Below the pieces are notes generated by a model. That model worked only from the letters and a program-made list of their open reading frames with translations, did no database searches and was not told the DNA's origin. DNA of 64,000 nt from Planctomycetota bacterium (GTDB lineage: Bacteria > Planctomycetota > UBA8742 > UBA2392), in contig JAMQHL010000037.1 in NCBI GenBank assembly GCA_025993795.1, positions 1 through 64,000 of the forward strand, given 5' to 3'. This document shows, piece by piece, positions 1 to 64,000 of this stretch. Numbering within the stretch: the stretch's first letter is position 1; each line of letters opens with the position of its first letter. The position numbers and the translations under genes were made by a program.

Positions 1-565
1 CCGCATAGCTGGGTGTCATGCCGCCGGGGTTGGTGCTGGGGCCGTTGACCCAGCTGACGGCGCTGTTCTTGTTGCCGTCGGTTGCGGGCAGCAATGCGCC
101 CCACATGTACTTGACGTAGCCGGTGCTGCTGAACTGGCCGCCGTATGCCATGCAGTCCAGTTCGTCGTCTTCGGTAAGGTCCTGGATCACACCCGTCGTC
201 TCGGCCCGCAGGCTGGCGACCCGGCTGCCGTACATGCTGCCGCTGGCGTCGAGGATGAATGCGAACTTACCCTGGACCGGCTCGCCGTAATAAGTTGGCG
301 GGTCTTCCTGCGGGGGGTCGGTGTCTGGTTCAGTAGGCGGAATGTCTTCGCCTTCGCTTGGCGGTGTGGGGTCTTTCACGGGCGGCGTTTCGTCTGGTGT
401 GCCACCGCCGGTACCGCCGGTGCTGTCGGGAACCACAATTACTGCACCGCCAGCCGGTCGGTCATGGGTCGTGGGTTTGGCGCCGTCCGGGCTTTTGATC
501 TGCGCCTGGGCGCAGAGCACGCCTGCAAACAGGCAAAGCGCTGCCGTCAGAACAAGTCTGTTCAT
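1..565 (-). CDS. Exported von Willebrand factor A domain protein (3' part outside window)
   Basis: The gene starts with ATG at 565 behind a strong GGAGAAGG ribosome site and runs off the left edge, so only the first 188 codons are present. Residues 1-22 form a signal peptide ending near AQAQ. A long Pro/Asp/Gly/Thr-rich linker follows (residues about 25-90). The start of a VWA domain then carries the MIDAS motif D-A-S-G-S-M (about residue 104). VWA domains bind a divalent metal and mediate adhesion or protein assembly; the signal peptide places this one in the envelope or outside the cell. The partner cannot be told because the rest of the gene is missing. Confidence 0.85.
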   Translation of the reverse strand, partial: MNRLVLTAALCLFAGVLCAQAQIKSPDGAKPTTHDRPAGGAVIVVPDSTGGTGGGTPDETPPVKDPTPPSEGEDIPPTEPDTDPPQEDPPTYYGEPVQGKFAFILDASGSMYGSRVASLRAETTGVIQDLTEDDELDCMAYGGQFSSTGYVKYMWGALLPATDGNKNSAVSWVNGPSTNPGGMTPSYA

Positions 566-782
566 GTCCTTCTCCTTCAAGTTAGGTTGTAAGGCCTCCA
601 AGCCTCACTCTGCTTAGAGCATTCGGCGTGCCAGTTTTGTGGCAGCGCCCGCAGTTCCGCCCGAACCCGCTGCATTGGCCGGAATCGGGGCCGTGTTACG
701 ATATGGAATCGTGCCGGCGGGCAGCAATTGCCGATACGTTTTCGGCCGGAAAGCAACCGCGCGGTAACCTGAAGGATGACAA

Positions 783-1142
783 GTGCCCGTAGACCTGAAG
801 GCTATGTTCAAGATCGACGACGCCACCGTGGTCGCAGCGAGCGACATCCTGCGTCCGTATGAAAAGCTGGTGCCCATCATCATTGAGGGCAACCAGGTGA
901 TGCTGCCCGAAAACAACTCGCTGTGGCGGGGTATGCAGTTCTGGGGAATGATGACAGGCGAAATCAACATCGACTTCAGCCTGTTCTGCATCGCGGGCAC
1001 ATGCAAGAACTGCAAATGCCGCATCAAGCGTTCCGGTGAGGACCAGCGCCTGAGCGTGCTGGCGTGCCAGACCGTCGCCGTGCCCGGCCTCGAGATCGTA
1101 CGCTTGCCGATGGGGTTCACGTACCGCAATAAGAGCTATTAG
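783..1142 (+). CDS. Small 2Fe-2S ferredoxin-like protein
   Basis: A 119-aa protein whose centre carries C-I-A-G-T-C-K-N-C, i.e. CX4CX2C, with a fourth Cys in L-A-C-Q-T about 20 residues on. This is the ligand spacing of plant-type [2Fe-2S] ferredoxin folds. The pattern after the last Cys (V-x-x-P-G-L-E-I) resembles the Fer2_4-type domains found as electron-transfer subunits. The start is uncertain: GTG at 783 has GAAGGA six bases upstream, while ATG at 804 would remove seven residues. It stands alone on the plus strand between minus-strand genes, so its redox partner is unknown. Confidence 0.75.
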   Translation: MPVDLKAMFKIDDATVVAASDILRPYEKLVPIIIEGNQVMLPENNSLWRGMQFWGMMTGEINIDFSLFCIAGTCKNCKCRIKRSGEDQRLSVLACQTVAVPGLEIVRLPMGFTYRNKSY

Positions 1143-1176
1143 CCTCGTTGCCCGCGCCGGGCCGGGGCAGAACCAT

Positions 1177-2052
1177 TTATCGCGTGGGTTCTTCAGTTTC
1201 GCTTGGCTTGAGGCGGCGGCTGGCGCTTTTCAGGAAGCGCTGGTCTTCGGCATCAAGGCTCTCCATGCCGTGGCTTGCAATCTTTTCCAGTAGGCGGTCC
1301 ATGCGGCTCTGGATTTCGTTGCGCGTGAGCAGGTCGATCTCTTCAACAAAATAGAGATTGCCGACCTTGCCCTGGCCCTTCATGCGCACCGCGCGCATCT
1401 GCAGCTTCCAGTTCAGCACAAAACCCAGCACCGCAAACGCCGGGCCGACCGCCACTGCGGCAAGCAGGCTGTCATAGCTGCCATGCTCGCGGAAAGCTGC
1501 ACTCATGGCCGCCAGAACGACGGCGGCAAAAAGCAGCGCCATGCGGAAATCATTCTGCGTCTCGACGCGAGTCTCGCGGCGCTCAAGCTGCACTAGCAGT
1601 GAAGTGACAATCAGAAACGTCGCGAACGACAACGTACTGAAGGCGTACTTGTGCGGCAGCGCGGCGGCTACACTCGCGTGGCCGATCATGCACAGCACAA
1701 ACGCCGCCGCGGTCTTGCGCGTGCCGTAGTAGTGCTCCACGGCTGGGCCAGACGACAACAGGCTGAGCCCGCAGACCAGGAACAGCGTGGCACTGACCAG
1801 GAAGTCCATCGCGCTGAAACCGGCGCCCGCTAGCGGCGCGTAGTGCGTGAACGCAAACAGCAGGCCACCCGGGGCCGGCTCCGACAGGTTCAGCGCCAGC
1901 ATCGTGCCGAACGGAATGTTGGCAATCTCGCACACATAGATTGCGGCCTGCGCGAACACTATCACGGCGCCAAGTGACAGCGACAGCGGGTGCGCTGCCA
2001 TGCGCTCTACCATCTGGTCGCGCCTGAGTATGGAAGTAGCTAGCCGGGACAT
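1177..2052 (-). CDS. Rhomboid-like polytopic membrane protein, probably inactive
   Basis: About 291 aa with five to six hydrophobic segments and a soluble C-terminal tail. The loop reading G-P-A-V-E-H-Y-Y-G-T-R-K matches the G-x-x-x-E-x-x-x-G-s-R loop after TM2 of rhomboid proteases. The tail L-L-E-K-I-A-S-H-G-M-E-S-L resembles the small DUF6576-type domain often appended to planctomycete-type rhomboids. The Ser motif G-x-S-G is not visible in the expected segment (it reads K-Y-A-F-S-T-L-S-F), suggesting a pseudoprotease. I chose ATG 2052 because longer starts would run into the tRNA gene. It could also be an unrelated membrane protein. Confidence 0.7.
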   Translation of the reverse strand: MSRLATSILRRDQMVERMAAHPLSLSLGAVIVFAQAAIYVCEIANIPFGTMLALNLSEPAPGGLLFAFTHYAPLAGAGFSAMDFLVSATLFLVCGLSLLSSGPAVEHYYGTRKTAAAFVLCMIGHASVAAALPHKYAFSTLSFATFLIVTSLLVQLERRETRVETQNDFRMALLFAAVVLAAMSAAFREHGSYDSLLAAVAVGPAFAVLGFVLNWKLQMRAVRMKGQGKVGNLYFVEEIDLLTRNEIQSRMDRLLEKIASHGMESLDAEDQRFLKSASRRLKPSETEEPTR

Positions 2053-2159
2053 GCGACACCGCCGTGGAAACAGGCCTGTGTCAATTGTAGCGGGAGGCAG
2101 CAACACCAACAACGTCCCGCCGTTGTGACTGCGCAAGATGACGTTACCATTGCGCTGAT

Positions 2160-2236
2160 CGGGGCGTAGCTCAGCCTGGTAGAGCGCCACGTTTGGGACG
2201 TGGAAGCCGCTGGTTCAAATCCAGTCGCCCCGACCA
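2160..2236 (+). tRNA. tRNA-Pro (anticodon TGG)
   Basis: A 77-nt cloverleaf. The acceptor arms CGGGGCG (2160-2166) and CGCCCCG (2226-2232) pair perfectly, followed by discriminator A and an encoded CCA. The anticodon stem CCACG/CGTGG encloses the loop TTTGGGA, giving anticodon TGG (codon CCA and wobble). The T arm contains GGTTCAAAT. An intrinsic terminator follows at once. Confidence 0.97.
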
Positions 2237-2247
2237 TCCATTTCTTC

Positions 2248-2269
2248 CCCCGGCGCAAGCCGGGGTTTT
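2248..2269 (+). terminator. Intrinsic terminator after tRNA-Pro
   Basis: The stem CCCCGGC/GCCGGGG (7 bp, 2248-2254 with 2259-2265) has a GCAA tetraloop and is followed by TTTT. It lies 12 nt after the tRNA CCA end. Confidence 0.8.
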
Positions 2270-2281
2270 GCGTGCCTGCCC

Positions 2282-3175
2282 CTACACCAGGTTGATCAGG
2301 CCCAGACGCACCAGCGCGCCCATAACTACGGCCCCGCCGGCCAGTATCAACAAGCCGGCTGGCCCGAGACTTCCCTGCTTGCGGACCAGTCTCCGCCCGG
2401 CCAATGCGAGGCCAAGCAACGCGAGCCCGCACCCGGCGCCAAGGGCCACGCCGGCGGGAACTTCGCCCATGCCTGTCGGCGCCTGCACAGGCTCGGGCGG
2501 CGGCGGTTGTGGCGGCGGTTGCGGCAACGGCTCCATGGCAGGAGCGTCCTTGACTGTGAACGAAGCACGCATGCGGGGAAACACCTCGTGGGCAAAGTCG
2601 TATTCGGCAGGCAACGGGGCGCCATCCGCGCCGACAGCCGTGAGCTGGTCACGGGGCGAATGGACGACTGTCTGCGGACTGGTGAATGCAAACTCGAGGC
2701 TGTGGACGCCCGCCCCGGTCGCGGCCTGCGCTGTATAGACCAGCCGATAGAAGATGCGGGCGGTGGCGGTTTCGAGCTCGGTCCATGGTTTGCCGTCCGG
2801 GTCGTCCGCATGCTGAAGCGAGAAGCGCTTGAAGTCAGGCTCAAGCGCGACCGGGTTGCTGTCAACTGCGAAGTTCAGGCCAAGCGCGATTTCGTCGGCA
2901 AGCTCGACAAAACGCTGCTTCATCTCGGGCTGGGTCACGCGGCCGTCAAGGTTGCGGTCCAGACCGTTGCGAAACTCGGTGTAGCTTGCGATCACACCCT
3001 TGTACCGGAACTCGAGCACAAGCTCGAAGGTCGTGTCGTCCAAAACGCGCACACGGGCATTCAGTTCAGCGTTGTCATCCAGCGGATGGGCTTGCAGCAA
3101 CCCCGCAAACAAGACAGCAAGAGCCCCCGACGCCACTCGGAGGCATGGCAAGCGGAGTATCGCGCGCAGCAACAT
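2282..3175 (-). CDS. Exported EF-hand-like protein with proline-rich linker and C-terminal membrane segments
   Basis: 297 aa from ATG 3175, which gives a signal peptide ending at L-L-Q-A-H. The mature start A-H-P-L-D-D and a following beta-rich region resemble the periplasmic N-terminal part of HupE/NreB-type nickel-cobalt exporters. An EF-hand-type loop is visible: D-R-N-L-D-G-R-V-T-Q-P-E (about residues 73-84). A proline run P-L-P-Q-P-P-P-Q-P-P-P-P-E-P (about 220-235) leads to two C-terminal hydrophobic segments. Unlike the exporters there is no polytopic transport domain. The gene is divergent from hemB, with 59 bp between the starts. Function unknown. Confidence 0.75.
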   Translation of the reverse strand: MLLRAILRLPCLRVASGALAVLFAGLLQAHPLDDNAELNARVRVLDDTTFELVLEFRYKGVIASYTEFRNGLDRNLDGRVTQPEMKQRFVELADEIALGLNFAVDSNPVALEPDFKRFSLQHADDPDGKPWTELETATARIFYRLVYTAQAATGAGVHSLEFAFTSPQTVVHSPRDQLTAVGADGAPLPAEYDFAHEVFPRMRASFTVKDAPAMEPLPQPPPQPPPPEPVQAPTGMGEVPAGVALGAGCGLALLGLALAGRRLVRKQGSLGPAGLLILAGGAVVMGALVRLGLINLV

Positions 3176-3234
3176 CGCCCGATTGTACCACCACTCGCGC
3201 TTGACGGCGGGCCGCCTGCCGCAATCATGGCAAC

Positions 3235-4212
3235 ATGACTGACATGGGCCTGCCAATTCGCCCAAGGCGCAACCGCAAATCTGCGGCTGTGCGGGGGCTG
3301 ATACGCGAGACACGACTCAACCGCGAGCAGTTGATCTACCCGGTCTTCATGCACGACGATCCAGGCGACACGCCCCTGCAAAGCCTGCCGGGCGTGACTC
3401 GCTGGGGCCTCAAGGGCCTGGTGAAAGAAGCGCAACGCGCGCACAAGCTGGGCATTGGCGCAATCGTACTGTTCCCCAAAGTGCCGGACGGCAGCAAGTC
3501 CACCACTGCCGACGAAGCCTTCAACCCGGACGGACTGGTGCCGCGCGCAATCAAGGCGCTGAAAGACAAGCTGCCCGAACTGTGCGTGATCACCGACGTC
3601 GCCCTGGACCCCTACAACAGCGACGGCCACGACGGCATCGTGCGCGACGGCAAGGTCGTCAACGACGAGACAGTCGAAGTGCTGTGCTCCCAGGCGCTGA
3701 TGCACGCGCAAGCCGGCGCCGACATTGTCGCGCCTTCCGACATGATGGATGGACGCGTGGCGGCGATTCGCGGGGCGCTCGACGATCAAGGCTTCAGCGA
3801 CACCAGCATTCTTGCCTACACCGCAAAGTACGCCAGCGCGTTCTATGGCCCTTTTCGCGGCGCGCTGGACTCCGCGCCCAAGGCCGGCGACAAGAAGACC
3901 TACCAGATGGACCCCGCCAACATCCGCGAAGCCGCGCGCGAAGCCCAGCTCGACGAAGCCGAGGGTGCCGACATGCTGATGGTGAAGCCGGCAGGGCCGT
4001 ACCTGGACGTGATACGCGCCGTGCGCGCCAACACGACACTGCCAGTGGCGGCCTACCAGGTCAGCGGCGAATACCTGATGTTGAAGACCGCCGCGCAAAG
4101 CGGCTGGCTTGACGAGAAAGCCTGCGTGCTGGAAAGCCTTACAGGCATAGTGCGCGCGGGCGCCGACATGGTGCTGACGTACTATGCGCCGCAGATCGCA
4201 GTGTGGTTGTGA
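3235..4212 (+). CDS. hemB: Delta-aminolevulinic acid dehydratase (porphobilinogen synthase)
   Basis: 325 aa, normal length for HemB, which condenses two 5-aminolevulinate molecules to porphobilinogen in cytoplasmic haem synthesis. The Schiff-base lysines lie in A-Y-T-A-K-Y-A-S-A-F-Y-G-P-F and M-V-K-P-A-G-P-Y. The metal region reads D-V-A-L-D-P-Y-N-S-D-G-H-D-G: Asp residues replace the Cys triad of zinc enzymes, so the protein should be of the Mg/alkali-metal-dependent class. The N-terminal R-P-R-R-N-R-K arm is typical. ATG 3235 is the first in-frame start after the divergent promoter region. The supply of haem fits the several c-type cytochromes in this window. Confidence 0.97.
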   Translation: MTDMGLPIRPRRNRKSAAVRGLIRETRLNREQLIYPVFMHDDPGDTPLQSLPGVTRWGLKGLVKEAQRAHKLGIGAIVLFPKVPDGSKSTTADEAFNPDGLVPRAIKALKDKLPELCVITDVALDPYNSDGHDGIVRDGKVVNDETVEVLCSQALMHAQAGADIVAPSDMMDGRVAAIRGALDDQGFSDTSILAYTAKYASAFYGPFRGALDSAPKAGDKKTYQMDPANIREAAREAQLDEAEGADMLMVKPAGPYLDVIRAVRANTTLPVAAYQVSGEYLMLKTAAQSGWLDEKACVLESLTGIVRAGADMVLTYYAPQIAVWL

Positions 4213-4254
4213 ACCGGCAACACACGTTCGATCGTCGCCCGTTCGGCAGTAGAT

Positions 4255-5424
4255 CTACCCGTCTCTTACGCTCGGGGCTTCTGTTTTCAAGCGCGCTATC
4301 ACGTTTGCCATATCGCTTGGCAGCGGTGCTGTCAGTTCGATTTCCTGGCCTGTGTACGGGTGCGTGAAGCGCAACAGGTGGCTGTGCAGGGCGCAGCGGC
4401 CTAGCAGAAGGGCGTCGTTTTCACCCCGCGGCACGCGCTCGCCTTTGGCCAGCGCTTCGAATTCGTGGCGCTTTTGCGTGTCTACGGCGCGAATGCGGTC
4501 GCTTACGTCGGCGTCGCTGTCGCCTTCCTTAAAGCCATAGGGGCTTTCGATGCGCGTTGGTGGTGGCGGCAGATCGCGCAGGTCTCTTTCGCGCAACTCA
4601 TCGCGCACTCCATAGTGGTGGTCACAGACAACCGGGTGCCCGATGCTCTGCATGTGCACACGAATCTGGTGCATGCGCCCCGTGTGAAGCCGGCACCGCA
4701 CCAGCGTGAAGCGCCCCAACCGCTGCTCGACCCGTACCTCGGTGCGCGCTTCCTGGCCGTTGGGGTCAATACGCCGCAGCATGCTGACTTCGGCGTCAGT
4801 GTCCTGCGCGATGGCCTTGTCGATCAACTGGCGCTGCGCCGCGACAGCGCCCTCGACCAGCGCCAGGTATTCCTTGACAACTTCCTTTGCGTCCAGTGCC
4901 TTGCCCAGCGCGCCCGTGGTCTGGGCGTCCTTGCCGCACAAGATCAGCCCGCTGGTTTCCTTATCAATGCGATTCACAAGGCGCGGAAACACGTTGGTGC
5001 CCTTGAAACGAAGGTGCAGCGCGTTGAGCAACGTGGTGTATCGGTACCCGCCTGTCGGGTGAACAATCAGGTGCGGCGGCTTGGAAACGACAAACATGTG
5101 CTCGTCTTCAAAGATGATGTCGTAGGGTATGCGCGCCATCTCGCTGACGTCTTCGTGGGGCGGCGGCAGAATCAGCTCCAGGGTGTCGCCGCTGCGCAGC
5201 TTCTTGCCCGAGTCAATGGCCACGCCGCCGCGGCGGATGCGGCCTTCTTCGAACGCGGCTTGCACCTTGGTGCGCGACATCCAGGGCGTGCGCTCGGCGA
5301 CAAACCTGTCAGCGCGCATGCCTTCTTGCGGCAACTCGACGCGGTACACCCGGGCGCTCTCAATCTGGGAGAGATCCGCCGGCGGGTCTTTCTGTTTGCG
5401 CGGTCTGCGAGAGCCTTTGGGCAT
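4255..5424 (-). CDS. RluA-family 23S rRNA/tRNA pseudouridine synthase
   Basis: 389 aa from ATG 5424; a TTG at 5505 would extend it but lacks support. A basic N-terminus (K-G-S-R-R-P-R-K-Q-K) precedes an S4-like RNA-binding region (M-S-R-T-K-V-Q-A-A-F-E-E-G). The catalytic domain follows, with the motif R-L-V-N-R-I-D-K-E-T-S-G-L containing the catalytic Asp. H-T-G-R-M-H-Q-I-R-V-H is the conserved C-terminal substrate motif. The family isomerises uridine in structured RNA. RluA, RluC and RluD subtypes cannot be separated by eye. It is convergent with hemB and lies 91 bp downstream of the cytochrome gene. Confidence 0.93.
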   Translation of the reverse strand: MPKGSRRPRKQKDPPADLSQIESARVYRVELPQEGMRADRFVAERTPWMSRTKVQAAFEEGRIRRGGVAIDSGKKLRSGDTLELILPPPHEDVSEMARIPYDIIFEDEHMFVVSKPPHLIVHPTGGYRYTTLLNALHLRFKGTNVFPRLVNRIDKETSGLILCGKDAQTTGALGKALDAKEVVKEYLALVEGAVAAQRQLIDKAIAQDTDAEVSMLRRIDPNGQEARTEVRVEQRLGRFTLVRCRLHTGRMHQIRVHMQSIGHPVVCDHHYGVRDELRERDLRDLPPPPTRIESPYGFKEGDSDADVSDRIRAVDTQKRHEFEALAKGERVPRGENDALLLGRCALHSHLLRFTHPYTGQEIELTAPLPSDMANVIARLKTEAPSVRDG

Positions 5425-5515
5425 TGGGCGATTCACCGGGCCTGGGTCGGGGCTACAGAGTAACCGAGCCCGGCCCGGCCAATCAGAGGCAGTCCTCTGT
5501 GACAACGTCTCGAAA

Positions 5516-6742
5516 TCAGTCGCCCATCTCGATCGGCGGGTTGACCTGTATGCCGCCCTTCACTTCCGGCCCCGGCGCACCTGCCATGATCCACTCACGG
5601 ATCTTGGCAATCTCGGCGGCCGGCAGCGGGTTGGCGCCGAATGGCATGTGCGGCTGTTTGCGGCCCTCAAGGTGCGCCAGCAGCGGGCTGTTTTCGGCAT
5701 AGGGCACCACGCTCAGGCGCGGTCGCCCAAGGTCGTTCACTGCGCCGCGTCGCAAGCCCGCATAGGTCACGAGGTCGAGCTTGCGCGCCCTGGCGCTCCA
5801 GGTGTCCAGCCAGCCCGCGCCGCCTGCCGGGTTGGTCGCCTCGGGTGCTTTGTCTTGAGGCGCGTAGTGACAGCCATTGCAGCGGCCCATCAGGATGGAC
5901 ATGACCTCGTCGTGCGTCACGTTGGTTTTCGGCGGGGGCACCGCGTTCGCCACGTACCACGCCAGTTCGTTTGCCTCGTCCTGCGTAATGCCAGGCGCTG
6001 TCATGCCGGCCCACGGCATCCACTTGACAGGATCAGCGATGGCCGCCGCCAGCCACTCGGGGCGTGTGCGCGAAAATGCCAGGTCAAGGCGCGGCGCGAA
6101 AGCCTGGGCCTGCACCACCGGCAAGCCGTTCGCGTGGTACTGGGGCGTCAGGGTATGCGCGCCAAGGCTGTGGCAGGTGCCGCACTGGTATTGGTCCCAG
6201 AGCATCGCTGCGCCTTCAAGGCGGCTGGCGTCGGGTTCTTTCTCGCGTTGGGGTTTGAAGTCGGGCAACTCGGAAATGCGGCCGTCAGCCAGGGCCACGA
6301 GGTATCCGGTCAGTACCTCGATTTCGAAGTCGCTGAGCGACAGGTCGGGCATGCGGTCGTTGCTGTTGCCGCGAATCGCGTACGGGTAGCGCAGATAGCG
6401 ACGAATCCACTCTTCCGGCCGGCGCTCGGCAATGTACTTCAGCGGCGGCGCCAGGTTCTCGGGCCTTGCACGAAGCTGGTGACATTGCTGGCAGTTGGCG
6501 CGGTCGGGCGGATGGTCCTTGGGTGCTTCCGTGCGGTGGCAGAAGTTGCAGTTGTGCTGCTTGGCCAGCAGTTCGCCCGCCGCCAGGAACTCAGCCTTTG
6601 TCTTCGGCAGCTCGGCTTGGGGGCTGCCGTCTGCCGGTCCGCGCTCGCGCGTGCCATCGACAACCAGCAGCACGACGCCCAGCACACACAGGGCGATGCC
6701 GCTGACCAGGATGATCACGTTCGAAAGCTTGATGCCGCGCAT
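5516..6742 (-). CDS. Membrane-anchored tetrahaem c-type cytochrome
   Basis: 408 aa. One N-terminal transmembrane segment (residues about 8-28) anchors an exported domain with four C-X2-C-H haem sites: CNFCH (65), CQQCH (84), CGTCH (187) and CNGCH (288). The middle part resembles a mono-haem cytochrome c domain with a distal M-P-W-A-G-M region. The last haem domain contains a long insertion before M-P-F-G-A-N-P-L-P, like planctomycete-type cytochrome C domains. A role in periplasmic electron transfer is inferred. No oxidase or reductase subunit is adjacent, so its partners are unknown. Confidence 0.88.
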   Translation of the reverse strand: MRGIKLSNVIILVSGIALCVLGVVLLVVDGTRERGPADGSPQAELPKTKAEFLAAGELLAKQHNCNFCHRTEAPKDHPPDRANCQQCHQLRARPENLAPPLKYIAERRPEEWIRRYLRYPYAIRGNSNDRMPDLSLSDFEIEVLTGYLVALADGRISELPDFKPQREKEPDASRLEGAAMLWDQYQCGTCHSLGAHTLTPQYHANGLPVVQAQAFAPRLDLAFSRTRPEWLAAAIADPVKWMPWAGMTAPGITQDEANELAWYVANAVPPPKTNVTHDEVMSILMGRCNGCHYAPQDKAPEATNPAGGAGWLDTWSARARKLDLVTYAGLRRGAVNDLGRPRLSVVPYAENSPLLAHLEGRKQPHMPFGANPLPAAEIAKIREWIMAGAPGPEVKGGIQVNPPIEMGD

Positions 6743-6777
6743 AGGAGCAGTCTAGCTAGGGACCAGGGTTGAGCGAC

Positions 6778-6795
6778 AAAAACGGGGCACCCCGT
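6778..6795 (-). terminator. Intrinsic terminator downstream of the 170-aa gene at 6829-7341
   Basis: Read on the minus strand, ACGGG-GTGC-CCCGT is followed directly by TTTTT (complement of 6778-6782). It lies 33 bp after the stop of the upstream minus-strand gene. Confidence 0.6.
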
Positions 6796-6828
6796 GCGGA
6801 GCGCCCCCAAGTCTGTTTCTGCTGCCGG

Positions 6829-7341
6829 CTATCCCCGCTTCATCAGGCTGGGATCGGTCTTGGGCTCAACGGGCCGGTCGCCGCGGCGCTTGAGATAGCT
6901 GGTGTACTCTGACCAGACCTCTCGCACCTGCTCTGGTGTGACGTGGCCGTCGTCCATCAGGATGCTCTCGACGCGTTTGATGTCGCCCAGCGCCTTGAAC
7001 AACTGGCGCTGGAATGCCAGCGACTCATCCAGTTGCGTCTTGGTGATAAAGTTCTTGCGGAAAAGCCGCTTGCCGAGGCGCTTGTCTTCCTGGCGAATCA
7101 ACGCGTAGTTCCGCGCCTTCACCAGCTTGTACAGTTCGGCGCGGCCCAGCAGGTTGCGCTCAAGAATTGCGTGCGCGAGGTCAAGCTCGCGGCCTTCGTT
7201 CTTGGCTGTCTGCACAGCCGCAACGGCGTCGTCCACCTGGTCCTGGGTGACCTTGGTGTTCTTGACGACGATCTGGATCAACAGTTGATCCGCCTGCGAC
7301 ATACGAGCAGCCCTGGCTTCCCGGGTATGAGGTTGATTCAT
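6829..7341 (-). CDS. Conserved hypothetical cytoplasmic helical protein
   Basis: 170 aa, no signal peptide or membrane segment, rich in charged helices. Two similar segments of about 50 residues can be seen (V-T-Q-D-Q-V-D-D-A-V-A and I-T-K-T-Q-L-D-E-S-L-A), each followed by a long helix. They resemble the short repeats found N-terminal to type IV pilus/secretion ATPases and in planctomycete-type response proteins. AGGAAG lies seven bases before ATG 7341, supporting the start. It is transcribed alone and ends at a terminator. I do not recognise a catalytic motif. Confidence 0.7.
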   Translation of the reverse strand: MNQPHTREARAARMSQADQLLIQIVVKNTKVTQDQVDDAVAAVQTAKNEGRELDLAHAILERNLLGRAELYKLVKARNYALIRQEDKRLGKRLFRKNFITKTQLDESLAFQRQLFKALGDIKRVESILMDDGHVTPEQVREVWSEYTSYLKRRGDRPVEPKTDPSLMKRG

Positions 7342-7512
7342 GTGGCAGCTTCCTGGGGGAGAACACGGGGAGGGATCTGCCAGTCCCTTGCGCTAGATTT
7401 AACACCCCAGCGGGGGTTTAGGCAAGCACACGCTACCACAAACCGTGTCAGCGGCGCGGATTGGCAACAGCGTGCCGGCACTTCGCGGGGGAACTGAGGG
7501 GAAACCAGGCGA

Positions 7513-8025
7513 CTACTTGAGCTCTTGGCCCAGGGTTGCGGCGCTGGTCAGCCCAAGTTCGGCGTAATAGACGTTGCGGTCGGCGTCAGCAAGAATCACG
7601 AACGGGGCCTTATTCAGCGTCAGCACTTTGCCCTTGCGAGTCTTGAACACGCGGTTGAACCCCTGCCCAATTCGCGTACTGGCATCCGTCTTGTAGCATG
7701 GGAACGTAAGTCCCTGCCGCGCCTTGAAGTCCCGCGCTTCAGCGACGCTGTCCACGATAAAAGCGATGATCTCGACTTCAGGGTGCGCCTTGTGGAAAGC
7801 CTCAAGCTCGCGGGCCTGCTCAATGCTTGGCTGGTGCCACGTCGCAAACGCAGCGATCAGCAGCTTTTTGCCCTTGAACCGGTCGTCCGTGAGCCGATGT
7901 TCCTGCTCTTGCAGGTCCTTCATCTCAAAAGCGGGCAGCTTGCGGGCAGCGTCAGCATCGGCGGCGCCGGCGGTAAACGCCACGCCCATCACAGCCAGCA
8001 ACACAAACATTACGACTGACTTCAC
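7513..8025 (-). CDS. Exported thioredoxin-fold (TlpA/redoxin-like) protein without active-site cysteines
   Basis: 170 aa with a signal peptide ending A-F-T-A-G-A-A. The rest follows the TlpA/AhpC layout: P-A-F-E-M-K-D-L, then G-K-K-L-L-I-A-A-F-A-T-W-H-Q-P-S-I, and a later cis-Pro-like K-A-P-F-V-I-L-A-D. Where redoxins have W-C-x-x-C this protein has W-H-Q-P-S, so it cannot do thiol-disulphide exchange at that site. A single Cys (F-P-C-Y-K) lies elsewhere. The GTG 8025 start is supported by GAGGT five bases upstream; this overlaps the end of the preceding lipoprotein gene, two bases away, implying translational coupling. Confidence 0.8.
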   Translation of the reverse strand: MKSVVMFVLLAVMGVAFTAGAADADAARKLPAFEMKDLQEQEHRLTDDRFKGKKLLIAAFATWHQPSIEQARELEAFHKAHPEVEIIAFIVDSVAEARDFKARQGLTFPCYKTDASTRIGQGFNRVFKTRKGKVLTLNKAPFVILADADRNVYYAELGLTSAATLGQELK

Positions 8026-8027
8026 GT

Positions 8028-8603
8028 TTACCTCGAACGTGGCGCGCGAAAGTTGCCCGCCACCCGGTACTTCTTGAACTTCAGGTCAATGCGCCCGACC
8101 ACAAGGTCAGGACCGTCGTACAACAGCTCCCACGTTCCGGACTCAAACGTGTCGTTGCCGGCAGCTGTAAACCCGCTGACGACTGTCCCGGTCACGGAAC
8201 CCAGCAATGCCGTTCGGACCGTGCCGTCGCCTGCCAATTCGGCGCGCAACGATACCCGCTTGTCATCGGTCTGCAAGAGAGAGATGTCGCCGCGGTCAAT
8301 GAACTCAAGCAGGAACACCCGGCTGTCGCCACGCGTGACCTTGCCGTCCTCCGACAGCGCGGCACCCGCATACCAGGACACTGCTTCAATGCTGTACGCC
8401 CCGTTGACCTCATTTACCAGCGCCGGCGTGGTCAGTTCAACCACCCCCTCGGTCGGCGCCCCGGTCTTGCGGAACATCACGTCGACCAGCATTTCGCCGC
8501 TGCCCGGGGCCGCGCAACCTGCCAGCATGAGGCAGCACAGCGCCAGGACACACAACGCCAGCACCGCCGAACTGCCGTGAGAACCCGTACCCGGTCTTCG
8601 CAT
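8028..8603 (-). CDS. Lipoprotein of unknown function
   Basis: 191 aa from ATG 8603. The hydrophobic leader ends with the lipobox L-A-G-C (C about residue 29), so the protein should be lipid-anchored. The mature part is about 160 residues of predicted beta strands with no Cys cluster and no motif I know. It is two bases upstream of the redoxin-like gene and probably forms a two-gene operon with it. The promoter must lie in the 71 bp shared with the divergent plus-strand gene that starts at 8675. Confidence 0.75.
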   Translation of the reverse strand: MRRPGTGSHGSSAVLALCVLALCCLMLAGCAAPGSGEMLVDVMFRKTGAPTEGVVELTTPALVNEVNGAYSIEAVSWYAGAALSEDGKVTRGDSRVFLLEFIDRGDISLLQTDDKRVSLRAELAGDGTVRTALLGSVTGTVVSGFTAAGNDTFESGTWELLYDGPDLVVGRIDLKFKKYRVAGNFRAPRSR

Positions 8604-8674
8604 TTCCGCAACGCTAGCCCGCCGGCAACCTGAGTCAACCTCGCATGCATGACGCAACCTGCTATCCTGCCCAT

Positions 8675-9685
8675 ATGCGCTACATCGCCATGATGCTGGC
8701 ACTGCTGTTGGCTGCCGCCCCCCTGTGGGCCGTCAAGCTGAAGTTGAAGGCCGACGCAGAGGAATTCGAAGCGGCGGTCCTGAACTTCGATGGCGAAAAC
8801 GTCACATACCGACGCGGCCGCAAGGAACTTACTGCCAAACTTGCCGACTTTGAGCATGCCAGCGCCTTCGAGATCAAGAAGCAGTACACCCGCGAAGACG
8901 GCGCCGAGTGGCTTGAGCTCGCGCGCTTTGCCCTGCACCGCGCCCTCTACACCCAGGCCCACGACACCGCGCGCCAGGCCGCAAGCCTTGACCCGCGGCT
9001 GCAACCGCAGGTTGAACGGGTACTGAACACCGCCCGCTACCTGCAAGCCGATGCTCTGCTTGAGCGCGGCAGCGTGGCCCTGGACGAGCAGAAGATTGAT
9101 GATGCGCGCCGGTTGCTCACCCAGGTGATTGAGCAGTTTCCGGACACGCCCGCCAAGGTGAAAGCCGAGATTCTGCTGGGCACGCTTGACCGCGTCGCCC
9201 TTGAAATCAAGGCCAAAGAGCTTGAAGAAGCTGCCCGCAAAGCCCAGGAAGCTGCCGACGCGGACGAGCGCAAGAAACGCAAGCCGACGGACGACTGGTT
9301 GAACGAGCTTTCTGCCCAGGTTGACGCCCAGCGCGACGTGAAACGGGCCGGCGACACAGAGTGCGTCGCCAATCGCATTCACAAGGGCCTGCCGATGTAC
9401 GAAAACGTCGTCAAGGCACTCGAGACGATTCGTAAGCAGATTGAGGGCAACCGCCACTACTACACGTTTCGTGGGCAGATGGAGCAAGCCAACAGCATCG
9501 ACAAAGCCGCCAAGACACTCATGGTCGACACCTACGAACGCTGGGTCTATTACCTTTACTTCAACGCGCGCTACGACGTCGCCGCAGGCGTCTGCAACAC
9601 GGCGCTGAAGCTTGCGCCCAGCGACCGCCGCCTGCTGAGCCTGAAGGTCGATATCGACAACATGTACGACCCGCTTCAGAAGTAG
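8675..9685 (+). CDS. Exported TPR-like helical protein
   Basis: 336 aa. A signal peptide (A-A-A-P-L-W-A) is followed by a short beta segment (V-T-Y-R-R-G-R-K-E-L) and then helical repeats of TPR type: A-L-Y-T-Q-A-H-D-T-A-R-Q-A-A-S-L-D-P and A-R-R-L-L-T-Q-V-I-E-Q-F-P-D-T. A highly charged coiled-coil (E-L-E-E-A-A-R-K-A-Q-E-A) sits in the middle, and a final TPR-like unit A-L-K-L-A-P-S-D-R-R follows. TPRs mediate protein-protein contacts in the periplasm. It is convergent with pnp, and the two genes share the strong hairpin at 9743-9776. Confidence 0.75.
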   Translation: MRYIAMMLALLLAAAPLWAVKLKLKADAEEFEAAVLNFDGENVTYRRGRKELTAKLADFEHASAFEIKKQYTREDGAEWLELARFALHRALYTQAHDTARQAASLDPRLQPQVERVLNTARYLQADALLERGSVALDEQKIDDARRLLTQVIEQFPDTPAKVKAEILLGTLDRVALEIKAKELEEAARKAQEAADADERKKRKPTDDWLNELSAQVDAQRDVKRAGDTECVANRIHKGLPMYENVVKALETIRKQIEGNRHYYTFRGQMEQANSIDKAAKTLMVDTYERWVYYLYFNARYDVAAGVCNTALKLAPSDRRLLSLKVDIDNMYDPLQK

Positions 9686-9742
9686 CGCCCGGCATTGCCA
9701 TCAAGGCATGGCCGCGTTTGCGACAGCAGGTACGCCAAATGA

Positions 9743-9776
9743 AAACATCGAAGCGGTATGGGCCGCTTCGATGTTT
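9743..9776. terminator. Bidirectional hairpin terminator between the TPR-like gene and pnp
   Basis: Perfect 14-bp inverted repeat AAACATCGAAGCGG/CCGCTTCGATGTTT around a 6-nt loop, between the stops of two convergent genes (9685 and 9809). The T-rich ends in both directions suit termination of both transcripts. Confidence 0.85.
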
Positions 9777-9808
9777 CTGGCTTATGCACTGCATGGCGTC
9801 GGGCTGAC

Positions 9809-12052
9809 TTAGCTGCGCGGGGCGCGTTCGCGCCTTGGGCCGCGGTCGCCGCCTCGGCCGCCACGGTCGCCGCCACGGCCGCCCGGACGACCGCCGTTGC
9901 GGGGTGCCGGTGCGCTGTAGGCTTCGCCGCGATCCTTGAGGATAACGGCCTTGCGGCTGCCCTTGATCTTGCCGGTGGGGTCAACGTTGATGACTTCGAA
10001 CTCAAGTTCGTCGCCGACCTTCACCACGTCTTCGGGTTTCTCGACGTAGCCGTCGCTCAACTCGCTCACATGGATCAGGGCTTCAAGCGCGCCGTTGAAC
10101 TCCACGAAGGCGCCAAACTCGCGCATGCTGCCGACCTTGCCCTTGTAACGCTGGCCGATCACCGGCCTTTCGGTCATCTGGCGGATCATTTCCTTGTTCG
10201 CCAGAACTTTCACGCCGTCTTCGCCGAAGATCTTGACCGTGCCGTCTTCTTCAACGGTGATGGTGGTCTTGAACTTTTCCTGCATGCCGCGAATGACCTT
10301 GCCGCCGGGGCCGATGATCGACCCGATCTGCTCGTTGTCGATCTTGATGACCTCAAAGCGCGGCGCCCACTTGCTGATTTCCGGGCGCGGGGCTGCCAGA
10401 GCGGCTTTCATCTTGCCCAGAATGTGAAGGCGAGCGTCCTTGGCCTGTCCAAGTGCCTTGCGCATCAGGTCGGCCGTCAGGTTCTTGACCTTGATGTCCA
10501 TTTGAAGCGCGGTGATTCCATCGGCTGTTCCGCAAACCTTGAAGTCCATGTCACCGACGTGGTCTTCGTCGCCGAGAATGTCCGTCAGCACCGCGTGCTT
10601 GTCGCCTTCGCTGACGAGGCCCATGGCCACGCCCGCGACTGCCTTCTTGAGCGGCACGCCCGCGTCAAAAGCGCTCAAACTCGCGCCGCAGACGCTGGCC
10701 ATGCTGGAGCTGCCGTTGGATTCAAGGATGTCGCTGACAATTCGAATCGTGTAAGGGAACTCGTTTTCGGCCGGCAACATGCCGCGGATGGCGCGCTCGG
10801 CCAGGGCCCCGTGGCCCATCTCGCGGCGTGAAGTACCGCGGATCATCTTGGCTTCTCCGGTGCAGAACGGCGGGAAGTTGTAATGCAGCAAGAAGCGCTC
10901 TTCGCGTGATTCGCGCAATCCGTCAATCAACTGCGTGTCCTGGGCGGTGCCCAGGGTGCAGGTCACGAAGGCCTGGGTTTCGCCACGGGTGAAAGTAACG
11001 CTGCCGTGGTTGCGCGGGAACGGGCTCATCTCAATGGTAATGTCGCGGACTTCATCAAGGTTGCGGCCGTCGATGCGCTTGTTCTCGCTCAGGATGATGT
11101 GGCGCGTGGCCTCGTACTTGAAGTCGCCCAGAATCTGCGAAGCCTGCTTGTAGCGAAGCTTGGCAGCATCATCGGCGTCAGGGCCGACGGCGTACGCTTC
11201 AAGCGCCTTCTTCTTGAGTTCGCTCAGCGCACTGCTGCGCTCATGCTTGGCCTTGATGCGGATCTTCTCAAGGAAGTCCTTCCAGTGCTTGGCCTTGATT
11301 TCCTTGACCAGTGCCTCGGGCGGGGCTGCGGGCGGCGTAAAGGCGATGGGCTTGGAGCCTGCCTTCTTCACCAGCTCAATCTGCGCGTCGCACAGCTTGA
11401 TGATTGCCTTATGCGCAAGGTCAAGCGCCTCGACAATCTGTTCTTCCGAAAGTTCGTGGGCGCCGGCTTCGACCATGCTGATACCGTTCCTGGTGCCTGC
11501 GACTACCATGTTCAGTTCGCCGGTGTCCACGGTCTCGTAATCAGGGTTGACGACGAACTTGCCGTCGCGGCGACCCATGCGCACAGCGCCAATCGGGCCG
11601 TCAAACGGCAGACCTGCCAGCATCACAGCAGCACTGCTGCCGTTGATCATCAGCATGTCCGGGTCAAGGTTGGGGTCGGCCGACATCGCCATGCCGTTGA
11701 TCTGGACTTCGTCGTTGTAACCCTCTTTGAACTGCGGGCGCAGCGGACGGTCGGTCATGCGCATGGTCAGCACTTCTTTGGTGCTGGGGCGACCTTCGCG
11801 TTTAAAGAAACCGCCGGGGAACTTGCCTGCAGCACTGGTCTTTTCTTTGTATTCGACGGTCATCGGGAAGAAGTCGATGCCGGGACGCGGGGCAGCAGTC
11901 GTAGCCGCCACGAATACCGCGCTGTTGGCTTCGCGCACGAGTACCGCGCCGGCCGCTTGCTTGGCCAGCCATCCGGTCTCAAGGATGATGTTGCGACCGC
12001 CGATTTCAACGGTCACGACGTGCTTGTTAATTACATGTTTCTCTATGGCCAT
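9809..12052 (-). CDS. pnp: Polyribonucleotide nucleotidyltransferase (PNPase)
   Basis: 747 aa, the usual length plus a tail. Two RNase PH-like domains (about 10-230 and 310-540) carry out 3'-5' phosphorolysis of RNA; phosphate-site residues lie around F-T-R-G-E-T-Q and the second-domain D-I-L-G-D-E-D-H-x-G-D-M-D-F-K. A KH domain (I-G-S-I-I-G-P-G-G-K-V-I) and an S1 domain (G-K-V-G-S-M-R-E-F-G-A-F-V-E) follow. The last 35 residues are an RGG-rich basic tail. AGGAAAG lies seven bases before ATG 12052. It is downstream of rpsO, the classic rpsO-pnp order, with a structured leader between. Confidence 0.98.
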   Translation of the reverse strand: MAIEKHVINKHVVTVEIGGRNIILETGWLAKQAAGAVLVREANSAVFVAATTAAPRPGIDFFPMTVEYKEKTSAAGKFPGGFFKREGRPSTKEVLTMRMTDRPLRPQFKEGYNDEVQINGMAMSADPNLDPDMLMINGSSAAVMLAGLPFDGPIGAVRMGRRDGKFVVNPDYETVDTGELNMVVAGTRNGISMVEAGAHELSEEQIVEALDLAHKAIIKLCDAQIELVKKAGSKPIAFTPPAAPPEALVKEIKAKHWKDFLEKIRIKAKHERSSALSELKKKALEAYAVGPDADDAAKLRYKQASQILGDFKYEATRHIILSENKRIDGRNLDEVRDITIEMSPFPRNHGSVTFTRGETQAFVTCTLGTAQDTQLIDGLRESREERFLLHYNFPPFCTGEAKMIRGTSRREMGHGALAERAIRGMLPAENEFPYTIRIVSDILESNGSSSMASVCGASLSAFDAGVPLKKAVAGVAMGLVSEGDKHAVLTDILGDEDHVGDMDFKVCGTADGITALQMDIKVKNLTADLMRKALGQAKDARLHILGKMKAALAAPRPEISKWAPRFEVIKIDNEQIGSIIGPGGKVIRGMQEKFKTTITVEEDGTVKIFGEDGVKVLANKEMIRQMTERPVIGQRYKGKVGSMREFGAFVEFNGALEALIHVSELSDGYVEKPEDVVKVGDELEFEVINVDPTGKIKGSRKAVILKDRGEAYSAPAPRNGGRPGGRGGDRGGRGGDRGPRRERAPRS

Positions 12053-12312
12053 GATGTAGCTTTCCTGCCCTCAAATGAGGGCTGATGGGCTCCTTCCCTG
12101 TCCGGAGGAACCGGTGATAGTGGGTGCAAAGGGTCGGGCGCTTGCCCGGGCGGGCAGAGAGGTGGGTGTTTTTTTCCGGCAGCCCCTGGGGCAGCCCGAA
12201 AACACCGGCCTCTGAGTCCGCGCGGGTTCCGGGATTCTGGCTGGTTGCAGACCAGTCAGGCCCGGTGACAGGGTCCCAGACCCCCCACACGATGCAGGGC
12301 AACATGCCCTGT
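12053..12312 (-). promoter_or_regulatory. pnp leader region with a long imperfect hairpin
   Basis: These 260 bases between the rpsO terminator and pnp hold no gene. Read on the minus strand, AGAGG-CC-GGTGTTTT pairs with AAAACACC-C-A-CCTCT (arms at 12213-12198 and 12172-12157), enclosing an inner GC hairpin GCCCC/GGGGC. In enterobacteria, RNase III cleavage of a pnp leader hairpin starts PNPase autocontrol; an analogous role here is inferred from position only. Confidence 0.45.
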
Positions 12313-12343
12313 AAAAAGACGGGCGGGCACACAGGCCCGCCCG
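12313..12343 (-). terminator. Intrinsic terminator of rpsO
   Basis: Minus strand: CGGGCGGGC-CTGTGT-GCCCGCCCG, a 9-bp perfect GC stem (12320-12328 with 12335-12343), followed by TCTTTTTAC. It starts two bases after the rpsO stop codon. Confidence 0.9.
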
Positions 12344-12345
12344 GG

Positions 12346-12621
12346 TTACTTGCGAATACCGAGCTTGGTGATCAGGTCGCGGTAGCGCACTTCGTCGGTC
12401 GAATCGAGATACTTCAGAAGTGAACTGCGCTTGCCGACCATCCGCAGCAAGCCTCGACGGCTGCTATGGTCTTTCTTGTGGATCTTCAGGTGTACGGTCA
12501 GGTTGTTGATTTCTTCGGTGAGCAGGGCGACTTGCACCTCTACAGAACCGGTGTCCAGCTTCTCTTTGCCCCCGCGACCGAATTCCTGAACAAGTTCGTC
12601 GCGGCGCTTCTTGGTGATCAT
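12346..12621 (-). CDS. rpsO: 30S ribosomal protein S15
   Basis: 91 aa, normal size for S15, which binds the central domain of 16S rRNA and forms bridge contacts to the 50S subunit. Recognisable stretches are [16 protein letters not shown]-x-H-L-K-x-H-K-K-D-H-x-S-R-R-G-L-L and R-S-S-L-L-K-Y-L. The start at 12621 has AAAGGGA four bases upstream; a longer frame upstream is unlike S15. It is followed by its own terminator and then pnp, as in many bacteria. Confidence 0.98.
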
Positions 12622-12741
12622 CGTTCCCTTTCGTTGCACAGGCGCCGGCAGCAGTCGCAACCGCCATCGGCGTGACTTATGGGGGCGAAAGGTAGCAGCG
12701 AGGGCAGTTCCGTCAATGGGGGGGACGGCAGGGGCTGGCCG

Positions 12742-14960
<2,219 letters not shown>

Positions 14961-14987
14961 GGCGGTCATGCGTTTCGAGGACGTGTC

Positions 14988-15251
14988 ATGCCCTATATCA
15001 CGCCAGAGCAGCGCAAGCCGCTGGAACCTCTCATTGACCAGCTCTCGGCCCTGCTGCCGGATAAGGATTTCGCAGGCACGCTGAACTATGTGATCTCGCG
15101 ACTTGCGGGATCAGTGCTTGCCGGCAAGACCAACTATGCGCGCCTCAACGAAGTCATCGGCGCCCTTGAATCCGCCAAGCTGGAGCTTTACCGCCGCGTC
15201 GCGGCTCCGTATGAAGACACAAAGGCCGCCACCAATGGCGACGTGTATTGA
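14988..15251 (+). CDS. Small conserved protein of the DUF6899 type
   Basis: 87 aa, no signal or membrane segment. The frame M-P-Y-I-T-P-E-Q-R at the start, L-N-Y-V-I-S-R-L in the middle, Y-A-R-L-N-E-V-I-G-A-L-E-S-A-K-L-E-L-Y-R-R and A-P-Y-E-D-T-K-A-x-x-N-G-D-V-Y at the end match a family of small proteins found in many bacteria and phages and of unknown role. CGAGGA lies before ATG 14988. It is 27 bp behind eno and could be co-transcribed with it. Confidence 0.85.
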   Translation: MPYITPEQRKPLEPLIDQLSALLPDKDFAGTLNYVISRLAGSVLAGKTNYARLNEVIGALESAKLELYRRVAAPYEDTKAATNGDVY

Positions 15252-15406
15252 CCACGCAACTGCGGGCCGCAATTCCGCCAGAACGCACTTCGCGAGTCCT
15301 GGGCAAATTGAAATCTAAAGCACCGCTCAAGTAGTGGCCGGTCGGCGGCTTATGTGGGATACTACATAACCGGAGCATCCCCCCTCCCGGCAGCAGGAGC
15401 AGCACT

Positions 15407-16783
15407 GTGGACGACTTTTCCCTTCGTGGCTTCAGCTTCAGCAGTTCCGCAAGCTACTCGATTGTGGAAGAGCTTGGCCGTGGCGGCATGGGCATCGTCT
15501 ATCTGGTCGAGAAGAACTGCGGCGGTGTCCTCGACTACGTCGTCTTCAAAGCCTTGAAGTCCCTCGACGACGAACAGGAAGCCCGCCTGCGTAATGAAGC
15601 GAACATTGCGACCTTTCTCCGCCACGAAAACATCGTCAAGACCTATGGGCTGGAGAGCGTGAAGCTGTCCGACATGCCAGAGGATTTCCGCAAGGGCTAT
15701 GAGGTCAAGAACCATCCCAAGCAGACCAGCGACCTGCAACTGCCGAGCTTTCACCTGCGGCGAATCGCCGACCCGCGCAAGGGCGGCAAACGCACACCCG
15801 GATTTGCCCCTGCCCGCATGCCGCACCCCAGGGCGACGCGCACAATCGACGCCGGGCCGGTCGTCACGTTCATGAGCATGGATTACGTCGACGGTGTCGA
15901 CATGGCCATGCTGATGCGACACCACTTCAAGCTGCACCTGATGCTGCCGATCCCGATTGCAATGTTCATTATCAGTCGCATCGCGCGCGCGCTTGCGTAT
16001 GCGCACCAGTGGATCGTTCACAAGGATGTCACGCCAGGCAATATCCTGATCAGCACCGAGGGCGTTGCGAAACTGGCCGACTTCGGCATTGCCGCGCCGC
16101 TTTCTGCCGCCGGGGAAGAGTTCGCGGGCAAGGTGCATTTCATGGCGCCGGAGCAACTGGCGCGCGAACGCGTCGATGGCCGCGCCGACATCTTCAGCCT
16201 GGGCGTGGTTGCCTATGAGTTGCTGACGGGCATCAACCTCTTCAAGCCGCTGTCGCGCGGTACCTGGGACGAAAACGTGCGCTGGGTGAAATCGGCGCAG
16301 GCGCGCCCGGTCATTCCACCGCATGAGCTGTGCACAGACGTGCCCGAGAAGCTGTCGGCGATTGTGATGAAGATGCTTGAGTACAACGTCGACAAGCGCT
16401 GGCAGCGCATGATCGAGGTGCTGATGGAGCTGGAAAAGCGCCACCTGTACGCCCAGGGCTTCGGCCCGACAAACAACTCGATGGCCAGCTACCTGCACAT
16501 CTTCGAGAGCGATTTCCTTGAGGCCAACCAGGACGACCTGCGCCAACTGACGTTCCTGCGCAACCAGGAAGGCAAAGTTGCGCTGCAGCGCCGCGTCAGC
16601 CGCGAAATGTTCAGCGAAAAAGGCCTTGAGCTGGTGCGCGAACGCAAACGCAGCCCAATCTACAACGTGCTGGCCCGCCAGGAGTCAGGCAGCAAGAACA
16701 ACCCCACGCCGCACAACAACTATCCCAAAGGCCCCGCCAGCATGGCCGGCGGCAGCGTCATCATCGAAAACACAAAGCTCTGA
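15407..16783 (+). CDS. Serine/threonine protein kinase (PknB-like)
   Basis: 458 aa, starting at GTG 15407 with AGGAG eight bases upstream. Kinase motifs in order: glycine loop L-G-R-G-G-M-G-I (about 23-30), ATP lysine in V-F-K-A-L-K (K48), catalytic loop H-K-D-V-T-P-G-N (205), D-F-G (225), M-A-P-E-Q (246) and D-I-F-S-L-G-V-V-A-Y-E. The loop lysine of HRDLKPxN is Thr here, a variant known in bacterial kinases. An insertion of about 60 basic residues (about 86-148) lies between helix C and the hinge. The C-terminal 120 residues are non-kinase, without a membrane anchor. Targets are unknown. Confidence 0.93.
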   Translation: MDDFSLRGFSFSSSASYSIVEELGRGGMGIVYLVEKNCGGVLDYVVFKALKSLDDEQEARLRNEANIATFLRHENIVKTYGLESVKLSDMPEDFRKGYEVKNHPKQTSDLQLPSFHLRRIADPRKGGKRTPGFAPARMPHPRATRTIDAGPVVTFMSMDYVDGVDMAMLMRHHFKLHLMLPIPIAMFIISRIARALAYAHQWIVHKDVTPGNILISTEGVAKLADFGIAAPLSAAGEEFAGKVHFMAPEQLARERVDGRADIFSLGVVAYELLTGINLFKPLSRGTWDENVRWVKSAQARPVIPPHELCTDVPEKLSAIVMKMLEYNVDKRWQRMIEVLMELEKRHLYAQGFGPTNNSMASYLHIFESDFLEANQDDLRQLTFLRNQEGKVALQRRVSREMFSEKGLELVRERKRSPIYNVLARQESGSKNNPTPHNNYPKGPASMAGGSVIIENTKL

Positions 16784-16892
16784 AGCCTGCACGATCCGGC
16801 GCCATTGCTGCTGACTGGGACCTGACCTCGGCTGCATTCCAAATTCTGAATTCCGGAATCCACAATCGCCTGCCGATATGTAGTCTCCCGGC

Positions 16893-17183
16893 ATGAGCGC
16901 ATGGACCACAGAAGAACGTGACGACATCGTAAAACGCCTGCAGCAGAAGGGTGTGAGCCGCCCCTGCCCGCGCTGCGGCAGCGACCAGTTCAACCTGGTA
17001 GACGGATTTGCCGTGTTCGGCCTTGTCGACCGCCTCGAAGATGAGGGCGTGCGCCACCTGATGCCCAGCGTGTGCGTCGCCTGCTCGCGCTGCGGGTTCC
17101 TGACGTTTCATGCCCTGGGCGCACTTGGCCTTCTGAACAAGGACCAGCCGCTGCCGCCCGGCGAATCCGAAAAGCCCGAGTAG
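16893..17183 (+). CDS. Small zinc-ribbon protein
   Basis: 96 aa. C-P-R-C-G (about residue 25) and C-S-R-C-G-F (about 67) provide two C-X2-C knuckles separated by about 40 residues, a zinc-ribbon layout. The frame around them (T-E-E-R-D-x-I-V-x-R-L, C-G-F-x-x-x-H-A-L-G-A-L-G-L-L) recurs in small conserved bacterial proteins of unknown function. A second Cys close by (V-A-C-S-R-C) could add a ligand. It lies 109 bp behind the kinase gene on the same strand. Confidence 0.75.
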   Translation: MSAWTTEERDDIVKRLQQKGVSRPCPRCGSDQFNLVDGFAVFGLVDRLEDEGVRHLMPSVCVACSRCGFLTFHALGALGLLNKDQPLPPGESEKPE

Positions 17184-17196
17184 GGCCGCGCCGAAG

Positions 17197-18108
17197 CTAC
17201 CGGAACTTCACGCCGACACTGAACTGGAAGTGGTAGATGTCGTTGAACTCGTCGGTCGGCAGGTAGAGCTGCACCCCGGCTTCAAAGAACAGGCCGTAGG
17301 TGTCACTGATCTCGAAGTCGGCACTGCGGACCGTGACCTCAAGCCCATTGGTCAACCCGCCCGCACCCCGGAACCCGACGTTGTTGAAGGGCCGCCACAG
17401 CGTGAACAGGATGAAGCGAAAATCAGGATCCACAAAGAAGAACTCGAACCCGAGGCCGGTGGCGGCGCCCGAGATGTAACCCTGCTCCCATTCCACGCGC
17501 TCGCGGTCTTTGACCTTGCTGAGCGTTCCGAGCTGGTTGTCGCGATACACGGTCTCATTGGCGCGTATCTCGCGGCGACGGAACACCGCCAGCGTGTCGA
17601 ACTTGGCGACGAACCAGAGCCAGCGCCAGCGCAGCGCAACCTCCAACTCGCCTCGCATGCTCAGCTTTTCCACGTCGTTAGCGCCGCGGTAATTGCGCGA
17701 GAACGGCAGGTCCACAAGTTCATGCGTGTTGTGATAGCTGGCGTTCAACACACCGAAACCGACGTCCAGGCGCGGCAGGATCGAAATCCGCCACTCCGGC
17801 GAAAACTTGTACTCAATGTGTGCGCGCGCACCCACCCCCACGAAGTCAAAGCTGTATAGCCAGCTCGTGGCCAGCGACTGGTCGAGCCCGCGAATGTCGC
17901 TGATGTTGTAGCTGCGTGCCGTGTAAAAGACGTTCCAGGCAACGCCCCATTCTTTCAGGCCTACCTGCTGGAACTTATCGGTCTCGCTTGGGTGCAGCGT
18001 CCGCGGCGGCTTGCGCTTGATGTCAAACTCGGCGGGGCTGGCGCCTTCCTGCGCGCATAGCGGCAGGCTTGCCGCCAGCAGGCAGAGAATCAGGAATGTA
18101 CGCAACAT
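17197..18108 (-). CDS. Outer-membrane beta-barrel-like exported protein
   Basis: 303 aa from ATG 18108. The signal peptide ends L-P-L-C-A-Q-E. The mature protein is rich in alternating aromatic/hydrophobic strands (R-A-H-I-E-Y-K-F-S-P-E-W-R-I-S, V-A-L-R-W-R-W-L-W-F-V-A-K-F) and ends in F-Q-F-S-V-G-V-K-F-R. That resembles the terminal strand with an aromatic near the C-terminus of outer-membrane barrels. No plug or motif of a known porin is recognised. It supports a diderm envelope. It is convergent with the zinc-ribbon gene, 13 bp away. Confidence 0.7.
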   Translation of the reverse strand: MLRTFLILCLLAASLPLCAQEGASPAEFDIKRKPPRTLHPSETDKFQQVGLKEWGVAWNVFYTARSYNISDIRGLDQSLATSWLYSFDFVGVGARAHIEYKFSPEWRISILPRLDVGFGVLNASYHNTHELVDLPFSRNYRGANDVEKLSMRGELEVALRWRWLWFVAKFDTLAVFRRREIRANETVYRDNQLGTLSKVKDRERVEWEQGYISGAATGLGFEFFFVDPDFRFILFTLWRPFNNVGFRGAGGLTNGLEVTVRSADFEISDTYGLFFEAGVQLYLPTDEFNDIYHFQFSVGVKFR

Positions 18109-18220
18109 CAAGCCTCGCGGTGGCCGCCAAAGGGTGCGCAGTCTAGGGGTGCGGGATGGTCGGTCAAGCGAGTGGGAGCAGGCCGCAGTTAGTAACGACT
18201 ATGTGCCCATTTCGCAGTTG

Positions 18221-20491
18221 CTATCTGGACTGCCATGTGTGCACGAGCACATCCAGCGGCGCGCCGCCCACTGCCTGTGATTCGGGCTGAATGCCGTGGC
18301 CCCGGATCAATACCGGCGAGCCCCTGCGCAGAATCAGCTTCACTTCCGCAGTCTGGGCCCCCGGCAGATCAAACGTGTACACGCGCGGTTCATCGGGCAG
18401 CAGGCGCGTGTCTTCGCGCTGTGCTTCACGCCAGTACGGGTTGCTCCAGTCATCGCCGAAGCGGCGGCCGATCAGCGCGCCCGTTGTCGCACTTGCCGCT
18501 GCACTCACGCGCTCGTCGGCTGGCAGGCCGCCGTCCGGCGCCAGTGCCTTGCCGTCTGCGCGGCCGTGCACAGACAGCACATAGCGTTTCAAGCCGTGGC
18601 CCGTAGGAATCGCATGGCCCGCACCCACGTTCGTCAGCGTCACACGGATCCGCAGGCCGTCGGCGACCGGCAATTGCTCTACCTGCATCGACACGCCGCT
18701 GCGCAGCATGTCGATATCTTCGGTACCGTTGAAACTGTGCTTGTGGGCCTCATGCAGCGGGCGATAGCGCGTGCTGAACCGCGCGATTGCCACACCATTG
18801 TTCTGGACCTCCGCGCCGCTCAAATCGCCGCCGACATTTGCCGGCATCGGGATGCCGTCGGGCCCCGCCAGCATCGCAACCTTGCCGGCGGTGTATTGCG
18901 GCATGTGGCAGTCCTGGCATTGCTTCAGGTTGCCCGGCTGGGCGTACTTGCTTGCCTGCCATTCGGCGTAGGTGCTTTGCACATGCTGTCCGGCATGAGT
19001 GTTCTGGTGGCACGAGGCGCATAGCAGTCCCATGCTGAACAAGGGGTTGTAGGCCGCACCCATGTAAAGGAAAGAAACGTCCGGCAGGGGCCCGAAAACG
19101 CGCTTGATGCCGCCCGGCACGCGCGGGTCATTGGGGTCGGGGCGCAACAACCGCAATGAGCCGTTGACGCCATTGGCCTCGATGTTCGGCACAGCTTCAA
19201 TCTTGTGGCAGAAATCGCAGTGGTTGCCCTGCAGATGCACGCCGCCTGCATCAAGCAGTGTCTTGCCCCCCAGGAGGAATTGACCCAGCGAACTTGCCAG
19301 GCTTGGGCTGTGGCACGGCGTACAGGTGTCCTCAGTTTCTCCGCGCGCAAGTGCTGCGGGCTTTGCGTCTTTCTCGAATGCTGCCCGCACCCATGCATTG
19401 CTTGCCATGGTCGCGTGGCGCGATTCGCGCCAGTGGCTCTGCTCGCGGCGATGACAGTTGCCGCAGTTCAGGTGCGTGTCCGGTGTGTATGCGGCCCCGA
19501 CCGTGGGCTCTGGCGATACCCATTCGTAATCCCGATGATCCAGCACATCAAGCCGACGCAAAGCAATCGTGGCCAGCGCAACTTTCTGAGTGTCGCGACG
19601 CGGGCCGATTGCGCGAAATGCCGTTTCCTGCTCCAGCGTCACGATACCGTTGTAGTAGCCGAGCTTGCCGGCCGTCAGCAGCGTCAGGGCCTCAATCTTA
19701 TTGAGGTCAATGCGAAAAAACCCGCGGGCGTCAGTGACCGTCTCGATCCTGCCGGCGGCGCGCCGCTTGACGGCGGCACCGTCAATGCCGTTGCCCGACT
19801 CATCCACGACGCGGCCCCACAACACGGCGGGGGCCCCATCAGAAATCTCAACCGCCGGCACCAGCGTGGGCACCCGCCCCTCAAGCGGACGCTGGGCCCA
19901 CCGGGGCTCGAAGTAGGGCGTGTCAGCGCCGAGTTCTTCGCCGGGCCTGAGGTCTACCATGACGGCTTCACCAAGCTCGATCGGTTTGTCACCAAAAGGC
20001 AGCGTGTCGTGGTAGTAGCGCACATGGATGCGCCGACGGTCCGCGCTGAAATCAAACCACGCACCGCCGCCATTGCTCACGGCCCTTGACAGGTCAAGAC
20101 ACGACCAGATGGTGAACCATTCGCCGTCGGCTTGCCGGCGCCCCTCGCCCACGGAGTACCAGGCGCCGCCTTCGCGCTGGTCGTCGGTACCCCAGGAAAT
20201 GTAGTGTATGCGGTCGCCGCTGATCTGCACGTCCACCCGGTAGCGGTACTTCCCGAATACATAGGTGCCGACAAAGTCGGGCTCGGGGCTTTCCTGCGGG
20301 AAACTCTGCCAGGTGGGCGACTGGCGCCAAGCCTTCAGGTCGCGTGCCCACTTTGCGACTTCCGCGGGCGTGGCGGCGGGGTCATACTGCGAACGATAGC
20401 CCGGCACACGCGGGTCAAGCGCGAGCACCACCGCGAGCAAGGCCAGCAGCGCGATCACGAATAACCCCTGGACCTTTGGCGGCATGCTCAT
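18221..20491 (-). CDS. Pentahaem c-type cytochrome with a carboxypeptidase-regulatory-like domain
   Basis: 756 aa with an N-terminal membrane anchor (about 8-25). Residues 60-200 look beta-rich. About 215-285 resembles a carboxypeptidase regulatory-like beta sandwich (G-R-V-V-D-E-S-G-N-G-I-D-G-A-A-V, T-D-A-R-G-F-F-R-I). Then five haem sites occur: CGNCH (343), CTPCH (390), CDFCH (425), CASCH (491) and CQDCH (525). The spacing resembles cytochrome c554/NrfA-type multihaem folds, and extra His residues could serve as distal ligands. The C-terminal 170 residues form another beta-rich region. Periplasmic electron transfer is inferred; the substrate is unknown. Confidence 0.85.
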   Translation of the reverse strand: MSMPPKVQGLFVIALLALLAVVLALDPRVPGYRSQYDPAATPAEVAKWARDLKAWRQSPTWQSFPQESPEPDFVGTYVFGKYRYRVDVQISGDRIHYISWGTDDQREGGAWYSVGEGRRQADGEWFTIWSCLDLSRAVSNGGGAWFDFSADRRRIHVRYYHDTLPFGDKPIELGEAVMVDLRPGEELGADTPYFEPRWAQRPLEGRVPTLVPAVEISDGAPAVLWGRVVDESGNGIDGAAVKRRAAGRIETVTDARGFFRIDLNKIEALTLLTAGKLGYYNGIVTLEQETAFRAIGPRRDTQKVALATIALRRLDVLDHRDYEWVSPEPTVGAAYTPDTHLNCGNCHRREQSHWRESRHATMASNAWVRAAFEKDAKPAALARGETEDTCTPCHSPSLASSLGQFLLGGKTLLDAGGVHLQGNHCDFCHKIEAVPNIEANGVNGSLRLLRPDPNDPRVPGGIKRVFGPLPDVSFLYMGAAYNPLFSMGLLCASCHQNTHAGQHVQSTYAEWQASKYAQPGNLKQCQDCHMPQYTAGKVAMLAGPDGIPMPANVGGDLSGAEVQNNGVAIARFSTRYRPLHEAHKHSFNGTEDIDMLRSGVSMQVEQLPVADGLRIRVTLTNVGAGHAIPTGHGLKRYVLSVHGRADGKALAPDGGLPADERVSAAASATTGALIGRRFGDDWSNPYWREAQREDTRLLPDEPRVYTFDLPGAQTAEVKLILRRGSPVLIRGHGIQPESQAVGGAPLDVLVHTWQSR

Positions 20492-20588
20492 CCCGTGAGA
20501 ATTTCAGCCCATGCGTTACAAACCGACCGAAGGATTGCAAATGAGCAACGGTTCGCAACTACATACCGTCATACCGAGGAGGCTTTTC

Positions 20589-21569
20589 ATGAAACTCGCC
20601 CTTTCCCTCGTCTTGCCGGCCGCGCTGCTGGTCGGCTGCAACCGCACGGACACGCACAGTGAGGCCAGGCTGAACACCATGGCCTCCGAACTTGCCGACA
20701 TGCACGAGCACAACCTGGACCTGACCGGCGAGATGGTCAAGCTCAAGGACGAAGTCGCCCTGCTGCGCGCCCGCAACGCGACGCTGCAAGCCGACAACGA
20801 ACGCCAGCCCGCGCTGGATACTTCGCAAGTAAACGCCATGCAGGCCGAGATCACGGCGCTGACAACGCGAGTCAGTGCGCTTGAGAAGCAAATTGCTTCG
20901 CAAGCGTCTGCGGGCACGTCCAAGCCGGAAATCGCTGAACCCACGCCCGCCGAAGACACACCCAAGCCCGATGCCGCCGCCGCTGACCGCCAGTATGAAA
21001 CGCTGTGGCCGCTGGTGAAGTCGGGCGACAAGAAGGCGATGAATGAGCTGTCCGAGCTTGCCAACGGCAGCAGCAAGGAGTTCCGCGACCGGGTGATCAA
21101 ACAGGCCCGCGACTGGGTGAAAGATGAACCCGAGAACAAGCAGGCGCGCCTGACGCTGGCGTCGCTGCTCGTGTCGCGCTTCCAGGACCTGCGCAGCGAG
21201 CCCATGAAGCAAGGTGCGTTGGCCGGCGAGATCGTCACCGAGATCGACAAGGCGCTGACGATTGACCCCGATTACTACGAAGCGCGGCACTTCCTTGCGA
21301 TCATGAAGGCCAACTACCCGACGTTCGCCCCGGAGTTCAAGACAGCCAATATTGACCTCGACAAGGCATTGGAGATGCAGGCGCAGATGCCCTGGGAAGA
21401 TATCTTCTGTGAGATCTACGCGGCCTACAGCATGTGGTTCCGCAAACAGGGCAAATTGGATGAAGCACTGGCCAAGGTCAACGCCGGCCTCGAAAAGTCG
21501 TCACAGGACGCCGGGCTGCTCGCCGAGAAAGAAGCCGTCTTGGCCGCGCAATCACCGCAGGGAGACTGA
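20589..21569 (+). CDS. Lipoprotein with coiled coil and TPR-like C-terminal region
   Basis: 326 aa from ATG 20589, chosen because GAGGAGG sits six bases upstream and the frame then opens with a lipoprotein leader ending L-V-G-C. Residues about 30-125 are a heptad-rich coiled coil (L-T-G-E-M-V-K-L-K-D-E-V-A-L-L). A Pro/Glu linker follows, then helical pairs of TPR character (I-T-E-I-D-K-A-L-T-I-D-P-D-Y-Y and Q-G-K-L-D-E-A-L-A-K-V-N-A-G-L). It is two bases ahead of the next gene, so the pair is co-translated. Likely an envelope scaffold; no enzymatic motif. Confidence 0.8.
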   Translation: MKLALSLVLPAALLVGCNRTDTHSEARLNTMASELADMHEHNLDLTGEMVKLKDEVALLRARNATLQADNERQPALDTSQVNAMQAEITALTTRVSALEKQIASQASAGTSKPEIAEPTPAEDTPKPDAAAADRQYETLWPLVKSGDKKAMNELSELANGSSKEFRDRVIKQARDWVKDEPENKQARLTLASLLVSRFQDLRSEPMKQGALAGEIVTEIDKALTIDPDYYEARHFLAIMKANYPTFAPEFKTANIDLDKALEMQAQMPWEDIFCEIYAAYSMWFRKQGKLDEALAKVNAGLEKSSQDAGLLAEKEAVLAAQSPQGD

Positions 21570-21571
21570 GC

Positions 21572-22840
21572 ATGGATCGCGTCCTTACCACAGTCGCTGC
21601 GGCCCTTGTCGGAGTCATGATTGGCGCGACCGCCGTCTGGCTGCTGCTTGAGACAAGCATCGAACCCGGGCCCGTTGCCACAACGAATGCACCCGACAAG
21701 CCCGCCTCGCAAACGCCAACTGATCCCGAGCCAGACCCCGTGCTGGAACGCGCACTTGCCGATGCCAACGCCGCAGTGAATGCAAGACGCGAGGCGGACC
21801 GCGAACTGGCCAAGGCACGCTCGGAACGCGACAGCGCAGCAACCGAGGTCAAGCAACTCAAGCAAGAAGTCGAGCGCCTGAAGGACGAGGCCGCCAAAGC
21901 CATCGAAACCAAGCCCGAACCCGAGCAACCGGAGCCGCCGAAGCCAGGCAGCGTCCCCGTTGCCTTCGGCAAGTGGGCCGATTTACCGGCAATTCGCGAC
22001 GCCAACTGGGACGAAATCGGCGGTGCGGCCCGCGAAATGGTCCCGCTGCTCAAAGAACTGGCCGAGGCAATGGCCGAAGGCAAGTCACCGCCGCCTGCCC
22101 TCATGCAGAAGATCGGCGAGCACAACCGCAAGCTCGTCAATCATTACGCCAAGGTTATGGGCAGCCTGCCCACCCACGCCAGCGCAAACGGCGAGTTTAC
22201 ACACCCGATCAACCTGGCCAACATGCTGGCGGCGCAGCTCAAGGGCGCTGGCAAGCCGCTGTCTGACCAGCAGATCAGCGAACTCGTAAAGCTGGGTGAC
22301 GAGTACGATCGGCGCTGGGACAAACTGCAGAAGGGCTACGACGAAAGTACGTTCAAACTGGAAATGAAACTCGACGAAGGCGAGTTAAAAGAGTGGTTCA
22401 AGGCAGAGATGCTGAGGGTGTGCAGCGCCGAACAGCGCACGATTGCCGTGCCACCCGAAGTGGACGGCATCGTGGGTCTTGACCTGTACTCCGCGGGCCT
22501 GATTTTCCAGAGGGCCATCGAGCACATTACGGCCGCAGACCAGGAAGCCCTCAAGGCCGCCATCAAGGCCGCAATCGCCAAGCCCACGGGCATGGATGCG
22601 GCGGTGCTGGATAGCGCGCAGTTCGTGTTTGATGACTGGTTGAACGGGCTGCAGGCACAATTGGCGCCGCGCACGCGGGTGCAGCTTCAGCTCTTCCGGA
22701 CGGCTGAGGTGATCGCGTCGGGCAAGGCGCAGCTCAGGGCCTTCAAGCTGCTGCACAGCGATTATGCCCTGGGCGATGAAGCCAGGAATGTAATGAAAGG
22801 CGCCGAAGCAGTTATCCTGCCCCACCTGCTCACCGAGTAA
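21572..22840 (+). CDS. Membrane-anchored coiled-coil protein
   Basis: 422 aa. One N-terminal transmembrane helix (about 5-26) is followed by a Pro/Thr/Asp linker and a coiled coil (about 55-112, with E-V-K-Q-L-K-Q-E-V-E-R-L-K-D-E). A second Pro/Glu linker (E-P-E-Q-P-E-P-P-K-P) leads to a C-terminal helical domain of about 290 residues that I do not recognise. The architecture parallels the lipoprotein immediately upstream (anchor, coiled coil, linker, helical domain). The two-base gap makes a joint complex likely; this is inference. Confidence 0.75.
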   Translation: MDRVLTTVAAALVGVMIGATAVWLLLETSIEPGPVATTNAPDKPASQTPTDPEPDPVLERALADANAAVNARREADRELAKARSERDSAATEVKQLKQEVERLKDEAAKAIETKPEPEQPEPPKPGSVPVAFGKWADLPAIRDANWDEIGGAAREMVPLLKELAEAMAEGKSPPPALMQKIGEHNRKLVNHYAKVMGSLPTHASANGEFTHPINLANMLAAQLKGAGKPLSDQQISELVKLGDEYDRRWDKLQKGYDESTFKLEMKLDEGELKEWFKAEMLRVCSAEQRTIAVPPEVDGIVGLDLYSAGLIFQRAIEHITAADQEALKAAIKAAIAKPTGMDAAVLDSAQFVFDDWLNGLQAQLAPRTRVQLQLFRTAEVIASGKAQLRAFKLLHSDYALGDEARNVMKGAEAVILPHLLTE

Positions 22841-22877
22841 GGGCGGCACGCAGTGCAGGTCCGCTGTCCGCAAGCAA

Positions 22878-22916
22878 AGCCCGACACGCCACTTGAGTCA
22901 CGCAACTCAACGGGCT
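22878..22916 (+). other. Stem-loop in the gap before the PH-like membrane protein gene
   Basis: Nested inverted repeats: AGCCCG (22878-22883) with CGGGCT (22911-22916), and inside them TTGAGT/ACTCAA around CACGCA. No T tract follows, so it may be a leader structure rather than a terminator. Confidence 0.35.
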
Positions 22917-22942
22917 AAACCACAAACGTACAGGAGACGCCC

Positions 22943-23707
22943 ATGACCACCGAACCATCCAAGCCCGCTTCCGGGGACATCAGCGTTGCAGAGGCGAAGC
23001 AGAGGGTTGCGGATGTCGCAAAGCCTGTGGACCGAATTGTGATTCACCCGTTTCCGAAGGTCGTGTTGCTGTGGCCGGTGATGGTCATCAGCCTGCTGTT
23101 CTTCTTTCTGGGAGGCGGCATCAGCGAAGCCGGCGAGTCAATTGTCAATCGCTCGGCATTGGGCTGGTGGTGGATTGTTGTCTTCTTCGTAAACCTGATG
23201 GTTCACACGTTTGACTTCGGACGGACCAACTTTATCGCCACTCTTGCCGTGATGGGCGTGGGCCTGCTGGGCCTGTGGGTCTGGGACCTGCAGAGTGAGG
23301 TCGCGGTTTACCAGTCAATCTATGACTTCTTCGCCCGGCAGGAACTGAACATGCACCCCAACTTCTACGCCATGATCGCGGGCGTGCTGGCGGTGCTGAT
23401 GCTGATGGCATTCATTACCACGCGCTTCAACTACTGGGTGCTGGCGCCCAACCAGCTTACACACAAGCACGGCATTCTTGGCGACGAGCGCCACTACGCG
23501 ACTCTGAACATGGCTGTAGAAAAAGAAATTCCCGACGTCTTCGAATTTCTGCTGTTCGGCAGCGGCCGCCTGATCTTCAAGCCAGGCGTCGGCGCAGAAC
23601 AGAACAAGGCCCTGGTCGTGGACAATGTTTTTCGCGTAAACCGCCTTGAGAAGTCTGTCCGCGAATTCCTGGGCGTCATCAAGGTTGACGAAGACCGCAC
23701 GCGCTGA
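22943..23707 (+). CDS. Four-helix membrane protein with a PH-like C-terminal domain
   Basis: 254 aa. After a hydrophilic N-terminus come four hydrophobic segments (about 43-60, 72-90, 95-113, 142-163). A C-terminal cytoplasmic region has the pattern typical of bacterial PH domains: N-Y-W-V-L-A-P-N-Q-L, K-H-G-I-L-G-D-E-R-H and F-G-S-G-R-L-I-F-K. CAGGAGA precedes ATG 22943. It lies 102 bp downstream of the coiled-coil gene and may belong to the same transcription unit. Function unknown; membrane organisation is a guess. Confidence 0.65.
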   Translation: MTTEPSKPASGDISVAEAKQRVADVAKPVDRIVIHPFPKVVLLWPVMVISLLFFFLGGGISEAGESIVNRSALGWWWIVVFFVNLMVHTFDFGRTNFIATLAVMGVGLLGLWVWDLQSEVAVYQSIYDFFARQELNMHPNFYAMIAGVLAVLMLMAFITTRFNYWVLAPNQLTHKHGILGDERHYATLNMAVEKEIPDVFEFLLFGSGRLIFKPGVGAEQNKALVVDNVFRVNRLEKSVREFLGVIKVDEDRTR

Positions 23708-23728
23708 GCTGCCGCCGCCGATCACGCA

Positions 23729-25162
23729 TCAAACGGCCGGGGCGCTGCGCCCCGGCCGCGCCTTTCGGCGCATCGACACACTTGCCGCGATGATGGCTGC
23801 ACATGCCGCCGCAACCAGCAGCCAGCTCGCGTACTCGTGCGCAGATGCCGCGTGCCTGCCAAGCCTCACTTCTCCTCGCGGCTCAAACGGCGCGGCGTGT
23901 GCGGCCCGCTGCGAAGGTAATTCCCCGGAAACCGTGAGTCGCGCACGTCGCGACGGACGCTCACCGATGATCAGGCCGATTGCATTGTCCAGCAGCAACG
24001 CAGCATCAAGGATCGGCGCGTCGCTGAAGGGGTCGCCCGCAAACACCAGCACTTGCGCGGTTTCGTCCAGTTGCACGAAGTCGCCAATCCGTTCCCCGCC
24101 ACGCAACGCCGACACCAGCGGCCTGCGACCGCTTTCCTTGTCCAGAAGCCGGCCCCCCGCCGACCAGTCAAACGCCGCAAGCGGCAGGTCGGCAAACAGC
24201 GCGTGCCCCGAGTCGTAGCTGATCTCGGTGCCGCCCAGGTTCGCGCTGGTGCCTGCATTCAGCCGGATTGCGCGGCTTTGGTCATCGGCGCCAAGCCACA
24301 GCTCCGGCGCCTCACCCACCGCTGGATCTGCACGCAGCGCGGCATACAGGGCCCTATGCTGCGAACTTCCCCATGCCGCGCCGACGCCAACAACAAAAGG
24401 CCTGTGGGCCAGCGTAACGCGGTTGCTATGGAGGTCTTCAATCGCTGCCTGCACGGCAGATGGTGAGTAGCGATAGATCAGGTCAGGCCCGGCGTCTGTC
24501 GTGCCCTCAAGCTTGAGCCCAATGACCAGCGGTGGCGCACCCCGCGTTGCCCTTGCTTGCACCGTCTCTCCGTGCGTCGTCACCTGAAACAGCACGCCCG
24601 CGCGCCGGGCCACGTCACGGGGCAACACTCGGCCCATGCGCTCGGCCGCGGGGTGCGGCTGGCACAGCAGCAGCACGCGCGCGTCGGCGTGCGCGGTGCG
24701 GGTCTCGAACTGCGCCAGTTCTGTTTCGATCGTGCCGGGCGCAAGCATCACGACGTCGTCGGGCATCTCTGCGACCCGTGTTGTCGAGGCCGTATACAGC
24801 TCAAGCGCGGCCCCCGGCACAACGGCGCGCACTCGCTCAAGCGCTTCCGTCAACTCCGGCTCATGGCCGCCCGCGCCAAGGCGCTCCATGAACACCGCCA
24901 CACGCTCGTCACCAGCAGCGGCTTGCACAGCCGGCCGCGAGGCACCCAGCGCGCCGAGTACCGCCGCCGTCAGCGCGGTCCAGAACAGCAGCTCAAGCCG
25001 GCGCCGACTACGGGGTGCGGACTGTGCGGCCAAGGCCACGCGGCGCCATAGCATCAGCGTGCCGACTTCAAGCTGACGCGGCTCGCGACGCTGCAACGCC
25101 AGAAACAGCAGCACCGGGACGGCAGCGAACAGCAACAGGGCCGGCAGGGCAAGAAAGCTCAC
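23729..25162 (-). CDS. BatA/aerotolerance-type membrane protein
   Basis: 477 aa. The N-terminus F-L-A-L-P-A-L-L-L-F-A-A-V-P-V-L-L-F with two closely spaced TMs (1-20 and 58-78) and the conserved R-R-E-P-R between them is the BatA N-terminal domain. A VWA-like domain follows but lacks a clear D-x-S-x-S site. A glutamine-amidotransferase-like region with C-terminal TM (about 440-460) ends the protein. Such proteins act with DUF58 proteins and MoxR ATPases in envelope-stress systems. The GTG start overlaps the stop of the DUF58 gene by four bases (GTGA), so the two are coupled. Confidence 0.8.
   Translation of the reverse strand: MSFLALPALLLFAAVPVLLFLALQRREPRQLEVGTLMLWRRVALAAQSAPRSRRRLELLFWTALTAAVLGALGASRPAVQAAAGDERVAVFMERLGAGGHEPELTEALERVRAVVPGAALELYTASTTRVAEMPDDVVMLAPGTIETELAQFETRTAHADARVLLLCQPHPAAERMGRVLPRDVARRAGVLFQVTTHGETVQARATRGAPPLVIGLKLEGTTDAGPDLIYRYSPSAVQAAIEDLHSNRVTLAHRPFVVGVGAAWGSSQHRALYAALRADPAVGEAPELWLGADDQSRAIRLNAGTSANLGGTEISYDSGHALFADLPLAAFDWSAGGRLLDKESGRRPLVSALRGGERIGDFVQLDETAQVLVFAGDPFSDAPILDAALLLDNAIGLIIGERPSRRARLTVSGELPSQRAAHAAPFEPRGEVRLGRHAASAHEYASWLLVAAACAAIIAASVSMRRKARPGRSAPAV
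23734..23758. terminator. GC-rich hairpin at the convergent ends of the PH-like and BatA genes
   Basis: Perfect 11-bp stem CGGCCGGGGCG/CGCCCCGGCCG with a 3-nt loop, lying over the last codons of the BatA-type gene and 26 bp past the stop at 23707. Short T runs follow on the plus side (CGCCTTTC), as expected of a two-way terminator. Confidence 0.65.
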
Positions 25163-26016
25163 AGGGCGGCTCCTGCGGGGATCAGCTTGCCCAGCATGAG
25201 CTCGCGAAGATCGGCGGCGCTGTCAGTGACGGCAAAGGCCCATCCGTGGCGAAGCGCAATCGTCTCCAGTGCTTCAATGTGTTTCGTCATCTCGGCGCGG
25301 TAGGCATTGATTGTTGACGCGTCAAGGCTTATGCCGAGCGTCTCGCCTTCCTCAAGCCCCAGCAGCTTCGCATCGCCCGACGCGACCGGGTCAAGCTCGT
25401 CGGGCGCCAGCACCTGCACCAGCGTGACGGCGCAGCGCTTTTCGGAAAGGGCCTGCAGGGGCGCCAGGTTTTCCAGCGGTTCCAGCGCATCCGTGACCAC
25501 GACCAGGTTCGCGGGCGGCTTGCGCGCTGCCAGCGCCTTCGCGGACTCGGACAGTGTGGCTGTGCCCGCAAACTCAAGGGCGGTCAGTTGTTCCAACAGC
25601 CTCGAAAAGCGCGCCGCACCCTCGACCATCACCCCGCCGGCCAGGCCGGTACTGCCGCCGCGGCGCAGGGCAAGAAACCCGAACGCCGCCGCCACGCGCC
25701 GCGCCAGAACGTGCTTGGGAGGCTCGCCAACCGCCATCGATCTTGACGTGTCAACCAGCAGCGTCAGGGATTCCGTATGCTCGGGCTCGAACTCGCGCAG
25801 GAACAGTTTTCCCAGCCGGCCGTATGCGTTCCAGTCAAGCCGCCGCAGGTCATCTCCGCGCGCGTACGGACGATGGCCTTTGAACTCGGATTGGCCCTGG
25901 CTGCGCCCGCGGGACATGCCCTCGCCGGCTGATCCGCGCAGGCGCGACAACGCCGCCTCCAGTGCCTCAAGCTGGCGCAGAAATGCAGGAGGGAACAGGG
26001 CTTCTTGGTGCGCCAT
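25159..26016 (-). CDS. DUF58 domain protein
   Basis: 285 aa from ATG 26016; a TTG at 26034 is possible. The family signature is present: G-x-S-E-F-K-G-H-R-P-Y-A-R-G-D-D-L-R-R-L-D-W-N-A-Y-G-R, followed by the VWA-like L-L-V-D-T-S-R-S-M (D-x-S-x-S). DUF58 proteins pair with MoxR-type AAA ATPases and BatA/B proteins. Here the BatA gene follows with a four-base overlap, but no MoxR gene is in the window. Cytoplasmic by sequence. The upstream gap to the UbiB gene is 91 bp. Confidence 0.9.
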   Translation of the reverse strand: MAHQEALFPPAFLRQLEALEAALSRLRGSAGEGMSRGRSQGQSEFKGHRPYARGDDLRRLDWNAYGRLGKLFLREFEPEHTESLTLLVDTSRSMAVGEPPKHVLARRVAAAFGFLALRRGGSTGLAGGVMVEGAARFSRLLEQLTALEFAGTATLSESAKALAARKPPANLVVVTDALEPLENLAPLQALSEKRCAVTLVQVLAPDELDPVASGDAKLLGLEEGETLGISLDASTINAYRAEMTKHIEALETIALRHGWAFAVTDSAADLRELMLGKLIPAGAAL

Positions 26017-26107
26017 AGAATTCAGGTCCCGCAATGAACGGTTTTCTGATCAGGCATTTCAACTTCCGGTTCCCGGCGCGGAGATGCTATGACCCGTTCG
26101 CCACAAA

Positions 26108-27775
26108 TCATTTGCGCGTTCGGCGGTCGCGGCGCCAGATGTCCCAGACCAGCGCGGTGCCTCCGCCAACCGCCAGCGTAAACAGCAGGATCGCAACGCC
26201 GGGGTAGCCGAAGATCGTGAACTCCGTCTTGATGCTCATCAGCATCGCCGCTCCCATGATCAGCGCCCCGACCACCAGCCCCTGCGCAATCCGGTTTGCC
26301 ACCTTCTGAAAGCCCTGGACCATCTCCGCTTCATTGAAGCTGTGTACCTTGAACTCAAGCCGGTTGTCGGCCAGCCGATCCATGATCTTGTTCACGCGGG
26401 CGGGCAGTTCGTTGGCAAACTCGCCGACTTCCAGCAGACGGGCCAGTGCCGCGGCCGGTGATACCTTCTGGCGCATCATCTTGAACACCAGCGGGATCGA
26501 CTGCTCACGGATGGCGCGGTAGGGGTCAAACCCGGGCGCCAGCTTGCGACCCAACTCGTCCAGGCTCATCAGCGCCTTGCCCAGCATGGTCAGTTCGCTC
26601 GGCGGGCGCATGCCCGCGTTGCCCGCCGAACGCGCCAGCTCAATGACCACACGGCCAAGCTGGATGTCGCCGACACTCTGGCCCTGGTAGGCATTGACCA
26701 GCGACTTGATCGCAGACCGAAACGCAGGCTCGTCGAATTCTGAACCCGGCTGCCCGATCTTGACTGCCAGGTCAGCAGCGGCATCGGCTCGCCCTTCGCC
26801 CAGCGCGATCATCAGGCGCAGCAGGTGCTCACGCATCTGCGCAGAAATGCGCCCGACCATTCCCAGGTCAATCAATGCCAGGCGGTTGCCGGGGGTCAGG
26901 AACACGTTGCCGGGGTGCGGGTCGGCATGAAAGAAGCCGTCGATGCAGATCTGCTTCATGTACGCCTTCTGCAGCGTTCCGGCCAGGTGCATGCCATCGA
27001 TCTGGCCGCGACGGACATCGTCGATATCGGTGATCTTGATGCCGTCCACGAACTCCATGGTCAGGACGCGGGCGGTCGTAAACTCAGGCACCGGCAGCGG
27101 CACCATGATGTCCGGAAACTCTTCAAGGTTCTTGGCCAGCGTGGACAGGTTGTTGGCCTCGGTGCCGTAATCAAGCTCGCGCATCAGCGTACGCCGCAGG
27201 TCTTCTACAATCGCCTTGACCCGAAAGCGGCGTGCGTGCTCGCTGACGCCTTCCATCACGCCGGCGACTTCATCCAGCACATCCAGATCGTCCGCCAGCT
27301 TTGCGCGTATGCCGGGGCGCTGCACCTTGACTGCCACCACCGCGCCACTCTGCAGCGTGGCCTTATGGACCTGCCCCAGCGACGCGCTGGCAAGGGGCGT
27401 GGGCTCAAACGTCAGAAACACGCGCGACGGGCTGATGCCGAACTCTTCCAGCACAACCTGCTCAATCTCTGCGTACGGCACCGGGCCGACGCGGTCCTGC
27501 AACGTGCTGAGCGCCGCGACGTACTCGGGCGCCAGCAGGTCGCCGCGCGTGCTCAGCACCTGGCCGAGTTTCACGAACGTGGGACCCAGAGCCTCAAGTT
27601 CCGCGACGAACTCCTCAGGCTTGGGGTGTGCCCTCTGCGTCAACTTTCCCAGGTCTGCGCCCAGCAACTCTTCCAGGCCGCTGCTGCGGACCAGTTCACT
27701 GAAACCGAAGCGCAGCAGCAACGACGCTATCTGCCGATAGCGATTCAGGTGCTGGGGTTTGAGCGATATCTTCAT
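26108..27775 (-). CDS. ABC1/UbiB family atypical protein kinase
   Basis: 555 aa from ATG 27775. Family motifs: the K-x-G-Q invariant extension as F-V-K-L-G-Q-V-L-S-T-R, the Ala-rich loop A-S-A-S-L-G-Q-V-H-K-A, the ATP lysine in V-A-V-K-V-Q-R-P-G, catalytic H-A-D-P-H-P-G-N-V and L-I-D-L-G-M-V-G-R. Two C-terminal transmembrane helices (about 500-545) anchor it. UbiB/ABC1 proteins are ATPases supporting isoprenoid-quinone synthesis and lipid homeostasis. No ubi or men genes are near, so the quinone link is by family only. Divergent from the DUF1549 gene. Confidence 0.93.
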   Translation of the reverse strand: MKISLKPQHLNRYRQIASLLLRFGFSELVRSSGLEELLGADLGKLTQRAHPKPEEFVAELEALGPTFVKLGQVLSTRGDLLAPEYVAALSTLQDRVGPVPYAEIEQVVLEEFGISPSRVFLTFEPTPLASASLGQVHKATLQSGAVVAVKVQRPGIRAKLADDLDVLDEVAGVMEGVSEHARRFRVKAIVEDLRRTLMRELDYGTEANNLSTLAKNLEEFPDIMVPLPVPEFTTARVLTMEFVDGIKITDIDDVRRGQIDGMHLAGTLQKAYMKQICIDGFFHADPHPGNVFLTPGNRLALIDLGMVGRISAQMREHLLRLMIALGEGRADAAADLAVKIGQPGSEFDEPAFRSAIKSLVNAYQGQSVGDIQLGRVVIELARSAGNAGMRPPSELTMLGKALMSLDELGRKLAPGFDPYRAIREQSIPLVFKMMRQKVSPAAALARLLEVGEFANELPARVNKIMDRLADNRLEFKVHSFNEAEMVQGFQKVANRIAQGLVVGALIMGAAMLMSIKTEFTIFGYPGVAILLFTLAVGGGTALVWDIWRRDRRTRK

Positions 27776-27993
27776 TGGCTGCGCAGTGTACACCGCTTCT
27801 GCCAATCGCGCACACCGCCATACATTGAACCGCCCGCAGCCAGCCAGTCGCCGCGCAATGGGCACAGCCGTCTTCGCCTTTCCGACCAGGCCCATGCGGG
27901 CAGCCGACATATTGAAGTCCAAATCGCGGATTCTGGTGAAAATTGCCGGACGTCTTCGGCAATCACAGACATCCCTGATAGACTGGATTGCCC

Positions 27994-29805
27994 ATGGCGC
28001 GTCTTTGCCTGATCTTGGGTCTGCTAACTGCGGCATGTGTCGCGGGTCTGCTGATTTCATCGCCGGCCGCAGCCGACAAGCCTGCGTCGAGGATGGATGA
28101 CAGGCCCGGGCTGGCAAAAGCTATCGACAAAGAGATCGCCGCAGTCTGGCAACGCGACAAGCTTACGCCGGCGGGCAGAAGCACCGATGCCGAGTTTCTG
28201 CGCCGCGTCTATCTTGACGTAGTCGGCGAGCCCCCGACCCGCGCGGAGACCGAGGCGTTTCTGGCAAACAAGAGCAGCGACAAGCGTGAAACGCTGATTA
28301 ACTCGCTGCTTTCCGACCCCCGATTCGGCGAACACCTTGCCGACCGCTGGATGCCGGTGTTTCGCGAGCGCGGCTCTGACGAACTTGGTGAACTCAGCGT
28401 TTCCGCCAACGACATCCTCGCTTCGTGGCTGGCCGAGCAGTTCAACGCCGGCGCCGGCTTCGACGCCATCGCACGCGCCATGATCACCGTCGATGGCCCG
28501 ATCAGCGCGAACCCGGCGGCTGCGTACTATGGCCTGGCCGGTTTTCCCGTGCGCACAGCCGACGCGGCGGGCGTCACCAGCAAGCACTTCTCGGGCGTGC
28601 AGGTGCAATGCGCCGAGTGCCATGACCACCCCTACGAGCCCGCCTGGACGCAGAAGCAGTTCCGGGGCGTCGCGGCGTTCTTTGCGCCGATTGAAGTACA
28701 AGCCGACTTCAACACACAACCGATTGACCCTCGCATCGAGATCAAGGATGTGCCGCTGGCCGAACACCTTGAGGCTTACCTGAAAACGCTGAAGGAAGAC
28801 ATTCCTGCGGAGTACCGTGGCCGGGTCAAAGACCTGCTGCAATACAATGTGCCGCAACTGCCGGGCGACGATGCGCTCAAGACTCGCGACCCAAAGATGT
28901 GGCGGCGCATTTACGCGGACTGGTTGCTCAGCCCCAAGCACCCCACAACGGCGCGCTATCTGGTCAACCGGCACTGGAGTTTCCTGTTCGGCATCGGCCT
29001 GCTGAACCCCGTAGATGACTTCAACAGCCTGAACGAAGCGAGCCATCCCGCGCTGCTGGACGCACTGGCTGCTGACTTCGTGGCACACGGGTTTGACGTC
29101 AAGCGTCTCTATCGCGCGGTCTTGAACTCCCGCGTGTACCAGTTGTCAGGCGCAGGCGGCCCCGCTAAAGCCGAGTTGTGGCACTTTGCGTCGGCGCCGG
29201 TGCGGCAGCTCACGCCGGAGCAGACCTTCGGCGCGCTGTTCGGCCTGGAGGACGGCGACGCCTACCTGAAAAGTTTTGCACGCCAGTACCCCAGCGCCTA
29301 CCACCGCCTGAAGCAGTTTGCGGCCATACGCGAGATGCAGAAGAAGAACGGACAGGAACCCGAAGACAACGTCAACTTCAACATGAAACTGTTGCAGACC
29401 TATACCGACCGCCTCGACGCCATGCGCCTGAAGTGGCGGCTGCGACGCGCGCTTTCTGCCCAGTACAACGCCATGGCACAGAACGACGAAATGACCACGA
29501 GCGAGGGCTTCTCGTTGTCGATTGACCAGGCATTGCTGGTGTTGAATGGAGACGTCACCCGGCGCCTCAGCGGCAGCACCAACGGCTCGCTGGTGTACGC
29601 CGTGATGCGCGATATCAAGGGCACCTCCGCCCGCGTGAACGCCATGTACCTGTCGGTCCTGTCACGCCCGCCGGATGAGGCCGAAGCTTCCCGGGCCGCT
29701 GCCCACATCAAGGCCTGCGTCGATGCTGGCGAAACCGAACCATCCGCCTACGAAGACCTGTTCTACGCGCTGATCAGCACCACCGAGTTCGCAACGAATC
29801 ATTGA
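27994..29805 (+). CDS. Exported DUF1549/DUF1553-type protein
   Basis: 603 aa from ATG 27994, with a signal peptide (V-A-G-L-L-I-S-S-P-A-A-A). The DUF1549 portion contains E-F-L-R-R-V-Y-L-D-V-V-G-E-P-P-T and V-Q-C-A-E-C-H-D-H-P-Y, a haem-like C-X2-C-H signature. The DUF1553-like part follows with N-R-H-W-S-F-L-F-G-I-G-L and V-L-N-S-R-V-Y-Q-L-S. These proteins are abundant in Planctomycetota and Verrucomicrobiota, often with a sulfatase-like partner gene; none is adjacent here. The role is unproven. It is the best taxonomic hint in the window. Confidence 0.9.
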   Translation: MARLCLILGLLTAACVAGLLISSPAAADKPASRMDDRPGLAKAIDKEIAAVWQRDKLTPAGRSTDAEFLRRVYLDVVGEPPTRAETEAFLANKSSDKRETLINSLLSDPRFGEHLADRWMPVFRERGSDELGELSVSANDILASWLAEQFNAGAGFDAIARAMITVDGPISANPAAAYYGLAGFPVRTADAAGVTSKHFSGVQVQCAECHDHPYEPAWTQKQFRGVAAFFAPIEVQADFNTQPIDPRIEIKDVPLAEHLEAYLKTLKEDIPAEYRGRVKDLLQYNVPQLPGDDALKTRDPKMWRRIYADWLLSPKHPTTARYLVNRHWSFLFGIGLLNPVDDFNSLNEASHPALLDALAADFVAHGFDVKRLYRAVLNSRVYQLSGAGGPAKAELWHFASAPVRQLTPEQTFGALFGLEDGDAYLKSFARQYPSAYHRLKQFAAIREMQKKNGQEPEDNVNFNMKLLQTYTDRLDAMRLKWRLRRALSAQYNAMAQNDEMTTSEGFSLSIDQALLVLNGDVTRRLSGSTNGSLVYAVMRDIKGTSARVNAMYLSVLSRPPDEAEASRAAAHIKACVDAGETEPSAYEDLFYALISTTEFATNH

Positions 29806-29820
29806 CCCTGGCCGCATTCG

Positions 29821-30858
29821 TTACGGCGCGACGGGCAATGCTTGCGGCGGCTGCGCGGTGGCATCGCCTTCGAAGTCCAGGAAGTGCAGTTGCGGGATAA
29901 TCTCTTTCAGCCCCTTCTCGATGCGATCAGTTTCCAGGGCAATCGCTTCGCTGATGCGCTCGCCAAAGTCAGCGGCGAACTGCCTTGCGGCGTCGTCGCT
30001 CTCCAGCGAGTGGCGCCGCTCGTTCACCCAGGACGCCAACTGCTCGCCGAACCAGCGGCCGTTCCAGTCAATTTCCGCCTTCAGCTTGTAGCTGTCGGCG
30101 CCCAGCACGCGACTCTGGATCGCGCGGACGCACTCCACGCTCGGCTGTGCGTTCAGAAATGCCAGTGCTTCCACCTGCGCCTCCTTGGGGATGCTGCGTC
30201 CCAGAATCAGGCTGCGGTTCTGGTAGCCAAGCCAGATCGCGACAAACCCCAGCAGGCCGCCGATGATGATGCTGCCGACGGCATCCGGCACCGGGCTGCG
30301 CGTCAGTGCAGACAAACCGATGCAGGCAACCGCGATTACGACGCCGCCACAGGCGATGCCGTCCTCCAGCAGCACCGCCGAGATCGTGGGGTCGGTGGTG
30401 GTCTTCAGAAATTTCACGAAGGGCATATTGCCGCGCGACTTGTTGATCGCCTGGATTGCCTTTAGCAGGACGTACCCGTTCATCACAAAGCTGATGCCCA
30501 GAATGACGAACAGCCACCAACGAATGTCCAGCGGGTGCGGATTCAGCAGCGAGCTGACGCCGTGGTAAACCGTGACACCACAGCCCAGCACAAAAATGCC
30601 GACAGCCGACAGCAGCGCGAACAGAAAACGCTCGCCGCCATAGCCGTACGTAAACATGGCGTCGGGGGCCTTTTCGCTGCGCTTGATGCCCGTGTACAAC
30701 AAGCCCTGGTTGGCGGTATCGGCCAGGGTGTGCATGGCTTCGCTGAACATCGAGCCCGAGCCAGAGAATGCAAACGCGGCAAACTTGAGCACGGTGAGGC
30801 CGGTGTTGCAGATCAACGCGGCAAACACCGCACCCTTGGAACTGGAATCACCGGACAT
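29821..30858 (-). CDS. Cation diffusion facilitator (ZnT9-like subgroup)
   Basis: 345 aa with six predicted TMs. TM2 has S-E-A-M-H-T-L-A-D-T-A-N-Q, the metal-site helix with H-x3-D. The motif Y-G-Y-G-G-E-R-F and a G-R-S-I-P-K-E after the last TM are typical of the SLC30A9-like branch. TM5 carries E-D-G-I-A. Family members exchange Zn, Mn or other divalent cations for protons across the inner membrane; the ion cannot be assigned. A C-terminal cytoplasmic domain of about 130 residues follows. Convergent with the DUF1549 gene with 15 bp between stops. Confidence 0.92.
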   Translation of the reverse strand: MSGDSSSKGAVFAALICNTGLTVLKFAAFAFSGSGSMFSEAMHTLADTANQGLLYTGIKRSEKAPDAMFTYGYGGERFLFALLSAVGIFVLGCGVTVYHGVSSLLNPHPLDIRWWLFVILGISFVMNGYVLLKAIQAINKSRGNMPFVKFLKTTTDPTISAVLLEDGIACGGVVIAVACIGLSALTRSPVPDAVGSIIIGGLLGFVAIWLGYQNRSLILGRSIPKEAQVEALAFLNAQPSVECVRAIQSRVLGADSYKLKAEIDWNGRWFGEQLASWVNERRHSLESDDAARQFAADFGERISEAIALETDRIEKGLKEIIPQLHFLDFEGDATAQPPQALPVAP

Positions 30859-30882
30859 GGGCAGGAATCTAGATCGGGTTCA

Positions 30883-31095
30883 TCAGGAATTGAAGAACTC
30901 AAATGCATCGCCGGGATCAAAGGGCTCGATGCCCTCGGCGTCAAACAACGCGCACTTGAGGCCGGCGGCATGGCAATCACCCTCGTGCTCGCAAATGAAA
31001 CCGCGAAAGCGCAACGAGCCGCGCACGTCTTCGCCTTCGAAGTCGATGCGGACTTCTTTATCAACCTGCACGCAATGAATATCAAAGGTGGGCAT
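30883..31095 (-). CDS. Small Cys/His-containing protein of unknown function
   Basis: 70 aa. It contains C-E-H-E-G-D-C-H-A-A-G-L-K-C, a cluster of three Cys and two His that could bind a metal, within an otherwise acidic, beta-like sequence. It sits 24 bp upstream of the CDF start and 50 bp downstream of priA on the same strand. No convincing ribosome site precedes ATG 31095, so expression is uncertain. It could be a spurious frame, but base composition and the Cys/His pattern favour a gene. Confidence 0.5.
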   Translation of the reverse strand: MPTFDIHCVQVDKEVRIDFEGEDVRGSLRFRGFICEHEGDCHAAGLKCALFDAEGIEPFDPGDAFEFFNS

Positions 31096-31145
31096 GGGAT
31101 TCTGGGCTCGGGAACCTGAGCTTCGTGTGCTGCGCCAGGCTGCAC

Positions 31146-33518
31146 TTACAGCATACTCACCGGGTCCACGTCTATGCTTACTTTCAGTCGCTCCTGCACT
31201 TTTACCAGCGGCTTGATGGCGTCCACGACGCCGCGCACTTCGCGGAACCCGCGGGCCTTGATGATCACCTGCTTGCGGTGCTTGCCGCGCAGCTTGGCAA
31301 TCGGCGCGTCAAACGGCCCGGCGACCGAAAATACCGCGCCCTTGAAGCGCGCGGCGAAGTCCTGGGCCGTGTTGGCAATCTTGCGCGCCTCTTCTTCGGC
31401 CTTGTCGGCGCCCCTGGCCTCGACGGTGATCAGCACCAGCCGTGAATAGGGCGGGTACTTGCTCTCGTCGCGGTGCGCCAGCTCATACTCGCTGAACGCC
31501 CGGAAGTCCTGCCTGGCGCCGGTGACAATCGAGACGTGCTGCGGCTGAAACGTCTGCACGATCACCGTGCCGGGCTTGCTGCCGCGGCCAGCGCGGCCCG
31601 CAACCTGGGTGAGCAACTGAAAGCTGCGCTCATAGCTGCGAAAGTCGCCCAGCCCCATGCCGACGTCGGCGCTGACGACACCCACGACCGTGACGTTGGG
31701 GAAGTCGAGCCCCTTGGCAATCATCTGCGTGCCGACGAGGATCCGGGTTTCGCCCGCGCGGAAGGCCTCAAGCGTTTCTTCGTAATCTTCGCGCGTCTTC
31801 ATCACGTCGCTGTCCATGCGCGCGATCGTGCGGTCGGCGAAGATCACCTTCAGCTCTTCCTCAAGGCGCTCGGTGCCCATGCCCTGCAGTTTCAACTTGC
31901 CGGACATGCACGAGGGGCAGGCGCGCGGCATCTCGGTGGTATCGAGGCAATAGTGGCAGGTCATCTTGTGCAAGCCGCGATGAAACGACATCGGGATGTC
32001 GCACTGCGGGCACATCAGGGCCTGCCCGCAGTTGCCGCAATTCAACATCGTGTGATAGCCGCGCCTGTTTAGAAAGATGATCACCTGCTCATTGCGCTCA
32101 AGGGCCGCGGCACAGGCGCCGCGCAGGCGCCGCGAAAAGAACGTGAACTGGTGCTGCTCGCGGCATTCTTGCGCCATGTCGATGATCTCGACCTGCGCCA
32201 GGTTGGATGCCGTGTGCGCTGCATCCGCCACCGGTTCGGCGCCGCCCTGCGCGCGTACCCGCGTGCGAAGTTCCAGCAGCTCATACTTGCCGACTTGCGC
32301 GTTGTGCCAGCTTTCAAGGCTGGGCGTTGCTGAGCCCAGCACCGCCACCGCATGTTCCAGGCGGCAGCGCATGATGGCGGTATCGCGCGCATGATAGCGC
32401 GGCGTGTTGTCCTGCTTGTAGGTGCCTTCGTGTTCTTCGTCGATCACGACCAGGCCAAGGTCAACGACCGGCGCGAACAGCGCGCTGCGCGGGCCGATCA
32501 CGACCCGCGACTTGCCGGAGCTGATGGCGCGCCACGCGTCTCGGCGCTGCCCGTCGGTCATGCCTGAGTGCAGCACGCTAACGTTGTCAAAGCGGCTGGC
32601 GAATCGGCGCACGGTCTGAGGCGTCAGGCTGATCTCGGGTACCAGCACAATCGCCGACTTGCCAAGTTGACGGGCCTGCTGGATCGCGCGAATATAGACC
32701 TCGGTCTTGCCGCTGCCCGTCACGCCGTACAGCAGGAAGGTCTTGAACTCGTCGCGCTCGACACTGCCGGCGATGGCGTCCAGCGCGAGTTGCTGGTCGC
32801 CTGTCGGCTCCTTGGGTCCGTCCTCCGGCCCCCAGCCATAGATGCCGCCGGACGCGTGCTCAGGCTCGACACGATCCAGGCGCAGCCAGCCCTGCTTTGC
32901 CAGCGTACGGATCGGCGCCGCACTTACCCCGAGCTTCTCGGCCAGATCCATCGGCGTGAAAATGTCATCCACGTAGGTGCCCACGGCGCGCAGCACACGG
33001 GCATAGCCGGCGTTGCGTTCGCCGGCGTTGGCGCCGGCCTTCTTTGCTGTCTTTGCACTGCGGACCTTTTCCTCAAGCTCGGCGGCAAAGGCCAGCAGTT
33101 CCGCCGGTGGTTTGCCCGGACGCACTACCGTAACCAGACGGCGTTTGCGGCCGGTACGCACGACCGCAGGCAGCACGGCTTGCAGCGCTTCGCCCCATGA
33201 GCACGCGTAGTACTCTGCCATCCATTGGGCAAGCTCCAGCATGCCCTTGTTGACCAGCGGCTCGTCGTCAGGGGCCTCAAGGATGTCGCGCACCTGGTGC
33301 CGCATCAGGGTTGAGCGGCCTTTCTCTGCGACGACGAAGCCCTGCAGGTTGCGTTTGCCGAACGGCACCGTCACCCGATGACCGACACGCGCGCGGCCTG
33401 CCAGCGGCTCGGGCACGGAGTAGTCGAACAGCCGGTCCACGGGCGTGGGCAACGCGACCTCAACGAAGCGACCGGTCACCGCCCGTTCGTTCTCGAACAG
33501 CATGCCCTTTTCGGCCAT
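31146..33518 (-). CDS. priA: Primosomal protein N' (replication restart helicase PriA)
   Basis: 790 aa from ATG 33518 (ATG 33542 also possible). PriA reloads the replisome at stalled forks. The 3'-DNA-binding domain is at the N-terminus (V-D-R-L-F-D-Y-S-V-P). Helicase motifs: G-V-T-G-S-G-K-T-E (Walker A), V-I-D-E-E-H (DEXH), L-G-S-A-T-P-S-L-E-S-W. The zinc-binding insertion has paired Cys knuckles (C-G-N-C, C-P-Q-C, C-H-Y-C, C-P-S-C). G-T-Q-M-I-A-K-G-L-D-F-P and G-R-A-G-R-G follow. The start lies 130 bp from the divergent rnpA start. Confidence 0.97.
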   Translation of the reverse strand: MAEKGMLFENERAVTGRFVEVALPTPVDRLFDYSVPEPLAGRARVGHRVTVPFGKRNLQGFVVAEKGRSTLMRHQVRDILEAPDDEPLVNKGMLELAQWMAEYYACSWGEALQAVLPAVVRTGRKRRLVTVVRPGKPPAELLAFAAELEEKVRSAKTAKKAGANAGERNAGYARVLRAVGTYVDDIFTPMDLAEKLGVSAAPIRTLAKQGWLRLDRVEPEHASGGIYGWGPEDGPKEPTGDQQLALDAIAGSVERDEFKTFLLYGVTGSGKTEVYIRAIQQARQLGKSAIVLVPEISLTPQTVRRFASRFDNVSVLHSGMTDGQRRDAWRAISSGKSRVVIGPRSALFAPVVDLGLVVIDEEHEGTYKQDNTPRYHARDTAIMRCRLEHAVAVLGSATPSLESWHNAQVGKYELLELRTRVRAQGGAEPVADAAHTASNLAQVEIIDMAQECREQHQFTFFSRRLRGACAAALERNEQVIIFLNRRGYHTMLNCGNCGQALMCPQCDIPMSFHRGLHKMTCHYCLDTTEMPRACPSCMSGKLKLQGMGTERLEEELKVIFADRTIARMDSDVMKTREDYEETLEAFRAGETRILVGTQMIAKGLDFPNVTVVGVVSADVGMGLGDFRSYERSFQLLTQVAGRAGRGSKPGTVIVQTFQPQHVSIVTGARQDFRAFSEYELAHRDESKYPPYSRLVLITVEARGADKAEEEARKIANTAQDFAARFKGAVFSVAGPFDAPIAKLRGKHRKQVIIKARGFREVRGVVDAIKPLVKVQERLKVSIDVDPVSML

Positions 33519-33648
33519 AGTGCCAACTATAGTTGTGCGCATCCCGCAGACTCCTGTGTCAGCCGAATGTTGAGTGTACCGGGCATTGCGACACTGCCGT
33601 GTCAGCCGGGACCTTTCCCGGCCGCGGCGCAGTTGCCAGTATCCATAC

Positions 33649-34005
33649 ATGCACGCGTACCTGTCCGACAACCGCCTGCGCAAAGAAGAACGGCTGCTGA
33701 CAAAGGCCGACTTCGACCGCGTGTTTGAGCAGGGCACGAGTGCGGGCAACAAGCGGTTGATCATTCACTGGCGCGCGAACGACCTCGGGCACCCGCGGCT
33801 GGGGCTGGTTGTGAGTAAACGGTTCGGCAATGCGGTAGCGCGCAACAAATGGAAGCGGCGCATTCGTGACATCTTCCGTCGCAACAAGGCAGCGGCCGGC
33901 GCGCGCGACGTAGTGGTGTTGCCGGGCAAACGCGACGAAGCCAAACTTGCCGACCACAACGAGCTGCAGGAGGCCGTGTTGGCGCTTCTTAAGCGGAGCG
34001 GCTGA
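33649..34005 (+). CDS. rnpA: Ribonuclease P protein component
   Basis: 118 aa from ATG 33649. It binds RNase P RNA and helps process tRNA 5' ends. The family core is clear: L-T-K-A-D-F-D-R-V-F-E-Q-G, R-L-G-L-V-V-S-K-R-F-G-N-A-V-A-R-N-K-W-K-R-R-I-R-D-I-F-R (the RNR motif is R-N-K-x-K-R). Upstream frames would add an unrelated N-terminus. Usual neighbours rpmH, yidD and yidC are absent: a VOC gene follows 8 bp later. Divergent from priA. Confidence 0.95.
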   Translation: MHAYLSDNRLRKEERLLTKADFDRVFEQGTSAGNKRLIIHWRANDLGHPRLGLVVSKRFGNAVARNKWKRRIRDIFRRNKAAAGARDVVVLPGKRDEAKLADHNELQEAVLALLKRSG

Positions 34006-34013
34006 GGAGGCGT

Positions 34014-34358
34014 ATGACTCAATTGCTTGGGATTGCACCGGCGTTTGCGGTACGCGACCTCAACGCCATGTGCGACTTTTATGAGAAGTTGCTCGGCCTG
34101 CAGGCGACGTACAGGACTGGCGTGTACGCCGTGTTGCGCAACGGCAGCGTGCAACTGCACCTTTACCCGCAGCGCGACGGCATGAACGCCGGCCAAGGCT
34201 GCGCCTACGTGTTCGTCGAAGGCGTGGATGATGTCTATGCCAAAGCACAGCAGATCGCGAAGGTCGTCCACCCGCTCAAAGACCAGGAGTACGGTCTGCG
34301 CGACTTCCTGATGCAGGACCCCGAGGGCAACCGGGTAGGCGTCGCGCAAAGGCTGTGA
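34014..34358 (+). CDS. VOC-superfamily (glyoxalase/bleomycin-resistance-like) protein
   Basis: 114 aa, one beta-alpha-beta-beta-beta pair of modules: A-F-A-V-R-D-L-N-A-M-C-D-F-Y-E-K-L-L-G and F-L-M-Q-D-P-E-G-N-R-V. Possible metal or ligand residues include H in V-Q-L-H-L-Y-P and the terminal E-G-N. GAGGAGG lies four bases before ATG 34014. Eight bases separate it from rnpA, so it is probably co-transcribed. Substrate cannot be predicted: members bind antibiotics, thiols or small metabolites. Confidence 0.85.
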   Translation: MTQLLGIAPAFAVRDLNAMCDFYEKLLGLQATYRTGVYAVLRNGSVQLHLYPQRDGMNAGQGCAYVFVEGVDDVYAKAQQIAKVVHPLKDQEYGLRDFLMQDPEGNRVGVAQRL

Positions 34359-34388
34359 CGCCCCGCCAACTTCGCTACACTCGCGCCC

Positions 34389-35207
34389 ATGGCCGGCGCA
34401 CGCCATCCTGCTGCACCGCTCGACCCGCATGCACTGCGCGTCATGAGTTTCAATATTCGTGTCAACGTCAGTGACGACGGCCCTAACGCATGGCCCCACC
34501 GGCGCGACATGGTGGCGTCCATGATCCGCTTCCATCAGGCCGACGTGATCGGCGTACAGGAAGCATACCGCGAGATGACCGACGACCTGCAGCGGCGCCT
34601 TGCCGGCTATCGGTGGGTTGGCGTCGGCAGCAGCGACGGACGCGACGCGGGTGTTGCCAACCCGATCTTCTGGCGTGAGTCACGCCTGGACCTGTTGCAC
34701 TGGGAAACACGCTGGCTGACACCCACGCCCGAAGTTGCCGGCAGCATCGGCTGGGACGCCAGATTCCCGCGCACGGCCACGATTGCCGTGCTCCGTGACC
34801 GGCACAGCAACCTTACGCTGCATGTGTTCAACGTCCATTTCGACCACGTTGGCACCCAGGCCCGCATCGAGTCCGGCCGCATGCTTGCCGCCATGGCCAA
34901 TGACCTGCCAACCACGGCGTGCGCAGCCGCCATGGGCGACTTCAATTGCGGCCCCGAGGAACAGCCGATCACCGAGATCCTGAAGTCGCAACTGCGCAAC
35001 GCCCGCGAATCAAGCCTCAATGGCGCCCACGGGCCCAGCGGCAGCTTTACGGGCTTTGACAGCCTGGTGCCCAAGACCCCGATGATCGACCACATGTTCG
35101 TGTCGCCCAGCGTTACCGTGCAGCAGTACGGAGTGCTTGCTGACCACTTCGACGGCCGGTTGCCGTCGGACCACTTCCCCGTGCTGGCCGAACTGATCTT
35201 GAGTTAG
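34389..35207 (+). CDS. Endonuclease/exonuclease/phosphatase (EEP) fold hydrolase
   Basis: 272 aa. EEP superfamily motifs: L-R-V-M-S-F-N-I-R (Asn), D-V-I-G-V-Q-E-A (metal Glu), F-N-V-H-F-D-H-V-G, M-G-D-F-N-C-G-P (D-x-N), I-D-H-M-F-V-S and S-D-H-F-P-V (catalytic His). The order resembles secreted or cytoplasmic DNase I-like phosphodiesterases with the pattern F-N-V-H-F-D-H. No signal peptide is evident from ATG 34389. Nucleic acid, phospholipid and inositol phosphate are all possible substrates. It lies 30 bp behind the VOC gene. Confidence 0.9.
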   Translation: MAGARHPAAPLDPHALRVMSFNIRVNVSDDGPNAWPHRRDMVASMIRFHQADVIGVQEAYREMTDDLQRRLAGYRWVGVGSSDGRDAGVANPIFWRESRLDLLHWETRWLTPTPEVAGSIGWDARFPRTATIAVLRDRHSNLTLHVFNVHFDHVGTQARIESGRMLAAMANDLPTTACAAAMGDFNCGPEEQPITEILKSQLRNARESSLNGAHGPSGSFTGFDSLVPKTPMIDHMFVSPSVTVQQYGVLADHFDGRLPSDHFPVLAELILS

Positions 35208-35321
35208 TGCCGCTCCAATCGGGTGCTGCCTTTCCCATCGTCCGCGCCGCTGCACGGGGTACGCTGATTGCGGGTGACCGCGATCGAGCGCGACCCCGGG
35301 AGAGCAGAAGCGGAGGTCGAT

Positions 35322-35471
35322 ATGTACCGGGTGGTCTGGCTGGCAGCGTTCTTTGCGATCAGTACGGCGTACTTCTTCGACCGGATGTGGGTGCTGGGAC
35401 TTGTATTGCACACCATCCTGCTGTTCGCCTGGCTTGTTGTATCGCCGGGTGAGTCACGCAAGAAAGAGTAA
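35322..35471 (+). CDS. Small two-helix membrane protein
   Basis: 49 aa from ATG 35322, which has GGAGGT six bases upstream. Two hydrophobic stretches (V-V-W-L-A-A-F-F-A-I and W-V-L-G-L-V-L-H-T-I-L-L-F-A-W) are joined by Y-F-F-D-R-M, and a charged end S-R-K-K-E follows. No known family. The good ribosome site and the terminator-like hairpin 84 bp downstream support a real gene. Confidence 0.6.
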   Translation: MYRVVWLAAFFAISTAYFFDRMWVLGLVLHTILLFAWLVVSPGESRKKE

Positions 35472-35554
35472 CGCGCGAGCTCACCGTCCCGGGGCAGAAG
35501 GTCGGCATCCTTCGGTTCGTGCCGCACCCCGCCTGACCGATAGCCACGCACTGT

Positions 35555-35595
35555 AACCGCCGCAGGCTTATGAGTTTGCGGCGGTTTGCGTTTTT
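35555..35595 (+). terminator. Intrinsic terminator after the small membrane protein gene
   Basis: Stem AACCGCCGCA/TGCGGCGGTT (10 bp, 35555-35564 with 35577-35586), 12-nt loop, then TGCGTTTTT. It ends the rnpA-to-small-protein run. Confidence 0.75.
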
Positions 35596-35716
35596 CTGCG
35601 GCCGGCACCCGCCCCACCCCCGCACCTTTTTCGGGGGGTACGACGCGCCGATCCCCCGCGCGTCAGCCTGGGCCATGCCTTGGCAAGATTATCGAAAGCA
35701 GGACAGAGGCTTTGGA

Positions 35717-35747
35717 ACCACAGATGAACACGGATTCACACAGATGG
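35717..35747. repeat. Degenerate CACAGAT-type intergenic repeat
   Basis: ACCACAGAT and CACACAGATGG flank AACACGGATT. The words match those in the longer repeat at 43231-43380, indicating a dispersed family. Confidence 0.5.
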
Positions 35748-35993
35748 CGGCAACCGGACCCGCGATGCACGACACCGTCCGCTGCCTGTACCCACGGGTC
35801 ATTGCGAATCGCAGATCAGACGACGCAGCGATGCCCCGGCGTGCGGCCGCAGACAGGCTTCAGCACCTCGCCGCGCCCGCACGTAAGCCGCCGGTTGGGT
35901 GGGCGCGCCTCTTGGTCTGTTTGCAGAGGGATCAAAGCGGACAGCCAACGCGCCGGCGCGAGGCAGTTCCGATTCAGGGCCAGGGTTGTAGCG

Positions 35994-36815
35994 CTAGTCC
36001 TTGATGGCGCCGCGGTAGAGCGGGCGACCCATGCTGTCGACGGGCTGTCCATCCTTGTACTGGATGCCGCCGTACTCTTCGTCAATGCCGACATCACCGT
36101 GGCGCTTGGCACGCAGGCGGTTCAGCAGTTCCAGTTCAGCGTCGTTGTAGCGCTCGGGCGCGTAGCGCTCCGCCAGCAACGCCACTTCACCCGCTCGCAG
36201 ACGCACCATCACGATCACCGGCGGCGCCGAGCGATGCGTGCGATGATGCACACCGCGGGCGCGCGGATCAGCCGAGCCGACCTCAGGGTCCCAGCCGCGC
36301 ACGCGAGCCTGGTCCTGCGCGACGGTATCATAGCCATAGCCCGAAGGCGGCTGGTAAAGGTGCTTTGCGGCGTCTTCAAGCTGGAAGCGGCCAAGGTGCT
36401 GGCTGCCCCGGGCATCCACGCGGTACAGGTCACCGTCGATGCCAAGGATGGCAAGCCGGTTCCAGTACTTGTCATAGAACTCAAAAAGCAGCAGTTTGCC
36501 GCGGTCTTCTTCCAGGCGGCGGATGTAGCCCACAGTGGTGAGCGCCGTCGGCTGTGTGGCATCGGGCGCAATCTGCACGTGAAAGAACTCAGTGCCGACA
36601 AGGCCGCGACCCTGACCGGTGCTGTCGCGCATCTTGTCGGCGATCTTTTCGCCCTGGAACATGGCTGAAATCGAGTAGCCTGCCGAACCATGCAGCATCA
36701 CGGACTGGTTCACGGCCTCGGCATCAAGGCTGGCGTCGGGGCGGGCCAGACGGGCCTGATCCGCCACGCAGCCGGCGAGGCAAGCCAATACGCTAATTGC
36801 GATCAGAACGCGCAT
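35994..36815 (-). CDS. Lipoprotein of unknown function
   Basis: 273 aa from ATG 36815. The leader I-S-V-L-A-C-L-A-G-C ends in a lipobox. The mature protein is mixed alpha/beta, rich in Arg, Asp and Tyr, with a segment G-S-Q-H-L-G-R-F-Q-L-E-D-A-A and an Arg-rich stretch (D-P-R-A-R-G-V-H-H-R-T-H-R). No catalytic motif recognised. It lies 67 bp downstream of the flavoprotein gene on the same strand. Confidence 0.7.
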   Translation of the reverse strand: MRVLIAISVLACLAGCVADQARLARPDASLDAEAVNQSVMLHGSAGYSISAMFQGEKIADKMRDSTGQGRGLVGTEFFHVQIAPDATQPTALTTVGYIRRLEEDRGKLLLFEFYDKYWNRLAILGIDGDLYRVDARGSQHLGRFQLEDAAKHLYQPPSGYGYDTVAQDQARVRGWDPEVGSADPRARGVHHRTHRSAPPVIVMVRLRAGEVALLAERYAPERYNDAELELLNRLRAKRHGDVGIDEEYGGIQYKDGQPVDSMGRPLYRGAIKD

Positions 36816-36882
36816 GCGGGTACCAATCAGGCGGGGGAGTCCTGAGCTTACCCGGGCAGGCACCCCAGTCAAAGGGGAAACA

Positions 36883-38091
36883 TCATGCGCCATGGCCCGC
36901 TACCCAGCCCGATGCCAGTGCGAAATGCTGCTCAAATCCACCCCAGTCAGCACTTACGTCCAGCAGCCCGCCAACGATAAACAACCCCGGCTGTAACCGG
37001 CTGGCGAATGTGCGAGGGTCAACTTCGCGCACACTGACGCCGCCGCTGGTGCTTTCGGCTGTCTGTGGCCCGGCAGTCCCCGTGATCCGCAGTCGTGTGG
37101 CTGTCATCCGCTGCAGCAGTCCTTCGCGGTCGGCCTTCTCCAGGTGCATCGAGCGGGCATCCGGCTTGACCTTGAGCTGGCGCAGAAAGACCAGCGCCAG
37201 GCGCATCGGCAGCATGCGGTCGAGGGCGTAGTCTGCACGTTCGCGGGTGGCTTCGCCGAGCGTATGGTGCATCCACTTCGTGACCTCGGCGGGCGTCTGG
37301 CCCGGAAAGAAGTTGATCAGCAGTTCCAGCGCCTCGTGCTCGGCATGTCGGCGGGCGGCTTCGGCGCTGATGTTGAAGATCACCTCACCGGCTAGCCCGT
37401 CGGCCGTAAACTGCATGCTGCCTTCGCGCTCTGTGACAACCTTGCCGCCGGACAACAGTTGCATTCTCACGTCCATCCACACATCTGCGACAAGACCGAC
37501 CCAGGACTCCTCGACGCGCAGGCCAACATGTGCCGGCACCAGCGGGGTCACGCTGTGTCCAAAGCCAGCCGCCAATGCACAGCCTGACTCGTCGGCGCCG
37601 GTGGCCAGAATCAACGAGCTGGCGTGCACAACTTCACTGTCTGCGCGCAGCGAAAAACCTGTCGCCAGCGCCTTGGTGCGAGTGATTGCGACGTCGGCGT
37701 ACAGGTCGCCTCCGGCCTCTTCCAGGGCGTCCAGCAGGGCATCGCGGACGGCTTCACCGCCGCCGGGGGCGACAATGTGGCCGTAGTGCTCGGCTTCATG
37801 TAACTCGAGCCTTCGTTCGGCAAACCAGGCAGCAAGCTCGTCTGGACCGAAGGCGCGCAGCGCGTCTGTTACAAACCGCGCATGGCGCCCCTGAAAGCGC
37901 GAGACGTCAAGTCCGCTGTTGCTGACAGGGGCAGCGCCCGAGCCCGCACGCAGAAAGTTCAGGCATACTTCGGGGGCGCGCTCAAGCACCATGACCGAGC
38001 GGCCGCGGGCCGCGGCCGAGATGCCGGCCATCAGGCCAGCCGGCCCCGCGCCGATCACGACGACGTCGCGGGAGATGATTGCGTCAGGCAT
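36883..38091 (-). CDS. HI0933-family FAD-dependent oxidoreductase
   Basis: 402 aa. The Rossmann start V-V-V-I-G-A-G-P-A-G-L-M-A-G-I and E-R-A-P bind FAD ADP. The C-terminal A-E-S-T-S-G-G-V-S-V-R-E-V-D-P-R-T and G-L-F-I-V-G-G-L-L-D-V are hallmarks of the HI0933/BaiN flavoprotein group. The usual G-G-x-C-N-x-T-N region is replaced by G-S-G-A-A-P-V-S-N-S-G. Substrates of this family are mostly unknown. The gene lies three bases behind a small membrane protein gene, suggesting an operon with the pterin enzyme upstream. Confidence 0.9.
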   Translation of the reverse strand: MPDAIISRDVVVIGAGPAGLMAGISAAARGRSVMVLERAPEVCLNFLRAGSGAAPVSNSGLDVSRFQGRHARFVTDALRAFGPDELAAWFAERRLELHEAEHYGHIVAPGGGEAVRDALLDALEEAGGDLYADVAITRTKALATGFSLRADSEVVHASSLILATGADESGCALAAGFGHSVTPLVPAHVGLRVEESWVGLVADVWMDVRMQLLSGGKVVTEREGSMQFTADGLAGEVIFNISAEAARRHAEHEALELLINFFPGQTPAEVTKWMHHTLGEATRERADYALDRMLPMRLALVFLRQLKVKPDARSMHLEKADREGLLQRMTATRLRITGTAGPQTAESTSGGVSVREVDPRTFASRLQPGLFIVGGLLDVSADWGGFEQHFALASGWVAGHGA

Positions 38092-38094
38092 TGG

Positions 38095-38430
38095 TTAAGG
38101 CCGGAAGTGCTGGCCGACGTCGTAAAGCATCAGCGAGCCGCGGGTAAAGTACATCGCCACCATGCCCGCATACACGAGCAGTGCGACCACGGAACCGCCA
38201 AGACCCTGGTTGATGCGCTGCTTGCCAGACATCGTCTTTTCGAAGAAAGGAAACACGATGCCAAAGCCGAGGGCAAACAAGGTCCCGACGTAAAACGGGG
38301 TTGCAGCCGAGGCCTTAATCGTCTCGCTGCCCAGGATGCCTGCCCCGTAAAGGACCACCCAGATCACCATCATGGCAATGTTGATGAGGCCCACGTAGTA
38401 GGTGATGGAAATGGACTCTTTAGCTGCCAC
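38095..38430 (-). CDS. Small polytopic membrane protein
   Basis: 111 aa starting with GTG 38430. Three hydrophobic segments (about 10-30, 44-62, 80-97) with short loops; the loop F-F-E-K-T-M-S-G-K-Q-R is basic. No known family. It is two bases from the stop of the pterin enzyme gene and three bases from the flavoprotein gene, a tightly packed three-gene unit. Confidence 0.65.
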   Translation of the reverse strand: MAAKESISITYYVGLINIAMMVIWVVLYGAGILGSETIKASAATPFYVGTLFALGFGIVFPFFEKTMSGKQRINQGLGGSVVALLVYAGMVAMYFTRGSLMLYDVGQHFRP

Positions 38431-38432
38431 GT

Positions 38433-38939
38433 TCAGCCCCCCCGTTGCACATGCGGCAACACGTAGCGAAAAACGCCCTGCTGCCCCGGTGCCTCTTCTA
38501 CCCCGACCGTAATGGCGTGCAAGTGACGATACTCGTTACGATGAACCAAGGCATCATATAACCTTCCCGCCAAGTAACTTGCGAGAAGTTCTGTGGATGT
38601 ATTTGGCAGGTCAAGCAGCAGCGTATCCTGCCTGGGTACAGAAAAGCGGCTGCCATCGGCGTGGGTTACGTTGACGTTGGTTTCGTCCTCGGTGATCTTC
38701 AGCACCTCGGCACGTCTGGCAAAAAGCGTCTTGTGGTCGAGTTGGTTGCACAGGTCTCGAAATACCGGCTTGAACGTGATGTAGTCCAGCACGTAGCCAG
38801 CCGGGCCAAGTTCACCCTCAACCTCGACCCATGCCCAGTAGTTGTGACCGTGCAAGGGCTCACGCGTGCCGTCGTTGAACAGCAGGAAGTGCGCACACGA
38901 AAAATTGAAGTACTGCTTGTCAACCTTGATGCGATACAT
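38433..38939 (-). CDS. 6-pyruvoyl-tetrahydropterin synthase/QueD superfamily enzyme (possible PTPS-III type)
   Basis: 168 aa of the COG0720 fold. Zinc ligands: His in F-S-C-A-H-F-L and both His of L-H-G-H-N-Y. L-D-Y-I-T-F-K-P and L-D-H-K-T-L-F match the catalytic Asp-His area; V-G-V-E-E-A-P-G is the C-terminal Glu motif. QueD and PTPS-I have a catalytic Cys just before LHGH (CxxxHGH). Here the segment is T-R-E-P-L-H-G-H, giving ExxHGH, which I recall as the PTPS-III signature for folate synthesis. That suggests a FolB-bypass role rather than queuosine. Zinc enzyme, cytoplasmic. It is the first gene of a three-gene unit. Confidence 0.85.
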   Translation of the reverse strand: MYRIKVDKQYFNFSCAHFLLFNDGTREPLHGHNYWAWVEVEGELGPAGYVLDYITFKPVFRDLCNQLDHKTLFARRAEVLKITEDETNVNVTHADGSRFSVPRQDTLLLDLPNTSTELLASYLAGRLYDALVHRNEYRHLHAITVGVEEAPGQQGVFRYVLPHVQRGG

Positions 38940-38996
38940 GGCGCCAGCCTACATGGGCGCCGTGTGCGCTCCAAGGTATCAGGCACGCGCTTTCGC

Positions 38997-40025
38997 CTAG
39001 AACTGGCGCAGGAAGCGCAGGTCGTTGGCTGTGAAGTGGCGGATGTCGGGTATGCCGTGCTTGAGCATCGCGATGCGCTCGACACCCATCCCAAACGCGA
39101 ACCCGGTGTACTTCTCAGGGTCGTAGCCGACCGCCTTCAGCACGTTTGGGTGGACCATGCCGCAGCCCAGAATCTCAAGCCACGGCTTTTTCAAGTGGCT
39201 GAACATCTCGGCGCTGATGTCAACTTCGGCGCTTACCTCCGTGAACGGAAAGTAGTGGGGGCGCAGGCGCATCTTGGCGCTTTCGCCGAAGTACTCACGC
39301 ACGAACAGTTCAAGCACTGAACGCAGGTCGCCGAAAGTCAGGCCTTCTTCTACTGCCAAACCTTCGATCTGATGGAACATGAAGTGGTGAGTCGCATCGA
39401 CGGTATCTGGCCGATACACGCGACCGGGGGCAATCACACGCACCGGCGGCTGCATTTGCTCCATGGTTCGAATCTGGATGGTGCTGGTCTGGCTTCGCAG
39501 CAGCAGCGGCACAGGCTTGCCTTCCCAGTCCGGGCCGGTGACGCGCAGATAGAAGTTATCCAGCTCGTTGCGCGCGGGGTGGCCGGGCGGGATGTTCAGC
39601 GCATCGAAGTTGTGTGCCTCATCCTCAACTTCAGGTCCCTCTACCTCCGCAAAGCCGATCCGGTTGAAAATATCCACGATCTCTCGAACCGTCTGCGAAA
39701 TGATGTGCTGGTGGCCGATCTCGCGGTGCAGGCCGGGCTTGGTCAGGTCAATGCCGGGTGCTGCGGGTTTCGCGTCGCCGAGCCGAGCCTTGGCTTGAGC
39801 ATACGCCTCTTCAAGCTGCTTGTTCAGCAGGTTGGCGGCTTTGCCGAACTCGCCCCGCTGCTCTTTGGGCACTTCCTTGACGCCGCCAAGAATGGCCTTC
39901 GCCACGCCCTTGCCACCAAGGTAGTGACGGCGCAACTCCTCAAGCTGCTCTGCCGACGCGGCATCCTTGAAGGCCTTCAGGCCCTCTGCCAGCAGGGTGG
40001 AAATGTCGGACAACCCGTATCCCAT
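38997..40025 (-). CDS. pheS: Phenylalanine--tRNA ligase alpha subunit
   Basis: 342 aa from ATG 40025. Class II synthetase subunit charging tRNA-Phe. N-terminal coiled-coil (L-N-K-Q-L-E-E-A-Y-A-Q-A-K), then I-G-H-Q-H-I-I-S, motif 2 around T-V-D-A-T-H-H-F-M-F-H-Q-I-E-G, F-P-F-T-E-V-S-A-E-V-D, and motif 3 G-F-A-F-G-M-G-V-E-R-I-A-M-L-K-H-G-I-P-D-I-R. The beta subunit gene pheT, usually next in line, is not found in the window. Downstream on the same strand is the pterin enzyme gene. Confidence 0.97.
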   Translation of the reverse strand: MGYGLSDISTLLAEGLKAFKDAASAEQLEELRRHYLGGKGVAKAILGGVKEVPKEQRGEFGKAANLLNKQLEEAYAQAKARLGDAKPAAPGIDLTKPGLHREIGHQHIISQTVREIVDIFNRIGFAEVEGPEVEDEAHNFDALNIPPGHPARNELDNFYLRVTGPDWEGKPVPLLLRSQTSTIQIRTMEQMQPPVRVIAPGRVYRPDTVDATHHFMFHQIEGLAVEEGLTFGDLRSVLELFVREYFGESAKMRLRPHYFPFTEVSAEVDISAEMFSHLKKPWLEILGCGMVHPNVLKAVGYDPEKYTGFAFGMGVERIAMLKHGIPDIRHFTANDLRFLRQF

Positions 40026-40056
40026 GCGCCGGGAATATAGCGCCACAGGCCGTAGC

Positions 40057-40088
40057 CGAAAGGGGCGCGCTGGTGCACGCCCCTTTCG
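40057..40088 (-). terminator. Hairpin between the proline-rich repeat gene and pheS
   Basis: Perfect 11-bp stem CGAAAGGGGCG/CGCCCCTTTCG with a 10-nt loop. It lies 17 bp after the stop of the minus-strand repeat gene and 31 bp before the pheS start. No strong T tract follows, so its strength is uncertain. Confidence 0.6.
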
Positions 40089-40105
40089 TGTGAGCAACGA
40101 CCGGA

Positions 40106-40510
40106 CTATTCCTCGGTTGGGGGTTCTGGCGGCTTGGGGGGATGGGGTGGCTTGCCCTCGCCGTCACCCTTGGGCGGACGCGGCGGACGCGGCGGCTTGC
40201 CCTCGCCGTCGCCCTTTGGCGGACGCGGTGGCTTGCCCTCGCCGTCGCCCTTTGGCGGACGCGGTGGCTTGCCCTCTCCGTCGCCCTTTGGCGGACGCGG
40301 TGGCTTGCCCTCTCCGTCGCCCTTGGGCGGACGCGGCGGCTTGCCCTCTCCGTCACCCTCCGGAGGCTTTGGCGGCTTGGGCGGGCGTGGGTTATCTTCG
40401 TCGGCTTGCGGCGGCTTTGGCGGCTTTGGCGGCTGATCGCCGCCGGACTGCGCAAAGGCGGGTGCGGCAACGAGTGCCGCAAAGGCGAATACGGCAAGGA
40501 GCTTCTTCAC
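40106..40510 (-). CDS. Exported proline-rich tandem-repeat protein
   Basis: 134 aa starting at GTG 40510 (GGAG seven bases upstream). The signal peptide ends P-A-F-A-Q-S. The rest is low complexity: six copies of G-D-G-E-G-K-P-P-(R/H)-P-P, spaced 12 residues apart (one 15), flanked by P-P-K-P-P runs. Alternating acidic, basic and proline residues suggest an extended, polyproline-II-like chain at the surface or in the periplasm. The coding DNA is a near-perfect 36-bp tandem array, so copy number may vary between strains. Confidence 0.75.
   Translation of the reverse strand: MKKLLAVFAFAALVAAPAFAQSGGDQPPKPPKPPQADEDNPRPPKPPKPPEGDGEGKPPRPPKGDGEGKPPRPPKGDGEGKPPRPPKGDGEGKPPRPPKGDGEGKPPRPPRPPKGDGEGKPPHPPKPPEPPTEE
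40185..40370. repeat. 36-bp tandem repeat array inside the proline-rich gene
   Basis: Units of GGCTTGCCCTC-(G/T)CCGTC followed by GCCCTT-(T/G)GGCGGACGC recur every 36 bp with few substitutions, with one unit extended by 9 bp. They encode the G-D-G-E-G-K-P-P-R-P-P-K repeats. Confidence 0.85.
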
Positions 40511-40597
40511 TGGTGTCTCCGATAGTGCTGCACCGGATTCACGCATGAAGCTTGGGGCATTCACGCAAGAAACTGAGTACCTGTTCAAGGCGGCGGG

Positions 40598-40783
40598 CTA
40601 TCGCACGCGCATGAACCCTCGCACGATGATGACGAACACCGCAACCGCAGCCAGCAGGCCCATGAGCGTAAGATCGATCTCGCGAGGCAGCGTCTGCGCC
40701 TCGTACAACTCCCATGCCGCGATGCAGGCCACCGCAATCAGCGGCCAGAATCTCCAGATGGGCGGGCGCGGGCGCTGGTTCAC
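40598..40783 (-). CDS. Small membrane protein coupled to the P-loop gene
   Basis: 61 aa from GTG 40783, whose GTGA overlaps the stop of the upstream P-loop gene, so it is translationally coupled. Two hydrophobic segments (W-P-L-I-A-V-A-C-I-A-A-W and L-M-G-L-L-A-A-V-A-V-F-V-I-I-V) are separated by an amphipathic charged stretch. No known family. The overlap is the main evidence that it is real and works with its neighbour. Confidence 0.65.
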   Translation of the reverse strand: MNQRPRPPIWRFWPLIAVACIAAWELYEAQTLPREIDLTLMGLLAAVAVFVIIVRGFMRVR

Positions 40784-41928
40784 GCTTGCTCCGCCAGTGG
40801 GCCTTCGTCGCGCAGGCCCACAAGCTCATGCATACCCAGCCGTTTGCATACTTCGTCGGCGAGGATCTCGGGGTCAGTGCGGGCGTTCACCGCCGTAATG
40901 CCGAGCATCTTTTCGATGTACGCACGACCGACTTCGTTGTCCGTCGCCGGGCCCGAGATGATGTCAATGCGCTGGCCGCGGTCGTCAAAGATGCGCTTGG
41001 CGCCAAACGCCCCCACCGGGTCGTTGGCGCAGCAGATGTGCACCTTGGTGTGCCTGTAAATGTCTTCGTCGTCAAAGTACGTGATGACCGCATAGCCGCC
41101 GATGATGCCGTCGCCAAGCTCAAGAATGATTACGTCGGGCTTGTCTTCAGCCAGGCCGTTGATGATGGTCTTGCTGATGTCGGCAATCGTGTCGAGGCCG
41201 GCTGTGCTGGCCAGGCCGGTGTCGACAAAGCTGAGCGTCTTGCGCGCCCCGTGATCTTCGAACGAGAACAGGTCGCGCCGCGCAGCCACGCCCGACAGCT
41301 TGCCGGCATGCACGCGCAAGCCGCGCTGGGACAGCAACTGGCACAGCTCGGCGACGGCTTTGGTTTTGCCGGCGTTCATGCAGGTGCCGCTGACAGCGAC
41401 AATCGGGATGTTCATGCCGGGTTCGATGCGTTCGTGGTCGGGGATGCTTGAATCCACAAGATTCAGGATGCGCCCTTTGCGCATGATCATGCCCACAACT
41501 TCGACTTTCAGCGGCGCGCCAAGGTCCTTGTTGGCACTGGTGCAGACGCCGATCACGCCGCCCAGGTTCAGCATGTTCAGCACGTCGCCCGACTTGATCG
41601 TGTCCGGCACCTTGCCGACGTAGCCCTTGAGCGCGTTGCGCGCGCCCAATGCGCCAATGATGATGTCGCCCTCGAAGATCTTGGCCATGCGGCCTTCTTC
41701 AAGCTCAAGCTCACCGTATGTGGTTTTCTCGCCAAGGGCGCGCACCACGACCACGTTGCCCGGTTTAGACTCCAGGTTTTCGGTGACTACGCGTTCGTCC
41801 TTGTGCAGCGTCATGCGGTGCACGACACTGGCGATTTTGTGTACACGGATTTCCATGGTGTTGATCTTAGGCAATTTCGCCGTGTCCGTCGCGCCCCCGT
41901 TGCCACCAACAATCTGTTCTTCGCTCAT
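40780..41928 (-). CDS. P-loop NTPase of unknown function beside argG
   Basis: 382 aa. Residues about 30-170 form a predicted beta-rich N-terminal domain. The C-terminal half has Walker A V-S-G-T-C-M-N-A-G-K-T-K (about 185) and later F-V-D-T-G-L-A-S, I-I-L-E-L-G-D-G-I-I-G-G-Y and C-C-A-N-D-P-V-G-A. This resembles the dethiobiotin-synthetase/CobQ/MobB-like class of P-loop enzymes (also DUF1611-like) without matching one. GAGGG lies before ATG 41928. It follows argG by 81 bp containing a repeat, and overlaps a small membrane gene. Confidence 0.75.
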   Translation of the reverse strand: MSEEQIVGGNGGATDTAKLPKINTMEIRVHKIASVVHRMTLHKDERVVTENLESKPGNVVVVRALGEKTTYGELELEEGRMAKIFEGDIIIGALGARNALKGYVGKVPDTIKSGDVLNMLNLGGVIGVCTSANKDLGAPLKVEVVGMIMRKGRILNLVDSSIPDHERIEPGMNIPIVAVSGTCMNAGKTKAVAELCQLLSQRGLRVHAGKLSGVAARRDLFSFEDHGARKTLSFVDTGLASTAGLDTIADISKTIINGLAEDKPDVIILELGDGIIGGYAVITYFDDEDIYRHTKVHICCANDPVGAFGAKRIFDDRGQRIDIISGPATDNEVGRAYIEKMLGITAVNARTDPEILADEVCKRLGMHELVGLRDEGPLAEQA

Positions 41929-41952
41929 GTCTCTGCCCTCGAACTGCTTTCT

Positions 41953-42010
41953 GCCGCCAAGTAGCCAAGGCGGACAAGAACGGATTCAAGCCTTGGCGCG
42001 CCTTGGCGGC
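41953..42010. repeat. CCAAGGCG-type inverted repeat between argG and the P-loop gene
   Basis: GCCGCCAAG (41953-41961) pairs with CTTGGCGGC (42002-42010), and GCCAAGGCG (41964-41972) with CGCCTTGGC (41999-42007). It abuts the argG stop codon. Similar CTTGGCG words occur as dispersed intergenic repeats in other genomes; that comparison is from memory. Confidence 0.6.
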
Positions 42011-43212
42011 TAACTGCCCTTTCCTGCCTGGGCGGCGAGGCGGCTGGGGATGCTCAAAATCTTGCCGAAGCCTGCTGCGTCCGCCCCGCTCCATAGGCTG
42101 AACTCTTCGCCGTACTTGCCCGCCGCGGCACTCATTAACGAATGGGGGCTGGTAATCCCTCCGACCCGGAAGTGGCCGTAGCGCACGTCGATACTGACCT
42201 CGCCGCTCACACGCTGCTGGCTGTGCGTGAGCATGGCCTCGATGTCGCGCAGTGCCGGGTCGAACGGCTGGCCCTCATGCAGCATCGTCCCATAGAAGTC
42301 GGCTACGTGGTCTTTCCAGAAGCGCTGCCACTTGGTCAGCACCAGCTTTTCCAGTTCGCGGTGCGCGGCAATCAGCATCAGTGCCGCAGGCGCCACGAAC
42401 GCCACGCGGCCCTTGATGCCGACAATCGTGTCGCCCAGGTGGACGCCGCGGCCGAGCGCATAGGTCATGCCCAGCGTGTTCAGTTCTTCGATCAGGTCGG
42501 GCGCGGCGCACGCCTTGCCGTCAAGCGCCACGGGCACGCCCTTGTCAAAGGTCAGCTTGAGGGTACGGGGCTTGGCTGCGGGATAGCTTTCACCCGCGAG
42601 CTCGAACACTTCGTCGGGCACAGTGGTCGCGCTGTCGTGGGTTTCTTTGCCGCCGACCGTGGTCCCCCACATGCCCGCGTTGATGCTGTACTGGGTGGTC
42701 TTGGCCGGAATCTCCATGCCGTGCTTGGCCAGGTATTCGGTTTCCTGCAAGCGTGTCAGGCTGTGTTCGCGCACAGGCGCCAGCATCTTGAGACCGGGCG
42801 CCAGTACGTTCATCGCCACGTCAAAGCGAACCTGGTCGTTGCCTGCGCCGGTGCTGCCGTGGGCTACCGCGGCTGCCTCATGCTTCACGGCGTATTCAGC
42901 CACCATGGCGGCTTGCACGACGCGTTCAGCGGCGACGCACAGGGGGTAAACCCCACCGCGCATTACGTTGCCGAACAGCATGAACTTAACGAAGCGGTTG
43001 AAGACCTCGGCTTTGCCGTCAAGCACGACCGGGTTTTTCACACCCAGTTTGCGGGCGCGTTCGTCGGCGCGCTTGAAGTCTTCGGCGCTGAAGCCGCCGG
43101 TGTCGATCATGACGGTTTCGACGTCATAGTCGTACTTTTCCCGGATGAAGGGGATGCAGAAGCTCGTATCCAGCCCGCCGGAGTAGGCCAGTATGCAGGT
43201 ACCGTTGCTCAT
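42010..43212 (-). CDS. argG: Argininosuccinate synthase
   Basis: 400 aa from ATG 43212 (GGAG six bases upstream). It joins citrulline and aspartate using ATP in arginine synthesis. N-terminal pyrophosphate loop A-Y-S-G-G-L-D-T-S; G-S-T-G-A-G-N-D-Q-V-R-F-D (substrate loop; canonical G-x-T-x-K-G-N-D-x-x-R-F with Ala for Lys); E-Y-L-A-K-H-G; W-G-T-T-V-G-G-K-E-T. This looks like the shorter, divergent ArgG branch: several canonical positions differ. argH is upstream on the same strand, separated by a 160-bp repeat region. Confidence 0.93.
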   Translation of the reverse strand: MSNGTCILAYSGGLDTSFCIPFIREKYDYDVETVMIDTGGFSAEDFKRADERARKLGVKNPVVLDGKAEVFNRFVKFMLFGNVMRGGVYPLCVAAERVVQAAMVAEYAVKHEAAAVAHGSTGAGNDQVRFDVAMNVLAPGLKMLAPVREHSLTRLQETEYLAKHGMEIPAKTTQYSINAGMWGTTVGGKETHDSATTVPDEVFELAGESYPAAKPRTLKLTFDKGVPVALDGKACAAPDLIEELNTLGMTYALGRGVHLGDTIVGIKGRVAFVAPAALMLIAAHRELEKLVLTKWQRFWKDHVADFYGTMLHEGQPFDPALRDIEAMLTHSQQRVSGEVSIDVRYGHFRVGGITSPHSLMSAAAGKYGEEFSLWSGADAAGFGKILSIPSRLAAQAGKGS

Positions 43213-43230
43213 TCGTCGCTCCAACTGACT

Positions 43231-43380
43231 GATTCACCACAAAGAACTGCTTTTCATAGCCGCAGATTCACACAGATACACACGGATAACGGCAACTACA
43301 CTCTTCTGTGTCTGTGTTCATCTGTGCGTGCAGCTGTGGCTCATTTGCATTTCTCTGTGGTCTCTGTGGTGAAACCGCAG
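43231..43380. repeat. Long imperfect palindrome of CACAGA/TCTGTG words between argH and argG
   Basis: Outer arms TTCACCACA (43233-43241) and TGTGGTGAA (43365-43373); inner arms CACAGAT (43271-43277) and ATCTGTG (43320-43326). More CACACGGAT and TCTCTGTGG words lie between. The block fills the gap between argH and argG and is more AT-rich than the genes. No coding frame is credible. Confidence 0.75.
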
Positions 43381-43381
43381 T

Positions 43382-44764
43382 TCATTCCTTCAACCATTGC
43401 TTCAACTCTGCCAGACGTTCCAGCACGCGGGCTTTGGCCGTGCCTGCGTATACCTGCTTGCGCTCAACCAGTGCTTCCAGTGAAAGCTCTTTCAGCAATT
43501 CGGGCTTCAGGCGCTTGTCCACTGCTGCGAGGTCTCCTGCCGTCAGGTCGGCGAAACGCATCCCCTTGGCTTCTACATACTTCACCAGGCGGCCGGTGAT
43601 GTCGTGGCCGTCTCTAAACGGCACGCCTTGCAGCACAAGCCAGTCGGCCACATTCATGGCTTCCATGTAGCCGGCGCCGGAGTCGAGGTGCGCCTGGATG
43701 CGCTCGCGGTTGACCTTGAAGTTCTCTTTGCTGAACACCAGCGCCATCACGCGCAGGCAGGCCAGCGTCTGGTCGGTCGCGTCAAACACCGCTTCCTTGT
43801 CTTCCTGCAGGTCGCGGTTGTAAGTCATCGGCAGGCCTTTGAGCAGCGTGAACAGCGACATCAGGTGCCCAACCACACGGCCTGTCTTGCCACGCACAAG
43901 CTCGCAAGCATCCGGGTTCCGCTTCTGCGGCATGATGCTGGAGCCGGTGGTGACCGCATCACCAAGCGTGATGAATCCAAACTCGGCCGTGGACCAGATA
44001 ATCAAGTCTTCAGCAATGCGGGACAGATGCGTCATGCACTTGGCGCAGGCGTACACAAGGTCTAGGGCAAAGTCGCGGTCGGAAACGGAATCCATCGAGT
44101 TGCGCGCAGGTTCAACGAACTCGAGCTCCAGTTTCAGAGTTTGGCCATCCACCGCGAAACTGTTTCCGGCGCACGCGCTACTTCCAAGAGGAAGCACAGA
44201 ACGAGCAGTTCCAACCGCTGCGTCGAATTGGGATGCGTCGCGTTCAATCATCTCGGTGTATGCAACAAGGTGATGGGCCAGCCGTACCGGCATCGCACGT
44301 TGCATGTGTGTGTACGCGGGTACGATGACCTCAATGTTGTCGGATGCCCGGCCGGCGATCGTTTGAATCATCCATTGGGCCGCGCTTGAAAGCTCCATTC
44401 CGACTCGAATGCACCACAGCCGAAGATCCGTCGCCACCTGGTCGTTGCGCGAGCGGCCGGTGTGGAGCTTCTTGCCGGCGTCGCCGATGAGTTCGGTGAG
44501 GCGGGACTCGATGTTCATGTGGACGTCTTCAAGCTCGACCTTCCAGTCAAACTTGCCGGATTCGATTTCTTCGGTGATCTGCTTGAAGCCCTTCTTGATG
44601 TCCGCGAGTTCCCTCTTGGTCAGGATGCCGATGCGCTGCAACTCGGCCGCGTAGGCGAGGCTGCCCTGGATGTCCTCGCGCCACAGCCGCTGGTCAAATG
44701 ACACCGACTGGCTGAATTCCTGCATCAGCTTGTCCGGCTTGCCGCTGAATCTTCCTTGCCACAT
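43382..44764 (-). CDS. argH: Argininosuccinate lyase
   Basis: 460 aa from ATG 44764 (AGGAAG upstream); the longer frame would be coded by the flanking repeat. It cleaves argininosuccinate to arginine and fumarate. Family motifs: M-W-Q-G-R-F, H-T-G-R-S-R-N-D-Q-V-A-T-D, T-H-M-Q-R-A-M-P-V, the catalytic flexible loop G-S-S-I-M-P-Q-K-R-N-P-D and K-G-L-P-M-T-Y-N-R-D-L-Q-E-D-K. The order argH then argG, with an argE-like gene upstream, makes an arginine-synthesis cluster. Confidence 0.97.
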   Translation of the reverse strand: MWQGRFSGKPDKLMQEFSQSVSFDQRLWREDIQGSLAYAAELQRIGILTKRELADIKKGFKQITEEIESGKFDWKVELEDVHMNIESRLTELIGDAGKKLHTGRSRNDQVATDLRLWCIRVGMELSSAAQWMIQTIAGRASDNIEVIVPAYTHMQRAMPVRLAHHLVAYTEMIERDASQFDAAVGTARSVLPLGSSACAGNSFAVDGQTLKLELEFVEPARNSMDSVSDRDFALDLVYACAKCMTHLSRIAEDLIIWSTAEFGFITLGDAVTTGSSIMPQKRNPDACELVRGKTGRVVGHLMSLFTLLKGLPMTYNRDLQEDKEAVFDATDQTLACLRVMALVFSKENFKVNRERIQAHLDSGAGYMEAMNVADWLVLQGVPFRDGHDITGRLVKYVEAKGMRFADLTAGDLAAVDKRLKPELLKELSLEALVERKQVYAGTAKARVLERLAELKQWLKE

Positions 44765-44780
44765 TGTTCGAACTTCCTTT

Positions 44781-44810
44781 TTCACCACAGAGATCACAGA
44801 GTCCACAGAG
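44781..44810. repeat. Inverted-repeat arm TTCACCACAGAG, left of the GxxExxY gene
   Basis: TTCACCACAGAG (44781-44792), continuing with ATCACAGAGTCCACAGAG. The first 12 bases are exactly inverted at 45224-45235. Confidence 0.8.
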
Positions 44811-44812
44811 AA

Positions 44813-45236
<424 letters not shown>

Positions 45237-45241
45237 CGCGG

Positions 45242-46312
45242 TTAGGTCTCAAGGAACAGTTCCGCCGTCCTTCGATAGATTTCGTACCCGCGCCACAGTT
45301 CCTTTTCTTCCAGATACTCGTTGGCTGCGTGGCTCAGCTCGGGCTTGCCGGGGCCGATGATCAGGCCCTGGGCCTTGTCGTTCCACCATGCGTCTGACAC
45401 GCCGCCGAAGGCCTGGGTCCTATCGCGCGCGCTTGCTTTGCATGCGCATTGCACCAGCGGGTCGCTCGCGCTTCGCACCCACACGCCGAAGCGTGCCTTC
45501 TCTTTCTCGACGCAGGTGTGCGGGCTCATGGCGGCTTTCACGCGCCTGATCGTTTCGCCATTGTCGAGCTGGTTGATTGTGCGTCCGTCGATCACCCACT
45601 TAACCTCACTGGGCACGACATTTCTCGCGACGCCGCCGTTGACCATGGTGACGGCAAGCGTGGTTCTGCCCAGCAGATCGTCGCGCTCAGTGAAGCCCTC
45701 GTAAAGTTCCTCGACTTTCAACATGTCGCGGGCCGCGCGGTAAATCGCGTTCTCGCCCTGCCATGGCCGCGCGGCGTGGGCACTCTTGCCGGCGGTCTTC
45801 ATGTCCAGCTTGAACATGCCGCGCTCGGCAATGCAGACCTCGCAATCCGTGGGCTCGCCCGTGATGCATGCCTCGAACTCAGGAATCTCGGCGCGAAACA
45901 TCTCGAATCCTTCGCCCTGGACTTCCTCGTCGCAGGTCGGCGCGAACATCAGCGTGTACGCGGCTTCGTCGAACTTTGCCGTCAGCAGCGCGTAAATCAT
46001 GCCTATCAGGCAGCCGCCTGCATCGCTGCTGCCCAACCCGTATACGCGGCCGTTCTCGCGGGCGCCGTCCCAGGGATCGCGGGTGTAGCCCTTGTTGGCG
46101 GGCACCGTGTCAGTGTGCGTGTTGAACAGCAGGCGCCGTTTGCCGCTGCCGCGCCATGCCAGCAGGTTGCGGCCGCTGTGCTTGAACGGCAGCCCGTGTT
46201 TCGTGAACTGCTGTTTGAACCACTCGATCACGCCGTGCTCATTGCCCGACACGCGCTGGATGCGCGTGATCTGGCTTAGCGAGTCGGCAAGCTGGTCTTG
46301 TGTGATCTGCAT
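45242..46312 (-). CDS. M20-family deacylase (acetylornithine deacetylase/LysK-like)
   Basis: 356 aa; ATG 46312 has AAGGGA five bases upstream and is preferred to ATG 46327. Zinc-site motifs: N-T-H-T-D-T-V-P-A (His and Asp), G-S-S-D-A-G-G (second Asp), C-D-E-E-V-Q-G-E (catalytic and metal Glu), E-P-T-D (Asp) and E-L-S-H-A-A-N-E-Y (His). M20 enzymes remove N-acyl groups from amino acids; the position upstream of argH-argG suggests N-acetylornithine as substrate. I leave the symbol open because LysK and DapE-like enzymes look alike. Confidence 0.88.
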   Translation of the reverse strand: MQITQDQLADSLSQITRIQRVSGNEHGVIEWFKQQFTKHGLPFKHSGRNLLAWRGSGKRRLLFNTHTDTVPANKGYTRDPWDGARENGRVYGLGSSDAGGCLIGMIYALLTAKFDEAAYTLMFAPTCDEEVQGEGFEMFRAEIPEFEACITGEPTDCEVCIAERGMFKLDMKTAGKSAHAARPWQGENAIYRAARDMLKVEELYEGFTERDDLLGRTTLAVTMVNGGVARNVVPSEVKWVIDGRTINQLDNGETIRRVKAAMSPHTCVEKEKARFGVWVRSASDPLVQCACKASARDRTQAFGGVSDAWWNDKAQGLIIGPGKPELSHAANEYLEEKELWRGYEIYRRTAELFLET

Positions 46313-46351
46313 GGCGTCCCTTGTCATGCTTCGGACGCCAGTTGCGGGAGA

Positions 46352-46408
46352 GGGTCAGGCACCTTTTCATCGGGGCCCTGTCGGACCCCGAGAAAAGGAG
46401 CCAGACCC
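46352..46408. repeat. REP-like palindrome
   Basis: Arms GGGTCAGGCACCTTTTC (46352-46368) and GAAAAGGAGCCAGACCC (46392-46408) pair at 15 of 17 positions, with an inner TCGGGG/CCCCGA stem. The word GGGTC-(A/T)-GGC-(A/T)-CCTTTT recalls palindromes found near REP-associated tyrosine transposases. Confidence 0.65.
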
Positions 46409-46458
46409 TATGCCAGCGCAGTGGAACGTCCTGAGAAAGCCAAAGTGAAAGCTGCGAT

Positions 46459-46480
46459 CGCCGACCTATTGTGGTCGGCG
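46459..46480. other. Perfect stem-loop
   Basis: CGCCGACC (46459-46466) and GGTCGGCG (46473-46480) around loop TATTGT. No T tract on either side; it may be part of a repeat element or a weak terminator. Confidence 0.4.
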
Positions 46481-46705
46481 GGTGATCGGTCGGATCGGTC
46501 GCAGGTGGTTCACTCTGGTTCTCCGGTCGCTCGCTTGCCTTGTTCCCAAGACACGCGGCACTTCCTTGTATGTCTCCTGGCGCATCGCCAAGGCGGATAG
46601 AAATAACGCGTTTTGGGCGTGTTGCAAGGGCAAAGACGAATTTGAACACAGAGGAACAGAGCAACAGAGCCTGCTCGGGCTGGCATGCCGGAGCTGGCCG
46701 CTCGG

Positions 46706-46852
46706 CTACTCTAACTTCACTGCCGCGGGGCACTTGGCGCAGTTGTGGCCTTCGGCTTTGCCCTGCGAGACGCGCAATGTGCGCCACACGCGCCACGCGG
46801 CGAATGCCGCGGCTGCGAACAGGACTGTGGCAACTATGGCGTACTCGATCAT
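46706..46852 (-). CDS. Small FeoB-associated-type Cys-containing membrane protein
   Basis: 48 aa from ATG 46852. One transmembrane helix (V-A-T-V-L-F-A-A-A-A-F-A-A-W), then a basic segment R-V-W-R-T-L-R and a short tail with H-N-C-A-K-C-P. The layout (single TM, basic stretch, C-terminal Cys pair) matches the small Cys-rich proteins found behind feoB in many operons. It is 37 bp downstream of feoB on the same strand. Its likely role is as an accessory to ferrous-iron uptake; this is inference from position and layout. Confidence 0.7.
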   Translation of the reverse strand: MIEYAIVATVLFAAAAFAAWRVWRTLRVSQGKAEGHNCAKCPAAVKLE

Positions 46853-46889
46853 ACAGTGTTCACTCCCCCGCCCCCGCGGGTGGGGCGGG

Positions 46890-49334
46890 TCATGCCCCTA
46901 ACGCGCTTGCGGTCTGGTATGTCAGCAGGGCTGCCACGTAGGCCAGGCTTGTCATGTACGTAAAGCTGGCAATCGGCCATTTCCAGCTGTTGGTTTCGCG
47001 CCGGATGATCGCCAGTGTGGCAGCACACTGCGCACAGAGCGCAAAGAACACCATGATGCTCAAAGCCGTCGCCAGTGTGAACAGCGGGTTGCCTTCCTTA
47101 TCTTTGGCGTCCACCAGCACGTGGCGAAGGCTTTCGGATTCTTCGTCTTCGTCGCCACCCAAATTGAAGATCGTGCCCAGCGACGCAATGATCACCTCGC
47201 GCGCGGGAAAACTGGCTATGGCAGCCATGCCGATGCGCCAGTCCCAACCCAGGGGCTTCACCGCCGGCTCAATGGCATGGCCGGCAATGCCCAGAAAGCT
47301 GCCGGCGAGCAGTTCGCCATCGCGCCGCTTCTCCAGCGTTGTGACCGCTTCGTCACCCTCGATACGGGTGGTGAAGATGGCCTGGGCAGGCTCGAACGCG
47401 GCGCCGTGGCGCCGCTTGAGCTCAAGCATGGCGGCGGCAAACGCGGCTGCCCGTTCTTCCAGCGCGGCTTCAAGCTCGGCCCCGTTCACGATTGTTTCTT
47501 CGGCGGCGGAGACGGATTCCTCGTGGGTTGCAGTCAGTTCTTCGATGTCGGCGATGGCAGCAGCCAACGCCTCATCATCGGGGGAAAAGCCGCCGTCCCT
47601 GGCGATCGTCGCGATTGCCGCGGCGACTTCGTCTTCGGACGCGGCAATGGCGGCATCGTGCTTCTCGATCATGGCGCCATCGCGGGGGAAGTAGGCCAAT
47701 GCCCACACGATGATCGCGACGGCAAAGATGATCGTGCCCGCGCGCTTGATGAATGCGGTGCCGCGTTCAACCAGCACACGCGCGACAGCCCTGGGACGAG
47801 GCATCTTGTAGCTGGGCAGCTCCATGAGAAACGGCGAGACTTTGCTCTTGAGAATGCCGCGCTTGAGCACCAGCGCAGTCGGAATCGCAAACAGCACTCC
47901 CACCCAGTACATGGCAAACAAGACGAGCCCCTGCAGATTGAAGGGCCCGACGCCGTGCTCCGGCACGAACGCGGCAATGAACAGCGTGTAGACCGGCAGG
48001 CGCGCGCTGCAACTCATGAACGGCGCCAAAAAGATCGTGGTCAGGCGCGTGTTGCGGTCTTCAATCACGCGGGTGCCCATGATGCCCGGGATCGCACAGG
48101 CAAAGCTGCTGAGCAGCGGGATAAAACTGCGGCCGTTCAGTCCCAGCGGCGCCATCACGCGGTCCATGAGAAACGCTGCCCGGCTCATGTAGCCCAGGTC
48201 TTCAAGTATCGCGATGAACAGAAACAGAATCAGGATCTGGGGCAGGAACACCAGCACCCCGCCAACTCCGCCGATCACGCCATCCTTGAGCAGGCTGTAC
48301 AGAATCGGCATGCCATCCGGCACCAGCGCCAGCAGCAGGCCGCCCAAAGCGCCGACGCCTTGCTCGATGCCCTCCATCAACGGGCCGGCCCAGGCGTAGA
48401 TGCTCTGGAACACCAGCAGCATGAGCACCATGAAAATCAGTGTGCCCCAGACTTTGTTCGTCAGCACTGCATCGACCCGGTCAGTGCGGGTGCGCTTGCC
48501 GTCGTCGTCGCTGGTGCGCGCCTTTGCGACCCAGCCGCCAATCAGGCCGTAGCGCGCCTGCGCTTCCAGCAGTGCGAGGCTGCGGCCGGCAGCGGCACGC
48601 TCGCGCAGCGTTTGCAGAGAGTCGGCAAACGCCTTCCCGCCGACCTGTTCACATTCGTCAAAGAACGGACCGGCGCCGTCGACCAGCAGGCGAAGCGCCT
48701 CCGGGCGTGCAGGCTTGAAACCGAGCCTGACCGAGAGGTCACACACCGCCGCGTGCAGGTCATCCACCGATTTCGTGAAGTCGTCACCAAAGGGCACGTG
48801 AAGCGCCTTGCCCGGGTGATGCAGTGTGCGGTGCAGCGCCGCTTTCAGGGCATCGATACCCTTGCCCTGCGGCGAATTGACCGGCACGACTGTGGCGTTG
48901 AGCTGGTTTCCCAGCATCTCAACGTCAATCGTGATGCCTCTGCTTTGCGCCACGTCCAGCATCGTCAGCGCGATGACGGCAGGCAGCCCGAACTCAAGCA
49001 CCTGCGTGGCGAGGTAGAGGTTGCGCTCAAGGTTACTGGCATCGAGCACGATGATGACACCATCGGGCCTGGGAGTGCCGGGAACCCGCCCCAGCAGCGC
49101 CTCGGTGGCTACGCGCTCGTCGGGGCTGCGGGCTGACAGGCTGTAGGTGCCGGGCAGGTCGATGATGGTGATTTCAGAGTTCTCGAACTTTGCTGTCCCC
49201 AGCTTGGCTTCAACGGTCACGCCGGGGAAGTTGGCGATTTTCTGGCGCGTGCCGGTGAGTGCCGTGAACAGGCTCGACTTGCCCGTGTTCGGGTTGCCAA
49301 GCAGCGCAACAGTGTGCCGGTCGGCGTGTGTCAC
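46890..49334 (-). CDS. feoB: Ferrous iron transport protein B
   Basis: 814 aa from GTG 49334, with GAGGTG upstream and a GTGA overlap with feoA. The cytoplasmic G domain has G1 G-N-P-N-T-G-K-S (13-20), G2 F-P-G-V-T-V, G3 D-L-P-G-T-Y (59) and a G4 reading T-M-L-D where FeoB normally has N-x-x-D. The polytopic iron channel follows, with gate motifs F-A-C-A-I-P-G-I-M-G-T-R and S-C-S-A-R-L-P-V-Y. An acidic, coiled-coil insertion of about 130 residues (about 550-678) precedes the last helices. Inner-membrane Fe(II) uptake. Confidence 0.96.
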   Translation of the reverse strand: MTHADRHTVALLGNPNTGKSSLFTALTGTRQKIANFPGVTVEAKLGTAKFENSEITIIDLPGTYSLSARSPDERVATEALLGRVPGTPRPDGVIIVLDASNLERNLYLATQVLEFGLPAVIALTMLDVAQSRGITIDVEMLGNQLNATVVPVNSPQGKGIDALKAALHRTLHHPGKALHVPFGDDFTKSVDDLHAAVCDLSVRLGFKPARPEALRLLVDGAGPFFDECEQVGGKAFADSLQTLRERAAAGRSLALLEAQARYGLIGGWVAKARTSDDDGKRTRTDRVDAVLTNKVWGTLIFMVLMLLVFQSIYAWAGPLMEGIEQGVGALGGLLLALVPDGMPILYSLLKDGVIGGVGGVLVFLPQILILFLFIAILEDLGYMSRAAFLMDRVMAPLGLNGRSFIPLLSSFACAIPGIMGTRVIEDRNTRLTTIFLAPFMSCSARLPVYTLFIAAFVPEHGVGPFNLQGLVLFAMYWVGVLFAIPTALVLKRGILKSKVSPFLMELPSYKMPRPRAVARVLVERGTAFIKRAGTIIFAVAIIVWALAYFPRDGAMIEKHDAAIAASEDEVAAAIATIARDGGFSPDDEALAAAIADIEELTATHEESVSAAEETIVNGAELEAALEERAAAFAAAMLELKRRHGAAFEPAQAIFTTRIEGDEAVTTLEKRRDGELLAGSFLGIAGHAIEPAVKPLGWDWRIGMAAIASFPAREVIIASLGTIFNLGGDEDEESESLRHVLVDAKDKEGNPLFTLATALSIMVFFALCAQCAATLAIIRRETNSWKWPIASFTYMTSLAYVAALLTYQTASALGA

Positions 49335-49561
49335 GTTTGCACCTCGACTTCGATGCAAGCGGCTTCTGACCGGCGCAGCGAAAGCGAATAGCCCATAACC
49401 CTGATTTCGATGGGGTCGCCCAGGGGTGCCTGGCGCACGACCTTGACCTGTACGCCTGGCAGCACGCCCATTTCGAGAATGCGTTGTTCCAGCGCTGCTT
49501 GCCCGGTGACGCTGATGACACGGGCGGAAGCACCAACGGATAGATCGGCAAGGGTGGTCAT
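49331..49561 (-). CDS. feoA: FeoA-domain protein
   Basis: 76 aa from ATG 49561, a single SH3-like FeoA domain: T-L-A-D-L-S-V-G, R-I-L-E-M-G-V-L-P-G-V-Q-V-K-V-V-R-Q-A-P-L-G-D-P-I-E-I, and S-L-R-R-S-E-A. FeoA supports FeoB-mediated ferrous uptake, probably by contacting its cytoplasmic part. It overlaps feoB by four bases and follows another FeoA-like gene after four bases. Confidence 0.93.
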   Translation of the reverse strand: MTTLADLSVGASARVISVTGQAALEQRILEMGVLPGVQVKVVRQAPLGDPIEIRVMGYSLSLRRSEAACIEVEVQT

Positions 49562-49565
49562 GGCA

Positions 49566-49823
49566 CTAGCCCAGCGGCCGCACCAGCACACGTTGCTGCA
49601 ACTCGGCGGAAAGCGCGAAGCGTGATTCGCCGGCTTGCACGATGCCCGGGTTGCCGCGGCGCACCACGCGTACCTGCTTGCCCGGGCACAGGCCAAGTTC
49701 GCACATGCGCTTGGACTGCCCTTCGGCGTCGATGATTTCAACGATTTCGAGGGCGCCGTCCTGGGGCGCAAACGTGGAAAGCGGGGCAGCCGGGATCAGT
49801 GTACGGGTCATGGTGTGGCTCAT
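49566..49823 (-). CDS. Second FeoA-domain protein
   Basis: 85 aa from ATG 49823 (ATG 49811 also possible). FeoA core: V-E-I-I-D-A-E-G-Q-S-K-R-M-C-E-L-G-L-C-P-G-K-Q-V-R-V-V-R-R-G-N-P-G-I-V, ending in a short beta strand. Two Cys residues in M-C-E-L-G-L-C distinguish it from the second copy. It is the first gene of the feoA-feoA-feoB unit, and a 7-1-7 inverted repeat lies 39 bp upstream. Confidence 0.9.
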   Translation of the reverse strand: MSHTMTRTLIPAAPLSTFAPQDGALEIVEIIDAEGQSKRMCELGLCPGKQVRVVRRGNPGIVQAGESRFALSAELQQRVLVRPLG

Positions 49824-49861
49824 CCGGTTCGTCTGCGACGGCAACTCCGTGCCGTCTGTCC

Positions 49862-49876
49862 TGATACTCAGTCTCA
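49862..49876. promoter_or_regulatory. Candidate Fur-type operator (7-1-7 inverted repeat)
   Basis: TGATACT-C-AGTCTCA: six of seven pairs are symmetric about the centre. Fur boxes have the form TGATAAT-n-ATTATCA. It lies 39 bp upstream of the first feoA start and 171 bp from znuA. No Fur-family regulator gene is in the window. Confidence 0.5.
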
Positions 49877-50046
49877 ATGTAAACGAGCGGCCAGCCGCTG
49901 ACAATCCCCAGCCGCCGATAAATCCTGTGTCGTGCGGACCATATCATTGCGCCGATTGTGGATCGACCGGGTCCGCTACCCGCTTGTTGCAACCCACTTG
50001 CAGGTGTGCAGCCGCCTCCCTACCATGCCGCGCCCGGGAGGCTGTT

Positions 50047-50950
50047 GTGCGCTACCTCATACTTCTCGTTCCTTTCTTGATCGCCGCCTGTGGCGGTGGT
50101 GAAACCCGCACGCTTCGGCGCGGCGAGACCCTGCGTGTGATTGCTACCACACCTGCACTTGCCAGCATGGCAATGGCCATTGCCGGCGACGATGCCAACG
50201 TCGAACTGTTCGGCCCCGAAGGCGGCAGCAGTCACGACTTCGAACCCAGTGTCAACGACCGGCGCCGGCTTGAAACCGCCCATGTGTTGCTGGTGAACGG
50301 GCTCGGCCTTGAAGGCTTCGACACTGCAAAGGTCGCGAAGTCGGCACGCATACTGCACGTCAACTGCTCAGCCGGCTTCCCCGAAGACTACTTGATCCGG
50401 GGCGACCAAACCCAAGACGACCACACCGGCCACGACCACGGGCCCGGCGAGCACAACCCCCACGTCTGGCTGGGAACCGAGGGGGCACTGCACCAGGCGG
50501 CCGCGATCACCGAGGCGCTGGCCATCGCGGATACCGCCCACGCGCAGGGCTACCGCAGCCGCTTCGAGGCGCTGAAGATCCGGCTGGAGGCACTCTGCGC
50601 CGAGTACAAGCCAAAGGTGGCTGCACTGAAGAAGAGGAACTTCGTCAGCAACCATGACGCCTTCCCCTACTTCGCCCGCGAATTCGGGCTGAAGCAGGTT
50701 GGCGTAATCCAGCGAACCCCCGGCCACAACCCCACCGTGGAGCAGCGCCGCGCCATCGAGCGCATGCTCAGCAACGGCCACGCCCACGCCATCTTCATGG
50801 AGCCGGGCTACGACGATGCCGCAAGCAAGATCATTGCCGAGAACAGCAGGCTTCCGCTGGGAGTGCTTGACCCATTTGACGTGGGCAAGCCGTCTGCGGA
50901 CGGCCTTGAGAACGTCCTGCGAGCCAACCTTGAAACGGTGCTGAAGACCC

Positions 50951-50961
<11 letters not shown>
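50047..50961 (+). CDS. znuA: Metal ABC transporter substrate-binding lipoprotein (ZnuA-like)
   Basis: 304 aa from GTG 50047 (GGGAGG five bases upstream), leader ending L-I-A-A-C. Cluster A-I binding protein: L-R-V-I-A-T-T-P-A-L at the start; the first metal His is in S-S-H-D-F-E-P-S. A His-rich loop H-T-G-H-D-H-G-P-G-E-H-N-P-H-V-W follows, then the second-lobe S-N-H-D-A-F-P-Y-F and E-P-G-Y-D-D. The His-rich loop favours zinc over manganese. First gene of a znuA-znuC-znuB operon; divergent from feo. Confidence 0.93.
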
Positions 50962-51670
<709 letters not shown>

Positions 51671-51682
51671 CCAGCGGACCGC

Positions 51683-52513
51683 ATGATCGACATCGTGATC
51701 AACTATCTCACTGAACCCTGGCAGACAACGATTCTGCTGTGCGTGGTGTTCGCGTGCGTATCCAGCGGCGTGCTCTCGCCGATCGTGGTCAGTTCACGCA
51801 TGGCGTTCTTCAGCGACGCCGTGGCGCACAGCACACTGGCGGGCGTGGCGCTGGGCATGCTGCTGGGCGTGGGAAGCCCGGTGACCACCATGATCGCATT
51901 TGCCGTGATTGTTGCGCTGCTGATTGCCACCTTGCGGCAATACACAACGCTTGCGCTGGACACGTTGCTGGGCGTGGCCATGGCGGGCTCGCTGGCATTT
52001 GGCGTGCTGATCTACGAAAAGGTCCGCGGGTACTCCGACCTGCATAGCTACCTCTTCGGCTCGGTCAGCCTGCTGGGCACGGAAGACCTGATGTTCCTGG
52101 CCGCCAATGCCGTGCTGGCACTGCTGATGGTCGGGTTGTTCGCCAACAAGTTCCTGCTGGTGGCAGTCTCGCGCCCGCTGGCCCAGGCGCGGGGCCTGCC
52201 CGTGGCGCGTTACGAGTACCTGCTGATTGTCGTGCTTGGGTTGGTCGTTGCGGTCGGCGTGCGCGCAGTCGGGCTGCTGCTGGTCAATGCACTGCTGATT
52301 GTGCCGGCCGCGACCAGCCGCAATCTCTCGCGCAGCGTGGCCGGAATGTTCTGGGGCTCGGTCGCCGTGGCGCTGACTGCCGGCTTGGCGGGGTTGTTCC
52401 TGTCTGACTGGCTGGACTTTGCGGCGTCACCGGGAATCGTAGCAGCGGCAGTGATCCTGTTTCTGGTTTCGCAGCTGTTGCGGCCGCTGCTGGGGCATCA
52501 TGTAGCCGAGTAG
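51683..52513 (+). CDS. znuB: Metal ABC transporter permease (ZnuB-like)
   Basis: 276 aa with eight or nine predicted TMs, the ABC-3 permease layout. Characteristic segments: M-A-F-F-S-D-A-V-A-H-S-T-L-A-G-V-A-L-G, S-Y-L-F-G-S and L-L-V-N-A-L-L-I-V-P-A-A-T-S-R-N. It forms the membrane channel for the zinc/manganese-type importer with ZnuA and ZnuC, 12 bp behind znuC. Confidence 0.95.
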   Translation: MIDIVINYLTEPWQTTILLCVVFACVSSGVLSPIVVSSRMAFFSDAVAHSTLAGVALGMLLGVGSPVTTMIAFAVIVALLIATLRQYTTLALDTLLGVAMAGSLAFGVLIYEKVRGYSDLHSYLFGSVSLLGTEDLMFLAANAVLALLMVGLFANKFLLVAVSRPLAQARGLPVARYEYLLIVVLGLVVAVGVRAVGLLLVNALLIVPAATSRNLSRSVAGMFWGSVAVALTAGLAGLFLSDWLDFAASPGIVAAAVILFLVSQLLRPLLGHHVAE

Positions 52514-52559
52514 TGGCGGCACCCTTCCCGTGTCAGCCTGCACGGCGTACACTTTGGGC

Positions 52560-53051
52560 ATGGCCGAAGAGACCAAACGTGTGCCCGCATTCCTGTCCGG
52601 GCCGACGACAGCAACGGCAGTGCTGCTGCCGATGCGCCTGTTTGTGGGCTACTGGTGGCTGAAGCTGGGCTGGAACAAGATTGGCGACGGCTGGCTGTCT
52701 GCCGACCAGCACCGCCTGCCCGAGTTGATCAAGACGCTGACTCCGCCCGACTGGTTTGCCGTGACATTCATTGAAGCCGCCAACGAAAACACTTTCCTGT
52801 TCCAGTGGCTGATCGTGCTGTTCGAGCTGGTCTTCGGTCTGCTGATGATGGCCGGTGCGGTGACGCGGGTGACAGGCGTTGTGCTGGCAATCATGGCACT
52901 GGTCGCATTCATCGCCCGGGGCCTGCCCCATGACTCGTGGATGATCCCGATGATGCTGATGGGGCTGACGCTTTCGATTGCAGCAGCGGGTCGCTACCTT
53001 GGCGTCGATGCGATCTTGAAGGCCCGGCTGGTGCGCGTGCCGCTGTTCTGA
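52560..53051 (+). CDS. DoxX-family membrane protein
   Basis: 163 aa from ATG 52560 (GTG 52530 possible). Four TMs; the DoxX-like start L-P-M-R-L-F-V-G-Y-W-W-L-K-L-G-W-N-K and the central L-F-E-L-V-F-G-L-L-M-M-A-G are typical. Family members include the terminal-oxidase DoxD subunit and proteins with redox roles; no specific job is shown here. No ribosome site is clear. It is 46 bp behind znuB and 24 bp ahead of a globin-like gene, suggesting an oxygen- or redox-linked pair. Confidence 0.8.
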   Translation: MAEETKRVPAFLSGPTTATAVLLPMRLFVGYWWLKLGWNKIGDGWLSADQHRLPELIKTLTPPDWFAVTFIEAANENTFLFQWLIVLFELVFGLLMMAGAVTRVTGVVLAIMALVAFIARGLPHDSWMIPMMLMGLTLSIAAAGRYLGVDAILKARLVRVPLF

Positions 53052-53074
53052 TACCGCAACTGCGAAACACACCC

Positions 53075-53548
53075 ATGGACAAGCTTGCCCCGAAAGCCCG
53101 GTTTGATGCGTATGCGGCGCTGCTGGGCCTGGACGCGTCAGGCGTCGATTCGATCCGCCACAGTATCCGGCCCCTGCTGGCCAACGTGAACGAACTGGTG
53201 CGCCGGATGAACGAAGCCATGAATCACGCCGGCGCGTCGCTGGTGCTCGGCGACGTCGCCGGCGAACGCCGCGAGCGGCTGCAAAGCCTGCTGGCAAGCT
53301 TTATCCTGCGCACGGTCAACTGCAACTTTGACGAAGAGTATTGCAACTACGCGCACGACATCAGCCACGGCGCCGACGTGCCGGCAGGGCTCTTCAGCCT
53401 CGGCCTCACTCTCGCCAACGACTTTGTGACGCAGACGCTGCCCCTGCACATCGATGAACGCGAACAACTGGCCACGATGCTTGCGTCATGGAACCGTTTG
53501 ACCGCGGCCCTGCGCGAACTCACACGCAAGCCCGCCGCCGCGACCTGA
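53075..53548 (+). CDS. Single-domain sensor-globin/protoglobin-like protein
   Basis: 157 aa, all helical. The frame F-D-A-Y-A-A-L-L-G-L-D, I-R-P-L-L-A-N-V-N-E-L-V-R-R, and N-F-D-E-E-Y-C-N-Y-A-H-D-I-S-H-G-A-D-V-P matches the globin-sensor family, where the His in I-S-H-x-x-x-x-x-P serves as the proximal haem ligand. No output domain (methyl-accepting or GGDEF) is attached, so it may be a free oxygen or NO binder. It follows the DoxX gene on the same strand. Confidence 0.7.
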   Translation: MDKLAPKARFDAYAALLGLDASGVDSIRHSIRPLLANVNELVRRMNEAMNHAGASLVLGDVAGERRERLQSLLASFILRTVNCNFDEEYCNYAHDISHGADVPAGLFSLGLTLANDFVTQTLPLHIDEREQLATMLASWNRLTAALRELTRKPAAAT

Positions 53549-53663
53549 GCGACCTCTGGCGGCACCGCAAGGCTGTTGAGTCATATCTGCGTGCGCACGA
53601 TGCCGTCGCTGGTCAAGCGCGTAGTGCTGCGCAAGCTGACGACCAGCCGCAAACACGGCCGCA

Positions 53664-54458
53664 CTACCAACCGTGGCTCTCTCGACCGGGCATCGAAGCG
53701 ACGACCTCGGCCATGATGGACAGCGCGATCTCGGCGGGGGTCTGCGCGCCGATGCTGATGCCGACCGGACATTTCACGCGCGCCCACACCGCCTCATCTG
53801 CGCCGCGCTGTTTTGCCGCCTCAGTCATTTTTGCATACTTGAGCCTGCTGCCGATTGCGCCCAACTGGGCAGCCGGAAGCACCTTCAGCGCCGGCACCAG
53901 CGCATCAAGGTCGAAGTCGCCGTTGTAGCCCAGGCCGATCACATGGCTGAACGCCGGCAGATCTTTGCGCGTCAAGTATTCTCCACCGCGGGCGCATACG
54001 ACATCCATGGCGCCGGGAAAATCCTCGCGCTTTGCAAACTCGGGACGGTCGTCGAGCACGACGTACGGAAACTCCAGCATCGCGCAAAGCTTTGCCACGG
54101 CGCGGCTGACGTGTCCGCCGCCAATCAAGAGCAGACAGGGTTTGGGCATGAATACCTCGATAAACACCTCGTTGGTGCCGCCGCACTGCGACTTCACCAG
54201 GTTGCCGGGGCGGTTCGTCAGTTCGTAGCTGACGCTGCGCGAGCGGCCCTCGGCCAGCGCCTGCCGGGCCTGCACGATCATCTGCAACTCAGCATCGCCG
54301 CCCCCGATGGTTCCTGCCAACTCGCCGTCGTCGCCCACGAGCAGCTTGAACCCGCTCTTGCCCGGCGATGAACCCCTGACCTTGATCAGGTGCACCAGCG
54401 CGAACGTGCGGTTCGCGGCAAGCAGGGCGGCGGCACGATTGAAGACTAGACTGAGCAT
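53664..54458 (-). CDS. XdhC/CoxF-family molybdenum-enzyme maturation protein
   Basis: 264 aa. XdhC N-terminal domain V-R-G-S-S-P-G-K-S-G and T-I-G-G-G-D-A-E; C-terminal Rossmann domain L-L-L-I-G-G-G-H-V-S-R-A-V-A-K-L and D-D-R-P-E-F-A-K-R; end G-I-S-I-G-A-Q-T-P-A-E-I-A-L-S-I-M. XdhC-type proteins sulphurate and insert molybdenum cofactor into xanthine-dehydrogenase-like enzymes. The MocA-like gene upstream on the same strand fits. No molybdenum hydroxylase gene is in the window. Confidence 0.93.
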   Translation of the reverse strand: MLSLVFNRAAALLAANRTFALVHLIKVRGSSPGKSGFKLLVGDDGELAGTIGGGDAELQMIVQARQALAEGRSRSVSYELTNRPGNLVKSQCGGTNEVFIEVFMPKPCLLLIGGGHVSRAVAKLCAMLEFPYVVLDDRPEFAKREDFPGAMDVVCARGGEYLTRKDLPAFSHVIGLGYNGDFDLDALVPALKVLPAAQLGAIGSRLKYAKMTEAAKQRGADEAVWARVKCPVGISIGAQTPAEIALSIMAEVVASMPGRESHGW

Positions 54459-54480
54459 GGCATTCCGTCACGAACAGCGA

Positions 54481-54550
54481 GTAACCAATAACCAGTTACC
54501 AATACGCCCGCCACACGCAGTTCATTGGCAATTGGAAATTGGCTATTGGT
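54481..54550. repeat. AT-rich inverted repeat of TTACCAAT/ATTGG words
   Basis: GTAACCAATAACCAGTTACCAAT on the left and ATTGGCAATTGGAAATTGGCTATTGGT on the right form a loose palindrome (ACCAATA 54484-54490 with TATTGGT 54544-54550). It is markedly AT-rich beside GC-rich genes and overlaps the MocA-like stop codon. Confidence 0.65.
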
Positions 54551-55175
54551 CATTTGCTGTTGATGAACGCGCAAGGGCGCTTCGGTACTCATCCGGCGTG
54601 TCGATGTCTGCCAGCACACCCGGGTTGTCTACCGGCACTTCCTTGACCTGCGTGTGGTTGTCGTCGATGACCTTGCGCGAGCTCTCGTTGCCTTTCAACT
54701 CCATGAACGGCTGGCGAAAGCCAATGTCCACCAGCATCGGGTGCCCGCGCCGGCCGTCATGCGTCGGGATGAAGATGCGCATCAGGCTTGCGCGCCACTG
54801 CCCGTATGCAGCAATCAGCGCACGGACATCTGTCGGCGTCACCAGCGGCACATCCACCGGCCAGCAGATACAGCAATCGGTCGAAAAGTCCTGTGCCTGC
54901 AACGCCAGCTTCAGGCTGCTGACCTGGCCGCGCTCCGGCTGCTGGTTCACGATCACGTTGGCGTCGCGCAGCTTCGCCCCCTCCTGAATGGCCGCCGCGT
55001 CCTTGCCAAGCACGACATGAAAGCGCGAACAGCCGGCCTGCGCGGCGACACCCAACACATGATCAACCATAGGCACGCCGCCCCAATCCAGCAGCGCCTT
55101 GGGCCGCCCCATTCGGGTCGAGTCGCCAGCCGCCAGCACGATCACCGCAACATTGATTTCGGGCACGTCATCCAT
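54543..55175 (-). CDS. MocA-family molybdenum cofactor nucleotidyltransferase
   Basis: 210 aa. NTP-transferase start V-I-V-L-A-A-G-D-S-T-R-M-G-R-P-K, then D-V-P-L-V-T-P (metal Asp) and R-G-H-P-M-L (family-specific loop), ending I-D-T-P-D-E-Y. The pattern is that of cytidylyltransferases making molybdopterin cytosine dinucleotide, or adenylyl homologues. With XdhC downstream it forms a cofactor-maturation pair; the 85-bp gap contains an AT-rich repeat. Confidence 0.88.
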   Translation of the reverse strand: MDDVPEINVAVIVLAAGDSTRMGRPKALLDWGGVPMVDHVLGVAAQAGCSRFHVVLGKDAAAIQEGAKLRDANVIVNQQPERGQVSSLKLALQAQDFSTDCCICWPVDVPLVTPTDVRALIAAYGQWRASLMRIFIPTHDGRRGHPMLVDIGFRQPFMELKGNESSRKVIDDNHTQVKEVPVDNPGVLADIDTPDEYRSALARSSTANDQ

Positions 55176-55208
55176 GGCGCCAGCTTAACAGCGCCACGCC
55201 AAATGCAA

Positions 55209-55232
55209 CGCGGGGCCCGGCGGGGCCCCGCG
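55209..55232 (-). terminator. GC-rich hairpin after the 145-aa lipoprotein gene
   Basis: Nine-bp stem CGCGGGGCC/GGCCCCGCG with a 6-nt loop, 21 bp past the lipoprotein stop codon on the minus strand. Short T runs follow (GTTGCATTT). Confidence 0.65.
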
Positions 55233-55252
55233 ACCAGCCGAACCTGCGACGG

Positions 55253-55690
55253 CTATTCCTGGTCTTTACCCTTGAAGCCGTCGGCCATGGCGCCGAACAG
55301 CGTTGCCATCATGGAGATCCGCCATTCGCCGTCTTCCTGGATGCACACGTAGTTGGCGGTCTCGGACTTGCCGTCTTTCACGTAGGTTACGGGCACCTTG
55401 GCCTTGTCGCCGGTGATCGTGGCACTGCCGACGGACCAGCTTCCTTTGCTCTCTTCGTTCTTGGTGACCGTGACAGAGCCGCCTTCGTCTTCCTTTCCGT
55501 CTTTCTTTTCTTCGCGCTCGGCTTTGATCATGCAACGTTTCGCGGCTTCTTTGTCGTCGGCATCCATCGCCTTGTGGAAGGCTTTGACGGTGCCTTCAGG
55601 TGTGGAGTAGTCAGGGCCACAGCCAGAGACGGCAAACGCGCCGACACACAGCGCAGACAGCAGCAGGATTGCGTTCAGGCGGGTCTTCAT
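55253..55690 (-). CDS. Lipoprotein, related to the neighbouring 162-aa lipoprotein
   Basis: 145 aa; GAGG six bases before ATG 55690; lipobox V-S-G-C. The mature part has S-T-P-E-G-T-V-K-A-F-H-K-A-M, C-M-I-K-A-E-R-E, a charged linker, and a final beta segment W-R-I-S-M. This is the NTF2-like DUF4878 pattern, small lipid-anchored domains with unknown ligands. A like protein lies just upstream (55795-56283), sharing K-A-E-R-E and W-R-I-S-M at matching places. Confidence 0.75.
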   Translation of the reverse strand: MKTRLNAILLLSALCVGAFAVSGCGPDYSTPEGTVKAFHKAMDADDKEAAKRCMIKAEREEKKDGKEDEGGSVTVTKNEESKGSWSVGSATITGDKAKVPVTYVKDGKSETANYVCIQEDGEWRISMMATLFGAMADGFKGKDQE

Positions 55691-55794
55691 GGGATGCCTC
55701 GATTTCGAAGAGGTTCAATTGAATAAAGGGAGGGAGTGTGATTTCAGTTGCGCCAGGCCGCAACCACAAATCCGGCAATCTTCGGCGCGACGCA

Positions 55795-56283
55795 TCAATC
55801 GCCTGCGTTGGCTTTACGGCGTTCCCGCAGCACGGCCACGTACCTTGAAAACGTTTTGTCCATGCTGATGCGCCAGGTGGTCTCTTCCTTCAATAGAACC
55901 ACCGGCATCGTGTCGCTTTTGCTGGGCGGCTTCACAACGACACTGACGTTGACGATGATTTCGTCACCTTCGGATTTCACATCCCCTATGGTGTATGACT
56001 CCATGTCGCCATCCTTGTTGAAGCCGTAGCTTGCGCCCGACGGCATCACCTTCTCTCGTTCTGCCTTGATCAGCAGGGCTTTGCACTTGTCCTGGTCCTG
56101 GGCCAGGCTCGCCTGCATCAGCTCTTCGACGACGCCCCTGGCGATCACTTCGTCCGCACTCAGGGAAGAACCGGTGTTCTCCGAGTCGGCATTGCCCGCT
56201 GTGTTCAGGGCGGGGGCTGAGTTTCCCGGTCCACACGAAGTCAGCACGACGCACATGAGCATCAGCAGGCAGAAGAGTTTCAT
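55795..56283 (-). CDS. Lipoprotein, paralogue of the 145-aa lipoprotein downstream
   Basis: 162 aa from ATG 56283 (GGAG six bases upstream). Leader C-V-V-L-T-S-C as lipobox. Ser/Asn-rich linker, then V-V-E-E-L-M-Q-A-S-L-A-Q-D-Q-D-K-C-K-A-L-L-I-K-A-E-R-E and a terminal T-W-R-I-S-M-D-K. The shared order with the next gene (helix, Cys, K-A-E-R-E, beta, W-R-I-S-M) suggests tandem duplication. No known function. Confidence 0.75.
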   Translation of the reverse strand: MKLFCLLMLMCVVLTSCGPGNSAPALNTAGNADSENTGSSLSADEVIARGVVEELMQASLAQDQDKCKALLIKAEREKVMPSGASYGFNKDGDMESYTIGDVKSEGDEIIVNVSVVVKPPSKSDTMPVVLLKEETTWRISMDKTFSRYVAVLRERRKANAGD

Positions 56284-56351
56284 GCTGGTCTCCATAACAA
56301 AGATGGGCGCATCGTCGCGCCCGTGGTTGTGCGGTCAGTCGTCCGATCCAA

Positions 56352-57131
56352 CTATCCCGGCAGGAAGATGCTCAAGCCGCCGTCTACAATGAACGTATGG
56401 CCATGCACCATGTTGGTAAGGTCGCTGCACATGATCTGGACGGCGTTTGCCACGTCTTCGGGCGTAACAAGCTTCTTGGCCGGCATCCAGTGCAGGCTTT
56501 CCTGAAGCATCACTTCGCGGTTGGGAAAGTGCTTCAGCGCATCGGTGTCCACGACGCTGGCCGAAACCGCGTTCACGTTGATGCCCTGGCTGGCGTACTC
56601 AATGGCAAGGTGCCGCACCAGCGACTCAAGCGCGCCCTTGGATGCCCCGACGGCCGCGTAGTTGTTGAACGCGCGAATGCTGCCCAGGCTGCTGACGGCG
56701 ACAATCTTGCCGGTGCCTTTGCCGTCGGTGCCCTTCATCATGGGGATCGCATGGCGCGCCAGCGCAAGCAGCGCATAGGCGTTGATGTCCAGTGTCCACT
56801 GCCAGTGATGGTGCGTGAGTTCCTTGCTGGGCTTGAGCACGCCGCTGGCCGCGTTGCTGACCAGATAGTCAAGGCGGCCCCACTTGTCAGAGATCTCCGA
56901 AAACATCTTTTCGATATCTTCGTCTTTGCTGACATTGCCCTTGAGCAGCAGCGGCTCTTTGCCGCCGGATGCATCAAGCAGCACGGCCCGCGCCTCGTCG
57001 GCTGCCGCACGGTTGCGCAGATAGTTCACGGCTACGTCAGCGCCCGCTCTGGCCATCTTGGCCGCAATTGCCAAGCCTATACCGCGCGTACCGCCGGTGA
57101 TGAATGCCTTCTTGCCTGCGAAATCAAACAT
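56352..57131 (-). CDS. fabL: Enoyl-[acyl-carrier-protein] reductase III-like SDR
   Basis: 259 aa. Rossmann start I-T-G-G-T-R-G-I-G-L and Tyr158-x6-Lys165 (Y-A-A-V-G-A-S-K), the Tyr-Lys spacing of enoyl-ACP reductases. S-G-V-L-K-P-S-K-E-L, W-D/Q-W-T-L-D-I-N and V-D-T-D-A-L-K-H-F-P-N match the FabL subgroup. It would reduce the enoyl-ACP in fatty-acid elongation using NAD(P)H. Other SDR oxidoreductases are possible but the FPN motif favours FabL. Divergent from the GGNDTY gene. Confidence 0.85.
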   Translation of the reverse strand: MFDFAGKKAFITGGTRGIGLAIAAKMARAGADVAVNYLRNRAAADEARAVLLDASGGKEPLLLKGNVSKDEDIEKMFSEISDKWGRLDYLVSNAASGVLKPSKELTHHHWQWTLDINAYALLALARHAIPMMKGTDGKGTGKIVAVSSLGSIRAFNNYAAVGASKGALESLVRHLAIEYASQGINVNAVSASVVDTDALKHFPNREVMLQESLHWMPAKKLVTPEDVANAVQIMCSDLTNMVHGHTFIVDGGLSIFLPG

Positions 57132-57243
57132 ACGTCTACTCTTATGGCGCTTTCGCCCTCTACCTGTGGGCGATAAACTCACCCGCGGCCGCAGCCGCCT
57201 TTTTCCGATTCCAAGCGTGCGGATTGTAGGAAGGTTCTAACCC

Positions 57244-59709
57244 ATGGGCAAATGGACGCTAGGGTGTTTGTTGTCGGCGGCACTGTTTTTGTTGGCGGGG
57301 GTCCGAACCACGGCACAGGACACATCCGCCGATCAGACGGGCTATCTTCCCGGCCAGTTCTTTACCCCGGCGGACTATGAGCACATGCAAGCGGCGCTGG
57401 CATATCTTGACCTGACGCCTGCCGACCTTTCCTACGAGAAAAAGCACATCGACCACAAGTTCCGGCTCAGCGCCGCCAACCGCGGCCTCGACCAGCCGCT
57501 GTCGGTGCCGGGCATTACAGAAACAGCTGCACGCGAGCTGGGCACCGCTGCGCAGGCGAGACAACGGCTGGCCCATGCCGAAACGTTGCTGGACCAGACG
57601 CCCCGCATCACGGACGCCGAGCTTGCCCTGGATGACGCGGACTACCGCCGCCACCACGACCAGACCGCCGAGCTTGAGACAAAAGAGGGCCGCGAAGCCG
57701 CAATCGCGGCCCGCCACGAACTGCGCTGCCAGGAAGTAATCGGCGGCAACCCGCGCGAAATCCACGACCTGGGCGGGTTGCAGAGCTTTGTTGACGGCAC
57801 CCAGCGCTTTCTGTCACGCGAGAACAAGCGCAGCATCCGCCGCGAGTTCGAGGCCATCGTCGAGCGGCTTTACCATCCCGTACGCGCACTGAGCCGGGTA
57901 CCCAGTGGCCTCAGCGCCGACGAAATCAACGCGCTGCGTCGCCTGCCCATGGAAACGGTAGATGCCGAAGTCAGTGTACCGGGCAGCGGCGCCCCCAGCG
58001 GCGACTTGCTGCTGGCTGGGCAGAAGGTACCGATCACGGCCTGCCTGGCGGCCGCATACTGGCTCAAGGACGTGCTGTCGCAACTGGTGCCTGCACTGCA
58101 AGAGATGCTGCGCAAGGGCGAACCGGATGAGTACCTTGGCTTCCAGAGCGAGGTGGACGGCGTCACCGGCGGCATCATCGGCGCATGGCAGGGCCCTTGG
58201 GGCAAGATCGTGCTCGGCGGCACCGGCCCCAACACGTACGAAGGCGACGACTTCGTTGCCATTATCGACCTCGGCGGCCATGACACCTACCGTGGCCGAA
58301 TTGCAGCGGGCATCGGCTCACCGGGGCATGCGCCGGTCAGTTGCGTGCTGGACCTTTCGGGCGACGACACCTACAGCGGCGACGACTTTACCCAGGGCTT
58401 CGGCTTTCTCGGCGTCGGCATCCTGTGGGACCTGGGCGGCGGAAGCGACGATTACCGTTGCGGGTTCTGCGGACAGGGTTGCGGCATGGCCGGCTACGGC
58501 GAGCTGTACGATGACGGTGGCGACGACAGCTACCGCTCCGACTCGGGCTCGCAGGGGGCCGCCAGCTTTGGCATGGGCCACTTGATCGACAAGGGCGGCA
58601 ATGACACTTATCGCGGCGCGCGCTTCGTGCAGGGGTTTGCCCAGGTGATGGGGCTGGGCGTGCTCAGTGACGCTGACGGCAACGACCTGTATTTTGCCGG
58701 TGGCAAGTATCTGCATCTGCCGCTCTGGAACGACCGGTACCAGTCCCTGAGCCAGGGGTTTGCCATCGGCAACCGCTACCTTGGCACCGGCGGCGGAATT
58801 GCCTTGCTGCTCGACGAAGGCAACGGCAACGACGTCTACCATGCCGACATCTACGGCCAGGGCAGCAGCTACTGGTACAGCCTTGGCATGCTTGTCGATT
58901 GCGGCGGCAACGATACCTACACCGTCGGCCAGTACGGGCAGGGCGCGGGCATTCACCTCAGTACCGGCATCCTGGTGGACCTGTCAGGCAACGACACGTA
59001 CGCCATGGGTGTCGGGCTTGGGCAGGGCGCCGCCCACGACTGGGCCGTGGGGTGGCTGATCGACCGCGCCGGCAACGACATGTACCAGGGCAACGGGCAG
59101 GGCATGGGCCTGAACTTCTCATTTGCCGTGCTGCTGGACTGCGCCGGCGACGACAGCCACAGCACCAACAACGACGGCAGCATCGGCAAGGGCAGCAACA
59201 ACGACATCAGCCTGCTGCTGGACCTTGGCGGCTACGACGTATACGGCCCCAAGGAAATCAAGGACAGCACCCTGACACGCCGCGCCCGTCGAGCACTGGT
59301 GTATGACGTGCCGGAGGGCTGGTTTCCGGGCATTGACACGTCAACGTTGCCGACACCCCAGGACCCCGCGCCGGCCAAGACAAAGGTCCAGCACATCCTG
59401 ATCGCCTGGGACGGCAGCGGCGTGAACACCCAGAAGACGCCCCGCACCAAAGAGCAAGCCAAGGCGCTGACGCTCGAAGTGCTCAAGAAGGCGCGCAGCA
59501 AGAACGCCGACTGGAAGGCGCTGCAGGTCGCATACAACGAAGATTGCGCCAAGGGCCCGGACTACGACAACACCCACAACACGTATGATGCCGCACCGGG
59601 TGCGAGGCTGGTAAAGCCGTTTCTCGACCTTTCGCTGAAGCTGGGTGTCGGCCAGATCGACTGGTGCGAAAGCAAGTACGGCTACCACATCATCAAGCGC
59701 GTTGAGTAG
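57244..59709 (+). CDS. Exported GGNDTY-repeat protein with a C-terminal parvulin-like domain
   Basis: 821 aa. Signal peptide (1-24, L-F-L-L-A-G-V-R-T-T-A-Q). Helical, charged region 30-320. From 326 to 669 there are about 13 units of roughly 26-30 residues built on (L/D)-x-x-G-(G/N)-D-x-Y-x-G, e.g. at 343, 371, 424, 450, 553, 580 and 608, each followed by Q-G-x-G-type turns and a hydrophobic strand (G-x-L-x-D). Residues 713-819 match a PpiC/parvulin domain: V-Q-H-I-L-I-A-W, then K-E-Q-A-K-A-L, ending Y-G-Y-H-I-I-K-R-V-E. AGGAAGG lies nine bases before ATG 57244. Likely a secreted repeat scaffold; the PPIase link is inferred. Confidence 0.85.
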   Translation: MGKWTLGCLLSAALFLLAGVRTTAQDTSADQTGYLPGQFFTPADYEHMQAALAYLDLTPADLSYEKKHIDHKFRLSAANRGLDQPLSVPGITETAARELGTAAQARQRLAHAETLLDQTPRITDAELALDDADYRRHHDQTAELETKEGREAAIAARHELRCQEVIGGNPREIHDLGGLQSFVDGTQRFLSRENKRSIRREFEAIVERLYHPVRALSRVPSGLSADEINALRRLPMETVDAEVSVPGSGAPSGDLLLAGQKVPITACLAAAYWLKDVLSQLVPALQEMLRKGEPDEYLGFQSEVDGVTGGIIGAWQGPWGKIVLGGTGPNTYEGDDFVAIIDLGGHDTYRGRIAAGIGSPGHAPVSCVLDLSGDDTYSGDDFTQGFGFLGVGILWDLGGGSDDYRCGFCGQGCGMAGYGELYDDGGDDSYRSDSGSQGAASFGMGHLIDKGGNDTYRGARFVQGFAQVMGLGVLSDADGNDLYFAGGKYLHLPLWNDRYQSLSQGFAIGNRYLGTGGGIALLLDEGNGNDVYHADIYGQGSSYWYSLGMLVDCGGNDTYTVGQYGQGAGIHLSTGILVDLSGNDTYAMGVGLGQGAAHDWAVGWLIDRAGNDMYQGNGQGMGLNFSFAVLLDCAGDDSHSTNNDGSIGKGSNNDISLLLDLGGYDVYGPKEIKDSTLTRRARRALVYDVPEGWFPGIDTSTLPTPQDPAPAKTKVQHILIAWDGSGVNTQKTPRTKEQAKALTLEVLKKARSKNADWKALQVAYNEDCAKGPDYDNTHNTYDAAPGARLVKPFLDLSLKLGVGQIDWCESKYGYHIIKRVE

Positions 59710-59779
59710 TGCGCCCGTTAAATAGTGCCCGCGCGTTACAGCCTGTTCCAATCCGCACGCGGCAACGGACAATCGCGCC

Positions 59780-61999
59780 ATGGGATCGACCCGTGAATAC
59801 ACTTCGGCGCGCTGGCACTCGCGCGCCGGCTTTCTCGCCACGACGCTGCTGGCGTTGCTGGTCATGGGCGCGCCGTTCATGGTGACGCGCGGGTTGCTGC
59901 AACACGGCGCCCTGTTTCTGCCTGCGGTGCTGGGACTGATGCTGCTGTTCGGCGGGCCGCTGGTGCGCATCGCCCTTGCCACCGGCCGCCTTTCTCATCG
60001 CCTAACAGGGCGCGAGGCACTGCACGGAGTGCAGGTGCTGGTGCGGGTTGTGCTTGCGATTGCGCTGCTGGTCGTGGCCCAGCGTGCCATCGGGTGGATC
60101 TTTGCCGAGACCCTGTTTGAAGTGCCCAGCGGGGCACTCGAGTTTCGCGCCCGTGAGCTGACGACGGCTTCCACCGCGTGGCACAGCGAGCCATCGCAGG
60201 CTCTTTGGTGCGGCCTGGGCAGCGCGCTTCTTCTCGGCCTTGTGTTCTGGGCGTTAGCTCGGCGGCGACGGCTCGCGGGCTTGAGCTGGATTGCCGGCTG
60301 GGTGCTCACCACGATCGTTGCGCTGTTGGCGCTGGGCCTGGTGGTCGGTTACAGCCTGCCGGGGGCCGGCGCCCTTGCCGCGCTGGCTGCCCCGCTTAAG
60401 TGGAAGGCGGTGTGGACATTCGGATTCTGGGGCGATGCCGCGACGATTGCCCTGCTCGGGCTTGGTGCCCAGACGGCCGTGATCACCGCTGCGGGCCGCG
60501 GCCTGCCCAAGCGTGCGGCAATCGGGCGGGAGGCACGCATCCTTGTTGCCGGCATCAGCTTTCTCACGGTGCTGGGGGGTCTTGTTGGCTTGCTGCTGCT
60601 TTGCGCCATCTGCGTACGGCAGGGCATTGTTCCGGGCATTGAACATGCCGCGCCCGGCGTTCTGCTGCTTGAGCTTGTGCCCGCGCTGGGGCGCCTGCTG
60701 TTCTTTAGCTGGCCTGAGCACCTGCAACCCGGCGACCGCCAGATTACGCTCGCGTGGTGCTTCCTGCTGGCCGTCACCTGCTGCCTTGGCGCTGCCGCGC
60801 TGCTTGCGTCCCGGCGTTTTCTGCCGCAACCGGCGGGCTCACGCGCGGCGTGGTTCGGGTATGCCGCCGCGCTTGTGGCCGCAGGCGCCGTCGCGGCGGG
60901 CTGGGCAGCCAGCACCCAGGACGCGTGGCTATCTTTGGCGACCGTGATGCCGGCACTGCTGGGCGTGATGCACCTGACCCTGGCTCGCCGCGCGGGGGCT
61001 GACCTGCGGGTGGTCAGCAATGCCTTTCACTCTTCGCGCGCGTGGCTTGAAAAGCTGAACATCACCTTCACGTTCCAGATTGCCCGGCCGCTGCTGCTGC
61101 TGGTGGTGCTGGCGGTTGCGTTGTCGCGCCGCGAGTACGGCCTTGTGCTGGCAGGGTTTGCGGTCGCGTTTGCCGTGATGTGGGTCGGCTCATGGCGGCC
61201 CCGCTCGCGCAGCCGCGATACCGGCCTGTTGCGCGCTGTCGGCACCGCCGCGTTGCTGATTGCCTGCAGCGCGCCGGCGCTGGCCCAGAAGTCGCAGGCA
61301 GACGAAGCGTGGTCCACTGCGATGGAAACGCCCGTCGGAAATGAACGCGCCGTGGCACTGGCGCGGTTTGAACAAGGCTGGATGCGCGGCGAGAACGTGG
61401 ACCTGGCGGCGCTGCGGCTTGCCGCCGATGAGGCGGTGGCACGCGTGCGCTCTGCAGAACTGCCAGCCCATGAACGTGATGCGGCATTGCGCAGGGCGCG
61501 GGCCGCCATGATCTGCCTGCTGATTGCCGACCCCACCGGCGACGACAGCCTGCGCCTTGAGCGGGCAATGCTTGTCGAAGACGGCCTGATGCCGTTTTCG
61601 CGACTGGAAGAGGCCATCGCCGATCACCAGGCCGGGAACACGACCCCGCTGCTTGAGTTGTTGACGCAGGTTCAGCAACGCCTGGGCGCCCACGCTCCGC
61701 AAGATGCTTTCTTGCCAGGCGCCTCGAAGGGCACCAGCGCCTTGCGCGATGCGCTGCAAGGCAACGCGGACCTGCCGCAGTTGCTTACCGCCACGGTCAA
61801 GGATATGCGTGAAACCTATGGCGCCGGCGGTCGCGAGGCCCAGCGCCTGCGGGCGCACCTTCTGCAACGGGCTACGGCCGGGAGCACACTGCTGAAGCCT
61901 GACGCGGGTCCCGGCGTTGTGTACGTTGTCAGCATGTTGCTGGCGGCGTTTGCGCTGGCATGGTCGTTGATGCTGGGTATCGGCAGGCCCCGGAAGTGA
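59780..61999 (+). CDS. Large polytopic membrane protein of unknown function
   Basis: 739 aa with about 11 predicted TMs in residues 15-490, then a soluble region of about 200 residues and a last TM near 715-735. The stretch G-F-W-G-D-A-A-T-I-A-L-L-G-L-G-A-Q and following T-A-A-G-R-G loosely recalls transmembrane 6 of neurotransmitter:sodium symporters, but no full family match can be made by eye. A signal-peptide-like segment (A-L-L-I-A-C-S-A-P-A-L-A-Q) lies at about 490-503, suggesting fusion of a transport unit and an exported helical domain. It is 70 bp behind the GGNDTY gene. Confidence 0.65.
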   Translation: MGSTREYTSARWHSRAGFLATTLLALLVMGAPFMVTRGLLQHGALFLPAVLGLMLLFGGPLVRIALATGRLSHRLTGREALHGVQVLVRVVLAIALLVVAQRAIGWIFAETLFEVPSGALEFRARELTTASTAWHSEPSQALWCGLGSALLLGLVFWALARRRRLAGLSWIAGWVLTTIVALLALGLVVGYSLPGAGALAALAAPLKWKAVWTFGFWGDAATIALLGLGAQTAVITAAGRGLPKRAAIGREARILVAGISFLTVLGGLVGLLLLCAICVRQGIVPGIEHAAPGVLLLELVPALGRLLFFSWPEHLQPGDRQITLAWCFLLAVTCCLGAAALLASRRFLPQPAGSRAAWFGYAAALVAAGAVAAGWAASTQDAWLSLATVMPALLGVMHLTLARRAGADLRVVSNAFHSSRAWLEKLNITFTFQIARPLLLLVVLAVALSRREYGLVLAGFAVAFAVMWVGSWRPRSRSRDTGLLRAVGTAALLIACSAPALAQKSQADEAWSTAMETPVGNERAVALARFEQGWMRGENVDLAALRLAADEAVARVRSAELPAHERDAALRRARAAMICLLIADPTGDDSLRLERAMLVEDGLMPFSRLEEAIADHQAGNTTPLLELLTQVQQRLGAHAPQDAFLPGASKGTSALRDALQGNADLPQLLTATVKDMRETYGAGGREAQRLRAHLLQRATAGSTLLKPDAGPGVVYVVSMLLAAFALAWSLMLGIGRPRK

Positions 62000-62060
62000 T
62001 GCGCATCCACGCCGTTGAACCCGCCCGCGGCATGCGCTAGAAACCACCCGGAGGCCGACC

Positions 62061-63218
62061 GTGCGCTTTGAGCTGAATGAAGAACTTGCCCTGCTGCAGC
62101 AGACGACGCGTGACTTCGCCAACGCCGAACTCAAGGCCGCGGCGCGCCGCATGGACGAGACCGAAACTTTCGAGATCGACGTCTTCAAGAAGATGGCGGG
62201 GATGGGCCTGACCGGCTTGACCATACCTGAGCGCTTCGGCGGCAGCGGGTTCTACGACCAGGGCATGCCCAACCAGGCTGCGTGCGTCGCCCTTGAAGAG
62301 GTCAACCGCGTGTGTGCCAGCACCGGCGTCACATTGAGCGTGCACATGTCGCTGTTTTCCAGCCTGCTCACCAAGTGGGGCAACGAAGAGCAGCACCAGC
62401 GTGTGCTGCCCAAGGTCGCCAGCGGCGAGTGGCTGGGCGCCTACTGTCTGTCTGAGGCCGGCAGCGGCACCGACGCCGGCAGCCTGGTGTGCGAGGCGCG
62501 CAAGGACGGCAACGAATACGTGCTGAACGGCAGCAAGCTGTGGATCACCAGCGCGCCCTATGCCGACGTGTTCATCGTGTTCGCGCGCACCGACAAGGCC
62601 CAGAAGACACGCGGCATCAGCGCCTTCATCGTCGAGGGCAGCCGCAAGGGCATAACCATCGGCAAGAAGGAAAAAAAGATGGGCATCCGCGGCAGCGCCA
62701 CCAGCGAGGTGCTGTTCGAGGATTGCCGCATCCCGGCATCCAACCTGATCGGGGAAGAGAACCTCGGGTTCAAGATCGCGCTGGATACCCTCGATGGCGG
62801 CCGCAACGGCATTGCCGCGCAGGCCGTCGGCATCGGCCGCGCCTGCCTTGAAGACGCCACCGAGTACGCCAAGACCCGCGAGCAGTTCGGCCAGCCGATT
62901 GCGAACTTCCAAGCCGTGCAGTGGATGCTGGCCGACATGACCATGAAGCTCGATGCCGCCCGCCTGCTGATGTACCGCGCCGCGTGGCTGCGCGACAACG
63001 GCAAGCCCTGCACCACGGAAAGCGCCATGGCCAAGCTGTTCGCCAGCGAAGCCGCCAACAAGGCGGCGAAAGACGCGGTGCAGATCTTCGGCGGCAACGG
63101 CTACAGCAAAGAGTACAACGTCGAGCGCTACTTTCGCGATGCCCGCATCACCGAGATCTACGAGGGTACAAGCCAGGTGCAGCGCATCGTGATCGCCCGA
63201 AGCCTGCTGGGCGATTGA
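62061..63218 (+). CDS. Acyl-CoA dehydrogenase
   Basis: 385 aa from GTG 62061 (GGAGG seven bases upstream). FAD enzyme that oxidises acyl-CoA to enoyl-CoA and passes electrons to electron-transfer flavoprotein. Motifs: L-S-E-A-G-S-G-T-D-A-G-S (FAD binding), W-I-T-S-A-P-Y-A, A-R-x-Q-F-G-Q-P (as T-R-E-Q-F-G-Q-P-I), Q-I-F-G-G-N-G-Y and the catalytic Glu in E-I-Y-E-G-T-S-Q-V-Q. Length and motifs are typical of short/medium-chain enzymes. No etfAB or other beta-oxidation gene is in the window. Confidence 0.96.
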   Translation: MRFELNEELALLQQTTRDFANAELKAAARRMDETETFEIDVFKKMAGMGLTGLTIPERFGGSGFYDQGMPNQAACVALEEVNRVCASTGVTLSVHMSLFSSLLTKWGNEEQHQRVLPKVASGEWLGAYCLSEAGSGTDAGSLVCEARKDGNEYVLNGSKLWITSAPYADVFIVFARTDKAQKTRGISAFIVEGSRKGITIGKKEKKMGIRGSATSEVLFEDCRIPASNLIGEENLGFKIALDTLDGGRNGIAAQAVGIGRACLEDATEYAKTREQFGQPIANFQAVQWMLADMTMKLDAARLLMYRAAWLRDNGKPCTTESAMAKLFASEAANKAAKDAVQIFGGNGYSKEYNVERYFRDARITEIYEGTSQVQRIVIARSLLGD

Positions 63219-63404
63219 ATCAGAGCGATCAACGGCACCTGCGGTTCACCACGGAGGCTGGCGCTGGAAGTCCAGCACAAGCATTGGCAGTTCTCCGTTG
63301 CTGTTTGACTCTGTGGTAGATGGCCATTGCAGGTCGCGACCCGACCGGCTGAATCACCGCCGAAATCAATGCCCAGCGCCTGCGCTTGCGGTTACCATGG
63401 AACG

Positions 63405-64000
63405 ATGCGCCTGACTGTCGCCATCCTGCTTGTCTGCGTGACCGGCGCGTTAGTCCGGGCCGACGAAGTCGCGCCCGCGACATACGAGCTGCATGAGTCG
63501 TGGCAGAAGGACTTCGTCTACACCATCGACGAGTCCGAAACCGTAGACAGCACCACGGTCTTTCAAGTCCCCCAGAAAGACGGCGGCAAGCAGCGCGTGT
63601 CCGGCGGCGTCACCGACAAGCACGAACGCGTGCTTGACTGCACGCCCGTGGCCTTCGACGACAAGGGCGCAACCAAGCTGCATTTCACTGTGCTGAAGCA
63701 CACCCTGCTTCGACACGAGCTGCCTCCCGGCGAAGCCGCCGCCAGGCAAACCCACAACGGCCAAGGCCCTTTCACCGGCGCCGAATGGGACGAAGACTGG
63801 AAGACGGACCACTGGAAACGCGCGCTGACCAAAGCGGCGACCAGCCAGTTCGGCCAGTTTCCGGACGAACTGATGAAAGCCATGCGCGCTAAACGCTACA
63901 CGCGTCAGCACTACATGCTGCCGACGGGCGCGGTGACCGAGGGCGCAACGTGGAAGCCCGACGCAACGCACCTGCTGGAACAGTTCAAGCAGTTTCAGCG
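63405..64000 (+). CDS. Exported protein of unknown function (3' end beyond window)
   Basis: ATG 63405 opens a frame that runs to the window edge without a stop (198 codons). It has a signal peptide (I-L-L-V-C-V-T-G-A-L-V-R-A), then a beta-rich acidic mature part starting D-E-V-A-P-A-T-Y-E-L-H. A T-x-W-K-P-D pattern follows near the edge. No known domain could be recognised in the visible part. A ribosome site is weak (GGAAC). Upstream lies a 186-bp gap with a partial TTCACCACGGAG word at 63245. Confidence 0.7.
   Translation, partial: MRLTVAILLVCVTGALVRADEVAPATYELHESWQKDFVYTIDESETVDSTTVFQVPQKDGGKQRVSGGVTDKHERVLDCTPVAFDDKGATKLHFTVLKHTLLRHELPPGEAAARQTHNGQGPFTGAEWDEDWKTDHWKRALTKAATSQFGQFPDELMKAMRAKRYTRQHYMLPTGAVTEGATWKPDATHLLEQFKQFQ

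Follow-up and report, generated by a model that had tools for sequence, protein, structure and literature searches.

The open reading frame at positions 57244-59709 of the window (the whole stretch of 64,000 nucleotides of a Planctomycetota bacterium that was analyzed here) encodes a solenoid with a candidate Arg-Tyr-His-Asp site, and this solenoid, not its fusion to a parvulin, is the unit of interest. In our best explanation, for which our confidence falls a little short of even, the protein would be an exported, Asp-laddered and probably Ca2+-stabilized solenoid, the catalytic or ligand-binding Arg-Tyr-His-Asp site would be its core function, and the parvulin would be an accessory. A catalytic or ligand site is favored because (i) the coils are fixed, (ii) the residues concerned are singular and nearly invariant, (iii) the solenoid has the highest conservation in the protein, (iv) the modules around it are swapped, and (v) export signals are predicted. 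The features of the locus are as follows.

57244..59709, plus strand: whole gene, 821-aa exported-looking solenoid-parvulin protein (open frame; orthologues in 15/15 other family genomes searched)
57244..57318, plus strand: probable N-terminal export signal, residues 1-25, MGKWTLGCLLSAALFLLAGVRTTAQ (basic start and hydrophobic stretch)
57319..58188, plus strand: rapidly evolving N-terminal region, residues 26-315, without a known domain (identity, Pfam)
58189..59259, plus strand: 12-coil beta-solenoid domain, residues 316-672 (365-position profile, family identity, partial AlphaFold2 model)
58693..58752, plus strand: insertion of ~20 residues in coil 7, residues ~484-503, ahead of R511 (49-residue spacing)
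58774..58776, plus strand: R511, candidate site residue, coil 7 (57/58 homologues)
58870..58872, plus strand: Y543, candidate site residue, coil 8 (54/58 homologues)
58954..58956, plus strand: H571, candidate site residue, coil 9 (57/58 homologues)
59038..59040, plus strand: D599, candidate site residue, coil 10 (58/58 homologues)
59260..59370, plus strand: linker, residues 673-709, with LVYDVPEGWFPGIDTSTLPT (mean identity within the family, 66%)
59371..59706, plus strand: predicted parvulin (PpiC-type) prolyl isomerase domain, residues 710-821 (PF13616; H717, F793, and H815 invariant)
59780..61999, plus strand: neighboring multipass membrane protein, 739 aa, ~15 hydrophobic segments (partly conserved neighbor)

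The reading frame is coding, since full-length orthologues without internal stops were found in all 15 other searched genomes of the window's taxonomic family (48-94% identity). The segment MGKWTLGCLLSAALFLLAGVRTTAQ is the sole strongly hydrophobic stretch in the 821-aa protein, and a simple heuristic found an N-terminal hydrophobic stretch in 28 of 35 distant homologues as well; the protein is probably exported by way of this export-signal-like segment. Pfam matched only the C-terminal parvulin, leaving residues 26-315 without a match, and NCBIfam returned only weak isomerase matches. By far the best-conserved part of the protein is the solenoid: mean pairwise identity within the family is 79% for this domain, followed by the linker (66%), the parvulin (57%), and residues 1-315 (33%).

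The motif G-x-D-x-[YH] occurs in 12 copies between residues 345 and 663, spaced in order by 28, 27, 26, 26, 27, 49, 27, 27, 28, 25, and 28 residues, whereas 10,000 shuffles of the same stretch gave a mean of 0.72 copies and a maximum of 6. The preliminary description had counted about 13 units of 26 to 30 residues; the repeats are real, and an exact count of the motif gives 12 copies, spaced by 25 to 28 residues apart from the one gap of 49. The insertion zone of coil 7 (residues 482-518) has, with 84%, the highest mean identity of any segment in the family. A solenoid profile of 365 positions, built from a 50-row alignment and searched against a phylum-wide sample of 392 Planctomycetota genomes from 267 genera, had matches in 138 of the genomes and 97 of the genera (E 1e-10). 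Among the matches listed, nearly all cover the profile from about position 1 to position 363. These full-length matches and the position-specific conservation across the phylum indicate that the repeats are a single homologous domain of ~365 aa with 12 fixed coils in the same order, and not an array of variable length.

The domain had no convincing match in Pfam or NCBIfam (50 members were scanned against Pfam), the trimmed profile had no match to PDB sequences at a meaningful E-value, and the searches used retrieved no solenoid relative from plasmids, phages, or viral contigs. The untrimmed profile matched the PDZ domains of DegP/DegQ, but these matches were due to PDZ domains at the N termini of relatives rather than to the repeats and disappeared after trimming. 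No paper describing the domain turned up in the literature searches. The earlier view that this architecture is not a described system is thus borne out within the databases and literature covered. Several contigs of one Planctomycetota genome (G051) carry an expanded solenoid family, with at least seven domain matches in proteins that contain PDZ, HEAT, or no recognized partner domain. The window's own genome encodes a second solenoid protein without a parvulin (L047:6604-8967, minus strand, contig 36 of G000), which has a subthreshold N-terminal PDZ match and shares its group in the tree with relatives encoded by three further genomes of the family.

A fold was predicted with AlphaFold2 for five of the 12 coils (coils 8-12, residues 519-669; pLDDT 73, pTM 0.74), the input consisting of four rows from two near-identical proteins, the window's and a close orthologue, with two internal segments each. 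For the whole solenoid with two rows, the pLDDT was 37.5, which is no usable model. The five-coil model places two strands in each coil of 25 to 28 residues. The first runs from about the Tyr of DxY to near the conserved Gln and is followed by a QGxG turn; the second begins after this turn, ends in LxD, and leads into the D-x-x-G-[ND]-D turn. The short model therefore supports, as a prediction, a beta-solenoid with long strands, two per coil, and together with the signal-like segment it agrees with the secreted solenoid proposed initially. On one edge, the turn LxDxxG[ND]DxY recurs in every coil and creates ladders of Asp and Tyr; by analogy to the RTX turns, the Asp-ladder turns probably bind Ca2+ and would thereby stabilize the solenoid. 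The QGxG turn lies on the opposite edge in the model. In a Foldseek search of the PDB with the five-coil model, no hit reached an E of ≤0.001 (best hit: E 0.018, probability 0.06, TM 0.14).

Once the repeat motif is set aside, nearly invariant positions are few among the distant homologues. R511, Y543, H571, and D599 are nonrepeated residues, one in each of four successive coils, and all are located just past the QGxG turn. Among 58 distinct homologues of full length, they are conserved in 57, 54, 57, and 58 sequences, respectively; Y564 is kept in 53. Y543, H571, and D599 follow one another at intervals of exactly one coil (28 residues in both cases), and in the five-coil model these residues occupy equivalent strand starts (Y543 immediately before strand 26-34, H571 in strand 52-61, and D599 in strand 80-89). 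As read from the sequence, the turn-to-strand segment is one residue longer in coils 8-11 than in coils 3-6. R511 belongs to the coil preceding that of Y543, downstream of the conserved insertion, which makes its register with the other three residues less secure. The four residues should stack into one site, which is probably an active or ligand site. The preliminary description had overlooked these unique residues, which are the strongest functional clue.

A purely structural role was also considered, namely, that of an exoprotein or a surface-layer-like component that binds Ca2+ and lacks any specific site. The Asp and Tyr ladders in all coils and the predicted export would suit it. A structural array would, however, vary in copy number, whereas here the coil number is fixed, and it would account neither for four position-specific, nearly invariant residues on consecutive coils nor for a domain so much more conserved than the remaining protein; we regard this role as improbable.

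With respect to what the site does, we infer that catalysis is the preferred reading, with specific binding a close second. The case for catalysis is one from conservation, since no match to an enzyme family or a solved fold was found, and the four residues might just as well coordinate a metal, hold a ligand, or have a structural role. As a guess, the set would be suited to acid-base chemistry, for example, that of a lyase or an epimerase. The strong conservation would suit a conserved ligand just as well, and a catalytic family match is absent; both points are compatible with a noncatalytic binder, in which a Ca2+-stiffened scaffold would present the R/Y/H/D surface to a conserved envelope glycan, a piece of peptidoglycan, or a protein, while the attached modules bring partners. 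The modules found in relatives (PDZ, HEAT, and parvulin) are protein interaction modules and not carbohydrate-enzyme modules, which also fits binding. On the other hand, conservation of a His-Asp pair, an Arg, and a Tyr to such a degree throughout a phylum is seen more typically in active sites, and binding surfaces usually drift more. A noncatalytic binder is possible and keeps a considerable, if minority, share of our confidence.

The partner modules were assessed in the 35 distant homologues that were scanned as full proteins: 13 contain PDZ, 7 contain HEAT, and none contains a parvulin. Relatives thus swap modules around the same solenoid, the parvulin being found in the window's family only. 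The parvulin itself is complete by sequence criteria. Pfam family PF13616 (Rotamase_3) matched residues 709-819 with an E of 6.3e-10 and 40.1 bits (cutoff, 22.5), whereas PF00639 remained just below its cutoff (21.6 versus 21.7 bits). The equivalents of H59, F134, and H157 of human Pin1 are H717, F793, and H815, all invariant in the 16 orthologues, and position 768, equivalent to C113 of Pin1, is C, S, or T in 14 of 16. The domain is accordingly predicted to be a prolyl isomerase with intact key residues, and the complete C-terminal PpiC-like domain noted at the outset has passed a profile search.

The joint occurrence of repeats and PpiC domain, which the preliminary description had proposed to count, holds throughout the window's family and stops there: a query made of the solenoid end plus the parvulin found the fusion in 16 of 16 family genomes and in 0 of 122 other domain-bearing genomes. 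In the tree, the parvulin-bearing proteins form a single group (support, 100/100), and HEAT-bearing proteins are among its nearest relatives. Since they form one group, the parvulin-bearing sequences point to a single gain of the parvulin, which has been kept since then and is a later addition to the system, not part of its core. In the window's genome, a DUF4340 protein also ends in a C-terminal parvulin (L048:4476-6809, minus strand, contig 41 of G000), and similar parvulins are present in other frames of 480-880 aa in family genomes; the parvulin seems to be a recurrent module in this taxonomic family.

It had been suggested that the isomerase could fold the solenoid to which it is fused. 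The presence of both domains on one chain in 16 of 16 family genomes and the intact key residues of the parvulin are what such a self-folding exoprotein, in which the parvulin would isomerize prolines of its own solenoid, would lead one to expect. However, the solenoid contains only 6 prolines in 357 residues, of which P493 alone is invariant, and the 35 distant homologues, which have the same solenoid without a parvulin, indicate that the fold needs none in cis. The suggestion is weakened for these reasons, and we consider self-folding very improbable; it is more likely that the parvulin acts on a client or partner than on the solenoid.

The neighborhood of the gene was compared in the 16 family loci. 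The downstream membrane gene, whose conservation beside the fusion gene was in question, is nearby in 11 of them and directly adjacent (within ~300 bases) in only 7; its proximity is therefore common, and its direct adjacency is not the rule. In other loci, different genes intervene between the solenoid gene and the membrane gene, in one case Cas9. This intervening protein of 1,124 aa (L035:4679-8050, minus strand, contig 3 of G009) has Pfam matches to HNH_4, RuvC_III, and Cas9_a. Local synteny is a weak indication that the membrane gene and the solenoid gene are a functional pair. On the upstream side, 15 of the 16 loci have a divergent SDR gene. No function can be derived from the SDR, XdhC, MobA-like, and acyl-CoA dehydrogenase genes in the neighborhood, which look like ordinary conserved synteny. 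In the window, positions 55256-56295 on the minus strand contain two adjacent small look-alike genes with lipoprotein-like starts, one of which has a subthreshold DUF4878 match.

Taken together, these data are consistent with a solenoid whose Asp/Tyr ladders on one edge would hold Ca2+ and in which R511, Y543, H571, and D599, after the QGxG turn of coils 7-10, would stack into one site. The target of the site, most likely a glycan or a peptide, would be met outside the cytoplasm; PDZ, HEAT, or parvulin would be interchangeable partner modules that bind a client or help a client fold. A bolder version would see here a novel class of enzyme built on a novel, exported, Ca2+-laddered solenoid with coils of 25 to 28 residues, common in Planctomycetota, with an R-Y-H-D site stacked over four coils and a HEAT, PDZ, or parvulin client module swapped by lineage; we think it unlikely. 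The domain is present in about one-third of the sampled Planctomycetota genomes, with up to several copies each, and yet has no detectable solved relative and is without a model in the searched copies of Pfam and NCBIfam. As a fixed solenoid with a phylum-wide, nearly invariant Arg-Tyr-His-Asp set, it is an unannotated candidate, either for an enzyme or for a receptor, in the planctomycete cell envelope or outside the cell.

The protein can be compared with four groups of known proteins. (i) PDZ- and HEAT-containing Planctomycetota proteins share a homologous full-length solenoid and differ in that they have no parvulin. (ii) As in the parvulins Pin1 and PrsA, the C-terminal 110 residues match PF13616 and keep the key His and Phe; here, however, the domain sits behind a solenoid, and in the alignment the phosphate-binding residues K63, R68, and R69 of Pin1 are without obvious equivalents. 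(iii) Right-handed parallel beta-helix enzymes, such as pectate lyases and alginate C5-epimerases, carry residues of the Arg/Tyr/His/Asp type on one face, and the window's solenoid appears by analogy to do so as well. These enzymes have three strands per coil compared with two in our model, and neither a sequence match nor, with the five-coil model, a significant fold match to them was found in the PDB. (iv) RTX proteins consist of tandem nonapeptides XUXGGXGXD with a 9-residue period, each composed of a 3-residue strand and a 6-residue Ca2+-binding turn of the beta-roll (PMC6891781). The G-[ND]-D-x-(bulky) turn of the window's solenoid resembles the GGxGxD of the RTX parallel beta-roll (PF00353; serralysin C-terminal domain PF08548), and the probable Ca2+ edge and the two strands per coil of the model are further likenesses. 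PF00353 (HemolysinCabind) matched none of 50 members at an E of up to 1, and a match of PF08548 (Peptidase_M10_C) to a single member (E 0.0045) was rejected, the full protein scoring 16.8 bits against a cutoff of 20.7. The type I secretion signal of RTX proteins is C-terminal and not cleaved. In the window's protein, a signal-like segment is present at the N terminus and a parvulin at the C terminus. Its strands are longer, its coil number is fixed, it has unique R/Y/H/D residues, and the first Gly of the turn is often Asp. The initial impression that the repeats resemble RTX repeats without equaling them was thus correct: because the RTX-like turn DxxG[ND]DxY comes once per coil of 25 to 28 residues and not every 9 residues, the sequence argues for an RTX-like solenoid that is not an RTX array, and such a turn, used once per long coil, bears on the diversification of Ca2+ solenoids.
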